DNA of 53,560 nt from Acholeplasmatales bacterium (lineage in GTDB: Bacteria; Bacillota_I; Bacilli_A; Acholeplasmatales; Anaeroplasmataceae): assembly GCA_024698125.1 (NCBI GenBank), contig JAILRQ010000024.1, positions 1-53,560 of the forward strand, written 5' to 3'. Positions 1-53,560 of this stretch are shown piece after piece. The notes under the pieces were generated by a model that saw nothing but the letters and a program-made list of their open reading frames with translations, was not told the DNA's origin and did no database searches. How positions within the stretch are numbered: position 1 is the stretch's first letter; each line of letters starts with the position of its first letter. The translations under genes and the position numbers were made by a program.

Positions 1-415
1 CATTTGAAGGTAAATAAATGCTGGTAAGATAATATCCATTAATAAGCGAATTATTTAAACCATCACCTAATAAGAAAACCTTTCTAAGACCAAATAAATC
101 TCCTCTATATTTAATTTGATGCTGTATATAAAATTTACTTGTCTTTGAACCAGTTACTCGTCCCCATTGTGTAGAATAGTCTCTATCATAAAAGCCATAT
201 ACCTTATATCCATCTAGATATTCTGGAATTACAATAACTTCTTTTTCATTTCCAGAATCGGAAAGTCTAGTTAAAGCCGCCATCTCTTCTCCATTTTCTC
301 TTATTATTGAATATCTAAAATCTCCACTTTCGTATATCTCCCTTTTTACACATGAGCATAAACATACAAGTGGTATTAAAAGTAAAAGTAATAATATTAA
401 TATTTTCTTCTTCAT
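1..415 (-). CDS. Putative lipoprotein, 3' part beyond left edge (not in ORF track)
   Basis: Minus-strand ATG at 415 reads MKKKILILLLLLLIPLVCLCSCVKREIYESGDFRYSIIRENGEE..., open to position 1. Hydrophobic signal followed by a lipobox-like LCSC. Starts 4 nt after the stop of the 419..3949 ORF. Confidence 0.75.
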   Translation of the reverse strand, partial: MKKKILILLLLLLIPLVCLCSCVKREIYESGDFRYSIIRENGEEMAALTRLSDSGNEKEVIVIPEYLDGYKVYGFYDRDYSTQWGRVTGSKTSKFYIQHQIKYRGDLFGLRKVFLLGDGLNNSLINGYYLTSIYLPSN

Positions 416-418
416 ATA

Positions 419-3400
419 TTATTCAACCACCTTTATTGTATATTTTCTATATGATGTTTTCCAATCATCATCAAATGATCCTGATGCTCCAAATCTTATA
501 AATAACATATCACACTTTAAATCACTTAAATATATAGTAATCGTTTGGCTCTTAGTAGAATCTTTACTATTTGCGTCTGTTATATCATAAGATGTAATTA
601 AATCATTATCATCACTATAAGCACTCTTATAAAAAAATACATGTTGTGTACCATTATCTAATTCTCTTAGGGTTATTTCCATTTTTATTTGAATCTTTAT
701 GTATCCAAATTCTTTTAATTCTGATACACCTATTTTTAGTACTTCATATAAATTTATTATATCATAACTTTGTTTATATCTTCCACTATCTGTTATCTTA
801 TATTCATTTGTAGTAGTATAATTTCCATTTTTATACCATTTACAATATAATTCAATTGCCCCATAATAGTGCTCTTTAAATCCATTAATATACTCATAAG
901 AATAATCACACTCATTCTCATCTACATCTGCTCTATTATACCAACCAAGATAAACATATCCGTTTACAATTGGTTTATACAATATAGTCTCATCATAATA
1001 ATGGTAATACCCAGTAAATGTATCATATCTTCCAGCAAATCCATTGTAATGATATGTTATTTTATATTTTGTTTGTTGCCAAACTGCCGTAAGTGTTATT
1101 TCTCTATCTTCTTTATCTAAACCTGATGAAATAAAATTTGCCATATAATATTCTCTACCAGGAAAATATCTTTTTCCATCATCTGTTAACCAATAAAGTA
1201 TATCATCACAATATAATCTATGTCCAAATGGGATCCCTATATCTGTATAATAATTATAATCTATTTCTTCAACTGTTTTATTATTATATGAATATCCTCT
1301 ATTATAATCATAAATTATTCTATATTTAAAATATGCCCATTTAGCCCAATATTCATTCACATCATCATAACCTATTATATTTGATTCATAGCTGTTTTGA
1401 CATTTATTATCATAATAAAGGCTTTCTAAATAATATGTGTAATATCCTGTATCAGAGTTTTTATAATATATTTTTGTTATGTCAAGTGTTTCTCCTTCAT
1501 ATAATTTATATAACACTTCCCCTACATATAAATCATCATCACAAGTATATTCTATAAACTTCTTTATTACATAAGCTTTATCTACATCAACACCATCAAA
1601 TACATTAATCTCTAATTCTATTAATTCTTCATAATAATCCTTTAATTCTTTTGTACAATTGAACACTATAGTTTCATCATAATTAAATATCTCATTTATA
1701 TTATTGTATGGCATTGATACATATATTTTTAAATTATTTATATTAACAAATGCATTTGAATTTATTATCTTAACATTTGCTGGAATATATATTGTTAGTG
1801 TTTCTATATTTGAAAATGAATTTGATGATATAGATTCAATCCCTTCTAAATCATTATAATCTAATATAATTTCATCATCAGTTGATGAATATCCTATAAT
1901 AGTCTTTCCAATTACTATCAGTCCACTATTATCTTCTAGTGAATCTTGATACCATAATGTTTCATTAAATGCATTTTCTCCTACATACACAACCTTATTT
2001 CCGATTATAGTACTTAAGCTTGCACATCCTAAAAAAGCATTTGCTTCCACATTTATTACATTATTTAGATTGATACTTCTTATATTTGCATTGTAAAACG
2101 CATTTGAGTCTATTTCAATTACACTAGTTGGTACAACAAAGTTTGATTCATTTCTTCCTTCAGGATATTTATAAAGACAAGTCATATCTTTATTATATAA
2201 AATTCCACTATAACTTCTATAATTAGAAGAATCTATTATATTAATATTTAATAAAGATTCACATCCAGCAAATGATGTTGTATATGCTAAATCTTTTATA
2301 TTACCAATGACATTAATTTCTTCTAATTTAGTACAATCTGAGAATGCATAATCTTTTATAATTTCCACATTAGAAGGTATAGTAATTTTTATAACATCAT
2401 CATTTGACTGAAATGCACCATATCCTATTTCCTTTACTATCTTCCCTTTTATTTCACTTGGAATATCAACAACAGTATCATTACCTAGATATGAATATAT
2501 TCCAACACTATTTTCATCAATTTCATATGTTAGATATTCTGGCTTAATAATTCTACTAATATAGTTTGGATTATTATAATTTCTTTCATCCATTTCTATA
2601 TTCTTACATATGTAATTAATAAATGCCTTGTCTTTCACTTCTAAATTATGTACTACTGGTAATTGTTCAGGATCAGCACAGTTACCCATATCACAATTGT
2701 AAGGTGAAAAAATCTTTGTATAATTTTTAAATCCTCTATATCCCTCTCCTAATTGTGATTTCAAATCAACAAGACCATCATTCATCCAAACTAGTCTCTT
2801 TTTTATTCCTTTGTACTCACTTTCATTCTCTAGTGTTGCCAATAGCGCTGTCATCAAATTTAAATCATCATTATTGCTTGTTCCTAAAGCGCCAATGAGG
2901 CTTTTTGTTAGATTATCCCATCCATTTGTATGAAATATGCTATATTGAACACTTTGCATTTCTATTCTGAATAATTGGTCCGCTGCAATAAATCTTAGAG
3001 AATTAAATATACCTTTAGACATTCCAAACTTATCTCTATAATCCTCCATTTTTTTCGATGTGAGAAGCTTTTCTAAAAAACCATATGTCGTAGATCCACC
3101 CATCGCATAAACATTTATATGTTTATAAAGTGAGTAATTACTATTCCAACGCTCTTTATAAGATTTATATAGTTCTTCGTTAACTATATCTTTCTCTCCA
3201 TTTGTGCTTTCATCTCCTGAACCAATTTCACAATTATTATATTCTACATCAATCTTGGCTGTAGTTGAACCAACGTATGGTGTCCCCATGCTAAATATCT
3301 GATTTACCATATCAGGATGATCCATTGCATAAAGTAGATTAATCAACCCACCCCTTGAGTGTCCAATCAAATTTACTTTTGGTAATAAACCATCATTATT

Positions 3401-3949
3401 TTCTTTTATTTCATTTACAACTTTACTTACTGCCTTGTCAAACTGACTATACACATCATCGTTTGTATCATATGCGTACGCAGCTTCAAATAAAACTATA
3501 GTATGATATGAAGAATTATATTCGTATTCATCTATAAAAAACTGTGTAATATCTTCAATTCTTATTGATAAATAATTCATTTTAGCATACTTAATAATAA
3601 CTTTATTATCCATGCATTCACTTAATGCACTAACAATATTATTTTTATCACTCACTTTAATCATTTCGCCATTTGTATCAAAGATTGGTACAAAATGAGA
3701 AATGTCTCCACCTAATCCTGGATTAATTACAGTTAATAACACTTCATCATCTACGTAATTACTATTTCTTTGATCCATTTTATAATGCGATTGATTAGAT
3801 AAATGCTCTGTATCATAATCAAAAGTATTTGCAGAACTTAAAATCCTATCATAGTTTTCATAAGCATGTACTTTATTACTTATACTTTGAATAAAAACCA
3901 TGAACAATATAACTATAAGCATAGTAAAATATAATTTTAATTTTTTCAT
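419..3949 (-). CDS. Secreted lipase/alpha-beta hydrolase fused to BspA-like leucine-rich repeats and InlB-type repeats
   Basis: N-terminal signal sequence; GHSRGG nucleophile elbow; NDGLVDLKSQ segment and later HNLE; LRR_5/BspA-like repeats (IPSNVEIIKDYAFSDCTKLEEI, IDSNAFYNANIRSINL); InlB-like YKITYHYNG...GYVYLGWY. Confidence 0.8.
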   Translation of the reverse strand: MKKLKLYFTMLIVILFMVFIQSISNKVHAYENYDRILSSANTFDYDTEHLSNQSHYKMDQRNSNYVDDEVLLTVINPGLGGDISHFVPIFDTNGEMIKVSDKNNIVSALSECMDNKVIIKYAKMNYLSIRIEDITQFFIDEYEYNSSYHTIVLFEAAYAYDTNDDVYSQFDKAVSKVVNEIKENNDGLLPKVNLIGHSRGGLINLLYAMDHPDMVNQIFSMGTPYVGSTTAKIDVEYNNCEIGSGDESTNGEKDIVNEELYKSYKERWNSNYSLYKHINVYAMGGSTTYGFLEKLLTSKKMEDYRDKFGMSKGIFNSLRFIAADQLFRIEMQSVQYSIFHTNGWDNLTKSLIGALGTSNNDDLNLMTALLATLENESEYKGIKKRLVWMNDGLVDLKSQLGEGYRGFKNYTKIFSPYNCDMGNCADPEQLPVVHNLEVKDKAFINYICKNIEMDERNYNNPNYISRIIKPEYLTYEIDENSVGIYSYLGNDTVVDIPSEIKGKIVKEIGYGAFQSNDDVIKITIPSNVEIIKDYAFSDCTKLEEINVIGNIKDLAYTTSFAGCESLLNINIIDSSNYRSYSGILYNKDMTCLYKYPEGRNESNFVVPTSVIEIDSNAFYNANIRSINLNNVINVEANAFLGCASLSTIIGNKVVYVGENAFNETLWYQDSLEDNSGLIVIGKTIIGYSSTDDEIILDYNDLEGIESISSNSFSNIETLTIYIPANVKIINSNAFVNINNLKIYVSMPYNNINEIFNYDETIVFNCTKELKDYYEELIELEINVFDGVDVDKAYVIKKFIEYTCDDDLYVGEVLYKLYEGETLDITKIYYKNSDTGYYTYYLESLYYDNKCQNSYESNIIGYDDVNEYWAKWAYFKYRIIYDYNRGYSYNNKTVEEIDYNYYTDIGIPFGHRLYCDDILYWLTDDGKRYFPGREYYMANFISSGLDKEDREITLTAVWQQTKYKITYHYNGFAGRYDTFTGYYHYYDETILYKPIVNGYVYLGWYNRADVDENECDYSYEYINGFKEHYYGAIELYCKWYKNGNYTTTNEYKITDSGRYKQSYDIINLYEVLKIGVSELKEFGYIKIQIKMEITLRELDNGTQHVFFYKSAYSDDNDLITSYDITDANSKDSTKSQTITIYLSDLKCDMLFIRFGASGSFDDDWKTSYRKYTIKVVE

Positions 3950-4030
3950 TTTTAAATACTCCCTATTCTATTAATAAAAAATTCACTATTTATATTTTAA
4001 TTTTACCATATTATTATAATCATTTGAATA

Positions 4031-4111
4031 CTACAATATAAAAAACTTAAATCCTAATAGTAAGCATCCAAGCCCTGCTAGAAGACCAATTACTGCATAT
4101 ACATAATCCAT
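4031..4111 (-). CDS. Possible 26-aa hydrophobic small protein
   Basis: ATG at 4111 preceded by GAGGTG; translation MDYVYAVIGLLAGLGCLLLGFKFFIL then TAG. Not in ORF track because of length. Confidence 0.4.
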   Translation of the reverse strand: MDYVYAVIGLLAGLGCLLLGFKFFIL

Positions 4112-4185
4112 AAGTTATAAAACACCTCAATTTGATAATATAGTAAGGCTGTCTTACAGATAGTTTATAATTGTAAAATTTTTGT

Positions 4186-4220
4186 AAAAAAGTAAAAAAG
4201 GAACGGTAAACCCGCTCCTT
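4186..4220 (-). terminator. Rho-independent terminator after M18 aminopeptidase
   Basis: Minus strand AAGGAGCGG-GTTTA-CCGTTCCTT followed by TTTTACTTTTTT. Confidence 0.75.
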
Positions 4221-4225
4221 CTATA

Positions 4226-5500
4226 TTAATATTTAATATCCTGATTAGAAATTTTAAGATTAATCTCATAAAAGCTCTTCATAATCTTATAATACTCCAA
4301 TACATCCTTACATCCTGCAGTTTCGTATGCTGAATGCATCGCAAGCTGTGGAAGTCCAATATCTACCATATGGATTCCAACGCTTCCCTGTAGTATATTT
4401 CCAAGAGTACTTCCACCAGCCACACCTGGCTTATTGTGGAACTCCTGATACTTAATTTTATCCCTATTGCATAAGTCAACAATTATGGCCTTAGATATAG
4501 CATCTGTTGTATATTTTAGGCTTGGATTTTCCTTTATTACAAATCCAGAGTTTAGAACTGGAGCATTTAGCATATCACTCTTATTCTTATAGTTTGGATG
4601 AATTGCATGAGCGTTATCTGCAGAAATAGCAATTGAATTAGATAAGGCCCTTAAAAGCTCTACCTCACTATATCCATTATCAATAAAGAATCTTTTAAGG
4701 GTATCATATAAAAAGCTTGATCCTGCACCCTGCATAGAGCTTGATCCTACCTCTTCATTATCGAATGAGGCAAACACCTTAAATGTATCACATGCACTTT
4801 CCATAAAAGCCTTTAGGGCAGTATAGTGAGAGGCAAGATTATCTATTCTTGATGCCATAAAGAATTCCTTTTTAGCACCAACTAGTGTTGGCTTCATATT
4901 ATTAAATAGCTCAAGCTCAAAGGATAGGATATCCTTCTTTTCTATACCATATTCCTTCTTTAATAGGTAATAGATATCAGCGTCATTAGATAAAATTGGC
5001 TTCATCTCATCAAGGCTATATTCATGACCCTTATTAATATCACGTCCAAAGTGAATACAAAGGTTTGGTATAGTACAAATGCTATTCTTAAAGGCTATTA
5101 GATTTTGCACAATAGTGCCATCCATAGACTTAGTAAGAACTCTTCCTCCAATTGATAGTGGTCTATCAAACCAAGAGGAATATATTGGTCCTCCATAAAC
5201 CTCTGTTTGTAGTGTTTGATACATTTTATCGTTTATAGATGAGTTCTCATTAATCTTAAAGCTTGGAGAATCTGTATGTGTTGAAATAATATTAATTGAT
5301 TTATTTGTAAAATCCTCTGGGAGGCTTATACAAATAATTGAGCTATTATTTCTTACAATAAAGAATCTATTAAGCCCCTTATATGAATCGCTCTCAGAAA
5401 CATTTATATATCCTGCCTCTAAAAGCTTCTTCTTTGTCTCATCTATTGCCTGAAACTTAGTTTTTGATAAATCTAAAAACTTTAATAAATCATTAACCAT
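4226..5500 (-). CDS. M18 family aminopeptidase
   Basis: STHTDSPSFKI, SWFDRPLSIGGRV, ASRIDNLASH, FDNEEVGSSSMQGAGS and ISADNAHAIHPNY are typical of M18/aspartyl aminopeptidases. Confidence 0.9.
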   Translation of the reverse strand: MVNDLLKFLDLSKTKFQAIDETKKKLLEAGYINVSESDSYKGLNRFFIVRNNSSIICISLPEDFTNKSINIISTHTDSPSFKINENSSINDKMYQTLQTEVYGGPIYSSWFDRPLSIGGRVLTKSMDGTIVQNLIAFKNSICTIPNLCIHFGRDINKGHEYSLDEMKPILSNDADIYYLLKKEYGIEKKDILSFELELFNNMKPTLVGAKKEFFMASRIDNLASHYTALKAFMESACDTFKVFASFDNEEVGSSSMQGAGSSFLYDTLKRFFIDNGYSEVELLRALSNSIAISADNAHAIHPNYKNKSDMLNAPVLNSGFVIKENPSLKYTTDAISKAIIVDLCNRDKIKYQEFHNKPGVAGGSTLGNILQGSVGIHMVDIGLPQLAMHSAYETAGCKDVLEYYKIMKSFYEINLKISNQDIKY

Positions 5501-5506
5501 AATAAT

Positions 5507-6226
5507 CTAGTCCTTTACTATTTGTGATACAAATATCTTGTTCTCATTACTCATTCCAATATGATAAATAAACTCTCGATCCTCATACTCATAAATATCA
5601 ATAACATCATCTAATGTTGTTTCCTTTACGTATTCGATATTAAGCTTATTTATTTTTACATTCTGTGGAATAACATCAAATACAATATCAGTATACTTTG
5701 AGTTATTCATATGCTTATTGTGGTCTAAATCTCTTTTTAATACCTTATGAGATGCGACCTTCTTAAATAGACTAAAATCTGGAGCCTTAACTCTTGGTAC
5801 ATCATCATAAAAGTTATCTTGTGGAAATGAAGTTGAACCATAATCAATTTTATCAGTTCTTGCGATTCTTCTGTTTACAACATCAATAATTACCCATTTA
5901 GATAATCCACGAGCAACTATATCACCACAGCTATCATATAGTGCATATTCACGGTTACAGTCTACTCTTCCCTTTTCATGAGGCCATGTTACAAGGCGTC
6001 CCTTTGTAAGTGGCTTCGGGTTTTTAAATATTTCAAATCTATTTCTTACAAGAACCCAAAAGTATCCTTTTTTAAGTGAACCCTCATATCCAATTCCAAG
6101 CTCCTCTGCATGAAGACCTGCAATGTCCTGAAATAGGGATAGGATTGCGGTTGGTGTTATATAATCCTCTGAATCAAAATCATTGGTTCTAAAATTAATA
6201 TCCATTTCATATTTTAATTCATTCAT
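5507..6226 (-). CDS. Acyl-ACP thioesterase (FatA/FatB-like, double hotdog)
   Basis: FQDIAGLHAEELGIGYE, YFWVLVRNRFEI, HNKHMNNSKYTDIVFD. Start set at 6226 (ATG with AAGGAG); the listed 6232 start is TTG. Confidence 0.85.
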   Translation of the reverse strand: MNELKYEMDINFRTNDFDSEDYITPTAILSLFQDIAGLHAEELGIGYEGSLKKGYFWVLVRNRFEIFKNPKPLTKGRLVTWPHEKGRVDCNREYALYDSCGDIVARGLSKWVIIDVVNRRIARTDKIDYGSTSFPQDNFYDDVPRVKAPDFSLFKKVASHKVLKRDLDHNKHMNNSKYTDIVFDVIPQNVKINKLNIEYVKETTLDDVIDIYEYEDREFIYHIGMSNENKIFVSQIVKD

Positions 6227-6249
6227 TTCCAAAACTCCTTTTAATACTA

Positions 6250-7086
6250 TTAGCTTCTTAGTGGACGATCTAGTGTTTCATCATGAATTGTATTTAAAAC
6301 ATCCATATCCTCTTTAGCTATAGTGAAATTTAAATCTAGGTTATCAATAATACGATTCTCATGTACTGACTTTGGTAATGGAAGGGTATTATTTTCAATA
6401 CAATATCTTAAGCAAATCTTTGCAGGAGATACATTATACTTCTTTGCGACCTCAAGCAATGTAGGATTTTCAAGCATCTTACCAGTCGCAAGTGGTGAAT
6501 ATGCCTCAACTAAAATGTCATTATCCTGACAATACTTTGTTAATGCAGGCTGTGTATTTCCAAGGAAATATCTAATTTGGTTTACCATTGGCTTTACACC
6601 AGTGTAATCCCAAATAGCCTTAATATCAGCCTCATGGAAATTAGAAACTCCAATTGACTTAATAAGTCCCTTATTATAAAGCTCAACAAATGCCTTCCAT
6701 ACTGCCTTATTTCCTTCAGTGTAATCTCCACCAACATTACTCCAAGGCCATGGAGCGTGAATTAGATATAGATCAATATAGTCTAGATCTAGGTTCTTTA
6801 GGGAAGTGTTGAAAGCCTCAAGTGCTCCTTCATATGTTTTTACATCTGCAGGACACTTAGTGGTAATAAAAAGATCGCTTCTTTTGGCTCCACTATCCTT
6901 AATAGCCTTACCGATAGATACCTCATTACCATATACTAGGGCAGTATCAATATGCTTATATCCAGCCTTGATTGCCCAGATTGTAGACTCATATGCTACA
7001 TCCCCATCTGGTGTTTGCCATGTACCGAATCCAACCTTTGGAATTTTAATTCCGTTACTTAATGTAAAATATTCATCTTTAATCAT
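6250..7086 (-). CDS. Aldo/keto reductase
   Basis: GYKHIDTALVYGNE, DLDYIDLYLIHAPWP, KSIGVSNF, LPLPKSVHENRI motifs. Confidence 0.9.
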   Translation of the reverse strand: MIKDEYFTLSNGIKIPKVGFGTWQTPDGDVAYESTIWAIKAGYKHIDTALVYGNEVSIGKAIKDSGAKRSDLFITTKCPADVKTYEGALEAFNTSLKNLDLDYIDLYLIHAPWPWSNVGGDYTEGNKAVWKAFVELYNKGLIKSIGVSNFHEADIKAIWDYTGVKPMVNQIRYFLGNTQPALTKYCQDNDILVEAYSPLATGKMLENPTLLEVAKKYNVSPAKICLRYCIENNTLPLPKSVHENRIIDNLDLNFTIAKEDMDVLNTIHDETLDRPLRS

Positions 7087-7113
7087 AAGTAAATCACCTC
7101 TTGTTATAATTAT

Positions 7114-7156
7114 AACAAAAAACTAGTGTCTTTCAAAATGTTAGGCACTAGTTTTA
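7114..7156 (-). terminator. Terminator at the end of the arginine operon
   Basis: Minus strand ACTAGTG...CACTAGT arms followed by a run of T. Confidence 0.7.
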
Positions 7157-7171
7157 AGAAGTTTTATTTAA

Positions 7172-8083
7172 TTAGTCCTTCATTAATGTAACCATAACGG
7201 CCTTTTGAGCATGAAGTCTATTCTCTGCCTCATCAAAGATTTCATTTGCGTGAGCCTCAAATACATCAGCTGTAATCTCCTCGCCACGGTGAGCAGGAAG
7301 ACAGTGTTGAACCATTGCATCCTTATGTGCAAGCTTCATGATTTCCTCATTTATTTGATACTTTCCAGCAAATACCTGCTTTCTCTTTTCAGTCTCTGCC
7401 TCTTCACCCATTGATGTCCATACATCAGTGAAGAATACATCGGCGTCTAAAGCCGCAACCTTTGGATCCTCAGTAAGTTCAAACATTCCAGGATAATCCT
7501 TAGCAAAGTCTAATACCTTTTGTGCAGGATAATATCCCTTAGGGCAAGCTACGCTTACCTTCATTCCAACCTTTAATGAACCAACGATAATAGAGTTAGC
7601 CATATTGTTTCCATCTCCGATATAGCATACCTTAAGTCCATCAAAAGCACCCTTGTGCTCACGAATTGTCATAAGGTCAGCTAAAACCTGGCAAGGATGT
7701 GAATAATCAGTTAAGGCGTTAATAACTGGCTTTCCACTCCACTTAGCTAAATCCTCTACTTCCTTTTGGTCAAATGTACGAATCATAATTCCATCAAGGT
7801 AGCGTCCTAAAACTCTTCCTGTATCCTCAATTGGCTCTCCACGTCCAATTTGTAGGTCACGAGATGATAGGAATAATGGATATCCACCAAGCTCATACAT
7901 ACCAACCTCAAATGAAACTCTTGTACGAGTTGATGACTTTTGGAATATTAATCCTAATGTCTTTCCCTTTAAAATTGGATGAGGTATACCATTCTTACGC
8001 TCAAACTTTAATTGATCTGCTAGGTTTAGTAAATCAATTATTTCTTCCTTTGTTAAATCTTGTAGTGTTAAAAAGTTCTTCAT
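7172..8083 (-). CDS. argF: Ornithine carbamoyltransferase
   Basis: FQKSSTRTRVSFEVGMYELGG, DYSHPCQVLADLMT, MVQHCLPAHRGEEI. Start MKNFLTLQDL preferred over the listed MLYM extension. Confidence 0.93.
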   Translation of the reverse strand: MKNFLTLQDLTKEEIIDLLNLADQLKFERKNGIPHPILKGKTLGLIFQKSSTRTRVSFEVGMYELGGYPLFLSSRDLQIGRGEPIEDTGRVLGRYLDGIMIRTFDQKEVEDLAKWSGKPVINALTDYSHPCQVLADLMTIREHKGAFDGLKVCYIGDGNNMANSIIVGSLKVGMKVSVACPKGYYPAQKVLDFAKDYPGMFELTEDPKVAALDADVFFTDVWTSMGEEAETEKRKQVFAGKYQINEEIMKLAHKDAMVQHCLPAHRGEEITADVFEAHANEIFDEAENRLHAQKAVMVTLMKD

Positions 8084-8106
8084 ATATAACACTCCTTTCC
8101 AGTTTT

Positions 8107-9279
8107 TTAATATCTATTAATAATATCGATTAAGATGTCTAATCCTTTATTTAAATCCTCAAATGAAATATTTAATGGAGGTAATAATCTAATCTTAGTC
8201 TTTGCAGTTAAACAAATTACTCCATTCTTAATTCCTTCTGCAACTACCTCAGATGCAACAATTCCATCCTTTAAGGCAATTCCAACCATTAATCCCTTAC
8301 CAGATACAGAAACTACGTTCTTTACATTCTTAAGCTTATCCTCAATAAGCTTTCTTGCTTCCTTAACATGAGCTAATAGCTTATCATCAATTCTTTTGAT
8401 AACACTATATGCTGCAGCAGCTGCAATTGGGTTTCCTCCAAATGTTGTTCCGTGCTCTCCATATCCTAGGGTATTTGCAGTCTTTTCAGAGAAAAGAATT
8501 GCTCCAAATGGAAGTCCTCCAGCAAGTCCCTTAGCTGTTGTTACAACATCAGGAGTTACTCCATACTCCATGTAGCTATATAGATATCCAGTTCTTCCGT
8601 TTCCAGTTTGAACCTCATCTACAATAAATACTAAATCCTTCTCCTTACATACCTTATCGATATACTTTATAAACTCAGGCTCAAGGGCATTTACTCCTCC
8701 CTCTCCCTGAACAGTTTCAATCATAATTGCACATGTCTTATCAGATATTGTGTTCTTAAGCTCCTCAATATCATTTGCATGTACATACTTAAATCCATCA
8801 ACAAATGGTCCAAAATACTTATGGAATACATCTTGTCCTGTTGCACTTAGTGTTGCAATAGTTCTTCCATGGAATGAGTTTACAAGAGTAATAATCTCAT
8901 ATCTATTCTCACCATACTTGTCGAATGAATACTTTCTTGCTGTCTTAATAGCGCACTCATTAGTTTCAGCTCCAGAGTTTGCGAAGAATACCTTCTTCAT
9001 TCCAGTCTTCTCGCAAAGCATTTTTGCAAGCTTAACCTGAGGCTCTGAGTAATAAAGATTTGAAGTATGCTGAATCTTATTTACCTGAGAAATAACAGCC
9101 TTCTTCCACTCCTCATCACAAATACCAAATATATTAGTTCCAATACCTGTTGAGAAGTCGATATACTCCTTACCATTTTCATCAATAAGTGTTGAATTAT
9201 GTCCACTAGTTAAAACAACATTAAATCTTTTATATGTATTAACTATATTTTCCTTATCAAGCTCTATAATATCACTCAT
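8107..9279 (-). CDS. argD: Acetylornithine aminotransferase
   Basis: PLP class III aminotransferase motifs: NSGAETNECAIKTARKY, FIVDEVQTGNGRTG, TTAKGLAGGLPFGA. Inside arg operon. Confidence 0.92.
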   Translation of the reverse strand: MSDIIELDKENIVNTYKRFNVVLTSGHNSTLIDENGKEYIDFSTGIGTNIFGICDEEWKKAVISQVNKIQHTSNLYYSEPQVKLAKMLCEKTGMKKVFFANSGAETNECAIKTARKYSFDKYGENRYEIITLVNSFHGRTIATLSATGQDVFHKYFGPFVDGFKYVHANDIEELKNTISDKTCAIMIETVQGEGGVNALEPEFIKYIDKVCKEKDLVFIVDEVQTGNGRTGYLYSYMEYGVTPDVVTTAKGLAGGLPFGAILFSEKTANTLGYGEHGTTFGGNPIAAAAAYSVIKRIDDKLLAHVKEARKLIEDKLKNVKNVVSVSGKGLMVGIALKDGIVASEVVAEGIKNGVICLTAKTKIRLLPPLNISFEDLNKGLDILIDIINRY

Positions 9280-9290
9280 ATTTTTAACTC

Positions 9291-10145
9291 CTACTTAAAC
9301 ATTGTTCCAATTCCCTCGTCGGTTAATACCTCGATAAGAATTGCATGTGGAACACGTCCATCAATAATAAATACCTTGTTGACACCACGTCTACGTGCTT
9401 CAACACAGCATTCTACCTTAGGAATCATACCACCATCAATAATTCCTTGCTTTTCAAGTGTCTTAAGCTCAGAAACATTAATTTCATGGATAAGAGTTGA
9501 ATCATCATTCTTATCTCTTAATAATCCCTTAATATCAGTTACTGCAATAAAGGCCTCTGCCTTTAGGGCACCAGCAATTCTTGCTGCTGCAGTATCTGCA
9601 TTAATATTATAGCTATTTCCATCCTCATCTGTACCAACAGTTGAGATAACTGGAATATATCCATGATCAAGTGCTGTCATAATAACATCTGGATTAACCT
9701 CAGCGATATCACCAACAAATCCATACTTGTCCTTATTCTTAAACTTACACTTAATCATACCACCATCCATACCAGATAGTCCGATAGCCTTACCACCCTT
9801 AGTTCCAATAAGCTTTACTAGGTCCTTATTTACCTTACCTGCTAAAACCATTTGAACTATATCTGCACCATCACGGTCAGTATATCGTAGTCCATCTACC
9901 TTAATTGTTTCTTTTCCATATGCCTTAAATGCTGTATTAATTTCAGGTCCACCACCATGGACAAGAACAACCTTAACACCAACTAAAGATAGTAAAACTA
10001 CATCCTGCATAACTGATTGCTTAAGATTGTCATCTATCATGGCATTTCCACCATACTTTACAACAATAGTCTTTCCATAATACTTTTGAATATATGGTAA
10101 GGCATGTACTAAAATTTCTGCTTGCTCTTCATTTGAAAACTTCAC
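9291..10145 (-). CDS. argB: Acetylglutamate kinase
   Basis: VVKYGGNAM, VLVHGGGPEIN, GGMIPKVECC; operon context. Confidence 0.93.
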   Translation of the reverse strand: MKFSNEEQAEILVHALPYIQKYYGKTIVVKYGGNAMIDDNLKQSVMQDVVLLSLVGVKVVLVHGGGPEINTAFKAYGKETIKVDGLRYTDRDGADIVQMVLAGKVNKDLVKLIGTKGGKAIGLSGMDGGMIKCKFKNKDKYGFVGDIAEVNPDVIMTALDHGYIPVISTVGTDEDGNSYNINADTAAARIAGALKAEAFIAVTDIKGLLRDKNDDSTLIHEINVSELKTLEKQGIIDGGMIPKVECCVEARRRGVNKVFIIDGRVPHAILIEVLTDEGIGTMFK

Positions 10146-10157
10146 AGGAATTACCTC

Positions 10158-11378
10158 CTAGCTTCTATAATCTCCATTAATCTTTACATAATCATATGTT
10201 AAATCACAACCAAATGCTTGTGAATTATTGTTACCATCATTTAGATTACATCTAATTGTAATCTCATCCTCAAGAAGGATTTCCTTAGCCTTTTCCTCAC
10301 TAAATGGAATTCCAGCTCCATCCTTACATACAGGAAGAATTCCCTTCTTTGATTCAAACTCAACATCAACCTTTGTAATATCTACATTAGCCTGTGAGTA
10401 TCCGATTGCACAAAGTACTCTTCCCCAGTTTGCATCTGCACCAAACATTGCAGCCTTTAATAGAGAAGACATAACTACAGACTTAGCAACAATACGTGCA
10501 TCCTCCATAGTCTTAGCATTTAATACCTCTACTATAAGAAGCTTTGTAGCTCCCTCTCCATCCTTTGCAATTGCCTTACATAGCATTGTAGCTATTGCAA
10601 GTAATGCCTTGTAAAACTCATCATATTCCTTACCCTCACAAGTAATTTCCTTATTACCTGCAAGTCCATTAGCAAGGATTGTTACAGTATCATTAGTTGA
10701 TGTATCTCCATCAACTGATACCATGTTGAATGTATCAACAATAACATTAGATAAAGCCTTTTGTAGCATTGCGCTAGAAATAGCACAGTCAGTTGTAATA
10801 AAGCAAAGCATTGTTGCCATATTTGGCTTAATCATTCCAGAACCCTTGCAGATTCCTCCAATATGACACACCTTACCATCTACCTCAAACTCTAATGCAA
10901 TTTCCTTCTTCTTTGTATCTGTTGTACTAATTGCCTGCCAAGCAAGATCTGATGCACTAGCTTCATTTGAAAGACCAGCAACTAAATCCTTCATATGCTT
11001 TTGAACAGGAGTTATATCTAAAACCTGACCAATTACTCCAGTTGAACCGATTAATACGTTATCAACTGCAATACCAGTCTCCTTAGCTACTGCCTCACAC
11101 ATTGCCTCAGCCTTTTCGATACCATCAGCATTACATGTATTAGCATTTCCACTATTACATACGATAGCTTGAGCATGTCCATCTAGGCTATGCTTCTTAG
11201 TTACATGAATAGGAGCTCCCTTAACAAGGTTAGTTGTATAAACTGATGCAGTTGTACAAAGTGTTTCAGATACAATAAGTGCTAAATCCTTTCTTTCCTT
11301 TTGCTTTCTTAATCCAGAATGAATTCCATTGGCCTTAAATCCCTTTGCAGCAACTACTCCACCACTAATTTCCTTCAT
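10158..11378 (-). CDS. argJ: Glutamate N-acetyltransferase / ArgJ
   Basis: GNANTCNADG, ICKGSGMIKPNMATMLCFITTD (autoproteolytic MATML site), FGADANWGRVLCAIGYS. Confidence 0.93.
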   Translation of the reverse strand: MKEISGGVVAAKGFKANGIHSGLRKQKERKDLALIVSETLCTTASVYTTNLVKGAPIHVTKKHSLDGHAQAIVCNSGNANTCNADGIEKAEAMCEAVAKETGIAVDNVLIGSTGVIGQVLDITPVQKHMKDLVAGLSNEASASDLAWQAISTTDTKKKEIALEFEVDGKVCHIGGICKGSGMIKPNMATMLCFITTDCAISSAMLQKALSNVIVDTFNMVSVDGDTSTNDTVTILANGLAGNKEITCEGKEYDEFYKALLAIATMLCKAIAKDGEGATKLLIVEVLNAKTMEDARIVAKSVVMSSLLKAAMFGADANWGRVLCAIGYSQANVDITKVDVEFESKKGILPVCKDGAGIPFSEEKAKEILLEDEITIRCNLNDGNNNSQAFGCDLTYDYVKINGDYRS

Positions 11379-11388
11379 AATGTTCCTC

Positions 11389-12333
11389 CTACATTTCTAA
11401 TCCAGTCTTAGGATCTAATCCTAAAACGATATTCATTGATTCAATTGCAGCTCCACTTGCTCCCTTTCCTAGGTTATCAAGTGCACATGTGATATTAATT
11501 CTATCATCATTTCCTGCAAAATATATTTCCATATAATCCTTACCTGCTAAATGAGCTGCAGATAAGAATCCATCCTCTGTTCCCTTATCTGTAAGTGGCA
11601 TTACGCGAACAAAGTCTTGACCCTTATAATAATCCTCAAATAGGTCATGTATTTCCTTAACTGTGTACTTCTTAGTAAGTCTATTAGTATATAGAGGAAT
11701 AGTTACAAGCATTCCCTCTAGGAAGTCACATACATAAGGATTGAATAATGGCTTCTCCTTTAAACCTGCAATGACCTGCATTTCAGGTAGGTGCTTATGA
11801 GCCATACTCATAGCGTATAATCTTGGAGCATCGAACTCTTCACTACGATTCTTATCCTCGTACTGGGCAATACCCTTCTTACCAGCTCCACTATATCCTG
11901 ATATAGCGTTAGCTGCGAATGGATAATCAGCTCCAGCAATACCCATATGAACTAATGGATATGCAATAGACATAAATCCTGATGCATAGCATCCTGGATT
12001 TGCAATTCTTTTAGATCCCTTTAGCTTTTCAAGGAATGCCTTATCAAGCTCTGGGAATCCATATGCCCACATAGGATTTGTTCTATGTGCTGTTGAGGCA
12101 TCAATAATAACAGTATTAGGGTTTGTACAAAGCTTTACAGCCTCGATAGCAGCATCATCTGGTAGACATAAAAAGACTACATCGGCAGCGTTAATAAACT
12201 TCTTACGCTCCTCCTCATCATGTCTTTTCTCCTCAGAAATCTTTAATATTTCAATTTCTGGTCTTTTAGATAATCTTTCATTTATTCTAAGTCCTGTTGT
12301 ACCAGATTGTCCGTCAATATAAACCTTAAACAT
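11389..12333 (-). CDS. argC: N-acetyl-gamma-glutamyl-phosphate reductase, short type-2-like form
   Basis: VYIDGQSGTTGLRINERL, DASTAHRTNPMWAYGFPEL, ANPGCYASGF; 314 aa; between argH and argJ. Confidence 0.9.
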   Translation of the reverse strand: MFKVYIDGQSGTTGLRINERLSKRPEIEILKISEEKRHDEEERKKFINAADVVFLCLPDDAAIEAVKLCTNPNTVIIDASTAHRTNPMWAYGFPELDKAFLEKLKGSKRIANPGCYASGFMSIAYPLVHMGIAGADYPFAANAISGYSGAGKKGIAQYEDKNRSEEFDAPRLYAMSMAHKHLPEMQVIAGLKEKPLFNPYVCDFLEGMLVTIPLYTNRLTKKYTVKEIHDLFEDYYKGQDFVRVMPLTDKGTEDGFLSAAHLAGKDYMEIYFAGNDDRINITCALDNLGKGASGAAIESMNIVLGLDPKTGLEM

Positions 12334-12335
12334 CT

Positions 12336-13709
12336 CTATAATCCAAGCTCCTTCTTTAAATCAGCTATTTGCTTAGCTGTTGATTCAATTGATGATGCAC
12401 CCTGTGATGTTCTCTTAAATGTAGCATTTCTTAAATCAATTGCCTCATATAGATCATCCTCAAATAAATCACTAAGCTTCTTATACTCCTCTAGAGGTAG
12501 CTCCTCAAGAGTTGTATTTTTATCAATACATACTGCAACAAGAGTTCCTGAAATCTTGTATGCAGTTCTAAATGCCATTCCCTTCTTAACTAAATAATCA
12601 GCTAAGTCAGTTGCATTAATAAATCCCTTTGCTGCAGCCTTCTTCATATTGTCCTTATTTACAGACATTGTTTCAAGCATTGGTGCAAAAATCTTTAAGC
12701 AATCCTTAATAGTATCTACTGAATCAAAGATTGCTTGCTTATCCTCTTGCATATCCTTGTTATATGCAAGTGGGATACCCTTAAGCATTGTAAGTAGAGT
12801 TATAAGGTTTCCATATACTCTACCAGTCTTACCACGAACAAGCTCTGCAATATCAGGATTCTTCTTTTGTGGCATAATTGATGAACCAGTTGAATATGCG
12901 TCATCTAGGTCAATGAACTTAAACTCCCATGATGACCACATAATAATCTCTTCACTAAATCTTGATAGATGCATTTGCATAATTGCAATTGCTGATGCAA
13001 GCTCTACACAGAAATCTCTATCAGATACACCATCAAGTGTATTTGGAGTAACACTATCCATATGTAATAGGCTTGCTACCATTTCTCTATCAATATTATA
13101 TGTTGTACCAGCAAGAGCACATGATCCAAGTGGATTTCTGTTAAGTCTCTTATTAGTATCATCTAATCTTTCAATATCACGTGCTAGCATAGTTGCATAT
13201 GCTAGTAGATGATTTGCGAATGTGATAGGCTGTGCACGCTGTAGATGTGTATATCCTGGCATGATTGTTTCCTTATTCTTATCAGCAAGGTTTAAAATTA
13301 CATTTATAAGGTTTAGAGTTAAATCCTTAATGTTTTTAATCTCATCTCTTAAATATAATCTTATATCAAGTGCTACCTGATCATTACGAGATCTTGATGT
13401 ATGAAGTCTTTTTCCAACCTCACCAATACGCTTAGTAAGCTCAGCCTCAACAAACATGTGAATGTCTTCAGCATCATAATCAAATAATAGCTTACCACAC
13501 TTGATATCCTCAAGGATTTCTCCTAAGGTCTTACAAATTAGCTCTGAATCAGCCTTAGATATAATATTTTGATGTCCTAGCATTGTTGCATGAGCAATTG
13601 ATCCTAAGATGTCTTGCTCAAACATTCTGCTATCAAAGGAAATTGAAGAGTTAAAATCATTAACATCCTTACTTTCCTCTTTTTTAAATCTACCAGCCCA
13701 CATAGCCAT
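12336..13709 (-). CDS. argH: Argininosuccinate lyase
   Basis: MWAGRFKKEESKDVNDFNSSI, HTSRSRNDQVALDIRLYLRD, PGYTHLQRAQPITF, GSSIMPQKKNPDIAELVRGK. Confidence 0.95.
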   Translation of the reverse strand: MAMWAGRFKKEESKDVNDFNSSISFDSRMFEQDILGSIAHATMLGHQNIISKADSELICKTLGEILEDIKCGKLLFDYDAEDIHMFVEAELTKRIGEVGKRLHTSRSRNDQVALDIRLYLRDEIKNIKDLTLNLINVILNLADKNKETIMPGYTHLQRAQPITFANHLLAYATMLARDIERLDDTNKRLNRNPLGSCALAGTTYNIDREMVASLLHMDSVTPNTLDGVSDRDFCVELASAIAIMQMHLSRFSEEIIMWSSWEFKFIDLDDAYSTGSSIMPQKKNPDIAELVRGKTGRVYGNLITLLTMLKGIPLAYNKDMQEDKQAIFDSVDTIKDCLKIFAPMLETMSVNKDNMKKAAAKGFINATDLADYLVKKGMAFRTAYKISGTLVAVCIDKNTTLEELPLEEYKKLSDLFEDDLYEAIDLRNATFKRTSQGASSIESTAKQIADLKKELGL

Positions 13710-13727
13710 AATAAATCACCACTCTAA

Positions 13728-14954
13728 TTACTTATTTTTCTTGTTATTTAATAATGCTTGAACCTTAATTGGAAGTCCAAATAGGTTAATGAATCCAGCA
13801 GCATCTGCTTGATTATAAGCTCCCTCATCATCACCAAATGATGCAATCTCCTCATTCCATAATGAGTTAGGTGAAGTTAGAGATGCAGGAATAATATTTC
13901 CCTTATAAAGCTTTAGCTTAACGTCTCCTGTAACAACCTCTTGTGTTTGATCAACGAATGCAGATAAAGCCTCTCTTAATTGTGTATACCAAAGTCCATC
14001 GTATACAAGCTCTGAGAACTTATCAGCAACAGTTCTCTTGAAATGCATTGTTTGCTTATCAAGTGTAATAGACTCTAGAAGCTCATGTGCCTCATAAAGA
14101 ATAGTTCCACCTGGAGTCTCATAAACTCCACGAGACTTCATTCCAACAAGTCTATTCTCAACGATGTCGATAATTCCAACACCATTTCTTCCACCAATCT
14201 TATTTAACTCCCAAACAAGATCAACTGCGTTCATCTTCTTACCATTAACCTGAGTAGGAACTCCCTTCTCAAAGTGAATAGTTACATACTCAGCCTTGTC
14301 TGGTGCTTGCTCTGGAGATACTCCCATCTCTAGAATCTTATCATACTTAGGCTCATTTGCTGGATCCTCAAGATCTAGACCCTCATGAGATAAGTGCCAA
14401 AGGTTCTTATCCTTTGAATAGTTAGTCTCTCTTGAAATCTTAAGAGGTACATTATGAGCCTCTGCATAATCGATTTCCTCATCACGAGACTTAATATCCC
14501 ACTCACGCCATGGTGCAATGATTGGCATATTAGGAGCTACTGCCTTAATAGCAAGCTCGAAACGTACTTGGTCATTACCCTTTCCAGTACATCCATGAAC
14601 GATGGCGTCTGCCTTCTCCTTTAATGCAATCTCAGCAATACGCTTTGCAATAATAGGACGTGCAAATGATGTTCCTAATAAATACTTTCCTTCATACTTA
14701 GCTCCAGCCTTTAATGTTGGGAAAATATAGTCCTCAACGAACTCCTTATTTAAATCCTCTACATAAAGCTTAGATGCTCCTGTCTTAAGTGCCTTTGCCT
14801 CAAGACCATCAAGCTCATCAGCTTGACCTACATTACCAGAAACTGCAATAACCTCACAGTTATTATAATTCTCCTTTAACCAAGGAATGATAATTGAAGT
14901 ATCAAGTCCTCCTGAATAAGCTAATACAACCTTCTTAATATTCTTCTTGTCCAT
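13728..14954 (-). CDS. argG: Argininosuccinate synthase
   Basis: [68 protein letters not shown]. Confidence 0.95.
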
Positions 14955-14989
14955 TTTAAAAATCTCCTTTTCTATTATTTTACCATAAT

Positions 14990-15240
14990 GTACAAAAAAA
15001 GTCCCTTTCTTTTATAAGAAAGAGACGCAAAATTTCGCGCGGTACCACTCTAATTGCCTAGTATAAGCTAGACCACCTCAAAATCCTTAACGCAGACCAT
15101 ACGTCCTATCATACTAAAACCTTCTGATAAGCATCTAGTAGACGCGTTCATTACTCACTAATACTAGCCTTTCACCAATCGCTAGTTCGCTTCTTCATTA
15201 AGTATAATAATTACTAATTCTACTTACGACTATTTTAAGC
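14990..15240 (-). promoter_or_regulatory. T-box leader of the arginine operon
   Basis: Minus strand contains AGAGTGGTACCGCGCGAAATTTTGCGTCTC (T-box sequence), stem I GGTGAAAG element, and a terminator GTCTCTTTCTTATAAAAGAAAGGGAC-TTTTTTT. Candidate specifier CGC in TGAACGCGTC. Confidence 0.92.
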
Positions 15241-15242
15241 TT

Positions 15243-15324
15243 AGAAAAATAAAAGAGACTAACTCAAGTAAATTAGTCTCCTTTATTTTTGAAGAGACTA
15301 ATAATTATGAATTAATCTCTTCAT
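15243..15324 (-). promoter_or_regulatory. Attenuator-like tandem hairpins upstream of the arg T-box
   Basis: Minus strand GAAGAGATTAAT-TCATAATT-ATTAGTCTCTTC, then GGAGACTAA-TTTACTTGAG-TTAGTCTC-TTTTATTTTT. ATTAGTCTC of hairpin 1 can also pair with GAGACTAAT of hairpin 2. Confidence 0.6.
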
Positions 15325-15495
15325 AATTATACTCAAGTTTATTTGTTATTCTAAACTATCTTTGCAATATAGTCATCGTAAATCGGAGGCATTACCCCTA
15401 ACTTAGGATGACAATAATTATTATAATCTAATATTTTTAAAGTGTCAACAACAAATTACAAAAAGTATGATATAATGGGTGCAGGTGATTTTAAT

Positions 15496-16374
15496 ATGAA
15501 GGATTATGTATGTAAAGCTTTAGCTTATAATAAGATGGTAAGAATATATGCAGCATCTTCTACTAACCTAGTTGAAACTGCAAGAAAGACATTTGGTCTA
15601 TGGCCAACATCTTGTGCAGCCCTTGGTAGATGTCTTACTGCTGCAGCTATTATTTCAACAAACTATAAATCAGATGAAAACCTTACTGTAAGATTTGATG
15701 GTGATGGTCCTCTAGGTTTAATGGTTGTTGAGGCCTCAAATGGGCATGTAAGAGGATTTGTATCAAATGCTGGTGTATTTATGCAATATAATAACGGACA
15801 CCTTGCAGTAGGTAAGGCTGTAGGAAATGGTACTATGACAGTAGTTAAGGATTTAAACCTTAAGGAGCCATTTGTTACTACATTAAATATTCAAACAGGT
15901 GAAATTGCAGAGGATTTCACATATTACTTTGCATCATCAGAGCAAACTCCATCATCAGTAGGTCTTGGAGTACTTGTAGAAACTGATAATTCATGTAAGG
16001 CTGCTGGAGGATTTATTCTTCAGCTTATGCCAGGATGCGATGATGAAACTATCACAAGAATTGAAAATGTACTTAAAAATATCAAGCCAGTATCTGAAAT
16101 GATTGATAATGGTATGACTCCTGAGGATATCATTAAGGAGCTTAGTGGTGGAGAGGATTACGAAATCCTTGAAACACAGGATATCTTCTACACTTGTCCT
16201 TGTACAAAGGATCAATACTATAGAGGTATTAAGTCTTTGGGTAAAAAGGAGATTCAATCAATTATTGATGAGCTAGGACAGGCTGAGGTTACTTGCAACT
16301 TCTGCCGTAAAACCTATGTTTTCAATAAGGATGAGCTAAATCAAATGATTACAGAAATTGATAATCATGAATAA
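15496..16374 (+). CDS. hslO: Hsp33 redox-regulated chaperone
   Basis: RFDGDGPLGLMVVEA, GHVRGFVSN, C-terminal CPC...CNFC cysteines. ATG at 15496 preceded by GCAGGTGA; TATAAT at about 15472. The listed 15442 start is probably too long. Confidence 0.92.
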   Translation: MKDYVCKALAYNKMVRIYAASSTNLVETARKTFGLWPTSCAALGRCLTAAAIISTNYKSDENLTVRFDGDGPLGLMVVEASNGHVRGFVSNAGVFMQYNNGHLAVGKAVGNGTMTVVKDLNLKEPFVTTLNIQTGEIAEDFTYYFASSEQTPSSVGLGVLVETDNSCKAAGGFILQLMPGCDDETITRIENVLKNIKPVSEMIDNGMTPEDIIKELSGGEDYEILETQDIFYTCPCTKDQYYRGIKSLGKKEIQSIIDELGQAEVTCNFCRKTYVFNKDELNQMITEIDNHE

Positions 16375-16377
16375 TAT

Positions 16378-16412
16378 TAAAAAAGACATTCGCTAAAAGC
16401 GAATGTTTTTTA
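16378..16412. terminator. Bidirectional terminator between convergent hslO and ABC permease gene
   Basis: AAAAAAGACATTCGCTAAAAGCGAATGTTTTTT: hairpin flanked by A and T runs. Confidence 0.8.
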
Positions 16413-17972
16413 TTCATTATTCTTTAATACATCTGAAAGTCTGCTTCTTCTAATCTTAATCGTATTAACAAATGCTAATAGTAGACTTAACAATAAAACT
16501 ATAAAGGATATTATAATAAATGATAAAAAGTAATACCCATAATTCAGGCTATAAGAAATACCTGATGTGATCTTTTCTCTTAGGTATGAATTTGTATTAT
16601 ATGATATTATAATTGAAATTATTGCTGAAACGACTCCTGAAATAATAATACTTATTCCTGATATTACAAGTGAATAAATCAAATAAATTATGCTTATATC
16701 CTTTTTATTTGCTCCACTTGCCATCATTGATGCTAGATACTGCTTATTAGTTTTTATATCTAAAGCCATTAAGACATATAAATTTACCACAGCCGCAATC
16801 ATAACTATACACCCAACAAATATAAGTCCAAAAATCAAGCACCTAATAAAAGGATAATATTCAATATATGCCTCTAGTATTCCATTCATAGATATTGCAT
16901 TATTATATTCGAGCTGTTCTTCTGTGAGTAAGCTATTTACATACTTATAAAACCTATATGCCGTGCTTAATTCATCAAATGAAAGACGTTGTGTTATAAC
17001 AGGATTCAATTCATTATAAAGTGTTGTATATCCAGGCGCTATAAAAACCATATTCTTTGACATCGCATCATCTACAACATCATAAAGATCAGTATTATAA
17101 GTAATACTATATTCATCCCACCCTAAATCTTCAAATGTAGTATAATTTGTAGAACTATAATAGCTTTCTTTTTTCAGCCAAATTGGAGATTGAGTAAATT
17201 GTAAAGGAAGATTAGAAATATTAGAATTGTAGACTCCTACAATTTTATATTCATTAAATACATTATACTTTTCTCCATAATATGATGCTTCAAACGTTCT
17301 TGAATAATTATTATTCAAGATGCAGTTTCCTAAATACTGCTCCATAGATAGGCTTTTTCCTATAGCTTCATCATAGGATATACCAAATGAATCCAATAAT
17401 TCTGATGAAACCATAACTTCATTCATAGCATCACTAAAGCCATTACCTAATATTGCAAAGCCAAAATTACTTTTTAAATATTCTTCTTCAATTTCAGATA
17501 AAAAGCTATTTGTATCCATCATATCAAAGAAAAGCATACTATAACTATAACTATTCAAATATGAATCATTATACTCTAAAGCCAATCCATCCATATAAAA
17601 TATAGGGCGCTTTATAATTGGATTGCTAGCACTAAAAACATAATTATTTTCACAAGAAACAATATGATAAGAGGCATTTATACTATAATCGTACTTATCA
17701 TTGATATCCTCATAATAAGCATTATCAATATATGTAGAGTAATCAACGCCATTTCTAACCATAAAATCATCGCCATAAGTCACTTCATAAGCAAGGCTAC
17801 TCTTATTCTTCTTTATATCTCCCACTATACCCATATAAAAGGCAAACAATATAAAAATGGCAATATACAAGACACTTAAAGCTATTGACATAGCTAATAC
17901 AATTTTTCTTACATGACCTTTATTATTTTTAACTAGTAATTTAGAAATATACGCTCTTTCAACATTCTTCAT
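16410..17972 (-). CDS. FtsX-like ABC transporter permease (locus 1, long subunit)
   Basis: TM near N-terminus, large extracytoplasmic domain, three C-terminal TMs. Paralogous to 20134..21750 (DI.KNK.S...EV.YGD; KVFIAPGY.TL..). 520 aa. Confidence 0.75.
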   Translation of the reverse strand: MKNVERAYISKLLVKNNKGHVRKIVLAMSIALSVLYIAIFILFAFYMGIVGDIKKNKSSLAYEVTYGDDFMVRNGVDYSTYIDNAYYEDINDKYDYSINASYHIVSCENNYVFSASNPIIKRPIFYMDGLALEYNDSYLNSYSYSMLFFDMMDTNSFLSEIEEEYLKSNFGFAILGNGFSDAMNEVMVSSELLDSFGISYDEAIGKSLSMEQYLGNCILNNNYSRTFEASYYGEKYNVFNEYKIVGVYNSNISNLPLQFTQSPIWLKKESYYSSTNYTTFEDLGWDEYSITYNTDLYDVVDDAMSKNMVFIAPGYTTLYNELNPVITQRLSFDELSTAYRFYKYVNSLLTEEQLEYNNAISMNGILEAYIEYYPFIRCLIFGLIFVGCIVMIAAVVNLYVLMALDIKTNKQYLASMMASGANKKDISIIYLIYSLVISGISIIISGVVSAIISIIISYNTNSYLREKITSGISYSLNYGYYFLSFIIISFIVLLLSLLLAFVNTIKIRRSRLSDVLKNNE

Positions 17973-19132
17973 TATAAAACCTCCTTTACCAATAAGGATG
18001 GTTCTATATCATAAATCATCTTTATTCTCTTTGCTGATGATAAGAATATAACTGCTATCATAATCAAAAATACCACAAAAGGAATAAACCATGTTATATT
18101 TGAAGAGTATTTTATCTCTTCTAGATAAGCATTTAAATGATTACCAATTATATAAGAGGTAAAATCATTTGATACATTTGAATAAAGAGAAATAAAAGCA
18201 ATTGACAAGAAAAATCCAAATACAGTTGATAATAAAACAATTAGAAAAATATCAGAAAAGGCTACCTTTCTTAAATCGTTTTTTGATGCACCATCTACTC
18301 TTAGTATGACATATAAGCTTTTATTTGAATCGATATCTAAAAATATTACATTAGTTATAACAGATAATGTTGATAATAAAACTAATAATGCCCCAATGCA
18401 AAAGATTAAAACCAATACTTTTGCCTTTGATTTATCAGTTTTAAAATTAGACATAAAATTAGATTCGAAATCTATATTTTTAATATCTAATAGATTATCA
18501 TAAAACTTCTCTAGTGAATATAAATCTTTTTTATCTAAATCTTCATCAGGATTTCCAACAATCAATAGTTTTGAAAGCAACGAAATTTCTAAAATATAAT
18601 CTATAGAAGCTACTGGCTTTTCTATTTCTTCTGAAAATCCAACAACTTCAAATTGATTATTATACTTCTCATAATTATAACCTGCTATAGTGGCTTCATA
18701 AATGTCACCAACATTATAATCACTTGAATCATCCATAGGTAAAATAATATCATTTTGTTTTTTTATTTTTTCTAAAAATTTCAGAGAGTCAAATGATAAT
18801 TCAAGATTATAAAAATCTATATTATTAGTCGGAGCACACATATATGAAATATAAGTATTATCGCTATAATTTTTAATTTGATTTATTTGATATTCTCCGA
18901 TTCCAGAACTAGATGCTGATATATAAAATGAATAACCATTTTCCCTATAAGCTTTTGTATAATTGAATGTAACATCATTATATGTATTTAATCCAACAAA
19001 TAGAATTATCATTATTGACATACTCAAAAAGCCTACAGTTAAAAAACTAATTAGGCTAGATAATCTTCTTTGTTTAATGTTTAGAAACGCATACCTTATG
19101 GCATCAATTATTCTCATTTGAAATAACGCCAT
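17972..19132 (-). CDS. FtsX-like ABC transporter permease (locus 1, short subunit)
   Basis: MALFQMRIIDAIRYAF..., 386 aa, same length and N-terminus as 21747..22907 (MALFHMRIIDAIRYGL). Confidence 0.75.
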   Translation of the reverse strand: MALFQMRIIDAIRYAFLNIKQRRLSSLISFLTVGFLSMSIMIILFVGLNTYNDVTFNYTKAYRENGYSFYISASSSGIGEYQINQIKNYSDNTYISYMCAPTNNIDFYNLELSFDSLKFLEKIKKQNDIILPMDDSSDYNVGDIYEATIAGYNYEKYNNQFEVVGFSEEIEKPVASIDYILEISLLSKLLIVGNPDEDLDKKDLYSLEKFYDNLLDIKNIDFESNFMSNFKTDKSKAKVLVLIFCIGALLVLLSTLSVITNVIFLDIDSNKSLYVILRVDGASKNDLRKVAFSDIFLIVLLSTVFGFFLSIAFISLYSNVSNDFTSYIIGNHLNAYLEEIKYSSNITWFIPFVVFLIMIAVIFLSSAKRIKMIYDIEPSLLVKEVL

Positions 19133-19420
19133 CCTTTAATAATATTATTTTGTCTGAATATTTTTTTGCATCATCAATATTATGAGTTATTAAAACCACT
19201 GTTTTTCCTAATGTAGTTAGCTTTTTTAATTCATTTAAAACAATTTCTCCATTTTTAGTATCAAGATTTCCAGTAGGCTCATCTGCTAATATGATTTTAG
19301 CATCAGTTATTGTAAAAACTCCATTTAAATTCTCAACTCTTTCATCAGAATAAACTTTCATATTTTCTCCACTTAACTTAATTCTACCATATTTATTTTT
19401 TAATTTCATTATTCCATAAT
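19104..19420 (-). pseudogene. Truncated ABC ATP-binding protein remnant
   Basis: Only DAKIILADEPTGNLDTKNGEIVLNELKKLTTLGKTVVLITHNIDDAKKYSDKIILLKDGVIS (Walker B, D-loop, H-loop) is recognisable. No Walker A, Q-loop or intact LSGGQ. The listed ORF start at 19457 is TTG. Confidence 0.8.
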
Positions 19421-19422
19421 AA

Positions 19423-19468
19423 AACCCCATAAGTCTTTCCAATTTTACTTGGTCCAACTTATGGGGTT
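19423..19468 (-). terminator. Inverted repeat, likely rubrerythrin terminator
   Basis: AACCCCATAAGT...ACTTATGGGGTT 12-bp arms followed on the minus strand by TTTTATT, just after the rubrerythrin stop. Confidence 0.55.
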
Positions 19469-19499
19469 CACTTTAAAAATGCTTGGTGTTTAAAATATC

Positions 19500-20045
19500 C
19501 TAGTAGTTCTCCTTATGAACTTCAAAGTAAGCTTGTGGATGCTTACATACTGGGCAAACTAATGGAGCTTGTGTTCCAATTACGATATGTCCGCAGTTAC
19601 GGCACTCCCAAACTGTTACACCACTCTTCTCGAATGCTGTCTTTTCCTTAACATTCTTAAGTAATGCTCTAAATCTCTCTTCATGAGTCTTCTCGATAGC
19701 AGCAACTCCTCTGAATTGCTCTGCTAAATCCTTAAATCCTTCCTCATCAGCTACACGTGCGAACTCATCGTACATATCTGTCCACTCATAGTTCTCACCA
19801 TCAGCTGCATCCTCAAGACACTCCTCTAATGTTCCGATTCCATTTAAAGCCTTAAACCAAAGCTTTGCATGCTCCTTCTCATTATCTGCTGTCTTTAAGA
19901 ATAGCTCAGAGATTTGCTCGTATCCATTCTTCTTAGCTACACTTGCAAAATAAGTGTACTTATTTCTTGCTTGTGACTCACCTGCAAATGCTGCCTGTAA
20001 GTTCTTCTCAGTCTTTGTTCCTTGATATTTATTTGTTTTTGCCAT
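19500..20045 (-). CDS. Rubrerythrin
   Basis: [38 protein letters not shown]-terminal rubredoxin-like CRNCG...[11 protein letters not shown]. Start MAKTNKYQG with GGAGGA upstream. Confidence 0.93.
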
Positions 20046-20089
20046 TTTTTCTAAATCCTCCTTCGATTCTGTCTTTATTATATAGTAAA

Positions 20090-20117
20090 AAAAAGCACCT
20101 CGCAAGCGAGATGCTTA
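20090..20117 (-). terminator. Terminator after ABC locus 2
   Basis: Minus strand AAGCATCTCGCTTGCGAGGTGCTTTTTTTT. Confidence 0.75.
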
Positions 20118-20133
20118 TTATTTAATATGGTTA

Positions 20134-21750
20134 TTATTCAGAATTTTTCAATAATAAAGATAAGTTCTTTTTCTTAAATGCTATAGTTATAATAAAAGCC
20201 ACTAGTACTATAAGAATTAAGGATATGGCTAGAATAATTGCTTGTGAGCTAAAAAAATACTTAAAATCAATACTATAATTAATAGCATTCTCATAATTAA
20301 TCTTAGTTACAAAAATATTATTAGCCTTTCGCATTAGTATATAGCTTGTAAGGCCTGAAATAACACAGGATATTAACAATGATATTCCACTTATTAAAAA
20401 TGAATATATAACATAAATCTTATATAAATCCTTAGTTTTCAAGCCATTAGAGAACATCAATCCAAAGAATCTCTTATTATCCTTTATGTCTTCATATAAA
20501 ATATAATAAAAATCAATAAATGTAGCCCCAAGCATAGCTAAGCCTGCAAATAAAAGAATCGTAATAATTACCTTTAACATTGGATAATATTTTATGTATC
20601 CATCTAGTATTGAATTGATAGTTATTGGATCTAAATATACTAATTGTTCTTCTTTAAGCTCCGTACATATATACTTATAAAACTCATATGCCTTATCTAG
20701 GCTTTTAAAGCTATATCTTTGGATAATATTAGGATTAATTCTATTTAGAAGAGTTGAATATCCTGGAGCTATAAAAACCTTATCTTCATCTAGCGATAAT
20801 TGCATAATATCATATAAATCATCTTTATATACTGTTGAATATAGAGGAAGTGAATTAAACGATTTAAAATCAACATATTCTTCTGTATTAAAATAATCTT
20901 CTTCTTTAAACCATAGTTGAGCATTTGTCATCTCAACTGGCAATGATGATACTTTTTCATTAAATACTCCAACAATTTTATATTCTTCAAAAACACTATA
21001 TTTATTTCCATAGTATATTGGATTAAAATCATATATTTCCTCATTCTTAACATCATTTTTATAGAAAAAATAAATCGCATTTGACAAATAATTTTCTAAA
21101 GATATACATTTTCCAATTACTGAATTATAATCATCAATACCTAAAGAATCTAAAACCGCACTAGATATCATCAATTCCTTAGAATTATCACTAAAACCAT
21201 TTCCTAATATTGAAAAATCACAATTATTGTCCTTCATATATTTTTCTTCAACACTATCAATAATAGTGCTAGTATTATTCATATCAAAAAAAAGCATATC
21301 AACAATAGCATCATCTAAAATTCCTGAAGCATTAACCCCAAAATCATATCTAACTCCATCAATTGTATAAATAGGGGAATAAACATCCTTTTGATATGTT
21401 TGATCATTCTTATTCTCAATTCTATTAATCATCTTAATATCATGATAGGAACAATTGAGATTATTATTATATTTTAATGAGTTTTCTTTGTAATACAAAT
21501 CATCTAAAAGCTCATTATATTCGTAACCATCCTTATGATTATACAAGCTATCCCCGTATTCTACTTCTACAATAAAGCTAGCTTTATTTTTATTTATATC
21601 ATTACTGATTCCTATCATAAATGAGGTGCTTAAAAAAATTGAAACAGACAATAATGTAAATGCAATCACCATCATTATAATGATTCTTATAACTCTCTTA
21701 TTCTTCTTTATTAGAAGCATTGATAAATATAAATTGTCCCTTAATTTCAT
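20134..21750 (-). CDS. FtsX-like ABC transporter permease (locus 2, long subunit)
   Basis: 538 aa, same architecture as the 16410..17972 protein. Confidence 0.75.
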   Translation of the reverse strand: MKLRDNLYLSMLLIKKNKRVIRIIIMMVIAFTLLSVSIFLSTSFMIGISNDINKNKASFIVEVEYGDSLYNHKDGYEYNELLDDLYYKENSLKYNNNLNCSYHDIKMINRIENKNDQTYQKDVYSPIYTIDGVRYDFGVNASGILDDAIVDMLFFDMNNTSTIIDSVEEKYMKDNNCDFSILGNGFSDNSKELMISSAVLDSLGIDDYNSVIGKCISLENYLSNAIYFFYKNDVKNEEIYDFNPIYYGNKYSVFEEYKIVGVFNEKVSSLPVEMTNAQLWFKEEDYFNTEEYVDFKSFNSLPLYSTVYKDDLYDIMQLSLDEDKVFIAPGYSTLLNRINPNIIQRYSFKSLDKAYEFYKYICTELKEEQLVYLDPITINSILDGYIKYYPMLKVIITILLFAGLAMLGATFIDFYYILYEDIKDNKRFFGLMFSNGLKTKDLYKIYVIYSFLISGISLLISCVISGLTSYILMRKANNIFVTKINYENAINYSIDFKYFFSSQAIILAISLILIVLVAFIITIAFKKKNLSLLLKNSE

Positions 21751-22907
21751 GCTTTTTTCTCCTTTAGCAATAGAGATTTATCATCATTATATATGTCTGT
21801 AATTTTTAGCATTGATAAAATCATTGCAATAGTAAAATATATGAATAATAAAATGATAGGGATAATTAAATAAACCTTATATTTTATAGAAATAGATTGA
21901 AGTCCTACATATCCTAAATCATTTCCAATTAAATATTCAATAAACGTAGATGTCATGTCACTACCCATATTGGTTAATGCATAGCCGATTAATAGTCCTA
22001 TTAGCGATGATAAAAAAACATTTATAAAAATATCTAACATGAATAAAAAAATAATATTATTCTTTTTAGCACCTACTATTATCATTTCAGCATAGAATGT
22101 TTTATTTGAATTAAAGTTTACGATAATAATATTAAATACTACTCCTATCGTTGATAGCATTAATAAGAATGTGATTATAAATAATATATACATTATTATT
22201 TTTCCATGTAGTTTGTTTTTAGCATAAGTTTCAAAAAAGCCACATTGCACTTTCATTGAATCAATATCTATAATATCATTATACATTTCATAAGTCTTTT
22301 TTAAATCTCTTTTTAAATATAATTTGTCAGTAAAGCCTTCAATATAAAACTTATCAAGTGAAATATAATCTAAAACATAATTAAGATCTGCTACCGGTAA
22401 TTCATAATCATCTGAAAATGATAAAACATTAAAGCTTACATTTATTCCAGAATTATACGCTAGAATATTAATTTCAATATTATCTCCAACACTATAATCA
22501 TCCATATAATCCTTTGTAAGGATAATATCATTTTCATTGATTAAAGGATTTTTTATACTAGAATAATTATAATCATAAAATATAATATCTTGGTTCTCCA
22601 TATATACTTGTGAAACATTAGATTTATTATTATTCAAAATCTCACAGATATTGTCATATGTTGATTTAGACGTGTTTTGTCCATTTAATCCTTCCACTAT
22701 TAATTGATACCCATTTGTATTTAAACCATTTAAATAATTGTATGATACATTATCGTAGGCATTAATACCTATATTAGATAATATAAGCATAATAGTGTTT
22801 AAAAAAGCAAAAATAATTATTGTAATAATTGTTTTTATTTTTTTTATAAAGCTTATCTTAAGACCATATCTAATGGCATCAATTATTCTCATATGAAATA
22901 ACGCCAT
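21747..22907 (-). CDS. FtsX-like ABC transporter permease (locus 2, short subunit)
   Basis: 386 aa, MALFHMRIIDAIRYGL, multiple TMs; start overlaps the 3' end of the ATPase gene. Confidence 0.75.
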   Translation of the reverse strand: MALFHMRIIDAIRYGLKISFIKKIKTIITIIIFAFLNTIMLILSNIGINAYDNVSYNYLNGLNTNGYQLIVEGLNGQNTSKSTYDNICEILNNNKSNVSQVYMENQDIIFYDYNYSSIKNPLINENDIILTKDYMDDYSVGDNIEINILAYNSGINVSFNVLSFSDDYELPVADLNYVLDYISLDKFYIEGFTDKLYLKRDLKKTYEMYNDIIDIDSMKVQCGFFETYAKNKLHGKIIMYILFIITFLLMLSTIGVVFNIIIVNFNSNKTFYAEMIIVGAKKNNIIFLFMLDIFINVFLSSLIGLLIGYALTNMGSDMTSTFIEYLIGNDLGYVGLQSISIKYKVYLIIPIILLFIYFTIAMILSMLKITDIYNDDKSLLLKEKKA

Positions 22908-23568
22908 CCTTTAATAATAAAATCCTATCAGAATACTTTTTTGCATCTTCCATATTATGTGTTATTAGAACTACAGTCTTTCCTATTTTTGTAAGCTTTT
23001 TAAGCTCATCTAAAACAATTGTTCCATTTTTTGTGTCAAGATTACCTGTCGGCTCATCTGCCAATATAACTTTAGCATCATTTACTAAGGCTCTTGCGAT
23101 TGCGACTCTTTGCTTTTCTCCTCCGGAAAGCTTATATACCTTTGTTTTTTCCTTATCTAGCATATCAAGAAGTGCTAAATATTTTCTTGCTGTTTCTTCT
23201 CTTTCCTTCCTTTTGACTCCAGCAATTACAAGGGGCATACATACATTTTCTAAGACACTAAATTGCTGTTCTAAATAAAATGATTGAAATACAAATCCAA
23301 CGGTCTTATTTCTATATTCTGATATCTCTTTATCATTTAGATTATTTAAATGTTTGTCACAAACGTATACATCCCCTGATGTTGGTACATCAATCGACCC
23401 AATTATATTCATTAGCGTAGTCTTTCCAGAACCACTTTTACCAACTATTGTTGTAAAAGTATTATCTTCTATTTCAAAGGAAATATTTTTTAACACCTCT
23501 AATTGATCATTATCTTTAAATGTTTTACTAACGTTTTCTAATTTTATCATATTATTTTTTTTATCCAT
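22879..23568 (-). CDS. ABC transporter ATP-binding protein (MacB/LolD-like)
   Basis: IVGKSGSGKTTLMNIIGSID, LSGGEKQRVAIARAL, VILADEPTGNLDT, VVLITHN. The ABC domain starts near MIKLENVSKTF (ATG 23550) or MDKKNN (ATG 23568). The upstream part of the listed ORF to 23829 is not ABC sequence. Confidence 0.88.
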   Translation of the reverse strand: MDKKNNMIKLENVSKTFKDNDQLEVLKNISFEIEDNTFTTIVGKSGSGKTTLMNIIGSIDVPTSGDVYVCDKHLNNLNDKEISEYRNKTVGFVFQSFYLEQQFSVLENVCMPLVIAGVKRKEREETARKYLALLDMLDKEKTKVYKLSGGEKQRVAIARALVNDAKVILADEPTGNLDTKNGTIVLDELKKLTKIGKTVVLITHNMEDAKKYSDRILLLKDGVISYENN

Positions 23569-23791
23569 TGGATACCAATTAATAATATTGTCATAATCAT
23601 TATTAACTGTATACCAAATATTGGATGTTTTTCTTTCCTCCTTAGAAAATCCTAGTTGATATCTTACATTATTATTTGCCCAATCATCATTATTTTTACC
23701 TGATGCATCATATCTTATAACAAAATCATCATTTGTAATATTTGAAATATACTTTAATTCTACCATATTTTTAGTGATATTAAATAATAAA

Positions 23792-23824
23792 AATAAAAGC
23801 ACCTCATAAAAGGTGCTTTCATAA
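23792..23824 (-). terminator. Enolase terminator
   Basis: Minus strand AAAGCACCTTTTATGAGGTGCTTTTATTTTT immediately after the eno stop. Confidence 0.8.
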
Positions 23825-23835
23825 TTCAATATGAA

Positions 23836-25170
<1,335 letters not shown>

Positions 25171-25249
25171 TTAAGCTTATATAATATAATTTCTTATATC
25201 GTCCAATACTTATTTTATAATAAATTGGCACTAAAAATCAATAATAAAT

Positions 25250-27316
25250 TTACTTTATTATACTAAAATATGAATCTTTCTTTGAAATAGCAACGTCATT
25301 ATGGATTCTATTTCCAGATTTAATTAGATAATCGATATATTTTTTATCTAACTCCATACATAACTCAGTATATGGGAATTCATAAGTATAGAATGTTCTA
25401 TTAACCTTTCCATAATCCTTAAAGAACTCATAGAATAGGTCAGTCTTCTTAGTGCAAACAATTCTTGAATTGATAAATACAATATTCTTGTTATTCTCTT
25501 TTATTTGAGCAAGTGTTTCCTTAAAGTCATCTAATGCCTCATTAAATCCTGCTCCAAATAGGATAATATCAAATGAATCTACAAACTTAGATGGTAGATT
25601 TTGAAGCTTTAATCTATATGTACCCTTGACCATAACATTTTCAAGGCAAATCTCAGGTCTATATCCAAACTTAAGCTCATTTAATGTATAAGCCTCTACC
25701 TTATGATCTAGGGCTAGCTCTAGACCCTGAAGCTCTAGATTAAACTTAGGTGCTATAATAAGTACTCTCTTAGTATCCTTAGTAACTACCTTACTAAATA
25801 GCTCCTTATAATCATAAACACTCTTAATATAGAATCTTCTTAAATACTCAAGAGCAGACTTCTCTGTTTCAACACGTAATGTTTCAGCATCAGTGTAATC
25901 AGGAATTGTAGTTTTCTTCGCAAGAAGATCACGCATGATTGCTCTATATTGCTCTGAAATATTAGGCTTCTTGTTGTAAATATTATAGATTCTTAAATCA
26001 TTTAATAAAATATTTTCAATCTTACGCTCATTAAATGAAATACCAAGTAAATCCTTAATAGCCTTAGCCTCAGCCTCAGTAAATAATGAAGCGTTATATG
26101 CTGATTTTGTAAGCATTACCTCAAATGATTTCTTAGAAATATATTTAATATTTAAATACATATTGTCATGAATTAGGATAATACCCTTATTTCTCTTTGA
26201 GTCATTAAAGTTAATATCAAAGGCCTCAGCATAGGCATCAGCTACTGGTCTATCAACCATTCTACCCTGTGCATATCCTTCAATTGCCTCATCATAGATA
26301 GTGTATCTATTTGAATCACTATACATAAAGTAATTCTTACTTCTACGTCTTAGCTGAACTCTTGAATCAATTAGCTTATATGCTGACTTTACAATTTCAA
26401 TATCATAATCATTTAAAAGAGTCGCATCAGCTGGATTTTTAACAAACTCATATGAAAGCTTTGATGTCTTTTTAACATATTCAAACTTCTCATTTTCAAG
26501 ATAGAAGCTCTTCTCGCTCTTCTCCTTGAATAATAGATATGAAATATCCTTAAGCTGAAGGAATATTTCCTCTACATCACGAAGTCTATATTCAGGCTCT
26601 ATTTCTGGCTCAAGCTCTATACTAAATCCATTATCAGTATATGTAAGCTTATATGGATCACGTCCAGCATAGATATATGAACCATCTACTGATAAATACT
26701 TAAATGTAGAGAATGATACATCAGCTCTATCAGCCTTTTCATTTATAAAATTATTAATAATTAAAACTCTTCTAAGCTCGTTTTTATTAACCTTAGATGC
26801 ATCCTCAAACTTCTTTGTAAGGAAATAATTTTGGTTTAGGTCACGAGCTACGAAGTAAGACTCACCATTTTTGTTAATCTTACAGTATGAAGCGTCCTTA
26901 ATAGACTTAAATACCTGATATGAATCAAAGAATCCTTCCTTTGTAAGTGTTAATCCTGAGAAGATAAACTTAGGGTCATCATATCCAAAGTATCCTGCAT
27001 AATCAAGAATTGGAATATAAAAGTCCATTGAATAGCAAGAGGCATGTGAAATGTTATCAGTAAGCTGAATAACTACCTGGTCATTAAAAATATTTACATC
27101 TAAATACTTTTTACCATTTTCATCCTCGAATACTAGGTATCCAGTTTTTCCCTTGTTTTGAACCACTGTTTCACCAGCCTGTGGCTTATAAAGCTCCATT
27201 TGTGCTAGTGAAAATCTCTTTTTAGAATCATAATCCTCTTCTAAATCGTTCTCAACTATTCCTGATAAAATCTTTCTTTTTCCTTTGTCATAATTAAATA
27301 AAAATTTAGAAATCAT
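25250..27316 (-). CDS. Uncharacterised 688-aa protein, possible Rossmann-like C-terminal domain
   Basis: Long intact ORF with ATG start. No family recognised. C-terminal KRVLIIAPKFNLELQGLELALDHKVEAYTL...DSFDIILFGAGFNEALDDFKETLAQIKENNKNIVFIN has an alternating beta/alpha pattern. Confidence 0.7.
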   Translation of the reverse strand: MISKFLFNYDKGKRKILSGIVENDLEEDYDSKKRFSLAQMELYKPQAGETVVQNKGKTGYLVFEDENGKKYLDVNIFNDQVVIQLTDNISHASCYSMDFYIPILDYAGYFGYDDPKFIFSGLTLTKEGFFDSYQVFKSIKDASYCKINKNGESYFVARDLNQNYFLTKKFEDASKVNKNELRRVLIINNFINEKADRADVSFSTFKYLSVDGSYIYAGRDPYKLTYTDNGFSIELEPEIEPEYRLRDVEEIFLQLKDISYLLFKEKSEKSFYLENEKFEYVKKTSKLSYEFVKNPADATLLNDYDIEIVKSAYKLIDSRVQLRRRSKNYFMYSDSNRYTIYDEAIEGYAQGRMVDRPVADAYAEAFDINFNDSKRNKGIILIHDNMYLNIKYISKKSFEVMLTKSAYNASLFTEAEAKAIKDLLGISFNERKIENILLNDLRIYNIYNKKPNISEQYRAIMRDLLAKKTTIPDYTDAETLRVETEKSALEYLRRFYIKSVYDYKELFSKVVTKDTKRVLIIAPKFNLELQGLELALDHKVEAYTLNELKFGYRPEICLENVMVKGTYRLKLQNLPSKFVDSFDIILFGAGFNEALDDFKETLAQIKENNKNIVFINSRIVCTKKTDLFYEFFKDYGKVNRTFYTYEFPYTELCMELDKKYIDYLIKSGNRIHNDVAISKKDSYFSIIK

Positions 27317-27363
27317 ATTATGCCTCCGTAAATTTCACTCTATTATATCAAATTTATTTAAAA

Positions 27364-27394
27364 TAAAAAAGGGAGTAAACTCCCCTTTTTAATT
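27364..27394 (-). terminator. tyrS terminator
   Basis: Minus strand AAAAGGGGAGTTTACTCCCTTTTTTATTT. Confidence 0.75.
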
Positions 27395-28619
27395 AAAATT
27401 TAACTAAAGCGTATAGCTTCTTACCACGACGAAGGACAATATACTTTCCTTCAATAGCCTTAGAAGCATCAATTGTATATGTAAGATCTGTAATCTTATC
27501 TCCATTTACAGATGCGGCATTTGATTGAATAAACTGTCTAGCCTCACGGTTAGATTGAGCAAGACCTGATTCAACAAGGGCATTAATTAAAGGCATTTCC
27601 TTACCACTAATTGTAGGTACTCCTTCAAATCCCATCTCAATCTCACGAGCTGTTAAATCCTTAACGTTTCCTGAGAATAGAGCCTCAGAAATACGTACAG
27701 CCTCTTGGTATGCATCCTCACCATGGATAAACTTAATAACCTCATGAGCTAAAGCCTTATGAGCCTCTCTTAGCTCAGGATGCTCATTATTCTTCTTCTC
27801 AAGCTCCTCAATTTCCTCCTTAGATAGGAATGTTAAGAACTTAAGGTAGTCAATAACCTTTGAATCCTCTGAGTTAATGAAGAATTGATACATCTCATAT
27901 GGAGAAGTCTTATTTGGATCTAGCCAAATAGCCTTTCCATTAGTCTTACCAAACTTAGTTCCGTCACTCTTAGTTAAAAGTGGCATTGTAAATCCATAGG
28001 CAGTATGTCCAAGCTTCTTTCTAATAAGCTCAATACCTGCAGTAATATTTCCCCATTGATCTTGTCCTGCGACCTGCATATCAACACCCTTATTCTCATG
28101 AAGGAATAGGAAGTCTGCAGCTTGCATAATCATATAAGAGAACTCAGTATATGTAATACCCTCACCAGAGTTTACACGACGAGCAATAATATCCTTTTGA
28201 AGCATGTAGTTAACATTAAAATACTTTCCAAAGTCTCTTAAGAAATCAATAAAGTTAATCTTTGAAAGCCAATCGTAGTTATTAACTACCTCGCATCCAA
28301 ACATATCCTCAAGCTGAGACTTTAAGCAATCAAAGTTATGCTTAACAGTTTCATATTGAATCATAGGACGCTCAGCATTTGGCTTTGGATCTCCAATAAG
28401 TCCAGTACCTCCTCCTACTAATACGATAGGATGGTGTCCTGCCTCCTTTAATCTCTTACAAATTAAGAATGATGAGAAATGTCCAATGTGAAGTGAATCT
28501 CCAGTTGGGTCAGTTCCAATATAAAATGTCATTCCACCCTTATTAAGCTTTTCCTTAATTTCAGGATCAGATACATCCTTAATTAATCCTCTCCACTCTA
28601 GTTCCTCGTAAATACCCAT
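27393..28619 (-). CDS. tyrS: Tyrosyl-tRNA synthetase
   Basis: DPTGDSLHIGHFSS, GGGTGLIGDP, QVAGQDQWGNITAG, KFGKTNGKAIWLD, C-terminal S4-like domain; Tyr T-box upstream. Confidence 0.95.
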   Translation of the reverse strand: MGIYEELEWRGLIKDVSDPEIKEKLNKGGMTFYIGTDPTGDSLHIGHFSSFLICKRLKEAGHHPIVLVGGGTGLIGDPKPNAERPMIQYETVKHNFDCLKSQLEDMFGCEVVNNYDWLSKINFIDFLRDFGKYFNVNYMLQKDIIARRVNSGEGITYTEFSYMIMQAADFLFLHENKGVDMQVAGQDQWGNITAGIELIRKKLGHTAYGFTMPLLTKSDGTKFGKTNGKAIWLDPNKTSPYEMYQFFINSEDSKVIDYLKFLTFLSKEEIEELEKKNNEHPELREAHKALAHEVIKFIHGEDAYQEAVRISEALFSGNVKDLTAREIEMGFEGVPTISGKEMPLINALVESGLAQSNREARQFIQSNAASVNGDKITDLTYTIDASKAIEGKYIVLRRGKKLYALVKF

Positions 28620-28644
28620 AATAAATAATCTCCTTTTCTAAAAA

Positions 28645-28848
28645 TAAAAAAAGCGTCCTAATCTAAGGACGCTTATAAACGTGGTACCACCTTAGTTCAG
28701 AATAATAATTATTCTGCACTTATATGCTATATCGCGCAACCGTATCAATTTTTACTGAACTGTAATTCAAAATATATTTCTATAAGCTTTCACCAGCCGC
28801 TTATTCTCTAAATAGGTACAATATATTTCTACTATGATTCAATTGATA
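28645..28848 (-). promoter_or_regulatory. T-box leader of tyrS, Tyr specifier UAC
   Basis: Minus strand AAGGTGGTACCACG T-box sequence, GGCTGGTGAAAGC stem I element, specifier in TTGAAT-TAC-AGTTC, terminator AAGCGTCCTTAGATTAGGACGCTTTTTTT. Confidence 0.92.
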
Positions 28849-28849
28849 A

Positions 28850-29854
28850 TTACATAGATTGTCTTCTTATTACACTATATGGTAATAGAATATGCTTTGA
28901 AGACTCTTCAGTCTCATCACTAGCTGGATCCATAAGCTTTGTTAAAAGTCTCATTGAAACAGCACCTATATCATACACCGGAGTGTAGATACATGTCAAG
29001 TTTGGTCTTGAAAGTAATGCATATTTTGTGTTTTGGAATCCAATTACTGATAGGTCATCAGGAACCTTCTTTCCTAAATCAGTCATTACATTCATAAATG
29101 ATACAGCGATTGAGTCACGAACTGCAAGTGCTGCATCTACACCCTTACCCTGGAAGAACTCTCTAAAGTGAGGTGTATTAATATTTACATCTCCTGATGT
29201 TCTAAATACCTTAGGCTCAAGTCCAGCCTCCTCCATAGCTTGCTTATATCCTGCAATCTTTGGAGTGTTAACACTATATTTTCTAACTGTAGCTAGCATA
29301 TAAATATCCTTCTTACCCTTAGAGATTAGCTCCTTAGTAATTTCATATGCTGCCTTAGCATAGTCTACCATTACAGATGGAAGAATGTCTGAATCAAGAT
29401 ATACGTTAGCTAAAACCATCTTGATTTCAGCCTCCTCTACTCTTTCCTTAACAATTCTCATTTCATTATCATCAAGCTCATCGTTCATGAAGATAATTCC
29501 ATCAACCTGCTCAGCAATTACATTACGGATAGATTCCTCAATATCAGTATCTCCCGCCATTGAGAATAGCTTAATAGAATAATTATACTTCTTTGCAATA
29601 TCAATTATTCCTCCAAGTAGCTGTGCAGTAGCGGCTCTTGTTACGTCAGATAGTACAATACCTACTGTTGTTGTTTTCTTTGAAGCAAGTCCTCTTGCAA
29701 TAGCATTAGGATGGTATCCTAGCTCCTTAATAACTGCCTCTACTCTTTGTCTTGTTTCCTTATTAACCTTATTAGGATTATTTAAAACTCTACTTACAGT
29801 AGCTAAGCTAACCTTAGCCTTACCTGCAACGTCATAAATAGTTACACGTGCCAT
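28850..29854 (-). CDS. LacI-family transcriptional regulator, CcpA-like
   Basis: MARVTIYDVAGKAKVSLATVSRVLNNPNKVNKETRQRV HTH; GELGYHPNAIARGLA-type hinge helix; GGAGG before the ATG at 29854. Confidence 0.88.
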   Translation of the reverse strand: MARVTIYDVAGKAKVSLATVSRVLNNPNKVNKETRQRVEAVIKELGYHPNAIARGLASKKTTTVGIVLSDVTRAATAQLLGGIIDIAKKYNYSIKLFSMAGDTDIEESIRNVIAEQVDGIIFMNDELDDNEMRIVKERVEEAEIKMVLANVYLDSDILPSVMVDYAKAAYEITKELISKGKKDIYMLATVRKYSVNTPKIAGYKQAMEEAGLEPKVFRTSGDVNINTPHFREFFQGKGVDAALAVRDSIAVSFMNVMTDLGKKVPDDLSVIGFQNTKYALLSRPNLTCIYTPVYDIGAVSMRLLTKLMDPASDETEESSKHILLPYSVIRRQSM

Positions 29855-29898
29855 CTTCATATCCTCCGCATACAATATCTAAAAAAATTATAGCACTT

Positions 29899-29916
29899 AT
29901 TGAAAGCACTTTCAAT
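29899..29916. promoter_or_regulatory. Candidate LacI/CcpA-type operator (cre-like)
   Basis: ATTGAAAG-CA-CTTTCAAT, perfect 8-bp arms about 45 bp upstream of the regulator start. Confidence 0.6.
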
Positions 29917-29979
29917 GATTATTTTCATAAATTTTCATAATTTTTGCATTTTCTTGAATTTTAACAAAAATCTATAAAA

Positions 29980-30052
29980 ATAAAAGGGTTTATGGAGTAT
30001 TTTTTATACTTTTTGCTTAAAAAATATAAAAATTCAATTTTCCATAAACCAT
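29980..30052 (-). terminator. Long-loop inverted repeat downstream of the MalY-like gene, likely terminator
   Basis: GGTTTATGGA...TCCATAAACC arms; minus strand continues CCTTTTATTTTT. Confidence 0.5.
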
Positions 30053-30056
30053 TATT

Positions 30057-31211
30057 TTACTTTAAAAGTGAAATTGCAACTCTAAGCCTTTCACAGGCAT
30101 CCTTAACGTTTGCAAGTGATGTTGCAAGATTAATTCTTACAAATCCATTTCCATTATCTCCATAGGCCTTACCTGAGGAAATATATAGTCCTGTTTTCTT
30201 TCTTAAAAGGATTGTAAACTCATCTGAATCCATATTAAGAGCCTTAATATCAATCCATGATAAATATAGTGAATCTGAATGAACAAGCTTTAGGCATGGA
30301 AGATTATTATTTATATAATCCTCTAAATACTTCTTGTTGTTATAAACATAAAGATTCATAGCATCAAGCCAGTCTCTACAATCAAGTAGGGCTGTGCTAT
30401 GTGCATCTGCACAGAAGAAATCATTCTCACCGCATTCATCAGTGTTAATACCTCTCCATACAGTGTATCTTAGCTTCTTATCTCTTACTATAGCAACTGA
30501 TGCATGAAGCCCTGCAAGGTTATAGCACTTAGATGCACTGGCAAGCATTATTACATTCTTCTCTCCACCAGCTACCTTAAACATAGGATTATATTTAACA
30601 CCTGGTGTTGTAATATCACAATGTATTTCATCAGAAATAATTATAACATTATATCTAACAGCCATATCAACAAGCCTTTGAAGCTCCTCTAGGCTCCAAA
30701 TATTTCCACATGGATTATGCGGATTACAAAAAATCATAAGTGAGGTTTTTGGATCCTTCATCTTAGACTCTAAATCAGCCCAATCAATTTCATATTTATA
30801 GTCCTTATAAATTAAATCAGATACTAAAATATTTCTATGGTTATTTCTAATTGAATTAAAGAAAATATTATAAACAGGTGATAGGATTAAAACATTATCA
30901 TCAAGTGATGTAGTTGAACGTACAATTGATGATATTGATGGTACTACACCAGTAGAAAAGATCATCCATTCACATTTTAAATCTAAATCATGTCTTGCTA
31001 AAAAGAAATCTCTATAGGCCTCATAAAAGCTATCAGGTACATTAGAATAACCATAAGCCATTATCTCAGCTCTTTTGATTATACTATCCTTAATTCTTTC
31101 ATCGACCTTAAAGTCCATGTCAGCAACCCACATAGGAAGCTCACATGGCTTAACATCCCATTTATAGGAATCGGTATATCTTCTTTGTGCAATTTCATCA
31201 AAGCTATACAT
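30057..31211 (-). CDS. MalY/PatB family PLP aminotransferase (possible cystathionine beta-lyase)
   Basis: CELPMWVADMDF, YGYSNVPDSFYEAYRDF, FCNPHNPCGNIW, IISDEIHCDI, SASKCYNLAGLHAS. Start MYSFDEIAQRR. Confidence 0.88.
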   Translation of the reverse strand: MYSFDEIAQRRYTDSYKWDVKPCELPMWVADMDFKVDERIKDSIIKRAEIMAYGYSNVPDSFYEAYRDFFLARHDLDLKCEWMIFSTGVVPSISSIVRSTTSLDDNVLILSPVYNIFFNSIRNNHRNILVSDLIYKDYKYEIDWADLESKMKDPKTSLMIFCNPHNPCGNIWSLEELQRLVDMAVRYNVIIISDEIHCDITTPGVKYNPMFKVAGGEKNVIMLASASKCYNLAGLHASVAIVRDKKLRYTVWRGINTDECGENDFFCADAHSTALLDCRDWLDAMNLYVYNNKKYLEDYINNNLPCLKLVHSDSLYLSWIDIKALNMDSDEFTILLRKKTGLYISSGKAYGDNGNGFVRINLATSLANVKDACERLRVAISLLK

Positions 31212-31212
31212 A

Positions 31213-32046
31213 TTAATCAACCTCAATCTTAGTTTTATTAGGATCAATAATATCCTTATCTAAAATAATCTCTCCAATTCCCTTTGCCTTAATATGACCC
31301 TCAATAGGGTTTTTAACACTATCAATATTAGAATCAATTGTAGCCTCTACCTTTGATAGCTCAAATGCTAGGTTAGTATTTAAAAGCTTACAATTCTCCA
31401 TTACTATACCATCCATATAGCACATACCCTGAAGTGAATCTATAGTACAGTTTACAAATCTTACATTCTTACTATTCCATCCAAGATATTCTCCAATAAT
31501 TGTAGAATCATATACTACTACATTCTCGCAATTCCAGAATGCGTCCTTTGTAACAATTCTTGCATTATGGATTTCTACATTCTTAGCTCCATCAAGTAAA
31601 TATTGACCATTATGATTAAATCCATCAATCTTAATGTTTTCACTATTCATTAAGAAATACTTTCCAACAGATGAAACATTCTTTAATGTAATATTCTTAC
31701 AACTCCAGAATGTTTCCTCTGCTGTTGGAAGTGTTGTATTTAGAAGTGTAACATTTGTAGCACGTCTAAACGTCTTTACAACTGCAATTGTTGAATCCTC
31801 AATTGTAATATTGTTTGTATACCAAATACCTGCACGTGCCTCGTCAATAAATGATGTGTTCTTAACATATACATTATTACAATACCAAAGTGGATACTTC
31901 CACTTAAATATTGAGTTATATATCTTTAAATCACTTGATTCCTTTAATGGTGATTCACCATCATCAAATGTCGAATCAATAATTGTCGCACCGTGAGTAT
32001 TATATAATGCTCTTTCACCAGTTAAATATTGTTGCTTTATCTCCAT
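31213..32046 (-). CDS. DUF3737-like right-handed beta-helix protein
   Basis: MEIKQQYLTGERALYNTHGATIIDSTFDDGESPLKE and repeated short-strand NV.I/NC/NT repeats. Confidence 0.75.
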   Translation of the reverse strand: MEIKQQYLTGERALYNTHGATIIDSTFDDGESPLKESSDLKIYNSIFKWKYPLWYCNNVYVKNTSFIDEARAGIWYTNNITIEDSTIAVVKTFRRATNVTLLNTTLPTAEETFWSCKNITLKNVSSVGKYFLMNSENIKIDGFNHNGQYLLDGAKNVEIHNARIVTKDAFWNCENVVVYDSTIIGEYLGWNSKNVRFVNCTIDSLQGMCYMDGIVMENCKLLNTNLAFELSKVEATIDSNIDSVKNPIEGHIKAKGIGEIILDKDIIDPNKTKIEVD

Positions 32047-32057
32047 ACACAAATCTC

Positions 32058-33815
32058 CTAATCCTTATATTGTGATAAATATAGGTTATAGTATAGTCCC
32101 TTAACTCTCATTAAATCATTATGGGATCCTTCCTCAACTATTCTACCATTGTTTACCACAAAAATTCTACTCGCATGCTTAATAGTTGATAATCTATGAG
32201 CAACTATAATCATGGTTCTTCCCTTTTCAAGCTCAAGAATTCCTTCCTGAATTAGAGCCTCTGTCTTGGTATCAATGTTAGCTGTAGCCTCATCTAATAT
32301 CATCATAGATGGGTTTGCAGCCATGGCTCTTGTAAATGATATAAGCTGACGCTGTCCTTGGCTTAGGTTCATACCATTTTCATAAATGGTTGTATTAAAG
32401 CCATCTGAAAGTCCTTCTATCATGTCATATGCTGATACCTTTTTTGATGCTTCTATGCACATATTATCTGTAATAGTATCATCAAATAATCTTATATTAT
32501 CCATAATACTTCCACTAAATAGATGTACATCCTGAAGCATCATTCCAATATTTCTTCTAAGCTCATTTAAATCTAGGTCTAGGATATTAATATCATCAAT
32601 AAAGATTTCACCCTTTTCGATATCATAATTTCTTTCAATTAGATTAATAATTGTAGACTTACCTCCACCTGTAGGCCCTACAAGGGCGATAGTCTCACCA
32701 GGATTTATTATAAATGAGACATCCTCAAGGATATATCTTGAATCCTTGTTGTACTTAAAGTATACATGTCTAAACTCTATCTTACCACTAAAGCTTGGAA
32801 GAGTCTTAGAGCCACAATTAACAATAGTTGGCTTAATATCTAAAAGTACAAATATTTTTTCACATGAGGATAATGAATCCTCAAATGTATTAAGCAGCTC
32901 TGCAAGATCTACTATTGGATCATAATAATATGAAATGTAGGAATAGAAGGCTACTATTACAGCGGCGCTTATACCACCTGCAATTGCATCCCTTCCTCCA
33001 AAGTATAATATTACAAGAACTGATACTAAATAAATAGAATAAATGATTGGTCTAAAGACTGCAAATACACTCATTTGAAGTATATTAGTCTTAAGTACTC
33101 TTCTATTCTTTTCCTTGAATACTTTTCTTTCCTTATCCTCAACGCTATAAGCCTTTATTACTCTTATACCGTTGATTGATTCTGATAGGAAGGTATTCAT
33201 ATCAGTTTGAGCATTACGAACATGACGGTACATATTCTTACTAAATCTTGCAAAGAAATATGTAATTACAAGTAGTAATGGTGTAAATGCTAGGATGTAT
33301 AATGACATCTTAGCTGATACTATTACCATTATTACAATAGCTACAAGAGCTGTAATTAAATCTCTTATCATATTTACAAGGGTTTTAGTAAACATCTCAT
33401 TTAGAGTTAGGGTATCTGATGTTATACGAGTAACAAGCTTTCCTGTAGGAATTGATGTAAACTCCTTATGAGATAAGGATAGGACATGAATAAATATATC
33501 CTCTCTTATGCTATAAACTATTTTTTGACCGATATGGACTAGCATCCATCGCTCAATAAATAAGAATAGCTGTGATATAAAGACAGATACTACTAAATAG
33601 ATTGTAGTCATCTCTATAATATACTTAATAGTGATACTACCATCTGTAAGCTCATCTACTACCTTTGATAGCATTAATGGTCCTATAAGCTCACAAATTA
33701 CCGCCAAAAATCCAAAGAATAACGCTAGTATATATTGTCCCTTATATTTGGATGTGTATTTGAATAGACGAGATAATATTTCTCCTCTTTTCATCTTACG
33801 CTCATTATTCTGCAT
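32058..33815 (-). CDS. ABC exporter, permease-ATPase fusion (subunit with consensus site)
   Basis: LVGPTGGGKSTIINL, NLSQGQRQLISFTRAMAANPSMMILDEATANIDT, VAHRLSTI; N-terminal TM domain. Confidence 0.9.
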   Translation of the reverse strand: MQNNERKMKRGEILSRLFKYTSKYKGQYILALFFGFLAVICELIGPLMLSKVVDELTDGSITIKYIIEMTTIYLVVSVFISQLFLFIERWMLVHIGQKIVYSIREDIFIHVLSLSHKEFTSIPTGKLVTRITSDTLTLNEMFTKTLVNMIRDLITALVAIVIMVIVSAKMSLYILAFTPLLLVITYFFARFSKNMYRHVRNAQTDMNTFLSESINGIRVIKAYSVEDKERKVFKEKNRRVLKTNILQMSVFAVFRPIIYSIYLVSVLVILYFGGRDAIAGGISAAVIVAFYSYISYYYDPIVDLAELLNTFEDSLSSCEKIFVLLDIKPTIVNCGSKTLPSFSGKIEFRHVYFKYNKDSRYILEDVSFIINPGETIALVGPTGGGKSTIINLIERNYDIEKGEIFIDDINILDLDLNELRRNIGMMLQDVHLFSGSIMDNIRLFDDTITDNMCIEASKKVSAYDMIEGLSDGFNTTIYENGMNLSQGQRQLISFTRAMAANPSMMILDEATANIDTKTEALIQEGILELEKGRTMIIVAHRLSTIKHASRIFVVNNGRIVEEGSHNDLMRVKGLYYNLYLSQYKD

Positions 33816-35571
33816 CAAAATCACCTCCATCTAATGATTGAAGTGAATTGATTTCACTATATGTTTTTGAAGATTTTAAAAGCTCCTCATGAGTTCCTAT
33901 AGCCTCAATCATACCATTATTTAATACTACTATCTTAGAAGCATTCTTAATAGATGAGATTCTATTAGATGAAAGTAAAGTAATTCTATCCTTTCTCTGC
34001 TCCTTTACCATATGGATGATTTCCTTTTCGGTTTTAGCATCTACTGCTGAAAGGCTATCATCAAGTATTAAAATCTTAGGGTCATGATATAGGGCTCTTG
34101 ATATTGATAGTCTTTCCTTTTGTCCTCCAGAAATAGTTACTCCTCTTTCTCCAAGGATTGTATCAAAGGAATTATCAAATCTTAAGACTGAATCATATAC
34201 ATTGGCGTATTTTGTAGCCTCTTCTACCTTTTTAATATCTATTTCATTTTCCTCAGAGAATGAAACATTATTAATAATACTATCACTAAATAGGAAGTTC
34301 TCCTGATCTACATAGCCTATGCTATGTCTTACATTTCTAATCTTGATATCCATAATATCATTGCCATCAAGATAAATCATATTATGGTCAAGATTATAAA
34401 ATCTTAATAGTAGATCAAAGATTGATGATTTACCACTTCCTGTTTTACCAATAAAGCCTACAAGCTCACCACGACCTATTTCAAGGGATACATCCTTTAA
34501 TACATATTTAGATGGATCATCTGGATAGGCAAAGCTTAGATTTTTAATCTTAATGCTATCACCAAGAATATCTATATCCTTAGCATTAGGCAAATCATAT
34601 ACCTTTAAATCCTCATCAAATAGGGCGTTAATTCTTTTAGCTGAAGCCTTAGCCTGTGCTCTCATATCAATAAGACGTGATACCGCAAACATTGGCCAAG
34701 TCATTGTAACAAAATATGAGAAAAAGACTGTTAAATCTCCTGGTGTAAAATCTCCTACTGAATCTACCTTATATCTATAGGCTAGATATCCTCCATATCC
34801 AATGATTATGGCTCCAATAGACCAAACCAATACCTCGGTTAAAACATTAAGCATTACTGAATATTTATTAAATGTTAGATTCTTATCGTGATTATTTTTA
34901 TTAATACGAGCAAATCTCTTAAGCTCTAATGCTTCTCTTACAAAGGCCTTTATTACAAAAAGCCCTCTAAATGTTTCCTCACTATATGAGCTTAGCTCAT
35001 CATAAGCCTTTTGGTTTTCCAAAAACTTAAGATTCATATAGTGACCTACTATACCAGATATTAGGGCTATTACAAATAATGGAATAATTGATAATAGGGC
35101 TAAGGTTAGATTTAATCTTATCATTCGATAGAAGGTATAGATTCCAAGGAAGGTCGCATCTACTATCATAAGCGTTCCACCACCAAACCACTGTCTTATA
35201 ACTCTTGAGTCTGAGGTGAAATGTGATAGGATGTTTCCTGATTGGTTTCTTACATAGTATTCAAGTGGTAGGTCTACCACCTTATCATACATTTTTCTTT
35301 TTAAATCCCATTCAATTAGATGTGCAACTCCCATAATGGCAGCTCTCCATAAAAATCTTCCGATTGCCATTATGATGATGATTATAATCATATCCCATAG
35401 GAAATCCTTTAGGATTGATTGGGTTAATGTGTTATCACTTAGTCCATCTACTACCTTACCAATAATTCTTGGTACTCTTAGCTGATAGATATCAACTAAA
35501 ACTAATGCAAATGCTCCAATTATGAATAAATATATGTACTTTATATAATAAAGATTCAATCTTTTACCCAT
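33805..35571 (-). CDS. ABC exporter, permease-ATPase fusion (subunit with degenerate catalytic Glu)
   Basis: FIGKTGSGKSSIFDLLLRF, ISGGQKERLSISRALYHDPKILILDDSLSAVDA; N-terminal TM domain. Confidence 0.9.
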   Translation of the reverse strand: MGKRLNLYYIKYIYLFIIGAFALVLVDIYQLRVPRIIGKVVDGLSDNTLTQSILKDFLWDMIIIIIIMAIGRFLWRAAIMGVAHLIEWDLKRKMYDKVVDLPLEYYVRNQSGNILSHFTSDSRVIRQWFGGGTLMIVDATFLGIYTFYRMIRLNLTLALLSIIPLFVIALISGIVGHYMNLKFLENQKAYDELSSYSEETFRGLFVIKAFVREALELKRFARINKNNHDKNLTFNKYSVMLNVLTEVLVWSIGAIIIGYGGYLAYRYKVDSVGDFTPGDLTVFFSYFVTMTWPMFAVSRLIDMRAQAKASAKRINALFDEDLKVYDLPNAKDIDILGDSIKIKNLSFAYPDDPSKYVLKDVSLEIGRGELVGFIGKTGSGKSSIFDLLLRFYNLDHNMIYLDGNDIMDIKIRNVRHSIGYVDQENFLFSDSIINNVSFSEENEIDIKKVEEATKYANVYDSVLRFDNSFDTILGERGVTISGGQKERLSISRALYHDPKILILDDSLSAVDAKTEKEIIHMVKEQRKDRITLLSSNRISSIKNASKIVVLNNGMIEAIGTHEELLKSSKTYSEINSLQSLDGGDFDAE

Positions 35572-35637
35572 AATACTCGCTCCTTCCTATTTTAGATTAT
35601 AGCATTTTATATATAAATATATAAATATTATGCTCAA

Positions 35638-35664
35638 TGAAAAAGGAAGCCTTTTTATGCTTCC
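35638..35664 (-). terminator. Terminator of the rimP-rbfA operon
   Basis: Minus strand GGAAGC-ATAAAAAG-GCTTCC-TTTTTC overlapping the end of rbfA. Confidence 0.65.
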
Positions 35665-36011
35665 TCATCATGTTTAATATTTAAGCTTGAAATAAGATCA
35701 TTCATATGGTTACCATACTCAAGGGCCTCATCATATTTAAAGATTAGCTCTGGCATCTTACGTGCCTTAATACGGGCTGCAAGCTCCTTTCTAAGGTAAC
35801 CCTTAGAATGCTCTAGAGCCTGTGCGGCACCCTCACGCTCACCATGGAATAGGCAAGTATAGTAAATTGTCATATATGATAGATCATTTGTTATTCTTAC
35901 CTCTGTTACTGTGACGTTTCTAAGCTTTCTATCCTTTGTATCATTTTGAAGGATTAGGGCAAGCTCACGAAGTGATAGTGATTCTAATCTCTTTAATGAT
36001 ATACCAGCCAT
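35655..36011 (-). CDS. rbfA: Ribosome-binding factor A
   Basis: Small KH-like protein directly after infB; VTVTEVRITNDLSYMTIYYT, ARIKARKMPELIFKYDEALEYGNHMNDLI. Confidence 0.9.
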   Translation of the reverse strand: MAGISLKRLESLSLRELALILQNDTKDRKLRNVTVTEVRITNDLSYMTIYYTCLFHGEREGAAQALEHSKGYLRKELAARIKARKMPELIFKYDEALEYGNHMNDLISSLNIKHDEEA

Positions 36012-37837
36012 TATCTCTTAATTTCCTTCATTATTGAAGTCTCAATAATGTCTCCCTCTTTAATATCATTGAAGTTTTCGATTTGAAGTCCACACTCAAA
36101 TCCTTCCTTAACACTCTTAACATCATCCTTAAAACGACGAAGAGATGCAAGCTTTCCTTCATAAACAACTATTCCATCACGAATAACACGGCATAATGAT
36201 TCTCTTTGTACGACACCATTTGATACATAGCATCCTGCAATTGAACCAACCTTAGAGATCTTAAATACCTCTCTTATTTCACATTGTCCTGTAACTACCT
36301 CTTCATATTCAGGGTCAAGAAGTCCATTCATGGCAGCCTCAATATCCTCAAGTAGCTTATAGATAATGTTATATAATCTAATTTCTACACCCTGAGCCTC
36401 AGCAGATTGTCTAACCTGGGCTGTAGGACGTACGTTAAATCCAATAATGATAGCACGTGATGCGGCAGCAAGTGTTACATCAGTGTCAGTGATTGCTCCT
36501 ACAGAGCAACGAATTAGATTTAGCTTAATTGTTTCAACATTTAATTGCTCTAAAGATGAACGTAGGGCCTCAACTGAACCTTGAACATCTCCCTTAACAA
36601 TTAGATTTAATTCCTTATCAGAATCCTTATCTGCAAATAAGTCCTCTAATGATACAGCCTGGACTGCACTGTTTAATGCATCCTTGCTCTTAGTCTTACG
36701 CTCATCTGCAATTTGACGTGCAGTACGCTCGTCAGATAGAGCCATGAACTTATCTCCAGCAAATGGAACCTCCTCAAGTCCTGTTACCTGAACAGCCATT
36801 GAAGGCTCTGCATCGTTATACTTAACGTGTCTGTCATCCTCCATAGAACGAACTCTACCATAAGTATCTCCTACTACAACATAATCTCCTACCTTTAATG
36901 TTCCATTTTGAACAATAAATGTAGCAACTGGACCCTTACCTCTATCTAGCTGTGCCTCAATAACTGATCCTGTGGCAAGTCTATTAGGGTTAGCCTTTAG
37001 ATCCATAATTTCTGCTTGAAGGTTAATCATATCAAGAAGGTTATCTACACCAAGTCCCTTAAGAGCAGAAATCTCTACAAATGTAGTATCTCCTCCCCAC
37101 TCAGAAGGTATAATTCCTTCATGTGTAAGCTCCTCCATAACACGTGCCTTATTAGCAGTTGGCTTATCAATCTTATTAACCGCAACAATGATAGGACACT
37201 TAGCAGCTCTTGCGTGCTCAATGGCCTCCTTTGTTTGTGGCATTACTCCATCATCAGCAGCAACTACAAGTACTACGATATCAGTAACCTGAGCTCCACG
37301 AGCACGCATCTCTGTGAATGCGGCATGTCCTGGAGTATCGATGAAGGTAATCTTACGACCCTTCTCCTCTACCTGGTAGGCTCCGATGTGCTGAGTAATT
37401 CCTCCAGCCTCACCTGCAGTAACTCTTGAATTACGGATATGATCTAGAAGTGTTGTCTTTCCATGATCAACGTGTCCCATAATTGTTACAACAGCTGGAC
37501 GTGATATAAGATCCTTTTCATCATCTTCGATTTTGAACTCATCAAATCTTGTGGCGTCTGTTACGACCTCATCCTTAATCTCATATCCAAATTCCATTGC
37601 AAGAAGCTCAATAGTTTCTCTATCAACAGTTTGGTTTTGATTAGCCATAACACCAAGACCCATAAGCTTCATAACTACCTTAGCAACTGGGGCATTTAAG
37701 CCAGTAGCTACCTCTCCGACAGTCATTCCTTCCTTATAAATTAGAACACCGTCTCCTGCCTTATTAGCATTAGATGCAGGTATATTAGAAACTCTTTCTT
37801 CCTTTTTTCCTTTTGATTTCTTAATATTCTTAGCCAA
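36011..37837 (-). CDS. infB: Translation initiation factor IF-2
   Basis: [68 protein letters not shown]. Confidence 0.96.
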
Positions 37838-37846
37838 AATCTCACC

Positions 37847-38137
37847 TTATTTCTTTAAAATTTTTGCGAAACCTTCGTCCTTTACACCAATAACCTTTCT
37901 GTTCTCTTGACCTAGAGCCATATTTAGCTCTGATGTATTGAAGGTATCAATTACATCTACTTTATAAAAGTTTGCTTTATCGTGTACATTTTTAAATGCT
38001 ACAGCTCCACTATCGCTTGCTATAAAGATAAGGAAGCATTTACCCTTACGTACACTTTCAAGTACTAATTCCTCGCCATATACTAGCTTCTTTGCTCTAG
38101 CGCAAAGACCTAATGTTTGTAATGTATTATTCACCAA
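37847..38137 (-). CDS. L7Ae/L30e-family protein (YlxQ-like)
   Basis: LGLCARAKKLVYGEELVLESVRKGKCFLIFIASDSG between ylxR and infB. Confidence 0.85.
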   Translation of the reverse strand: MVNNTLQTLGLCARAKKLVYGEELVLESVRKGKCFLIFIASDSGAVAFKNVHDKANFYKVDVIDTFNTSELNMALGQENRKVIGVKDEGFAKILKK

Positions 38138-38390
38138 TAATACCTAAAAGCTCATCATAGATTGAATCAGGAACACTAACCTCAAGCTTCTTATCTAAAG
38201 CCTTAGTTTGCTTTGCCTTTAATATAACGTCCTTACTCTTCTTAAGGTAAGCACCTCTACCATTAGCCTTTCCCTTTAAATCTACAATTACAGCTCCTTC
38301 TGGAGTTCTAACAACTCTAACTAGGTCCTTTTTCTCACATTGCTCGTGAGAAACGACACAAGTTCTTAAAACCTTTTTAATAACCTTCAT
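38127..38390 (-). CDS. YlxR family protein
   Basis: RTCVVSHEQCEKKDLVRVVRTPEGAVIVDLKGKANGRGAYL; between nusA and ylxQ. Confidence 0.9.
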   Translation of the reverse strand: MKVIKKVLRTCVVSHEQCEKKDLVRVVRTPEGAVIVDLKGKANGRGAYLKKSKDVILKAKQTKALDKKLEVSVPDSIYDELLGIIGE

Positions 38391-39490
38391 TATTGCTTAT
38401 CGAATAATAGGTCATTTAGAAGACCCTCAGCATAAGCCTCAGTTAAAGGCTTAATATCGATCTTCCATCCTGATGACATAACAGCAAGTCTTACATTTTG
38501 ACCTGCCTTACCAATAGCAAGGCTTAATTGATCATCTGGTACAATGGCAAGTGATGTCTTATTCTTAACATCAACATTTAATACTCTTGAAACATGTGCA
38601 GGCTGTAATGAGTTTGCAATAAGCTCTTCTGGATCCTCACTCCACTTGTATAAGTCGATCTTTTCTCCATTTAATCCTGCAACAACTTCCTTAATACGCT
38701 CTCCACCTGTTCCAACGCAAGCTCCTAAAGCGTCAACCTTCTCATCATTTGAGTAGATTGCAATCTTACATCTATCTCCAGCATCACGAGCGATACCCTT
38801 GATTTCAACGATACCATCCTTGATTTCTGAAATAGTGTTCTCAAGTAATCTAATAACAAGATTCTTATCAGAACGAGAAACAACGATCTTTGGTCCCTTA
38901 GATCCTTGCTCTACCTTCTTAACATAAACCTTAATTCTATCTCCTACACCGAACTCATCGTTCTTTAATAGCTCACCCTTAGGTAAAACAGTAGTAATTC
39001 CTTGTCCTACAGAAAGAATTAAGAACTTATCATTGATGTCAATGATATCAGCTGTAATCATCTCATCAACGAATTGCTTGAAGTACTCATAAGCCTTCTC
39101 ACGCTCAACACCCTTAATATCTGAACCGAATGTTGACTTAGCACTACGTGCAGTTTGTCTTGAGAATCCCTTAGGATTAACTGCAGTCTCAATAATATCT
39201 CCAACCTTAGCAGAAGACTTGATCTTCTTAGCATCCTCTAAAAGGATCTCAGAAATCTCTTGCTCTCCTTCCTCTAGTTCAGAGTTACTATACTCCTCAA
39301 CTACCTTCTCAACTGTATAAACTAAAATCTCGTTCTTTGATGGATTGAACTCAACCTTAGCAGTCTTTCCAGTCTCCTTTTGTGTAGCCTTTAAAATTGA
39401 GTTCTTGAAGCTTTCCATAACTTGCTCAACGTCAAGCTGCTTCTCCTCTGCATATACCTCAATTTGCTTAAAAAAATCCTTAGATATCAT
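38390..39490 (-). CDS. nusA: Transcription termination/antitermination protein NusA
   Basis: S1/KH domains: ACVGTGGERIKEVVAGLNGEKIDLYKWSEDPEELIANSLQPA, IAIGKAGQNVRLA-like. Confidence 0.95.
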   Translation of the reverse strand: MISKDFFKQIEVYAEEKQLDVEQVMESFKNSILKATQKETGKTAKVEFNPSKNEILVYTVEKVVEEYSNSELEEGEQEISEILLEDAKKIKSSAKVGDIIETAVNPKGFSRQTARSAKSTFGSDIKGVEREKAYEYFKQFVDEMITADIIDINDKFLILSVGQGITTVLPKGELLKNDEFGVGDRIKVYVKKVEQGSKGPKIVVSRSDKNLVIRLLENTISEIKDGIVEIKGIARDAGDRCKIAIYSNDEKVDALGACVGTGGERIKEVVAGLNGEKIDLYKWSEDPEELIANSLQPAHVSRVLNVDVKNKTSLAIVPDDQLSLAIGKAGQNVRLAVMSSGWKIDIKPLTEAYAEGLLNDLLFDKQ

Positions 39491-39504
39491 CTTTTATTTT
39501 CCTC

Positions 39505-39951
39505 CTAAATTTTAACGGATAATCTAATTTCTTTTATATCACTATAATTAATATCAATGTTTTTAATTCTACCCTTGATATTAATCTTAATGTTTAAAAC
39601 ACCATTTTCAAATGAGTTAAGGTATCCCTCATAAGCATCAGTTTCATTTCTTACATAAATGTATTCACCGATTGCTTCAAGTACCTCTTCCTCGTTACGT
39701 AGCGGATGCTCCGCACCAGGGGATGAAACCTCTAGCATATATTCACCCATGTCCTGGTCAATTGAATCTAATCTTTCTGATAAATACTCATTAGCTAAAG
39801 CTAGGGTATCAGTATCAATTCCACCCTTCTTATCCAAGAAGACCTGAAGTACCTTATATCCATACTCAGTAGTGAACTTTACATCAAAAAGCTTTAATTC
39901 ATTTTCCTCTACATAGGGCTTTAATATTTCTTTTACCTTTTCTAGGTCCAT
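39505..39951 (-). CDS. rimP: Ribosome maturation factor RimP
   Basis: LQVFLDKKGGIDTDTLALANEYLSERLD, YMLEVSSPGAEHPL; first gene of the nusA-infB operon. Confidence 0.92.
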   Translation of the reverse strand: MDLEKVKEILKPYVEENELKLFDVKFTTEYGYKVLQVFLDKKGGIDTDTLALANEYLSERLDSIDQDMGEYMLEVSSPGAEHPLRNEEEVLEAIGEYIYVRNETDAYEGYLNSFENGVLNIKINIKGRIKNIDINYSDIKEIRLSVKI

Positions 39952-39966
39952 ATTATAGCCTCCTTA

Positions 39967-40005
39967 AAGTAATTAAAAGGTGAGTCAATACTCACCAAAT
40001 TACTT
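39967..40005 (-). terminator. Hairpin between ABC locus 3 and rimP (terminator and/or 5' leader element)
   Basis: Minus strand AAGTAATT-T-GGTGAGT-ATTG-ACTCACC-TTTT-AATTACTT nested stems, 16 nt before rimP start. Confidence 0.6.
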
Positions 40006-40056
40006 ACTATGTTAATAGTATATTACAATTATATATAAATTGCAAGTTTAATTTTT

Positions 40057-41181
40057 CTATTCAAATAAATTAGTATTTCTATAATTACTCTTCTTAAGAC
40101 TAAATATCAAGGAAATCATTGTATTTAATATAGTACAAATAATTATTGTAACCAAAGCCAAGATAATAGTATCATTTATATTTAATCCAAATCCATAATA
40201 TAAATCTATTAGACCCACCATAAAAACAAGAATTATTGACGAAACGAATGCTATACCTAAAACTATCGCATTATTAGAAAAATTAAAAATAAACTTATCT
40301 CTTTTTGTTATTCCAAGCTGTTCATAAATATATCTTTGCCTAATAGTTTGATAATAACAAATGTAATTTAATAACAAGAATAACATTATTCCAACAACAC
40401 TTACAAATGAAATCAAAAATAAAAATATGTTATTTGATGTATATACTATATCATCATAAAAGCTAACATAATTAAAATATGAATCAAATTCAATTCCAGC
40501 ATTCATGCTTATAATTGAATTATACATATCTAATGTTATTTTTGTATCAAACGTATAAACAACCTTGCTTATATCTTCCTTTACAATATTCTTCTCTTTA
40601 GCATATTCAGTAGGAATAAAAATTGAATTACTCTCCATAGTATCCATAGAAATTAATGTTTTTACATTTTTTCTTTTCATTACCCCTGCAATATTTACAT
40701 CATAAGATATTCCATCTAAATAAATTGATATTTCTTGATTTATTGGTGAAGCCCCAAGGTATTCTTCTATACTTTGATAGTCTTTTTCATTAATATAAAT
40801 ACCATTATTTTCTCCATCATTTCCCATTCTATCAAATTCAGCAGAATTATAGATAGAAATATCATCGCAAACAATTGAATGTGAAGATGATCCTAAAAAT
40901 ATTTTATTACCTAAATCATCTATTTTAATGTAGATACTAGAATCAAAACTATAAATATTTGATTTTGTATAATAATAATCACTAGGAATTATAGCTTCAC
41001 TGTCATATGATACAATTCTATTCTCTCCTAGTGAAGAATAATAATTTGAAATGCTTGCTGATAAATAGTTTTGAAATAAAGAAAATAAAAATATAGCGAA
41101 CAAAAACAAAGCTATTATTATTGTATAAGCCTTAAATAATCTTTTATTACCTTTAATAAAATTAAATGATACTCTATTCAT
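40057..41181 (-). CDS. FtsX-like ABC permease (locus 3)
   Basis: N-terminal TM, extracytoplasmic domain, C-terminal TMs; adjoining ATPase gene. Confidence 0.7.
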   Translation of the reverse strand: MNRVSFNFIKGNKRLFKAYTIIIALFLFAIFLFSLFQNYLSASISNYYSSLGENRIVSYDSEAIIPSDYYYTKSNIYSFDSSIYIKIDDLGNKIFLGSSSHSIVCDDISIYNSAEFDRMGNDGENNGIYINEKDYQSIEEYLGASPINQEISIYLDGISYDVNIAGVMKRKNVKTLISMDTMESNSIFIPTEYAKEKNIVKEDISKVVYTFDTKITLDMYNSIISMNAGIEFDSYFNYVSFYDDIVYTSNNIFLFLISFVSVVGIMLFLLLNYICYYQTIRQRYIYEQLGITKRDKFIFNFSNNAIVLGIAFVSSIILVFMVGLIDLYYGFGLNINDTIILALVTIIICTILNTMISLIFSLKKSNYRNTNLFE

Positions 41182-41803
41182 TTTTTAAAACCTTAATAAT
41201 CCTATCAAAATATGAATCTAGTTCATTAGAATGTGTAACCATTACAATTCCAACACCATTTTTATTGATTTCTTTAAATGAATCCATAACTATTTTTGTA
41301 TTAATTTCATCAAGATTACCTGTTGGCTCATCTGCAATAATATATTTAGGCTTTGTAACTAAGGCTCTTATAATAGCAACTCTCTGTGCTTCTCCACCAG
41401 ATAGTGTGCCTGCTACTTTATTTTTAACATCCTTCAAATTGTATTTTTCAAACAATTCATCTATTAATTGATTATCAATTTTCCTTTTAGCAAGCTTTAA
41501 CGCAAGAGAAACATTTTCATAGGCTGTTAAGTATTCAATCAAATTATAATTCTGATATACAACACTAAAATTATCAATTCTAATTTTATTTCTATTTTTT
41601 ATATTACTTACATCAATTCCATCGATTAAATATTCCCCAGAAAAATCATTATCCATAAGAGATAATATTCTAATTAAAGTTGTTTTTCCGCTTCCGCTTT
41701 GTCCCTTAATCGCAATCATTTCTCCATCATCTATTTTAAGGTCATAGTTTTGGAATATTTGTTTATCCTTATAGCTTTTATTAATTCCCTTTAACTCCAA
41801 CAT
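41174..41803 (-). CDS. ABC transporter ATP-binding protein (locus 3)
   Basis: IKGQSGSGKTTLIRILSLMD, LSGGEAQRVAIIRALVTKPKYIIADEPTGNLDE, MVTHSNEL. Confidence 0.92.
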   Translation of the reverse strand: MLELKGINKSYKDKQIFQNYDLKIDDGEMIAIKGQSGSGKTTLIRILSLMDNDFSGEYLIDGIDVSNIKNRNKIRIDNFSVVYQNYNLIEYLTAYENVSLALKLAKRKIDNQLIDELFEKYNLKDVKNKVAGTLSGGEAQRVAIIRALVTKPKYIIADEPTGNLDEINTKIVMDSFKEINKNGVGIVMVTHSNELDSYFDRIIKVLKNE

Positions 41804-42798
41804 AAGTACACCCTCTTATTTATTCTTCTTAAAACAAAAAAGCTCATTATCATAATAGATATTATCAAAATCAAAGCTGATAAAATATAATACCAAACAT
41901 TTATAAATCCAAAGCCTAATGTATAAGATATACCTATAGCTATTACACTTCCACCTATAAATCCAATACTTGAATTTAAGAAAATGTCATTTGCTAAATA
42001 TATGTAATTATTAAGCTTACTAGCTCCAAGCTTTTTTCTTATTTCCACCTCTTTGATTAAAGATGTCATAAAATAATTACAAATAAAATAAAATGAAAAT
42101 ATTGAAATTGTTATTGGTATTATTAAAAAAATATCAAAAAATAATAGTATTTTATTAACGTCTTTAATTCTTTCATTTTTATATGTGCTACCAAGGACAA
42201 TCGAATCATCATTTGATATGTAATCAGAATCCTCAAATATCGCATATGTAGAATTATTAAAATGAGTTACATCATTGTCAAAAACTATAATAACAGAATA
42301 TTCATCTACTCTTGTTCTACTATACATTTTTTGTGTATATGGAAACTCTAAATCTAATACGCCTAATACTTCATCATAGTAATCAACAAGATCCTCTGTA
42401 ACTAATACTCCAGAAGTATTTATATAATTAATACTCTCAATTTCAATCAAAGAAAACTGATTGTAATTCAATCCATAATTGATATCTCCATAGCATGTAT
42501 ATTTATACACTGATTTATCATTTACTTCTATAATATCAATATTATATGCAACACCATTAAAAGTGTGGCTTTCTACATAGTTAGGCAAATCAAAGCCTTC
42601 AGCATAATAATAATTATCGTTTAAATATGAATAATACTTTTTAGATTCATTTAAGTTATAATTAATTTTATTATAAGAAAGGTTTATTGTAAGAAAAATC
42701 ACCAAAAAAAATAAAATTATAAAAAAATAATTCCTTTTGTAATAATTAAACCTTTTTAAATACCCTCTCATTTTTCTACTCCTTATTGTAGTATGCAT
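41791..42798 (-). CDS. FtsX-like ABC permease (locus 3)
   Basis: One N-terminal TM, three C-terminal TMs, IRKKLGASKLNNYIYLANDIFLNS typical of FtsX/MacB-like permeases. Confidence 0.65.
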   Translation of the reverse strand: MHTTIRSRKMRGYLKRFNYYKRNYFFIILFFLVIFLTINLSYNKINYNLNESKKYYSYLNDNYYYAEGFDLPNYVESHTFNGVAYNIDIIEVNDKSVYKYTCYGDINYGLNYNQFSLIEIESINYINTSGVLVTEDLVDYYDEVLGVLDLEFPYTQKMYSRTRVDEYSVIIVFDNDVTHFNNSTYAIFEDSDYISNDDSIVLGSTYKNERIKDVNKILLFFDIFLIIPITISIFSFYFICNYFMTSLIKEVEIRKKLGASKLNNYIYLANDIFLNSSIGFIGGSVIAIGISYTLGFGFINVWYYILSALILIISIMIMSFFVLRRINKRVYLCWS

Positions 42799-42809
42799 TG
42801 CATTATTTA

Positions 42810-43284
42810 TTAATCTAAATATGTTCTGGAGTTTTTAGATACAAATGTACCATCGCTATATATTATAGTTTGGTATGTATGATATAAGATTTTTGCTTCC
42901 ATTTCTTTAATGGAACTGCATCTATCCCAGTCACCCCACCAATTCTTAATTCCATATTCCTTAACATCAAAAGATATAAAATCTCCTACTGCTTCATATG
43001 TTAATTCAGTCGCACTACTAAAGCCTGTATCATAAGAAATGATTTCATCATTGTGAAACTCTGCTGTTCCAGCAATAACTTCAACTTTCTTTTTATGACC
43101 AATAAGGCCTTTTTCCCACTTTTTAGAGGTTTGTGAAAAAACCTCATTAATTGTATTATATGTTTCTTGAATTGACAATTCATTTATAGAATCAATACTT
43201 ATAATTTCTGGTTTACAAACATTTCCAAATAATATCCATTGGAATTATACAAAATATAACCATTTTTTTCAATATACTCTTCAT
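42810..43284 (-). pseudogene. Putative frameshifted secreted protein gene upstream of ABC locus 3
   Basis: GAGGAGAGG + ATG at 43284 gives MKSILKKMVIFCIIP... which stops at TAA 43215..43213. The downstream frame LFGNVCKPEIISIDSINELSIQETYN... continues to 42810. The listed start at 43178 is TTG without a ribosome-binding site. Confidence 0.55.
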
Positions 43285-43416
43285 TTTACCTCTCCTCTTA
43301 TAATGCAATGCAAACCATTTAACATTTTAATAATAATAGAAGTCATTATATTTGGTTAAAGATTGAATATTTATAATTTATATATTATAATTAAATGGCA
43401 TAGAGAGGTATTTACT

Positions 43417-43896
43417 ATGAGAAAAGCATGCTACCCTGGATCTTTTGATCCAATTTCAAATGGACATTTAGATATTATTGAGCGTGCCTCACGTCAATTT
43501 GACGAGGTTCACGTTTTAGTTTCATATAATGTTAACAAAAAATCTACATTCACTCCTGATGAAAGAGTTGATATGATTAAAAGAGCTTGTAAGAATATAA
43601 AGAATGTAGTGGTTTCTAAATCAAGCGACCTTACAGTAAAGTATTGTAAGGAAAATGGAATTCAAACTATGGTCCGTGGACTTAGAAACTATATGGATTA
43701 TGAAAATGAGTTTAGCCTATATCAATTTAATCGTGATATTGATCCTAAAATTGAAACTCTTCTTCTATTCCCATCAACTCGTACACAGTTTGTATCATCT
43801 TCATCTATAAAGGAGCTTGTAGCCTTTAACCTAGATATTACTCCATATGTTCCAAAGGAGATAATTGATGAGGTTATTAGTAGATTAAAGAAATAA
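43417..43896 (+). CDS. coaD: Phosphopantetheine adenylyltransferase
   Basis: YPGSFDPISNGHLDIIERASRQFDEV, VRGLRNYMDYENEF, SSSIKELVAF. ATG at 43417 with GAGAGG; the listed 43363 start is too long. Confidence 0.95.
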   Translation: MRKACYPGSFDPISNGHLDIIERASRQFDEVHVLVSYNVNKKSTFTPDERVDMIKRACKNIKNVVVSKSSDLTVKYCKENGIQTMVRGLRNYMDYENEFSLYQFNRDIDPKIETLLLFPSTRTQFVSSSSIKELVAFNLDITPYVPKEIIDEVISRLKK

Positions 43897-43916
43897 TCTG
43901 GTACCTAAAAATAATC

Positions 43917-43956
43917 TTAAAGTGGTCGTTTAAAAAGGACCACTTTTTATTTTATA
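43917..43956 (+). terminator. coaD terminator
   Basis: AAAGTGGTC-GTTTAAAAAG-GACCACTTTTTATTTT. Confidence 0.75.
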
Positions 43957-43978
43957 ATCATCATAGAGGTGATTATTT

Positions 43979-44776
43979 ATGAGTAAAAAGGTATTAACAG
44001 TTCAAGACATTTCATGCTACGGGCAATGCTCAACTACAGTAGCTCTTCCAATTCTTAGTGCTAAGGGTGTAGAATGTGCTATTCTTCCTTCTGCAATTCT
44101 ATCAACACACACTGCAGGATTTAAGGATTTTACTGTACTTGACCTAACAGATGAAATGCCTAAAATTTTAAATCATTGGATAAAGGAAGGAATCAAGTTT
44201 GACGCAATATATACAGGCTATATTGGAGATGTAAGACAATTTGATTTAATTCTTTTAGCTAAGGAAAAGCTATTAAAGGACGATGGACTATTTATAGTAG
44301 ATCCTGCTATGGCTGATAATGGTAAGCTATATCCTGCACTAAATAGTGATATAGTAGAGGGTATGAAGAAAATAGTTAGTGTTGCGGATGTTATTCTTCC
44401 AAATATAACAGAGGCTTGCTTCTTAACTAATAATACATATAGCGAGAATCCTAATTATAATAAGCTTATAGAGGATTTAAATAAAATGGGTGCTAAAAAG
44501 GTTATCCTTACAGGAGTAAAGGATAATAATAGGATTGGAGCTACATATTATGATGGAATAGATACTGCAACAGTATTAAAGGATATTGAAGCTCCATCAT
44601 ACCATGGTACAGGAGATATCTTCTCTTCTATTATAGTTGCAGATATCCTAAATGGCTTAAGTCCTAAGGATACACTTGAGGATGCTACTACATTTATTGT
44701 AGATTCAATTAAGGCTACAAAGGATGATAAAGCACATTCCTATGGAGTAAAGTTTGAGGATGTATTAAATAAATAA
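43979..44776 (+). CDS. Pyridoxamine/pyridoxal kinase-like protein
   Basis: VLTVQDISCYGQCSTTVALPILSAKGVECAILPSAILSTHT, TGYIGD, VDPAMADNGKLY, SYHGTGDIFSSIIVADIL. Confidence 0.88.
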   Translation: MSKKVLTVQDISCYGQCSTTVALPILSAKGVECAILPSAILSTHTAGFKDFTVLDLTDEMPKILNHWIKEGIKFDAIYTGYIGDVRQFDLILLAKEKLLKDDGLFIVDPAMADNGKLYPALNSDIVEGMKKIVSVADVILPNITEACFLTNNTYSENPNYNKLIEDLNKMGAKKVILTGVKDNNRIGATYYDGIDTATVLKDIEAPSYHGTGDIFSSIIVADILNGLSPKDTLEDATTFIVDSIKATKDDKAHSYGVKFEDVLNK

Positions 44777-44799
44777 AAAGAGAGACTTAATCTCTCTTC

Positions 44800-45750
44800 C
44801 TACTTGGCTACCTTTTGGTAGCCATTTTTTTCCATTTGCTTATCAAGACGAACAACACTGTATGAGCTATAAAAATAATAAATTAATGCTCCTACAAGAT
44901 ATGGAATTATAAGAACAACATAGAATATAATGATTGGTATCATCATAAACCATCTTAAATCCTTAAATCTATAGTACTCTCTTATAATATCTCCGCTTAT
45001 TTTATCATGCTCATTATAGCCTAGATATGTAACCTTACCATATATTGGATTTGAGGCAAGGATTATATTTACATTAGGGTCCTCAAATGCTGGTGCTCCT
45101 TCTACAAGGACATACTCATTATGAGTTTTTCCAACAAGTGAAATCTTTGGAGCAATCCATATAAATATACCAAGTAGTATATTCATAACACCCATAAGCA
45201 TTCCAAACACACCATCATAGTAGTTAGCCCAATGTGTATCAACTGATGCTGAGGTTATCATAACCTGAGCTAGGACAATTGCATAGAATGATATACCAAG
45301 GTTTATAACCATAATATTTCTATACATATGACCCTTACCACGAACCTTAAATAGCCCCTTTACTCCATTATATAATTCCACAAAGGCTACACCTGCCCAC
45401 ATAATTGATAGCCATTGTGGAAAGCGTATATGCATTGTCTCAAAGAAGAGTAGCCTTGCCATATACGCTGTATATGCAGCACCTGCTATTATGACAAAAA
45501 GACCACACATAAATGTATGAAGCTTAAAATGGTTTTTATCTGTTGCGCTTCTATAGCATACAAGCTTTGCAAATATTATAAAGATATTTACTATTCCAGA
45601 AATTAGGAAGAAGCCTCCTCCACTATTTCTATAATAGTAGGCCATAATAAACTTAGTTATTGCAAGTATTGAGTTTACAAGAACTGAATACAAGGCTAAA
45701 TACATTACTCTTTTTTCAAATGTCAGCCTATCAAGAAAGCTTTTAAGCAT
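44800..45750 (-). CDS. Uncharacterised multi-pass membrane protein
   Basis: 316 aa with several hydrophobic segments; immediately downstream of the HAD phosphatase. Confidence 0.7.
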   Translation of the reverse strand: MLKSFLDRLTFEKRVMYLALYSVLVNSILAITKFIMAYYYRNSGGGFFLISGIVNIFIIFAKLVCYRSATDKNHFKLHTFMCGLFVIIAGAAYTAYMARLLFFETMHIRFPQWLSIMWAGVAFVELYNGVKGLFKVRGKGHMYRNIMVINLGISFYAIVLAQVMITSASVDTHWANYYDGVFGMLMGVMNILLGIFIWIAPKISLVGKTHNEYVLVEGAPAFEDPNVNIILASNPIYGKVTYLGYNEHDKISGDIIREYYRFKDLRWFMMIPIIIFYVVLIIPYLVGALIYYFYSSYSVVRLDKQMEKNGYQKVAK

Positions 45751-45751
45751 T

Positions 45752-46387
45752 TTATTCCCCCAAATATGCTAATATCTCTAGTGGATTTGAAACAATTACT
45801 CTTGGGCTTAAGGCCTCCAAAGACGCTCTATCTCTAAATCCATAATCAACTATTATATAGTCAATTCCCGCTTTTTTTGAAAACTCTATATCTGTATCTG
45901 AGTCTCCCACATATAATACATCCTTCTTCTCTAGATTATATTTCTTTAAAATATATTCTATCATATCGGGATTAGGCTTTCTTTTAAGCCCATCCATCTC
46001 TCCCATAGCAAAATCAAATATATCCTTAAAATAGTAGGTATTTAATTTTTGAATAAGGTCATTCTTTTTATTAGAAAGAATTCCTAGTATATATCTATTC
46101 TTAAGATTTAAAAGTAGGGTTGGGATATTTGGGTATACGCTTGTTTCATCACATAGGTGGCATGAATAGTAGTCTCTAAAATGGTTTAATACCTCTTCAC
46201 TTCTTACCCCATTAGAGCCCTTTATACATAGGTTTTTAATACCTGTACCTATAAAGGACTTAACCTCATCAAGTCTTCTTTCCTTAAGTCCTTCCTTTTT
46301 TAGCCCGTAGTTTAGAGCGCTTGAAAGATCCTTAAGTGTGTTTAGTAATGTACCATCTAAATCAAAAACAATCATTCTATACTTCAT
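45752..46387 (-). CDS. HAD-family phosphatase, phosphoglycolate phosphatase-like
   Basis: MIVFDLDGTLLNTL, LGILSNKKNDL, KRKPNPDMIEYILKKY, LYVGDSDTDIEFSKKAGI. Confidence 0.88.
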   Translation of the reverse strand: MKYRMIVFDLDGTLLNTLKDLSSALNYGLKKEGLKERRLDEVKSFIGTGIKNLCIKGSNGVRSEEVLNHFRDYYSCHLCDETSVYPNIPTLLLNLKNRYILGILSNKKNDLIQKLNTYYFKDIFDFAMGEMDGLKRKPNPDMIEYILKKYNLEKKDVLYVGDSDTDIEFSKKAGIDYIIVDYGFRDRASLEALSPRVIVSNPLEILAYLGE

Positions 46388-46416
46388 AAATAACCCCACA
46401 TGTTTTTATTATATTA

Positions 46417-48195
46417 TTACTCCTCACTTGTTTCAAGTAGATGTCTTACAATATCAGCCGCAAGGCTTTCCTTAAAGCCTAAGGCCTCTATATCATCAAT
46501 TGAGGCATTACGAATATTATCAACGGTCATGAAATGCTTAATAAGCTTTTCCTTACCCTTAGGTCCTAGTCCCTTAATTCCATCAAGGTGAGAAGCAAAC
46601 ATTCCCTTAGCCTTGCTTGATCTAAAGAATGATATTGCATAGTCATGGACGGTTTGTGATATTGAAGCTAAAAGTAAATAGATATCACTATTCTTATCAA
46701 CCTCTATCTCCTTATCTTTAAATATAATGACTGATGCCATATGCTTATCATTCTTTTGAATTCCCATTACATTAATATTTGCCCCAATAGAGGCTAGTAC
46801 CTCAAGACAGGCATTTACCTGTATTCTTCCACCATCCATTACAATTAAATCTGGAAGTTGGGCATTCTCCTCTAAAAGACGAGAATATCTTCTATAGATT
46901 ACCTCCTTCATAGTAGCGTAATCATTAGCTCCTACTACAGTCTTTACATGATATTTACGGTAATCCTTTTTAGAAGGCTTTCCATTTTTATATACAACCA
47001 TTCCTGATACAGGATATTCTCCATATAGGTTAGAGTTATCAAAGGCCTCCATTACATAAGGTGTATCAATTCCAAGAAGACGACCAAGCTCCTCTATAGT
47101 ATTCATTGATCTTACTACCTTATTTTCATAAATAGTCTTTTTAGTCTCAAGTGCCTCACGAGCATTCTTTATAGCCATATCAACTATTTCCTTCTTATCT
47201 CCCTTTAAAGGTACTACTATCTCAGTATCCATGGCCTCCTTTAAATCATCTGTTAGATATTCATTTGATAAAAGAATTTGCTTTGGCTTTTCCTCATCCG
47301 TTTTATAATACTGCATCATAAAGTCAAAGACCATATCTGATATTTCTCCTACAACTGGGAAGTTTGTGTAATAATTTTGTACAATTACACCCTTTCTTAA
47401 ATATAGGACACAAATAGATAATCTTATACCATCAGTATAGAATCCAAAGACATCAAGGCTTGATAGGTCTGCAATAGATATCTTTTGATGCTCGGTCGTG
47501 ATATTTATATCATTTATTAAATCTCTATATTCCTTAGCAGCCTCAAAATCTAATCTTTCTGCAGCATCTGCCATATTCTTATTTAAGGATTTAATTACAT
47601 CCTTAGTATCACCATTTAAAAATCTTGTGATATCTCTTTTATATTCACTATAATCAAAGGCTTCATCATGAATACATGGACCAAGGCATTGGTGCATATG
47701 ATAATATAGGCATACCTCATTTGGTATAGTTCTACACTTACGAAGTGGATATATTCTATTAAGTAGCTCACAGGTTTTTCTTGCACTTACTACATTTGGA
47801 TATGGTCCAAATAAATGTCCATTCTTTACCTTCTTTTTATCAAGGGTACGAGTTACATAAAGACGTGGGTCTCTATCATTTGTAAGGAGGATATAAGGAT
47901 ATGTCTTATCATCTGTTAGCATGATATTATATTTTGGGTCATATTGCTTAATAAGGTTTATCTCAAGGATAAAGCATTCCTTATTAGATGCGGTCATTAT
48001 ATAATCAAAATCACAAATCTCACTAACAAGAAGCGTAGTTTTCGCATTATGAGCTCCTGTAAAATAGCTTCTAACACGATTCTTTAATACCTTAGCCTTA
48101 CCTACATATATTACCTTATTATTCTTATCCTTCATAAGGTAACATCCACTACTTTCTGGAAGTAGGGCTAGCTTTTGCTTGATTAGATCATTCAT
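46417..48195 (-). CDS. uvrC: Excinuclease ABC subunit C
   Basis: PESSGCYLMKDKNNKVIYVGKAKVLKNRVRSYF, LLNRIYPLRKC, EAFDNSNLYGEYPVSGMVVYKNGKPSKKDYRKYHVK, C-terminal HhH. Confidence 0.96.
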   Translation of the reverse strand: MNDLIKQKLALLPESSGCYLMKDKNNKVIYVGKAKVLKNRVRSYFTGAHNAKTTLLVSEICDFDYIMTASNKECFILEINLIKQYDPKYNIMLTDDKTYPYILLTNDRDPRLYVTRTLDKKKVKNGHLFGPYPNVVSARKTCELLNRIYPLRKCRTIPNEVCLYYHMHQCLGPCIHDEAFDYSEYKRDITRFLNGDTKDVIKSLNKNMADAAERLDFEAAKEYRDLINDINITTEHQKISIADLSSLDVFGFYTDGIRLSICVLYLRKGVIVQNYYTNFPVVGEISDMVFDFMMQYYKTDEEKPKQILLSNEYLTDDLKEAMDTEIVVPLKGDKKEIVDMAIKNAREALETKKTIYENKVVRSMNTIEELGRLLGIDTPYVMEAFDNSNLYGEYPVSGMVVYKNGKPSKKDYRKYHVKTVVGANDYATMKEVIYRRYSRLLEENAQLPDLIVMDGGRIQVNACLEVLASIGANINVMGIQKNDKHMASVIIFKDKEIEVDKNSDIYLLLASISQTVHDYAISFFRSSKAKGMFASHLDGIKGLGPKGKEKLIKHFMTVDNIRNASIDDIEALGFKESLAADIVRHLLETSEE

Positions 48196-48219
48196 TATAT
48201 CTCACCTCCTATTTTTAAT

Positions 48220-48250
48220 AAATAAGGGCTATCACGGATAGCCCTGGTTT
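48220..48250 (-). terminator. rpoZ terminator
   Basis: Minus strand CAGGGCTATCCGTGATAGCCCTTATTTATT. Confidence 0.65.
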
Positions 48251-48256
48251 TATATA

Positions 48257-48544
48257 TTACTTGTTTTCCTCTTCGTCCTCAGCCTCAGCTGTTTGAGATT
48301 GGAAAATTGTCTCAGCTGGTTGGAAATCAATAGTGATCTTATCAGCTAAAACCTCCTCTAATGCTTGACCAACTGGCTTAGCACACTTTGTGTCTACATC
48401 TTCAGCAATGTATCCATCCTCAGCTTCTATAACTCTAGCACGACGTGCAGCAACATATGCAAGCTTGTACTTTGAATCTACCTTCTTTAATAAATCATCT
48501 ACTGATGGATAACGCATTCCATCTAAATTCTTATTTTGTGACAT
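48257..48544 (-). CDS. rpoZ: RNA polymerase omega subunit
   Basis: MRYPSVDDLLKKVDSKYKLAYVAARRARVI, KPVGQALEEVLADKI; next to gmk. Confidence 0.9.
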   Translation of the reverse strand: MSQNKNLDGMRYPSVDDLLKKVDSKYKLAYVAARRARVIEAEDGYIAEDVDTKCAKPVGQALEEVLADKITIDFQPAETIFQSQTAEAEDEEENK

Positions 48545-48561
48545 TTTACTTCTTACTCCTT

Positions 48562-49176
48562 CTACTTTAATAAATCAATATATCTGTGAATTGTACGCTC
48601 TGTCTTAGCATGCTCGGCACGAATAATTGCCATAATTCTATCCGCAGCATTTTCTACTGTATCATTTACAACGATGTAATCATACTTATAGGCAAGCTGG
48701 AATTCCTTATTAGCCTTCTGAACTCTTTGCTCAATAACATCCTCAGATTCAGTACCTCTAGATCTAAGTCTATCATATAGGGCCTGCTTAGAAGGTGGTG
48801 CAAGGAAAATAAATACTGCATCAGGACACTTTTCTCTAACCTGTAATGCTCCTTGAACCTCAATCTCAAGAACAACCTCATTACCCTTAGCAAGCTTTTC
48901 GTTTACTAAATCTAATGGTGTTCCATAATAATTACCAACAAACTCTGCATACTCTAAGAACTTTCCTTCTGAAATACGCTTTTCAAATTCCTCTCGAGAT
49001 ACGAAGTAATAATCCTTACCATCAACCTCTCCAGGTCTTTGCTTTCTTGTGGTCATAGAAATAGAATATTCTAGATTATGCCCTGGCATATTAAATAGCG
49101 CTTTTCTAACTGTACCCTTTCCTACACCAGAAGGTCCAGATAGAACAATAAGTAAACCTCTGTCGTTTAGTTTCAT
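48562..49176 (-). CDS. gmk: Guanylate kinase
   Basis: [58 protein letters not shown]. Confidence 0.96.
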
Positions 49177-49242
49177 TCTTATCTACCTCATAAAAAATCC
49201 TATTTGAATAACATTATATCATTTTATTTCATTTTTGTAAAC

Positions 49243-49273
49243 AAAAAGAATAGGATATACTCCTATTCGTTTT
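49243..49273 (-). terminator. Terminator of the CorC/HlyC-like gene
   Basis: Minus strand GAATAGGAGTATATCCTATTCTTTTTGTTT. Confidence 0.7.
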
Positions 49274-50639
49274 CGTCGATTTCTTCTTCCTCACGTCTAT
49301 CCTCAATTGTAATCTTTACAGTGGTAATTCTTACCTCATCTGTCTCAGTTACCTCGAATATTACGTTCTTGTTGAAATCCTCATAATCTCCTGTTTCCTC
49401 ATTAAGCTTTGTATATGATACAGGGATTACCTTAGTATCTCCAACATTTGGAATTATTTCAAATTGCTCAAATAGCCAAGCTGATAATGTTTTTGTTGTA
49501 TCATCTGGAGCAGCACCAATTTCAAGTGCCTCAAATAAATCATCAACATAAATCTCTCCATCAGCCTCATATTTATTGTCAGCAAGCTTAGTAAGCTTTG
49601 CATGATCTGGCTCTACCTCATCGTACTCATCGTAGATTTCTCCAACGATTTCCTCTAGGGCATCCTCCATTGTAACGATTCCAAGAGTATCTCCATACTC
49701 TCCTAGGACAATCGCAATATGAGTTTTACTCTTTTGCATTTCCTTAATTAAATCATCAACATGCATAGCCTTTGATACAAACTTAGGCGCACGCATTAGC
49801 TTACGAATATTAACCTTTTGATTCTTAATATATTCGCATAGGAACTCTCGCTCATATAAAATACCAATAATATGATCCTTATCCCCTTCAAATACTGGGA
49901 TACGTGAAAATTGTGATTCAAGTAAGATTTTCTTAATATCATCAACATTTGACTCAACATCAATAGCAGTAACGTCCATTCTATGAACCATGATATCCTC
50001 TGCTGTTCTATCATTTAAATCAAATACATTCTTGATTATTTGATGCTCAACAGTTTCAATGTTACCCTCATCCTCCATAGTATCAAGGATTGTGTTTAGC
50101 TCATCCTCTGATATTTCATCAGCTGTAGATTCACCCTTACCACTAATTAATCTTTGTAGACCTCTAAATAGGATAACAATAGGGAATAAAATTATTGTAA
50201 ATAAATATATAATCGCTGAAATCTTATAGCAGATTGAATCACAGTACTTCTTTCCAATAGTCTTTGGAGTAATCTCTCCACAGATTAATAGTAATACTGT
50301 CATTACAATTGTAGATACAAGTGATACATAGTTATCATTCTTAATGAATGATGCGAATAATGGAACTGATATTACAGTCATTAATGTATTTACAATATTA
50401 TTTCCTACAAGTAGGGTTGTTAATGTCTTATCAAAATTTTCAGTTAGATATAATGCCTTCTTTGATCCTGGCTTTCTATCCTCTACTGCAGTCTTTAGCT
50501 TTGCTGTATTTACAGATGAGAATACTGTCTCTGACATTGAGAAGAAAGCTGATAAAAGAATACATATAATAATTATTGCTAGAAATATTCCTTCAGTTTT
50601 AGTGAATGTTACACTCAATAGCACCGATTGTATGTCCAA
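49263..50639 (-). CDS. CNNM/HlyC/CorC-family membrane protein with CBS pair
   Basis: LLSAFFSMSETVFSSVN, LICGEITPKTIGKKY, VFDLNDRTAEDIMVHRMDVTAID, ALEEIVGEIYDEYDE. Listed start is TTG and uncertain. Confidence 0.88.
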   Translation of the reverse strand: MDIQSVLLSVTFTKTEGIFLAIIIICILLSAFFSMSETVFSSVNTAKLKTAVEDRKPGSKKALYLTENFDKTLTTLLVGNNIVNTLMTVISVPLFASFIKNDNYVSLVSTIVMTVLLLICGEITPKTIGKKYCDSICYKISAIIYLFTIILFPIVILFRGLQRLISGKGESTADEISEDELNTILDTMEDEGNIETVEHQIIKNVFDLNDRTAEDIMVHRMDVTAIDVESNVDDIKKILLESQFSRIPVFEGDKDHIIGILYEREFLCEYIKNQKVNIRKLMRAPKFVSKAMHVDDLIKEMQKSKTHIAIVLGEYGDTLGIVTMEDALEEIVGEIYDEYDEVEPDHAKLTKLADNKYEADGEIYVDDLFEALEIGAAPDDTTKTLSAWLFEQFEIIPNVGDTKVIPVSYTKLNEETGDYEDFNKNVIFEVTETDEVRITTVKITIEDRREEEEIDENE

Positions 50640-50736
50640 TTTTTATGATGGCTAATCAAATAATATTCTTCAACGCATATGGCATATGCTCTGATATATT
50701 ATTTTATAGCATGCTCCCTTTGTATATTTTTACCAA

Positions 50737-51300
50737 TTAGTTTTGTTCACGTCCGCAGTATGAACCATCAATTGTAGAAATAATGATTCTTTGTCCATTT
50801 TCAACAAATAAAGGTACCTTTACCTTTAATCCTGTTTCTACTACTGCGTCCTTTAATGCATTAGTCTTAGTATCACCCTTTACTGCTGGGTCACACTCTG
50901 TAGTTGTTAGAGTAATCTTATCAGGTAGATTTACTCCTAAAATTTCTGATTCATATGAAGTGATTTCAACATTTTGTCCTTCAACTAGGAAGTTCTTCTC
51001 CCACTCAATGTGAGATGCTGGAACCTCAATTTGCTCATATGTCTCAAGATCCATAAATGTATATGTGTCTCCTGAGTTAAAAATATATTGCATAGGCTTC
51101 TTGTCTATAAAGCATCTCTTAAATGCTGAGTCAGATCCCTTAAGTGCTGTTTCCATAACTGCACCAGTTCTTAGGTTCTTCATCTTAACACGAACATATG
51201 CTACCTTATTTTGTAGAACGTGCATGAATTCAACGATTTGCATAAGCTTTCCGTCGTACTCAATTACAACACCATTCTTTAGGTCATTAACCTTAATCAT
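50737..51300 (-). CDS. efp: Elongation factor P (altered modification loop)
   Basis: MIKVNDLKNGVVIEYDGKLMQIVEFMHV, VRVKMKNLRTGAV, YTFMDLETYEQIEVP, EILGVNLPDKITLTTTECDPAVKGDT; AAAGGAGATAT before the ATG. Confidence 0.95.
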   Translation of the reverse strand: MIKVNDLKNGVVIEYDGKLMQIVEFMHVLQNKVAYVRVKMKNLRTGAVMETALKGSDSAFKRCFIDKKPMQYIFNSGDTYTFMDLETYEQIEVPASHIEWEKNFLVEGQNVEITSYESEILGVNLPDKITLTTTECDPAVKGDTKTNALKDAVVETGLKVKVPLFVENGQRIIISTIDGSYCGREQN

Positions 51301-51348
51301 AGTATATATCTCCTTTTTTATTCAAATAACGATAAATATTATATCATG

Positions 51349-51771
51349 TTATAAAACTTTTTTCAAATATTTTATGGCCTCTATGTATGAGTACTCCTTT
51401 AATCCTGAGACTGTGTGTGTACATACATCACGTACAAAGTTAATCTTTCTAAAGTCATCTCTATTATCAACATCAGATAGATGAACCTCTACCTTCTCAC
51501 ACTTTTTAATTTCAAGTGCATCATGGATTGCAACTGATGTATGAGTATAAGCTCCTGGATTTATAATAATCGCATCACATGATGTATGCTGAATCTTATC
51601 AATAATATCTCCTTCGTGATTTGATTGGAAGAATACATAATCAAAGTAATCCTCTTTTCTCATCATTTCACAAATCTCTCCTAATGTGACAGTCCCATAA
51701 TGATTCTTATCACGTTGTCCTAGCATATTAAGATTTGGTCCATTAATAACAAGTATTTTCTTCTTATCCAT
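51349..51771 (-). CDS. aroQ: 3-dehydroquinate dehydratase type II
   Basis: INGPNLNMLGQRDKNHYG, QSNHEGDIIDKIQ, IINPGAYTHTSVAIHDAL, VEVHLSD. Confidence 0.94.
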   Translation of the reverse strand: MDKKKILVINGPNLNMLGQRDKNHYGTVTLGEICEMMRKEDYFDYVFFQSNHEGDIIDKIQHTSCDAIIINPGAYTHTSVAIHDALEIKKCEKVEVHLSDVDNRDDFRKINFVRDVCTHTVSGLKEYSYIEAIKYLKKVL

Positions 51772-52256
51772 TATAATCCAAGCTCCTTTTTAATATCATT
51801 TACACAGCATGAAAGTGTAATATTTTCTACCTCAACATCCTTGAAATAGTCATATTTATCCTTTCTTTCTAGGTAAAGCTCCTCAACTGTTTTAGTCTTA
51901 AACATAGGTCTTATATTTTCCTTATCATTTGCTATTCTATCTTTTAGAATATCAAGTGCTACATTAATATATACTACCTTGCCATTCATTAAAGCCTTAT
52001 TACTCTTATTCCTTATAATTCCTCCACCACAGGAAACTATATAACCATCCTTTGATTTGAAATCATATAAGGCTTCACTCTCAAGGGCTCTAAAGCCCTC
52101 CTCTCCTCTTTCCTCAAATATCTTGGGAATAGACATTGAGGCCTTTTCCTCAATATATTTATCAAGGTCTACATAAAGATATCCAATATCTTGACTAAGC
52201 TTTTTTCCAACAGATGATTTACCACATCCTGGCATACCTATTAAATAAATATTCAA
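51771..52256 (-). CDS. aroK: Shikimate kinase
   Basis: IYLIGMPGCGKSSVGKKLS, YVDLDKYIEEK, GEEGFRALESEAL, IVSCGGGII. Confidence 0.94.
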   Translation of the reverse strand: MNIYLIGMPGCGKSSVGKKLSQDIGYLYVDLDKYIEEKASMSIPKIFEERGEEGFRALESEALYDFKSKDGYIVSCGGGIIRNKSNKALMNGKVVYINVALDILKDRIANDKENIRPMFKTKTVEELYLERKDKYDYFKDVEVENITLSCCVNDIKKELGL

Positions 52257-52258
52257 AT

Positions 52259-53155
52259 CTATTCACCTCCAAGGAATTTTATAAGATCATTATAGATTGT
52301 ATCTATAGTCTCATCAATATTATTAATATTAACCTCATAGAAATGAGATGGCATTTGATTACGGAACCATGTCATTTGCCTTTTAGCTAAATGACGTGAG
52401 TTCTTCTTAATCTCATCAACTGCACTTTGAAGGCTTATATCCCCTGCAAAATATGGTAAAAGCTCCTTATAGCCAATTGCATGTGGATATATACCCTTAT
52501 CATATAAGCCCTTAACCTCATCAAGAAGTCCATCCTCTATCATCTTATCAACTCTTTGATCTATTCTTTTATATAATAAATCTCTATCTGAGACATTTAA
52601 ATAAATGATATAGGAATCAAATAAAGGTCTATTTAAGGCATTTTGATTAGAAACACTATTATTTGTGTCCTTAAATATTTCAATTGCCCTTAAAACCCTT
52701 TTTCTATTATTTGGATGAAGCTTTTCTCTATCCACAGTAGGATCTAAAGATAAAAGGTAGTTATATAATTCCTCATTAGAGTAATTCTTAAACTGCTCCT
52801 CAAAGCCTTCATCTCTTTTTTTGGCATCAAATCTATAATCATAGATAGCACTTTGAATATATAACCCTGTACCACCACAAATTATAGCCTTGTGATTTTT
52901 ATATATGACCTTTCTAGCCTCTGCCTGAAACATTGAAACATCATATTGCTCAGTTGGCTCTAGTACATCAATTAGGTGATGTATGACCCCCTGCATTTCT
53001 TCTGCTGTTGGCTTAGCACTACCAATATCTAAGCCCTTATATACTGCAACACTGTCACCAGAGATAATTTCAAGACCTAATCTCTTGGCAAGCTCAATAG
53101 ATATTTTAGTTTTACCTATCGCAGTAGGTCCAACAATCGCTATTACCTTATCCAT
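52259..53155 (-). CDS. miaA: tRNA dimethylallyltransferase
   Basis: IAIVGPTAIGKTKISIELAKRLGLEIISGDSVAVYKGLDIGSAKPT, VGGTGLYIQS-like, KRQMTWFRNQ. Confidence 0.95.
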   Translation of the reverse strand: MDKVIAIVGPTAIGKTKISIELAKRLGLEIISGDSVAVYKGLDIGSAKPTAEEMQGVIHHLIDVLEPTEQYDVSMFQAEARKVIYKNHKAIICGGTGLYIQSAIYDYRFDAKKRDEGFEEQFKNYSNEELYNYLLSLDPTVDREKLHPNNRKRVLRAIEIFKDTNNSVSNQNALNRPLFDSYIIYLNVSDRDLLYKRIDQRVDKMIEDGLLDEVKGLYDKGIYPHAIGYKELLPYFAGDISLQSAVDEIKKNSRHLAKRQMTWFRNQMPSHFYEVNINNIDETIDTIYNDLIKFLGGE

Positions 53156-53157
53156 TA

Positions 53158-53560
53158 TTACATCTCACGAAGGAATAGCTTCTCAAGATAATCCTTATCA
53201 AGCCTTATAATGGTAGGTCTTCCATGTGGGCATGTATATGGGTTATTACATTTATTAAGCTGAGCTACAAGGCCCATTGCCTCTCTTTGGTCAACATTAT
53301 GGTTAGCCTTAATTGATGACTTGCAGGCAATTTGCTTACTTATTCTATCTCTTTGCTTAATAATAGATATTTCCTTATCCTCATAGAATGAGTCTATAAG
53401 ATTATGAACGAAGGTATCTATATTATCAAAATCCATCCAATATGGAACCTCTCGTACTGCATAGGCATTAGCTGATATTTGACTCATAATAATACCAAGA
53501 GATGCAAGCTTATCTAGATTCTCTTCAACAAATATCATTTCAGCAGGGCTGAACTCTAGT
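53158..53560 (-). CDS. mutL: DNA mismatch repair protein MutL, C-terminal part, cut by right edge
   Basis: LEFSPAEMIFVEENLDKLASLGI reads in frame to the window edge; ACKSSIKANH and C-terminal CPHGRPTIIRL motifs; precedes miaA. Confidence 0.93.
   Translation of the reverse strand, partial: LEFSPAEMIFVEENLDKLASLGIIMSQISANAYAVREVPYWMDFDNIDTFVHNLIDSFYEDKEISIIKQRDRISKQIACKSSIKANHNVDQREAMGLVAQLNKCNNPYTCPHGRPTIIRLDKDYLEKLFLREM

Follow-up and report, generated by a model that had tools for sequence, protein, structure and literature searches.

A probable terminator-controlling leader RNA ahead of the arginine T-box in Anaeroplasmataceae and related Bacilli

In the 53,560-nucleotide stretch of Acholeplasmatales DNA that we analysed (the window), the leader of the arginine operon carries, between its promoter and its T-box, a second element with a conserved core, alternative pairings and its own terminator. 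We consider this, with fair probability, to be an uncatalogued type of cis-regulatory RNA that governs termination of transcription ahead of the T-box. Among leader RNAs that control a terminator, a riboswitch is the sub-kind that we favour. Tentatively, and as a bolder proposal, the element may represent a new riboswitch class of ArgR-less Bacilli, responding to a signal of amino-acid supply by switching on both the synthesis and the import of arginine, and acting in series (up to three copies) or together with an Arg T-box. This class would come in two strand orders, one canonical, with the P1 strands flanking the core, and one circularly permuted, the form of the window, in which the core precedes both strands.

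Organization of the leader

A sequence-only reading of this DNA had placed four segments on the minus strand at 15330..15243, able to form either 1:2 together with the terminator 3:4, or 2:3, and had interpreted them as an attenuator stacked upstream of the arginine T-box. The segments and both hairpins are found in that place (Table 1), and the RNA 15330..15243 folds at -36.6 kcal/mol, compared to -12.2 +/- 2.4 for dinucleotide shuffles (n = 200; z = -10.2; 0/200 shuffles equally good). The 2:3 complementarity is also real, at -13.3 kcal/mol in the window, and is retained in homologs. In 22 leaders (21 from Anaeroplasmataceae, plus L261 of a different family), the pairing of segment 2 with segment 3 of the same leader averages -9.1 vs -6.2 with the segment 3 of other loci, and 1:2 averages -12.1 vs -7.2 with other leaders (0/20000 permutations as good in either case), a statistic that ignores kinship; two terminators of the set were misparsed by the script, and the effect runs against the result. 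Homologous leaders without the 2:3 complementarity were looked for among these 22, and none was found. The 2:3 partners co-vary, reading AUUAGUCUC/GAGACUAAU in the window and UGUCCUUU/AAAGAGGGCA in L059, AUGGGC/GUCCAU in L051, UUGGUC/GGCCAA in L062 and GCUAG/CUAGC in L261, and the arrangement of 1:2, 2:3 and 3:4 is preserved across homologs of divergent sequence.

Table 1. Features of the arginine operon and its leader, in order of transcription
Feature	Position	Strand	Remarks
Promoter TTGACA-17-TATAAT, sigma-70-type	15420..15448	-	12/12 consensus match
5' hairpin, at the predicted leader start	15372..15412	-	fold -18.0 kcal/mol
Core 5' strand GC-AAAGAU (consensus MAAGAU)	15356..15365	-	AAGAU in 40/41 copies, three families
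Stem P2, AGUUUA ... UAAACU, loop variable	15336..15357	-	fully paired in each of 12 distinct stems
Core 3' strand UGAGUA (consensus UGAGYA)	15330..15335	-	41/41 copies
Hairpin P3, AUAAUUAUG(AA) ... (UU)CAUAAUUAU, segment 1 in loop	15301..15330	-	15330..15322 with 15309..15301, extends to 11 pairs
Segment 1, GAAGAGATTAAT	15322..15311	-	exact coordinates; pairs with segment 2 in all homologs
Segment 2, ATTAGTCTCTTC	15302..15291	-	partner is segment 1 or 3
Segment 3, GGAGACTAAT	15281..15272	-	terminator 5' arm, or partner of segment 2 in the antiterminator
Segment 4, TTAGTCTC (15262..15255), and T-run TTTTATTTTT (15254..15245)	15245..15262	-	intrinsic terminator; 3:4 fold -17.3 kcal/mol
T-box leader	15018..15235	-	RF00230, 125.5 bits
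argG-argH-argC-argJ-argB-argD-argF	7172..14954	-	argG by NCBIfam, rest by Pfam

These segments are the 3' half only of a larger leader RNA that begins at a consensus promoter. The element starts about 80 nt upstream of them, in a stretch that the earlier reading did not cover. Judging from the position of the promoter, which has a similar counterpart at the same place in homologs, the leader is predicted to start at about 15412. Its 5' hairpin begins about 8 nt past the promoter and is followed by GCAAAGATAGTTTAG..TAAACTTGAGTATAATTATG and then by segments 1-4. Most homologs likewise have a hairpin at the 5' end of the leader, with a loop different from that of the window; a pairing partner for the window's 5' hairpin was sought among segments 1-3 and none was found. 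In L049 and most of its relatives the loop of this hairpin, UUUUGGGCCGGUUCCUUA, is strongly conserved, and it is this hairpin that is swapped for another in the window and its genus mate; a complement of UUUUGGGCCGGUUCCUUA was likewise sought among segments 1-3 and not found. Further upstream, TGAAAACGTTTT is conserved about 35-50 nt ahead of the -35 box in L049, L053, L055 and other argG-type leaders and resembles a catabolite (CcpA) cre site; none was seen in the window copy.

Downstream of the element, the RF00230 T-box, with its Arg specifier CGC (15146..15144) at the expected place when read from the alignment, is followed by a complete arginine operon, in which the argD and argB labels are given by family plus context. 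The RF00230 model matches 15235..15018 only and does not reach into the upstream element. The upstream neighbor of the leader is hsp33, on the opposite strand. The window holds a second T-box leader (28855..28662, minus strand), situated directly before a gene named from its sequence as tyrosyl-tRNA synthetase-like (27393..28619), with a LacI-type regulator gene directly upstream.

The conserved core

DNA and pattern searches of relatives put the most conserved part of the leader at 15365..15330. In 41 distinct copies, drawn from three Bacilli families, this core has the consensus 5'-(A/C)AAGAU / P2 / UGAGYA, the single deviant copy reading AAGAG. The stem P2 covaries, and does so across families: counting the first four pairs of its 12 distinct stems, 48/48 cells are paired vs 34.8 +/- 2.1 in shuffles, a result matched by 0/20000 of them. 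The canonical copies fold as P1, a 6x6 internal loop and P2, with the 3' strand of P1 running into the 5' arm of the terminator. It is possible that the internal loop is a kink-turn or a loop-E. In the gene-proximal copies of L239, L241, L080, L252 and L260 there are two UGAGYAUA-type 3' strands for each AAGAU strand, so that P2 can form in either of two ways (e.g. AGAA/UUCU or AGAAGUA/UACUUCU).

The window type differs in the helix beyond UGAGUA, which is formed by UAAUUAUG with CAUAAUUA and has its second strand 3' of segment 1, not 5' of the core, such that the strand order of P1 can be read as circularly permuted. This helix, P3, overlaps 1:2, and the two are mutually exclusive. Every intact Anaeroplasmataceae copy, and L261 as well, has an identical P3; being invariant, the pairing shows no covariation, and its support is its presence in two families and its geometry. 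L261 combines a canonical core (CAAGAU, UGAGCA and another P2) with window-type P3 and 1:2 and, on these sequence traits, is an intermediate linking the two forms. The covariance model built from canonical copies (R2, below) matches the window copy weakly (E 0.29), and the putative link between window and canonical forms rests on core sequence, P2, gene context and L261. A P1 for the window type composed of the region 5' of the core and segment 2 was considered; the pairing GACUA/UAGUC exists in the window and, judged by eye, is not preserved in homologs.

Distribution and genomic context

The core is present in 24/55 genomes of the family (records named Anaeroplasmataceae or Acholeplasmatales, among them Anaeroplasma bactoclasticum ATCC 27112, locus L053), in nearly every case ahead of the argG T-box; the exceptions, which lack a T-box, precede an amino-acid ABC transporter (L051, L065) or a HAD hydrolase gene (L055). 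Beyond the family, its carriers are related uncultured gut Bacilli, where the core stands before amino-acid import genes. A covariance model of the core (R1) matched L080 in another family, where this locus and its relatives have three copies in series upstream of a polar amino-acid ABC transporter, every copy having a terminator of its own. A model built from the L080-type copies, without the window type (R2), matched L250 to L253, and its extension with these finds (R3) matched L260, L261 and L263, of which L261 and L263 belong to a third family. The searches were seeded solely from argG leaders and reached other families, and all but one of the new R2 and R3 matches with E < 0.05 are found upstream of genes for amino-acid ABC transport or of an argG T-box. 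The exception, L262, is, like L079, a chance match inside coding sequence. At L250, in a family distinct from the window's, a canonical core lies directly before a T-box (140.8 bits) and argG; the core is thus placed before argG T-boxes independently in Anaeroplasmataceae and a second family. Copies in tandem, each with its own terminator, occur as triples (G303, G297, G356, G367) and as pairs (G338, G379, G332). In L065 and L062 a canonical-type copy (P1 GACAG/CUGUC, own terminator) lies upstream of a window-type copy; in L065 both forms stand in series before one ABC transporter gene, and the L062 contig ends short of the gene.

The binding proteins of these transporters are family-3 solute-binding proteins (Pfam). 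Their best NCBIfam models are lysine/arginine/ornithine for 3/4 and glutamine for 1/4, all below curated cut-offs, and the closest solved structures are the amino-acid binding proteins 4i62 and 4h5f, which we take to be arginine-bound. By homology, then, arginine is the likely transported substrate of these ABC systems.

Outside the Bacilli, R3 gave nothing credible in a phylum sample; the search used stricter filters, scored few candidates per genome and relied on a model that misses the window itself, so that it says little about true absence. A pattern scan of viral contigs returned chance matches alone, as expected of so loose a pattern, and the loose pattern in Bacilli hit mostly coding sequence by chance. 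L233-L237 are not leader elements. The tandem matches L231/L232 (G453, G483) are an unrelated 67-bp direct-repeat array before PTS-type genes, whose fit to the loose core pattern is fortuitous and which may be a repeated element in its own right.

Proposed mechanism

Two properties of the element are those expected of a riboswitch: it is a conserved, structured 5' leader RNA before several unrelated gene families (41 copies), and its expression platform and sensor fold are mutually exclusive, P1 overlapping the terminator in one form and P3 competing with 1:2 in the other, with 2:3 conserved. The sequences provide the parts themselves and how well they are conserved, the covarying P2 stem, the retained alternative pairings and the neighboring genes. 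From these we infer that the element switches, that it does so in the ON direction and that a small molecule bound by the RNA is its signal, along with any link of that signal to arginine or nitrogen.

The sensor would be the hairpin with the conserved internal loop, in which 5'-MAAGAU lies opposite UGAGYA and P2 closes one side. The signal would stabilize the loop and allow the helix on the other side to form, P1 in canonical copies and P3 in the window. In canonical copies, where one sequence serves both as the 3' strand of P1 and as the terminator's 5' arm, formation of P1 would block the terminator directly. In the window, P3 would trap segment 1 and free segment 2 for pairing with segment 3, which again would block the terminator. 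With no signal, 1:2 and 3:4 would form and transcription would stop. Since the closing helix is incompatible with termination in both forms, an ON switch is predicted. Followed by the Arg T-box, which is ON with uncharged tRNA, it would make an AND gate in which both inputs are required. Arginine cannot drive an ON switch for arginine supply in simple feedback, and therefore the natural ligand is not obvious.

ArgR (PF01316) was found in 0/19 carrier genomes and in 9/14 control genomes, and CAT_RBD (PF03123), the RNA-binding domain of the BglG/LicT type, in 0/19 carriers while being detected in controls, which argues against control by ArgR or by a BglG-type antiterminator. The absence of ArgR may be a lineage trait; the leader RNA is a candidate for the missing amino-acid sensor in these carriers.

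Alternative explanations

A metabolite aptamer is the type of sensor that we favor, and an antiterminator protein, of the BglG/LicT or a similar type, is possible. Such a protein would bind the internal-loop hairpin, stabilize it and prevent termination. A conserved internal-loop hairpin overlapping a terminator is indeed the layout of a ribonucleic antiterminator, and the small size of the conserved part (~12 nucleotides) would be equally natural for a protein-binding site and for an aptamer. However, the associated genes are neither PTS nor sugar genes, the core is unlike the BglG-family site, and the lack of CAT_RBD in all 19 carriers speaks against the BglG type, though not against other RNA-binding proteins. 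On balance we regard a protein-bound hairpin as somewhat unlikely.

We give little credence to a divergent member of a known riboswitch class, e.g. a guanidine-IV or Gd4v variant. Gd4v is described as an orphan that is enriched in the gut, acts through a terminator and is associated with an enzyme linked to arginine/agmatine, but in the same account both Gd4v and guanidine-IV consist of two hairpins held together by a pseudoknot and are located ahead of genes of the transaminase, MATE or sugE type (PMC9788692). Moreover, Rfam 15 at permissive thresholds returned the T-boxes as the sole true matches, besides chance matches of microRNA and snoRNA type. Equally improbable is a constitutive double terminator or transcription insulator without sensing; two strong hairpins in series with hsp33 divergent upstream would suit it, but a constitutive terminator between the operon promoter and its genes would silence the operon, and the conservation of the alternative pairings and the core runs counter to a plain insulator.

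The proposal that stalling at the AGA codon of a leader peptide flips 1:2 to 2:3 retains almost no probability: the ATG..TAG frame (15324..15298, MKRLIHNY*) does overlap segment 1, but no ribosome-binding site is seen, in agreement with the caveat made at the time, homologs continue after the ATG as MKD*, MEEQ*, MKGH*, MGLSIRFIISP* or MQAHDLHNYGL.. with neither peptide, length nor Arg codon in common, membership in the core AUAAUUAUG accounts for the retention of the ATG itself, the conserved part lies upstream of the mini-ORF, canonical copies lack such an ORF arrangement, and the same RNA precedes transporter genes and occurs without a T-box. The leader-peptide mechanism thus fails because the ORF is not conserved; what stands of the stacked attenuator is the second terminator-type switch with its conserved alternative pairings. 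Nor is the TATAAT before this ATG a promoter -10, as had been suggested. It belongs to the conserved RNA core UUGAGUAUAAUUAUG; its distance from GCAAAGATAGTTTA differs among homologs and the very similar core of other families reads UGAGCAUA, and therefore it is an RNA element and not a -10 box.

Significance and comparison with known systems

If the terminator-controlling RNA favored here is real, an Arg T-box and a switch unmatched in Rfam are combined in the operon leader of carriers without the usual arginine repressor, and it may be that this second switch senses amino-acid supply and has so far escaped notice. Were its signal a small molecule, it would define a riboswitch class not known before and connected with arginine supply; were it a protein, a new antiterminator system. 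The small size of the element, its tandem repeats within genomes and its strong terminator would make it easy to screen ligands by in vitro transcription. The natural circular permutation, if true, would inform the evolution of riboswitch topologies. Among the papers searched, the phrase 'arginine riboswitch' occurs once, in a single paper on Mg2+ effects on RNA.

With the RAT sites of BglG/LicT, the element shares an internal-loop hairpin that overlaps a terminator and whose stabilization would give antitermination, but it differs in sequence, in its genes and in carriers without a CAT_RBD protein. It stands in the same leader as the T-box (RF00230) and follows the same terminator/antiterminator logic, whereas it has neither specifier loop nor T-box sequence and also occurs without a T-box. 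The closest orphan in flavor is Gd4v, as described in PMC9788692: with guanidine-IV/Gd4v the element has in common an orphan or ligand-ON terminator switch, gut bacteria and a guanidino-compound flavor of the genes, and by that description it is set apart through a single internal-loop hairpin, in place of two with a pseudoknot, and other genes. A parallel in arrangement is provided by the tandem leaders of ppGpp riboswitch and T-box(Leu), for which an AND gate has been predicted and in which each switch has its own expression platform (PMC9481103). Both place an ON-type terminator switch, in the window a predicted one, beside a T-box before amino-acid genes, but the RNA of the window has no Rfam ykkC-clan match, is paired with an Arg and not a Leu T-box, and is built on a far smaller core.
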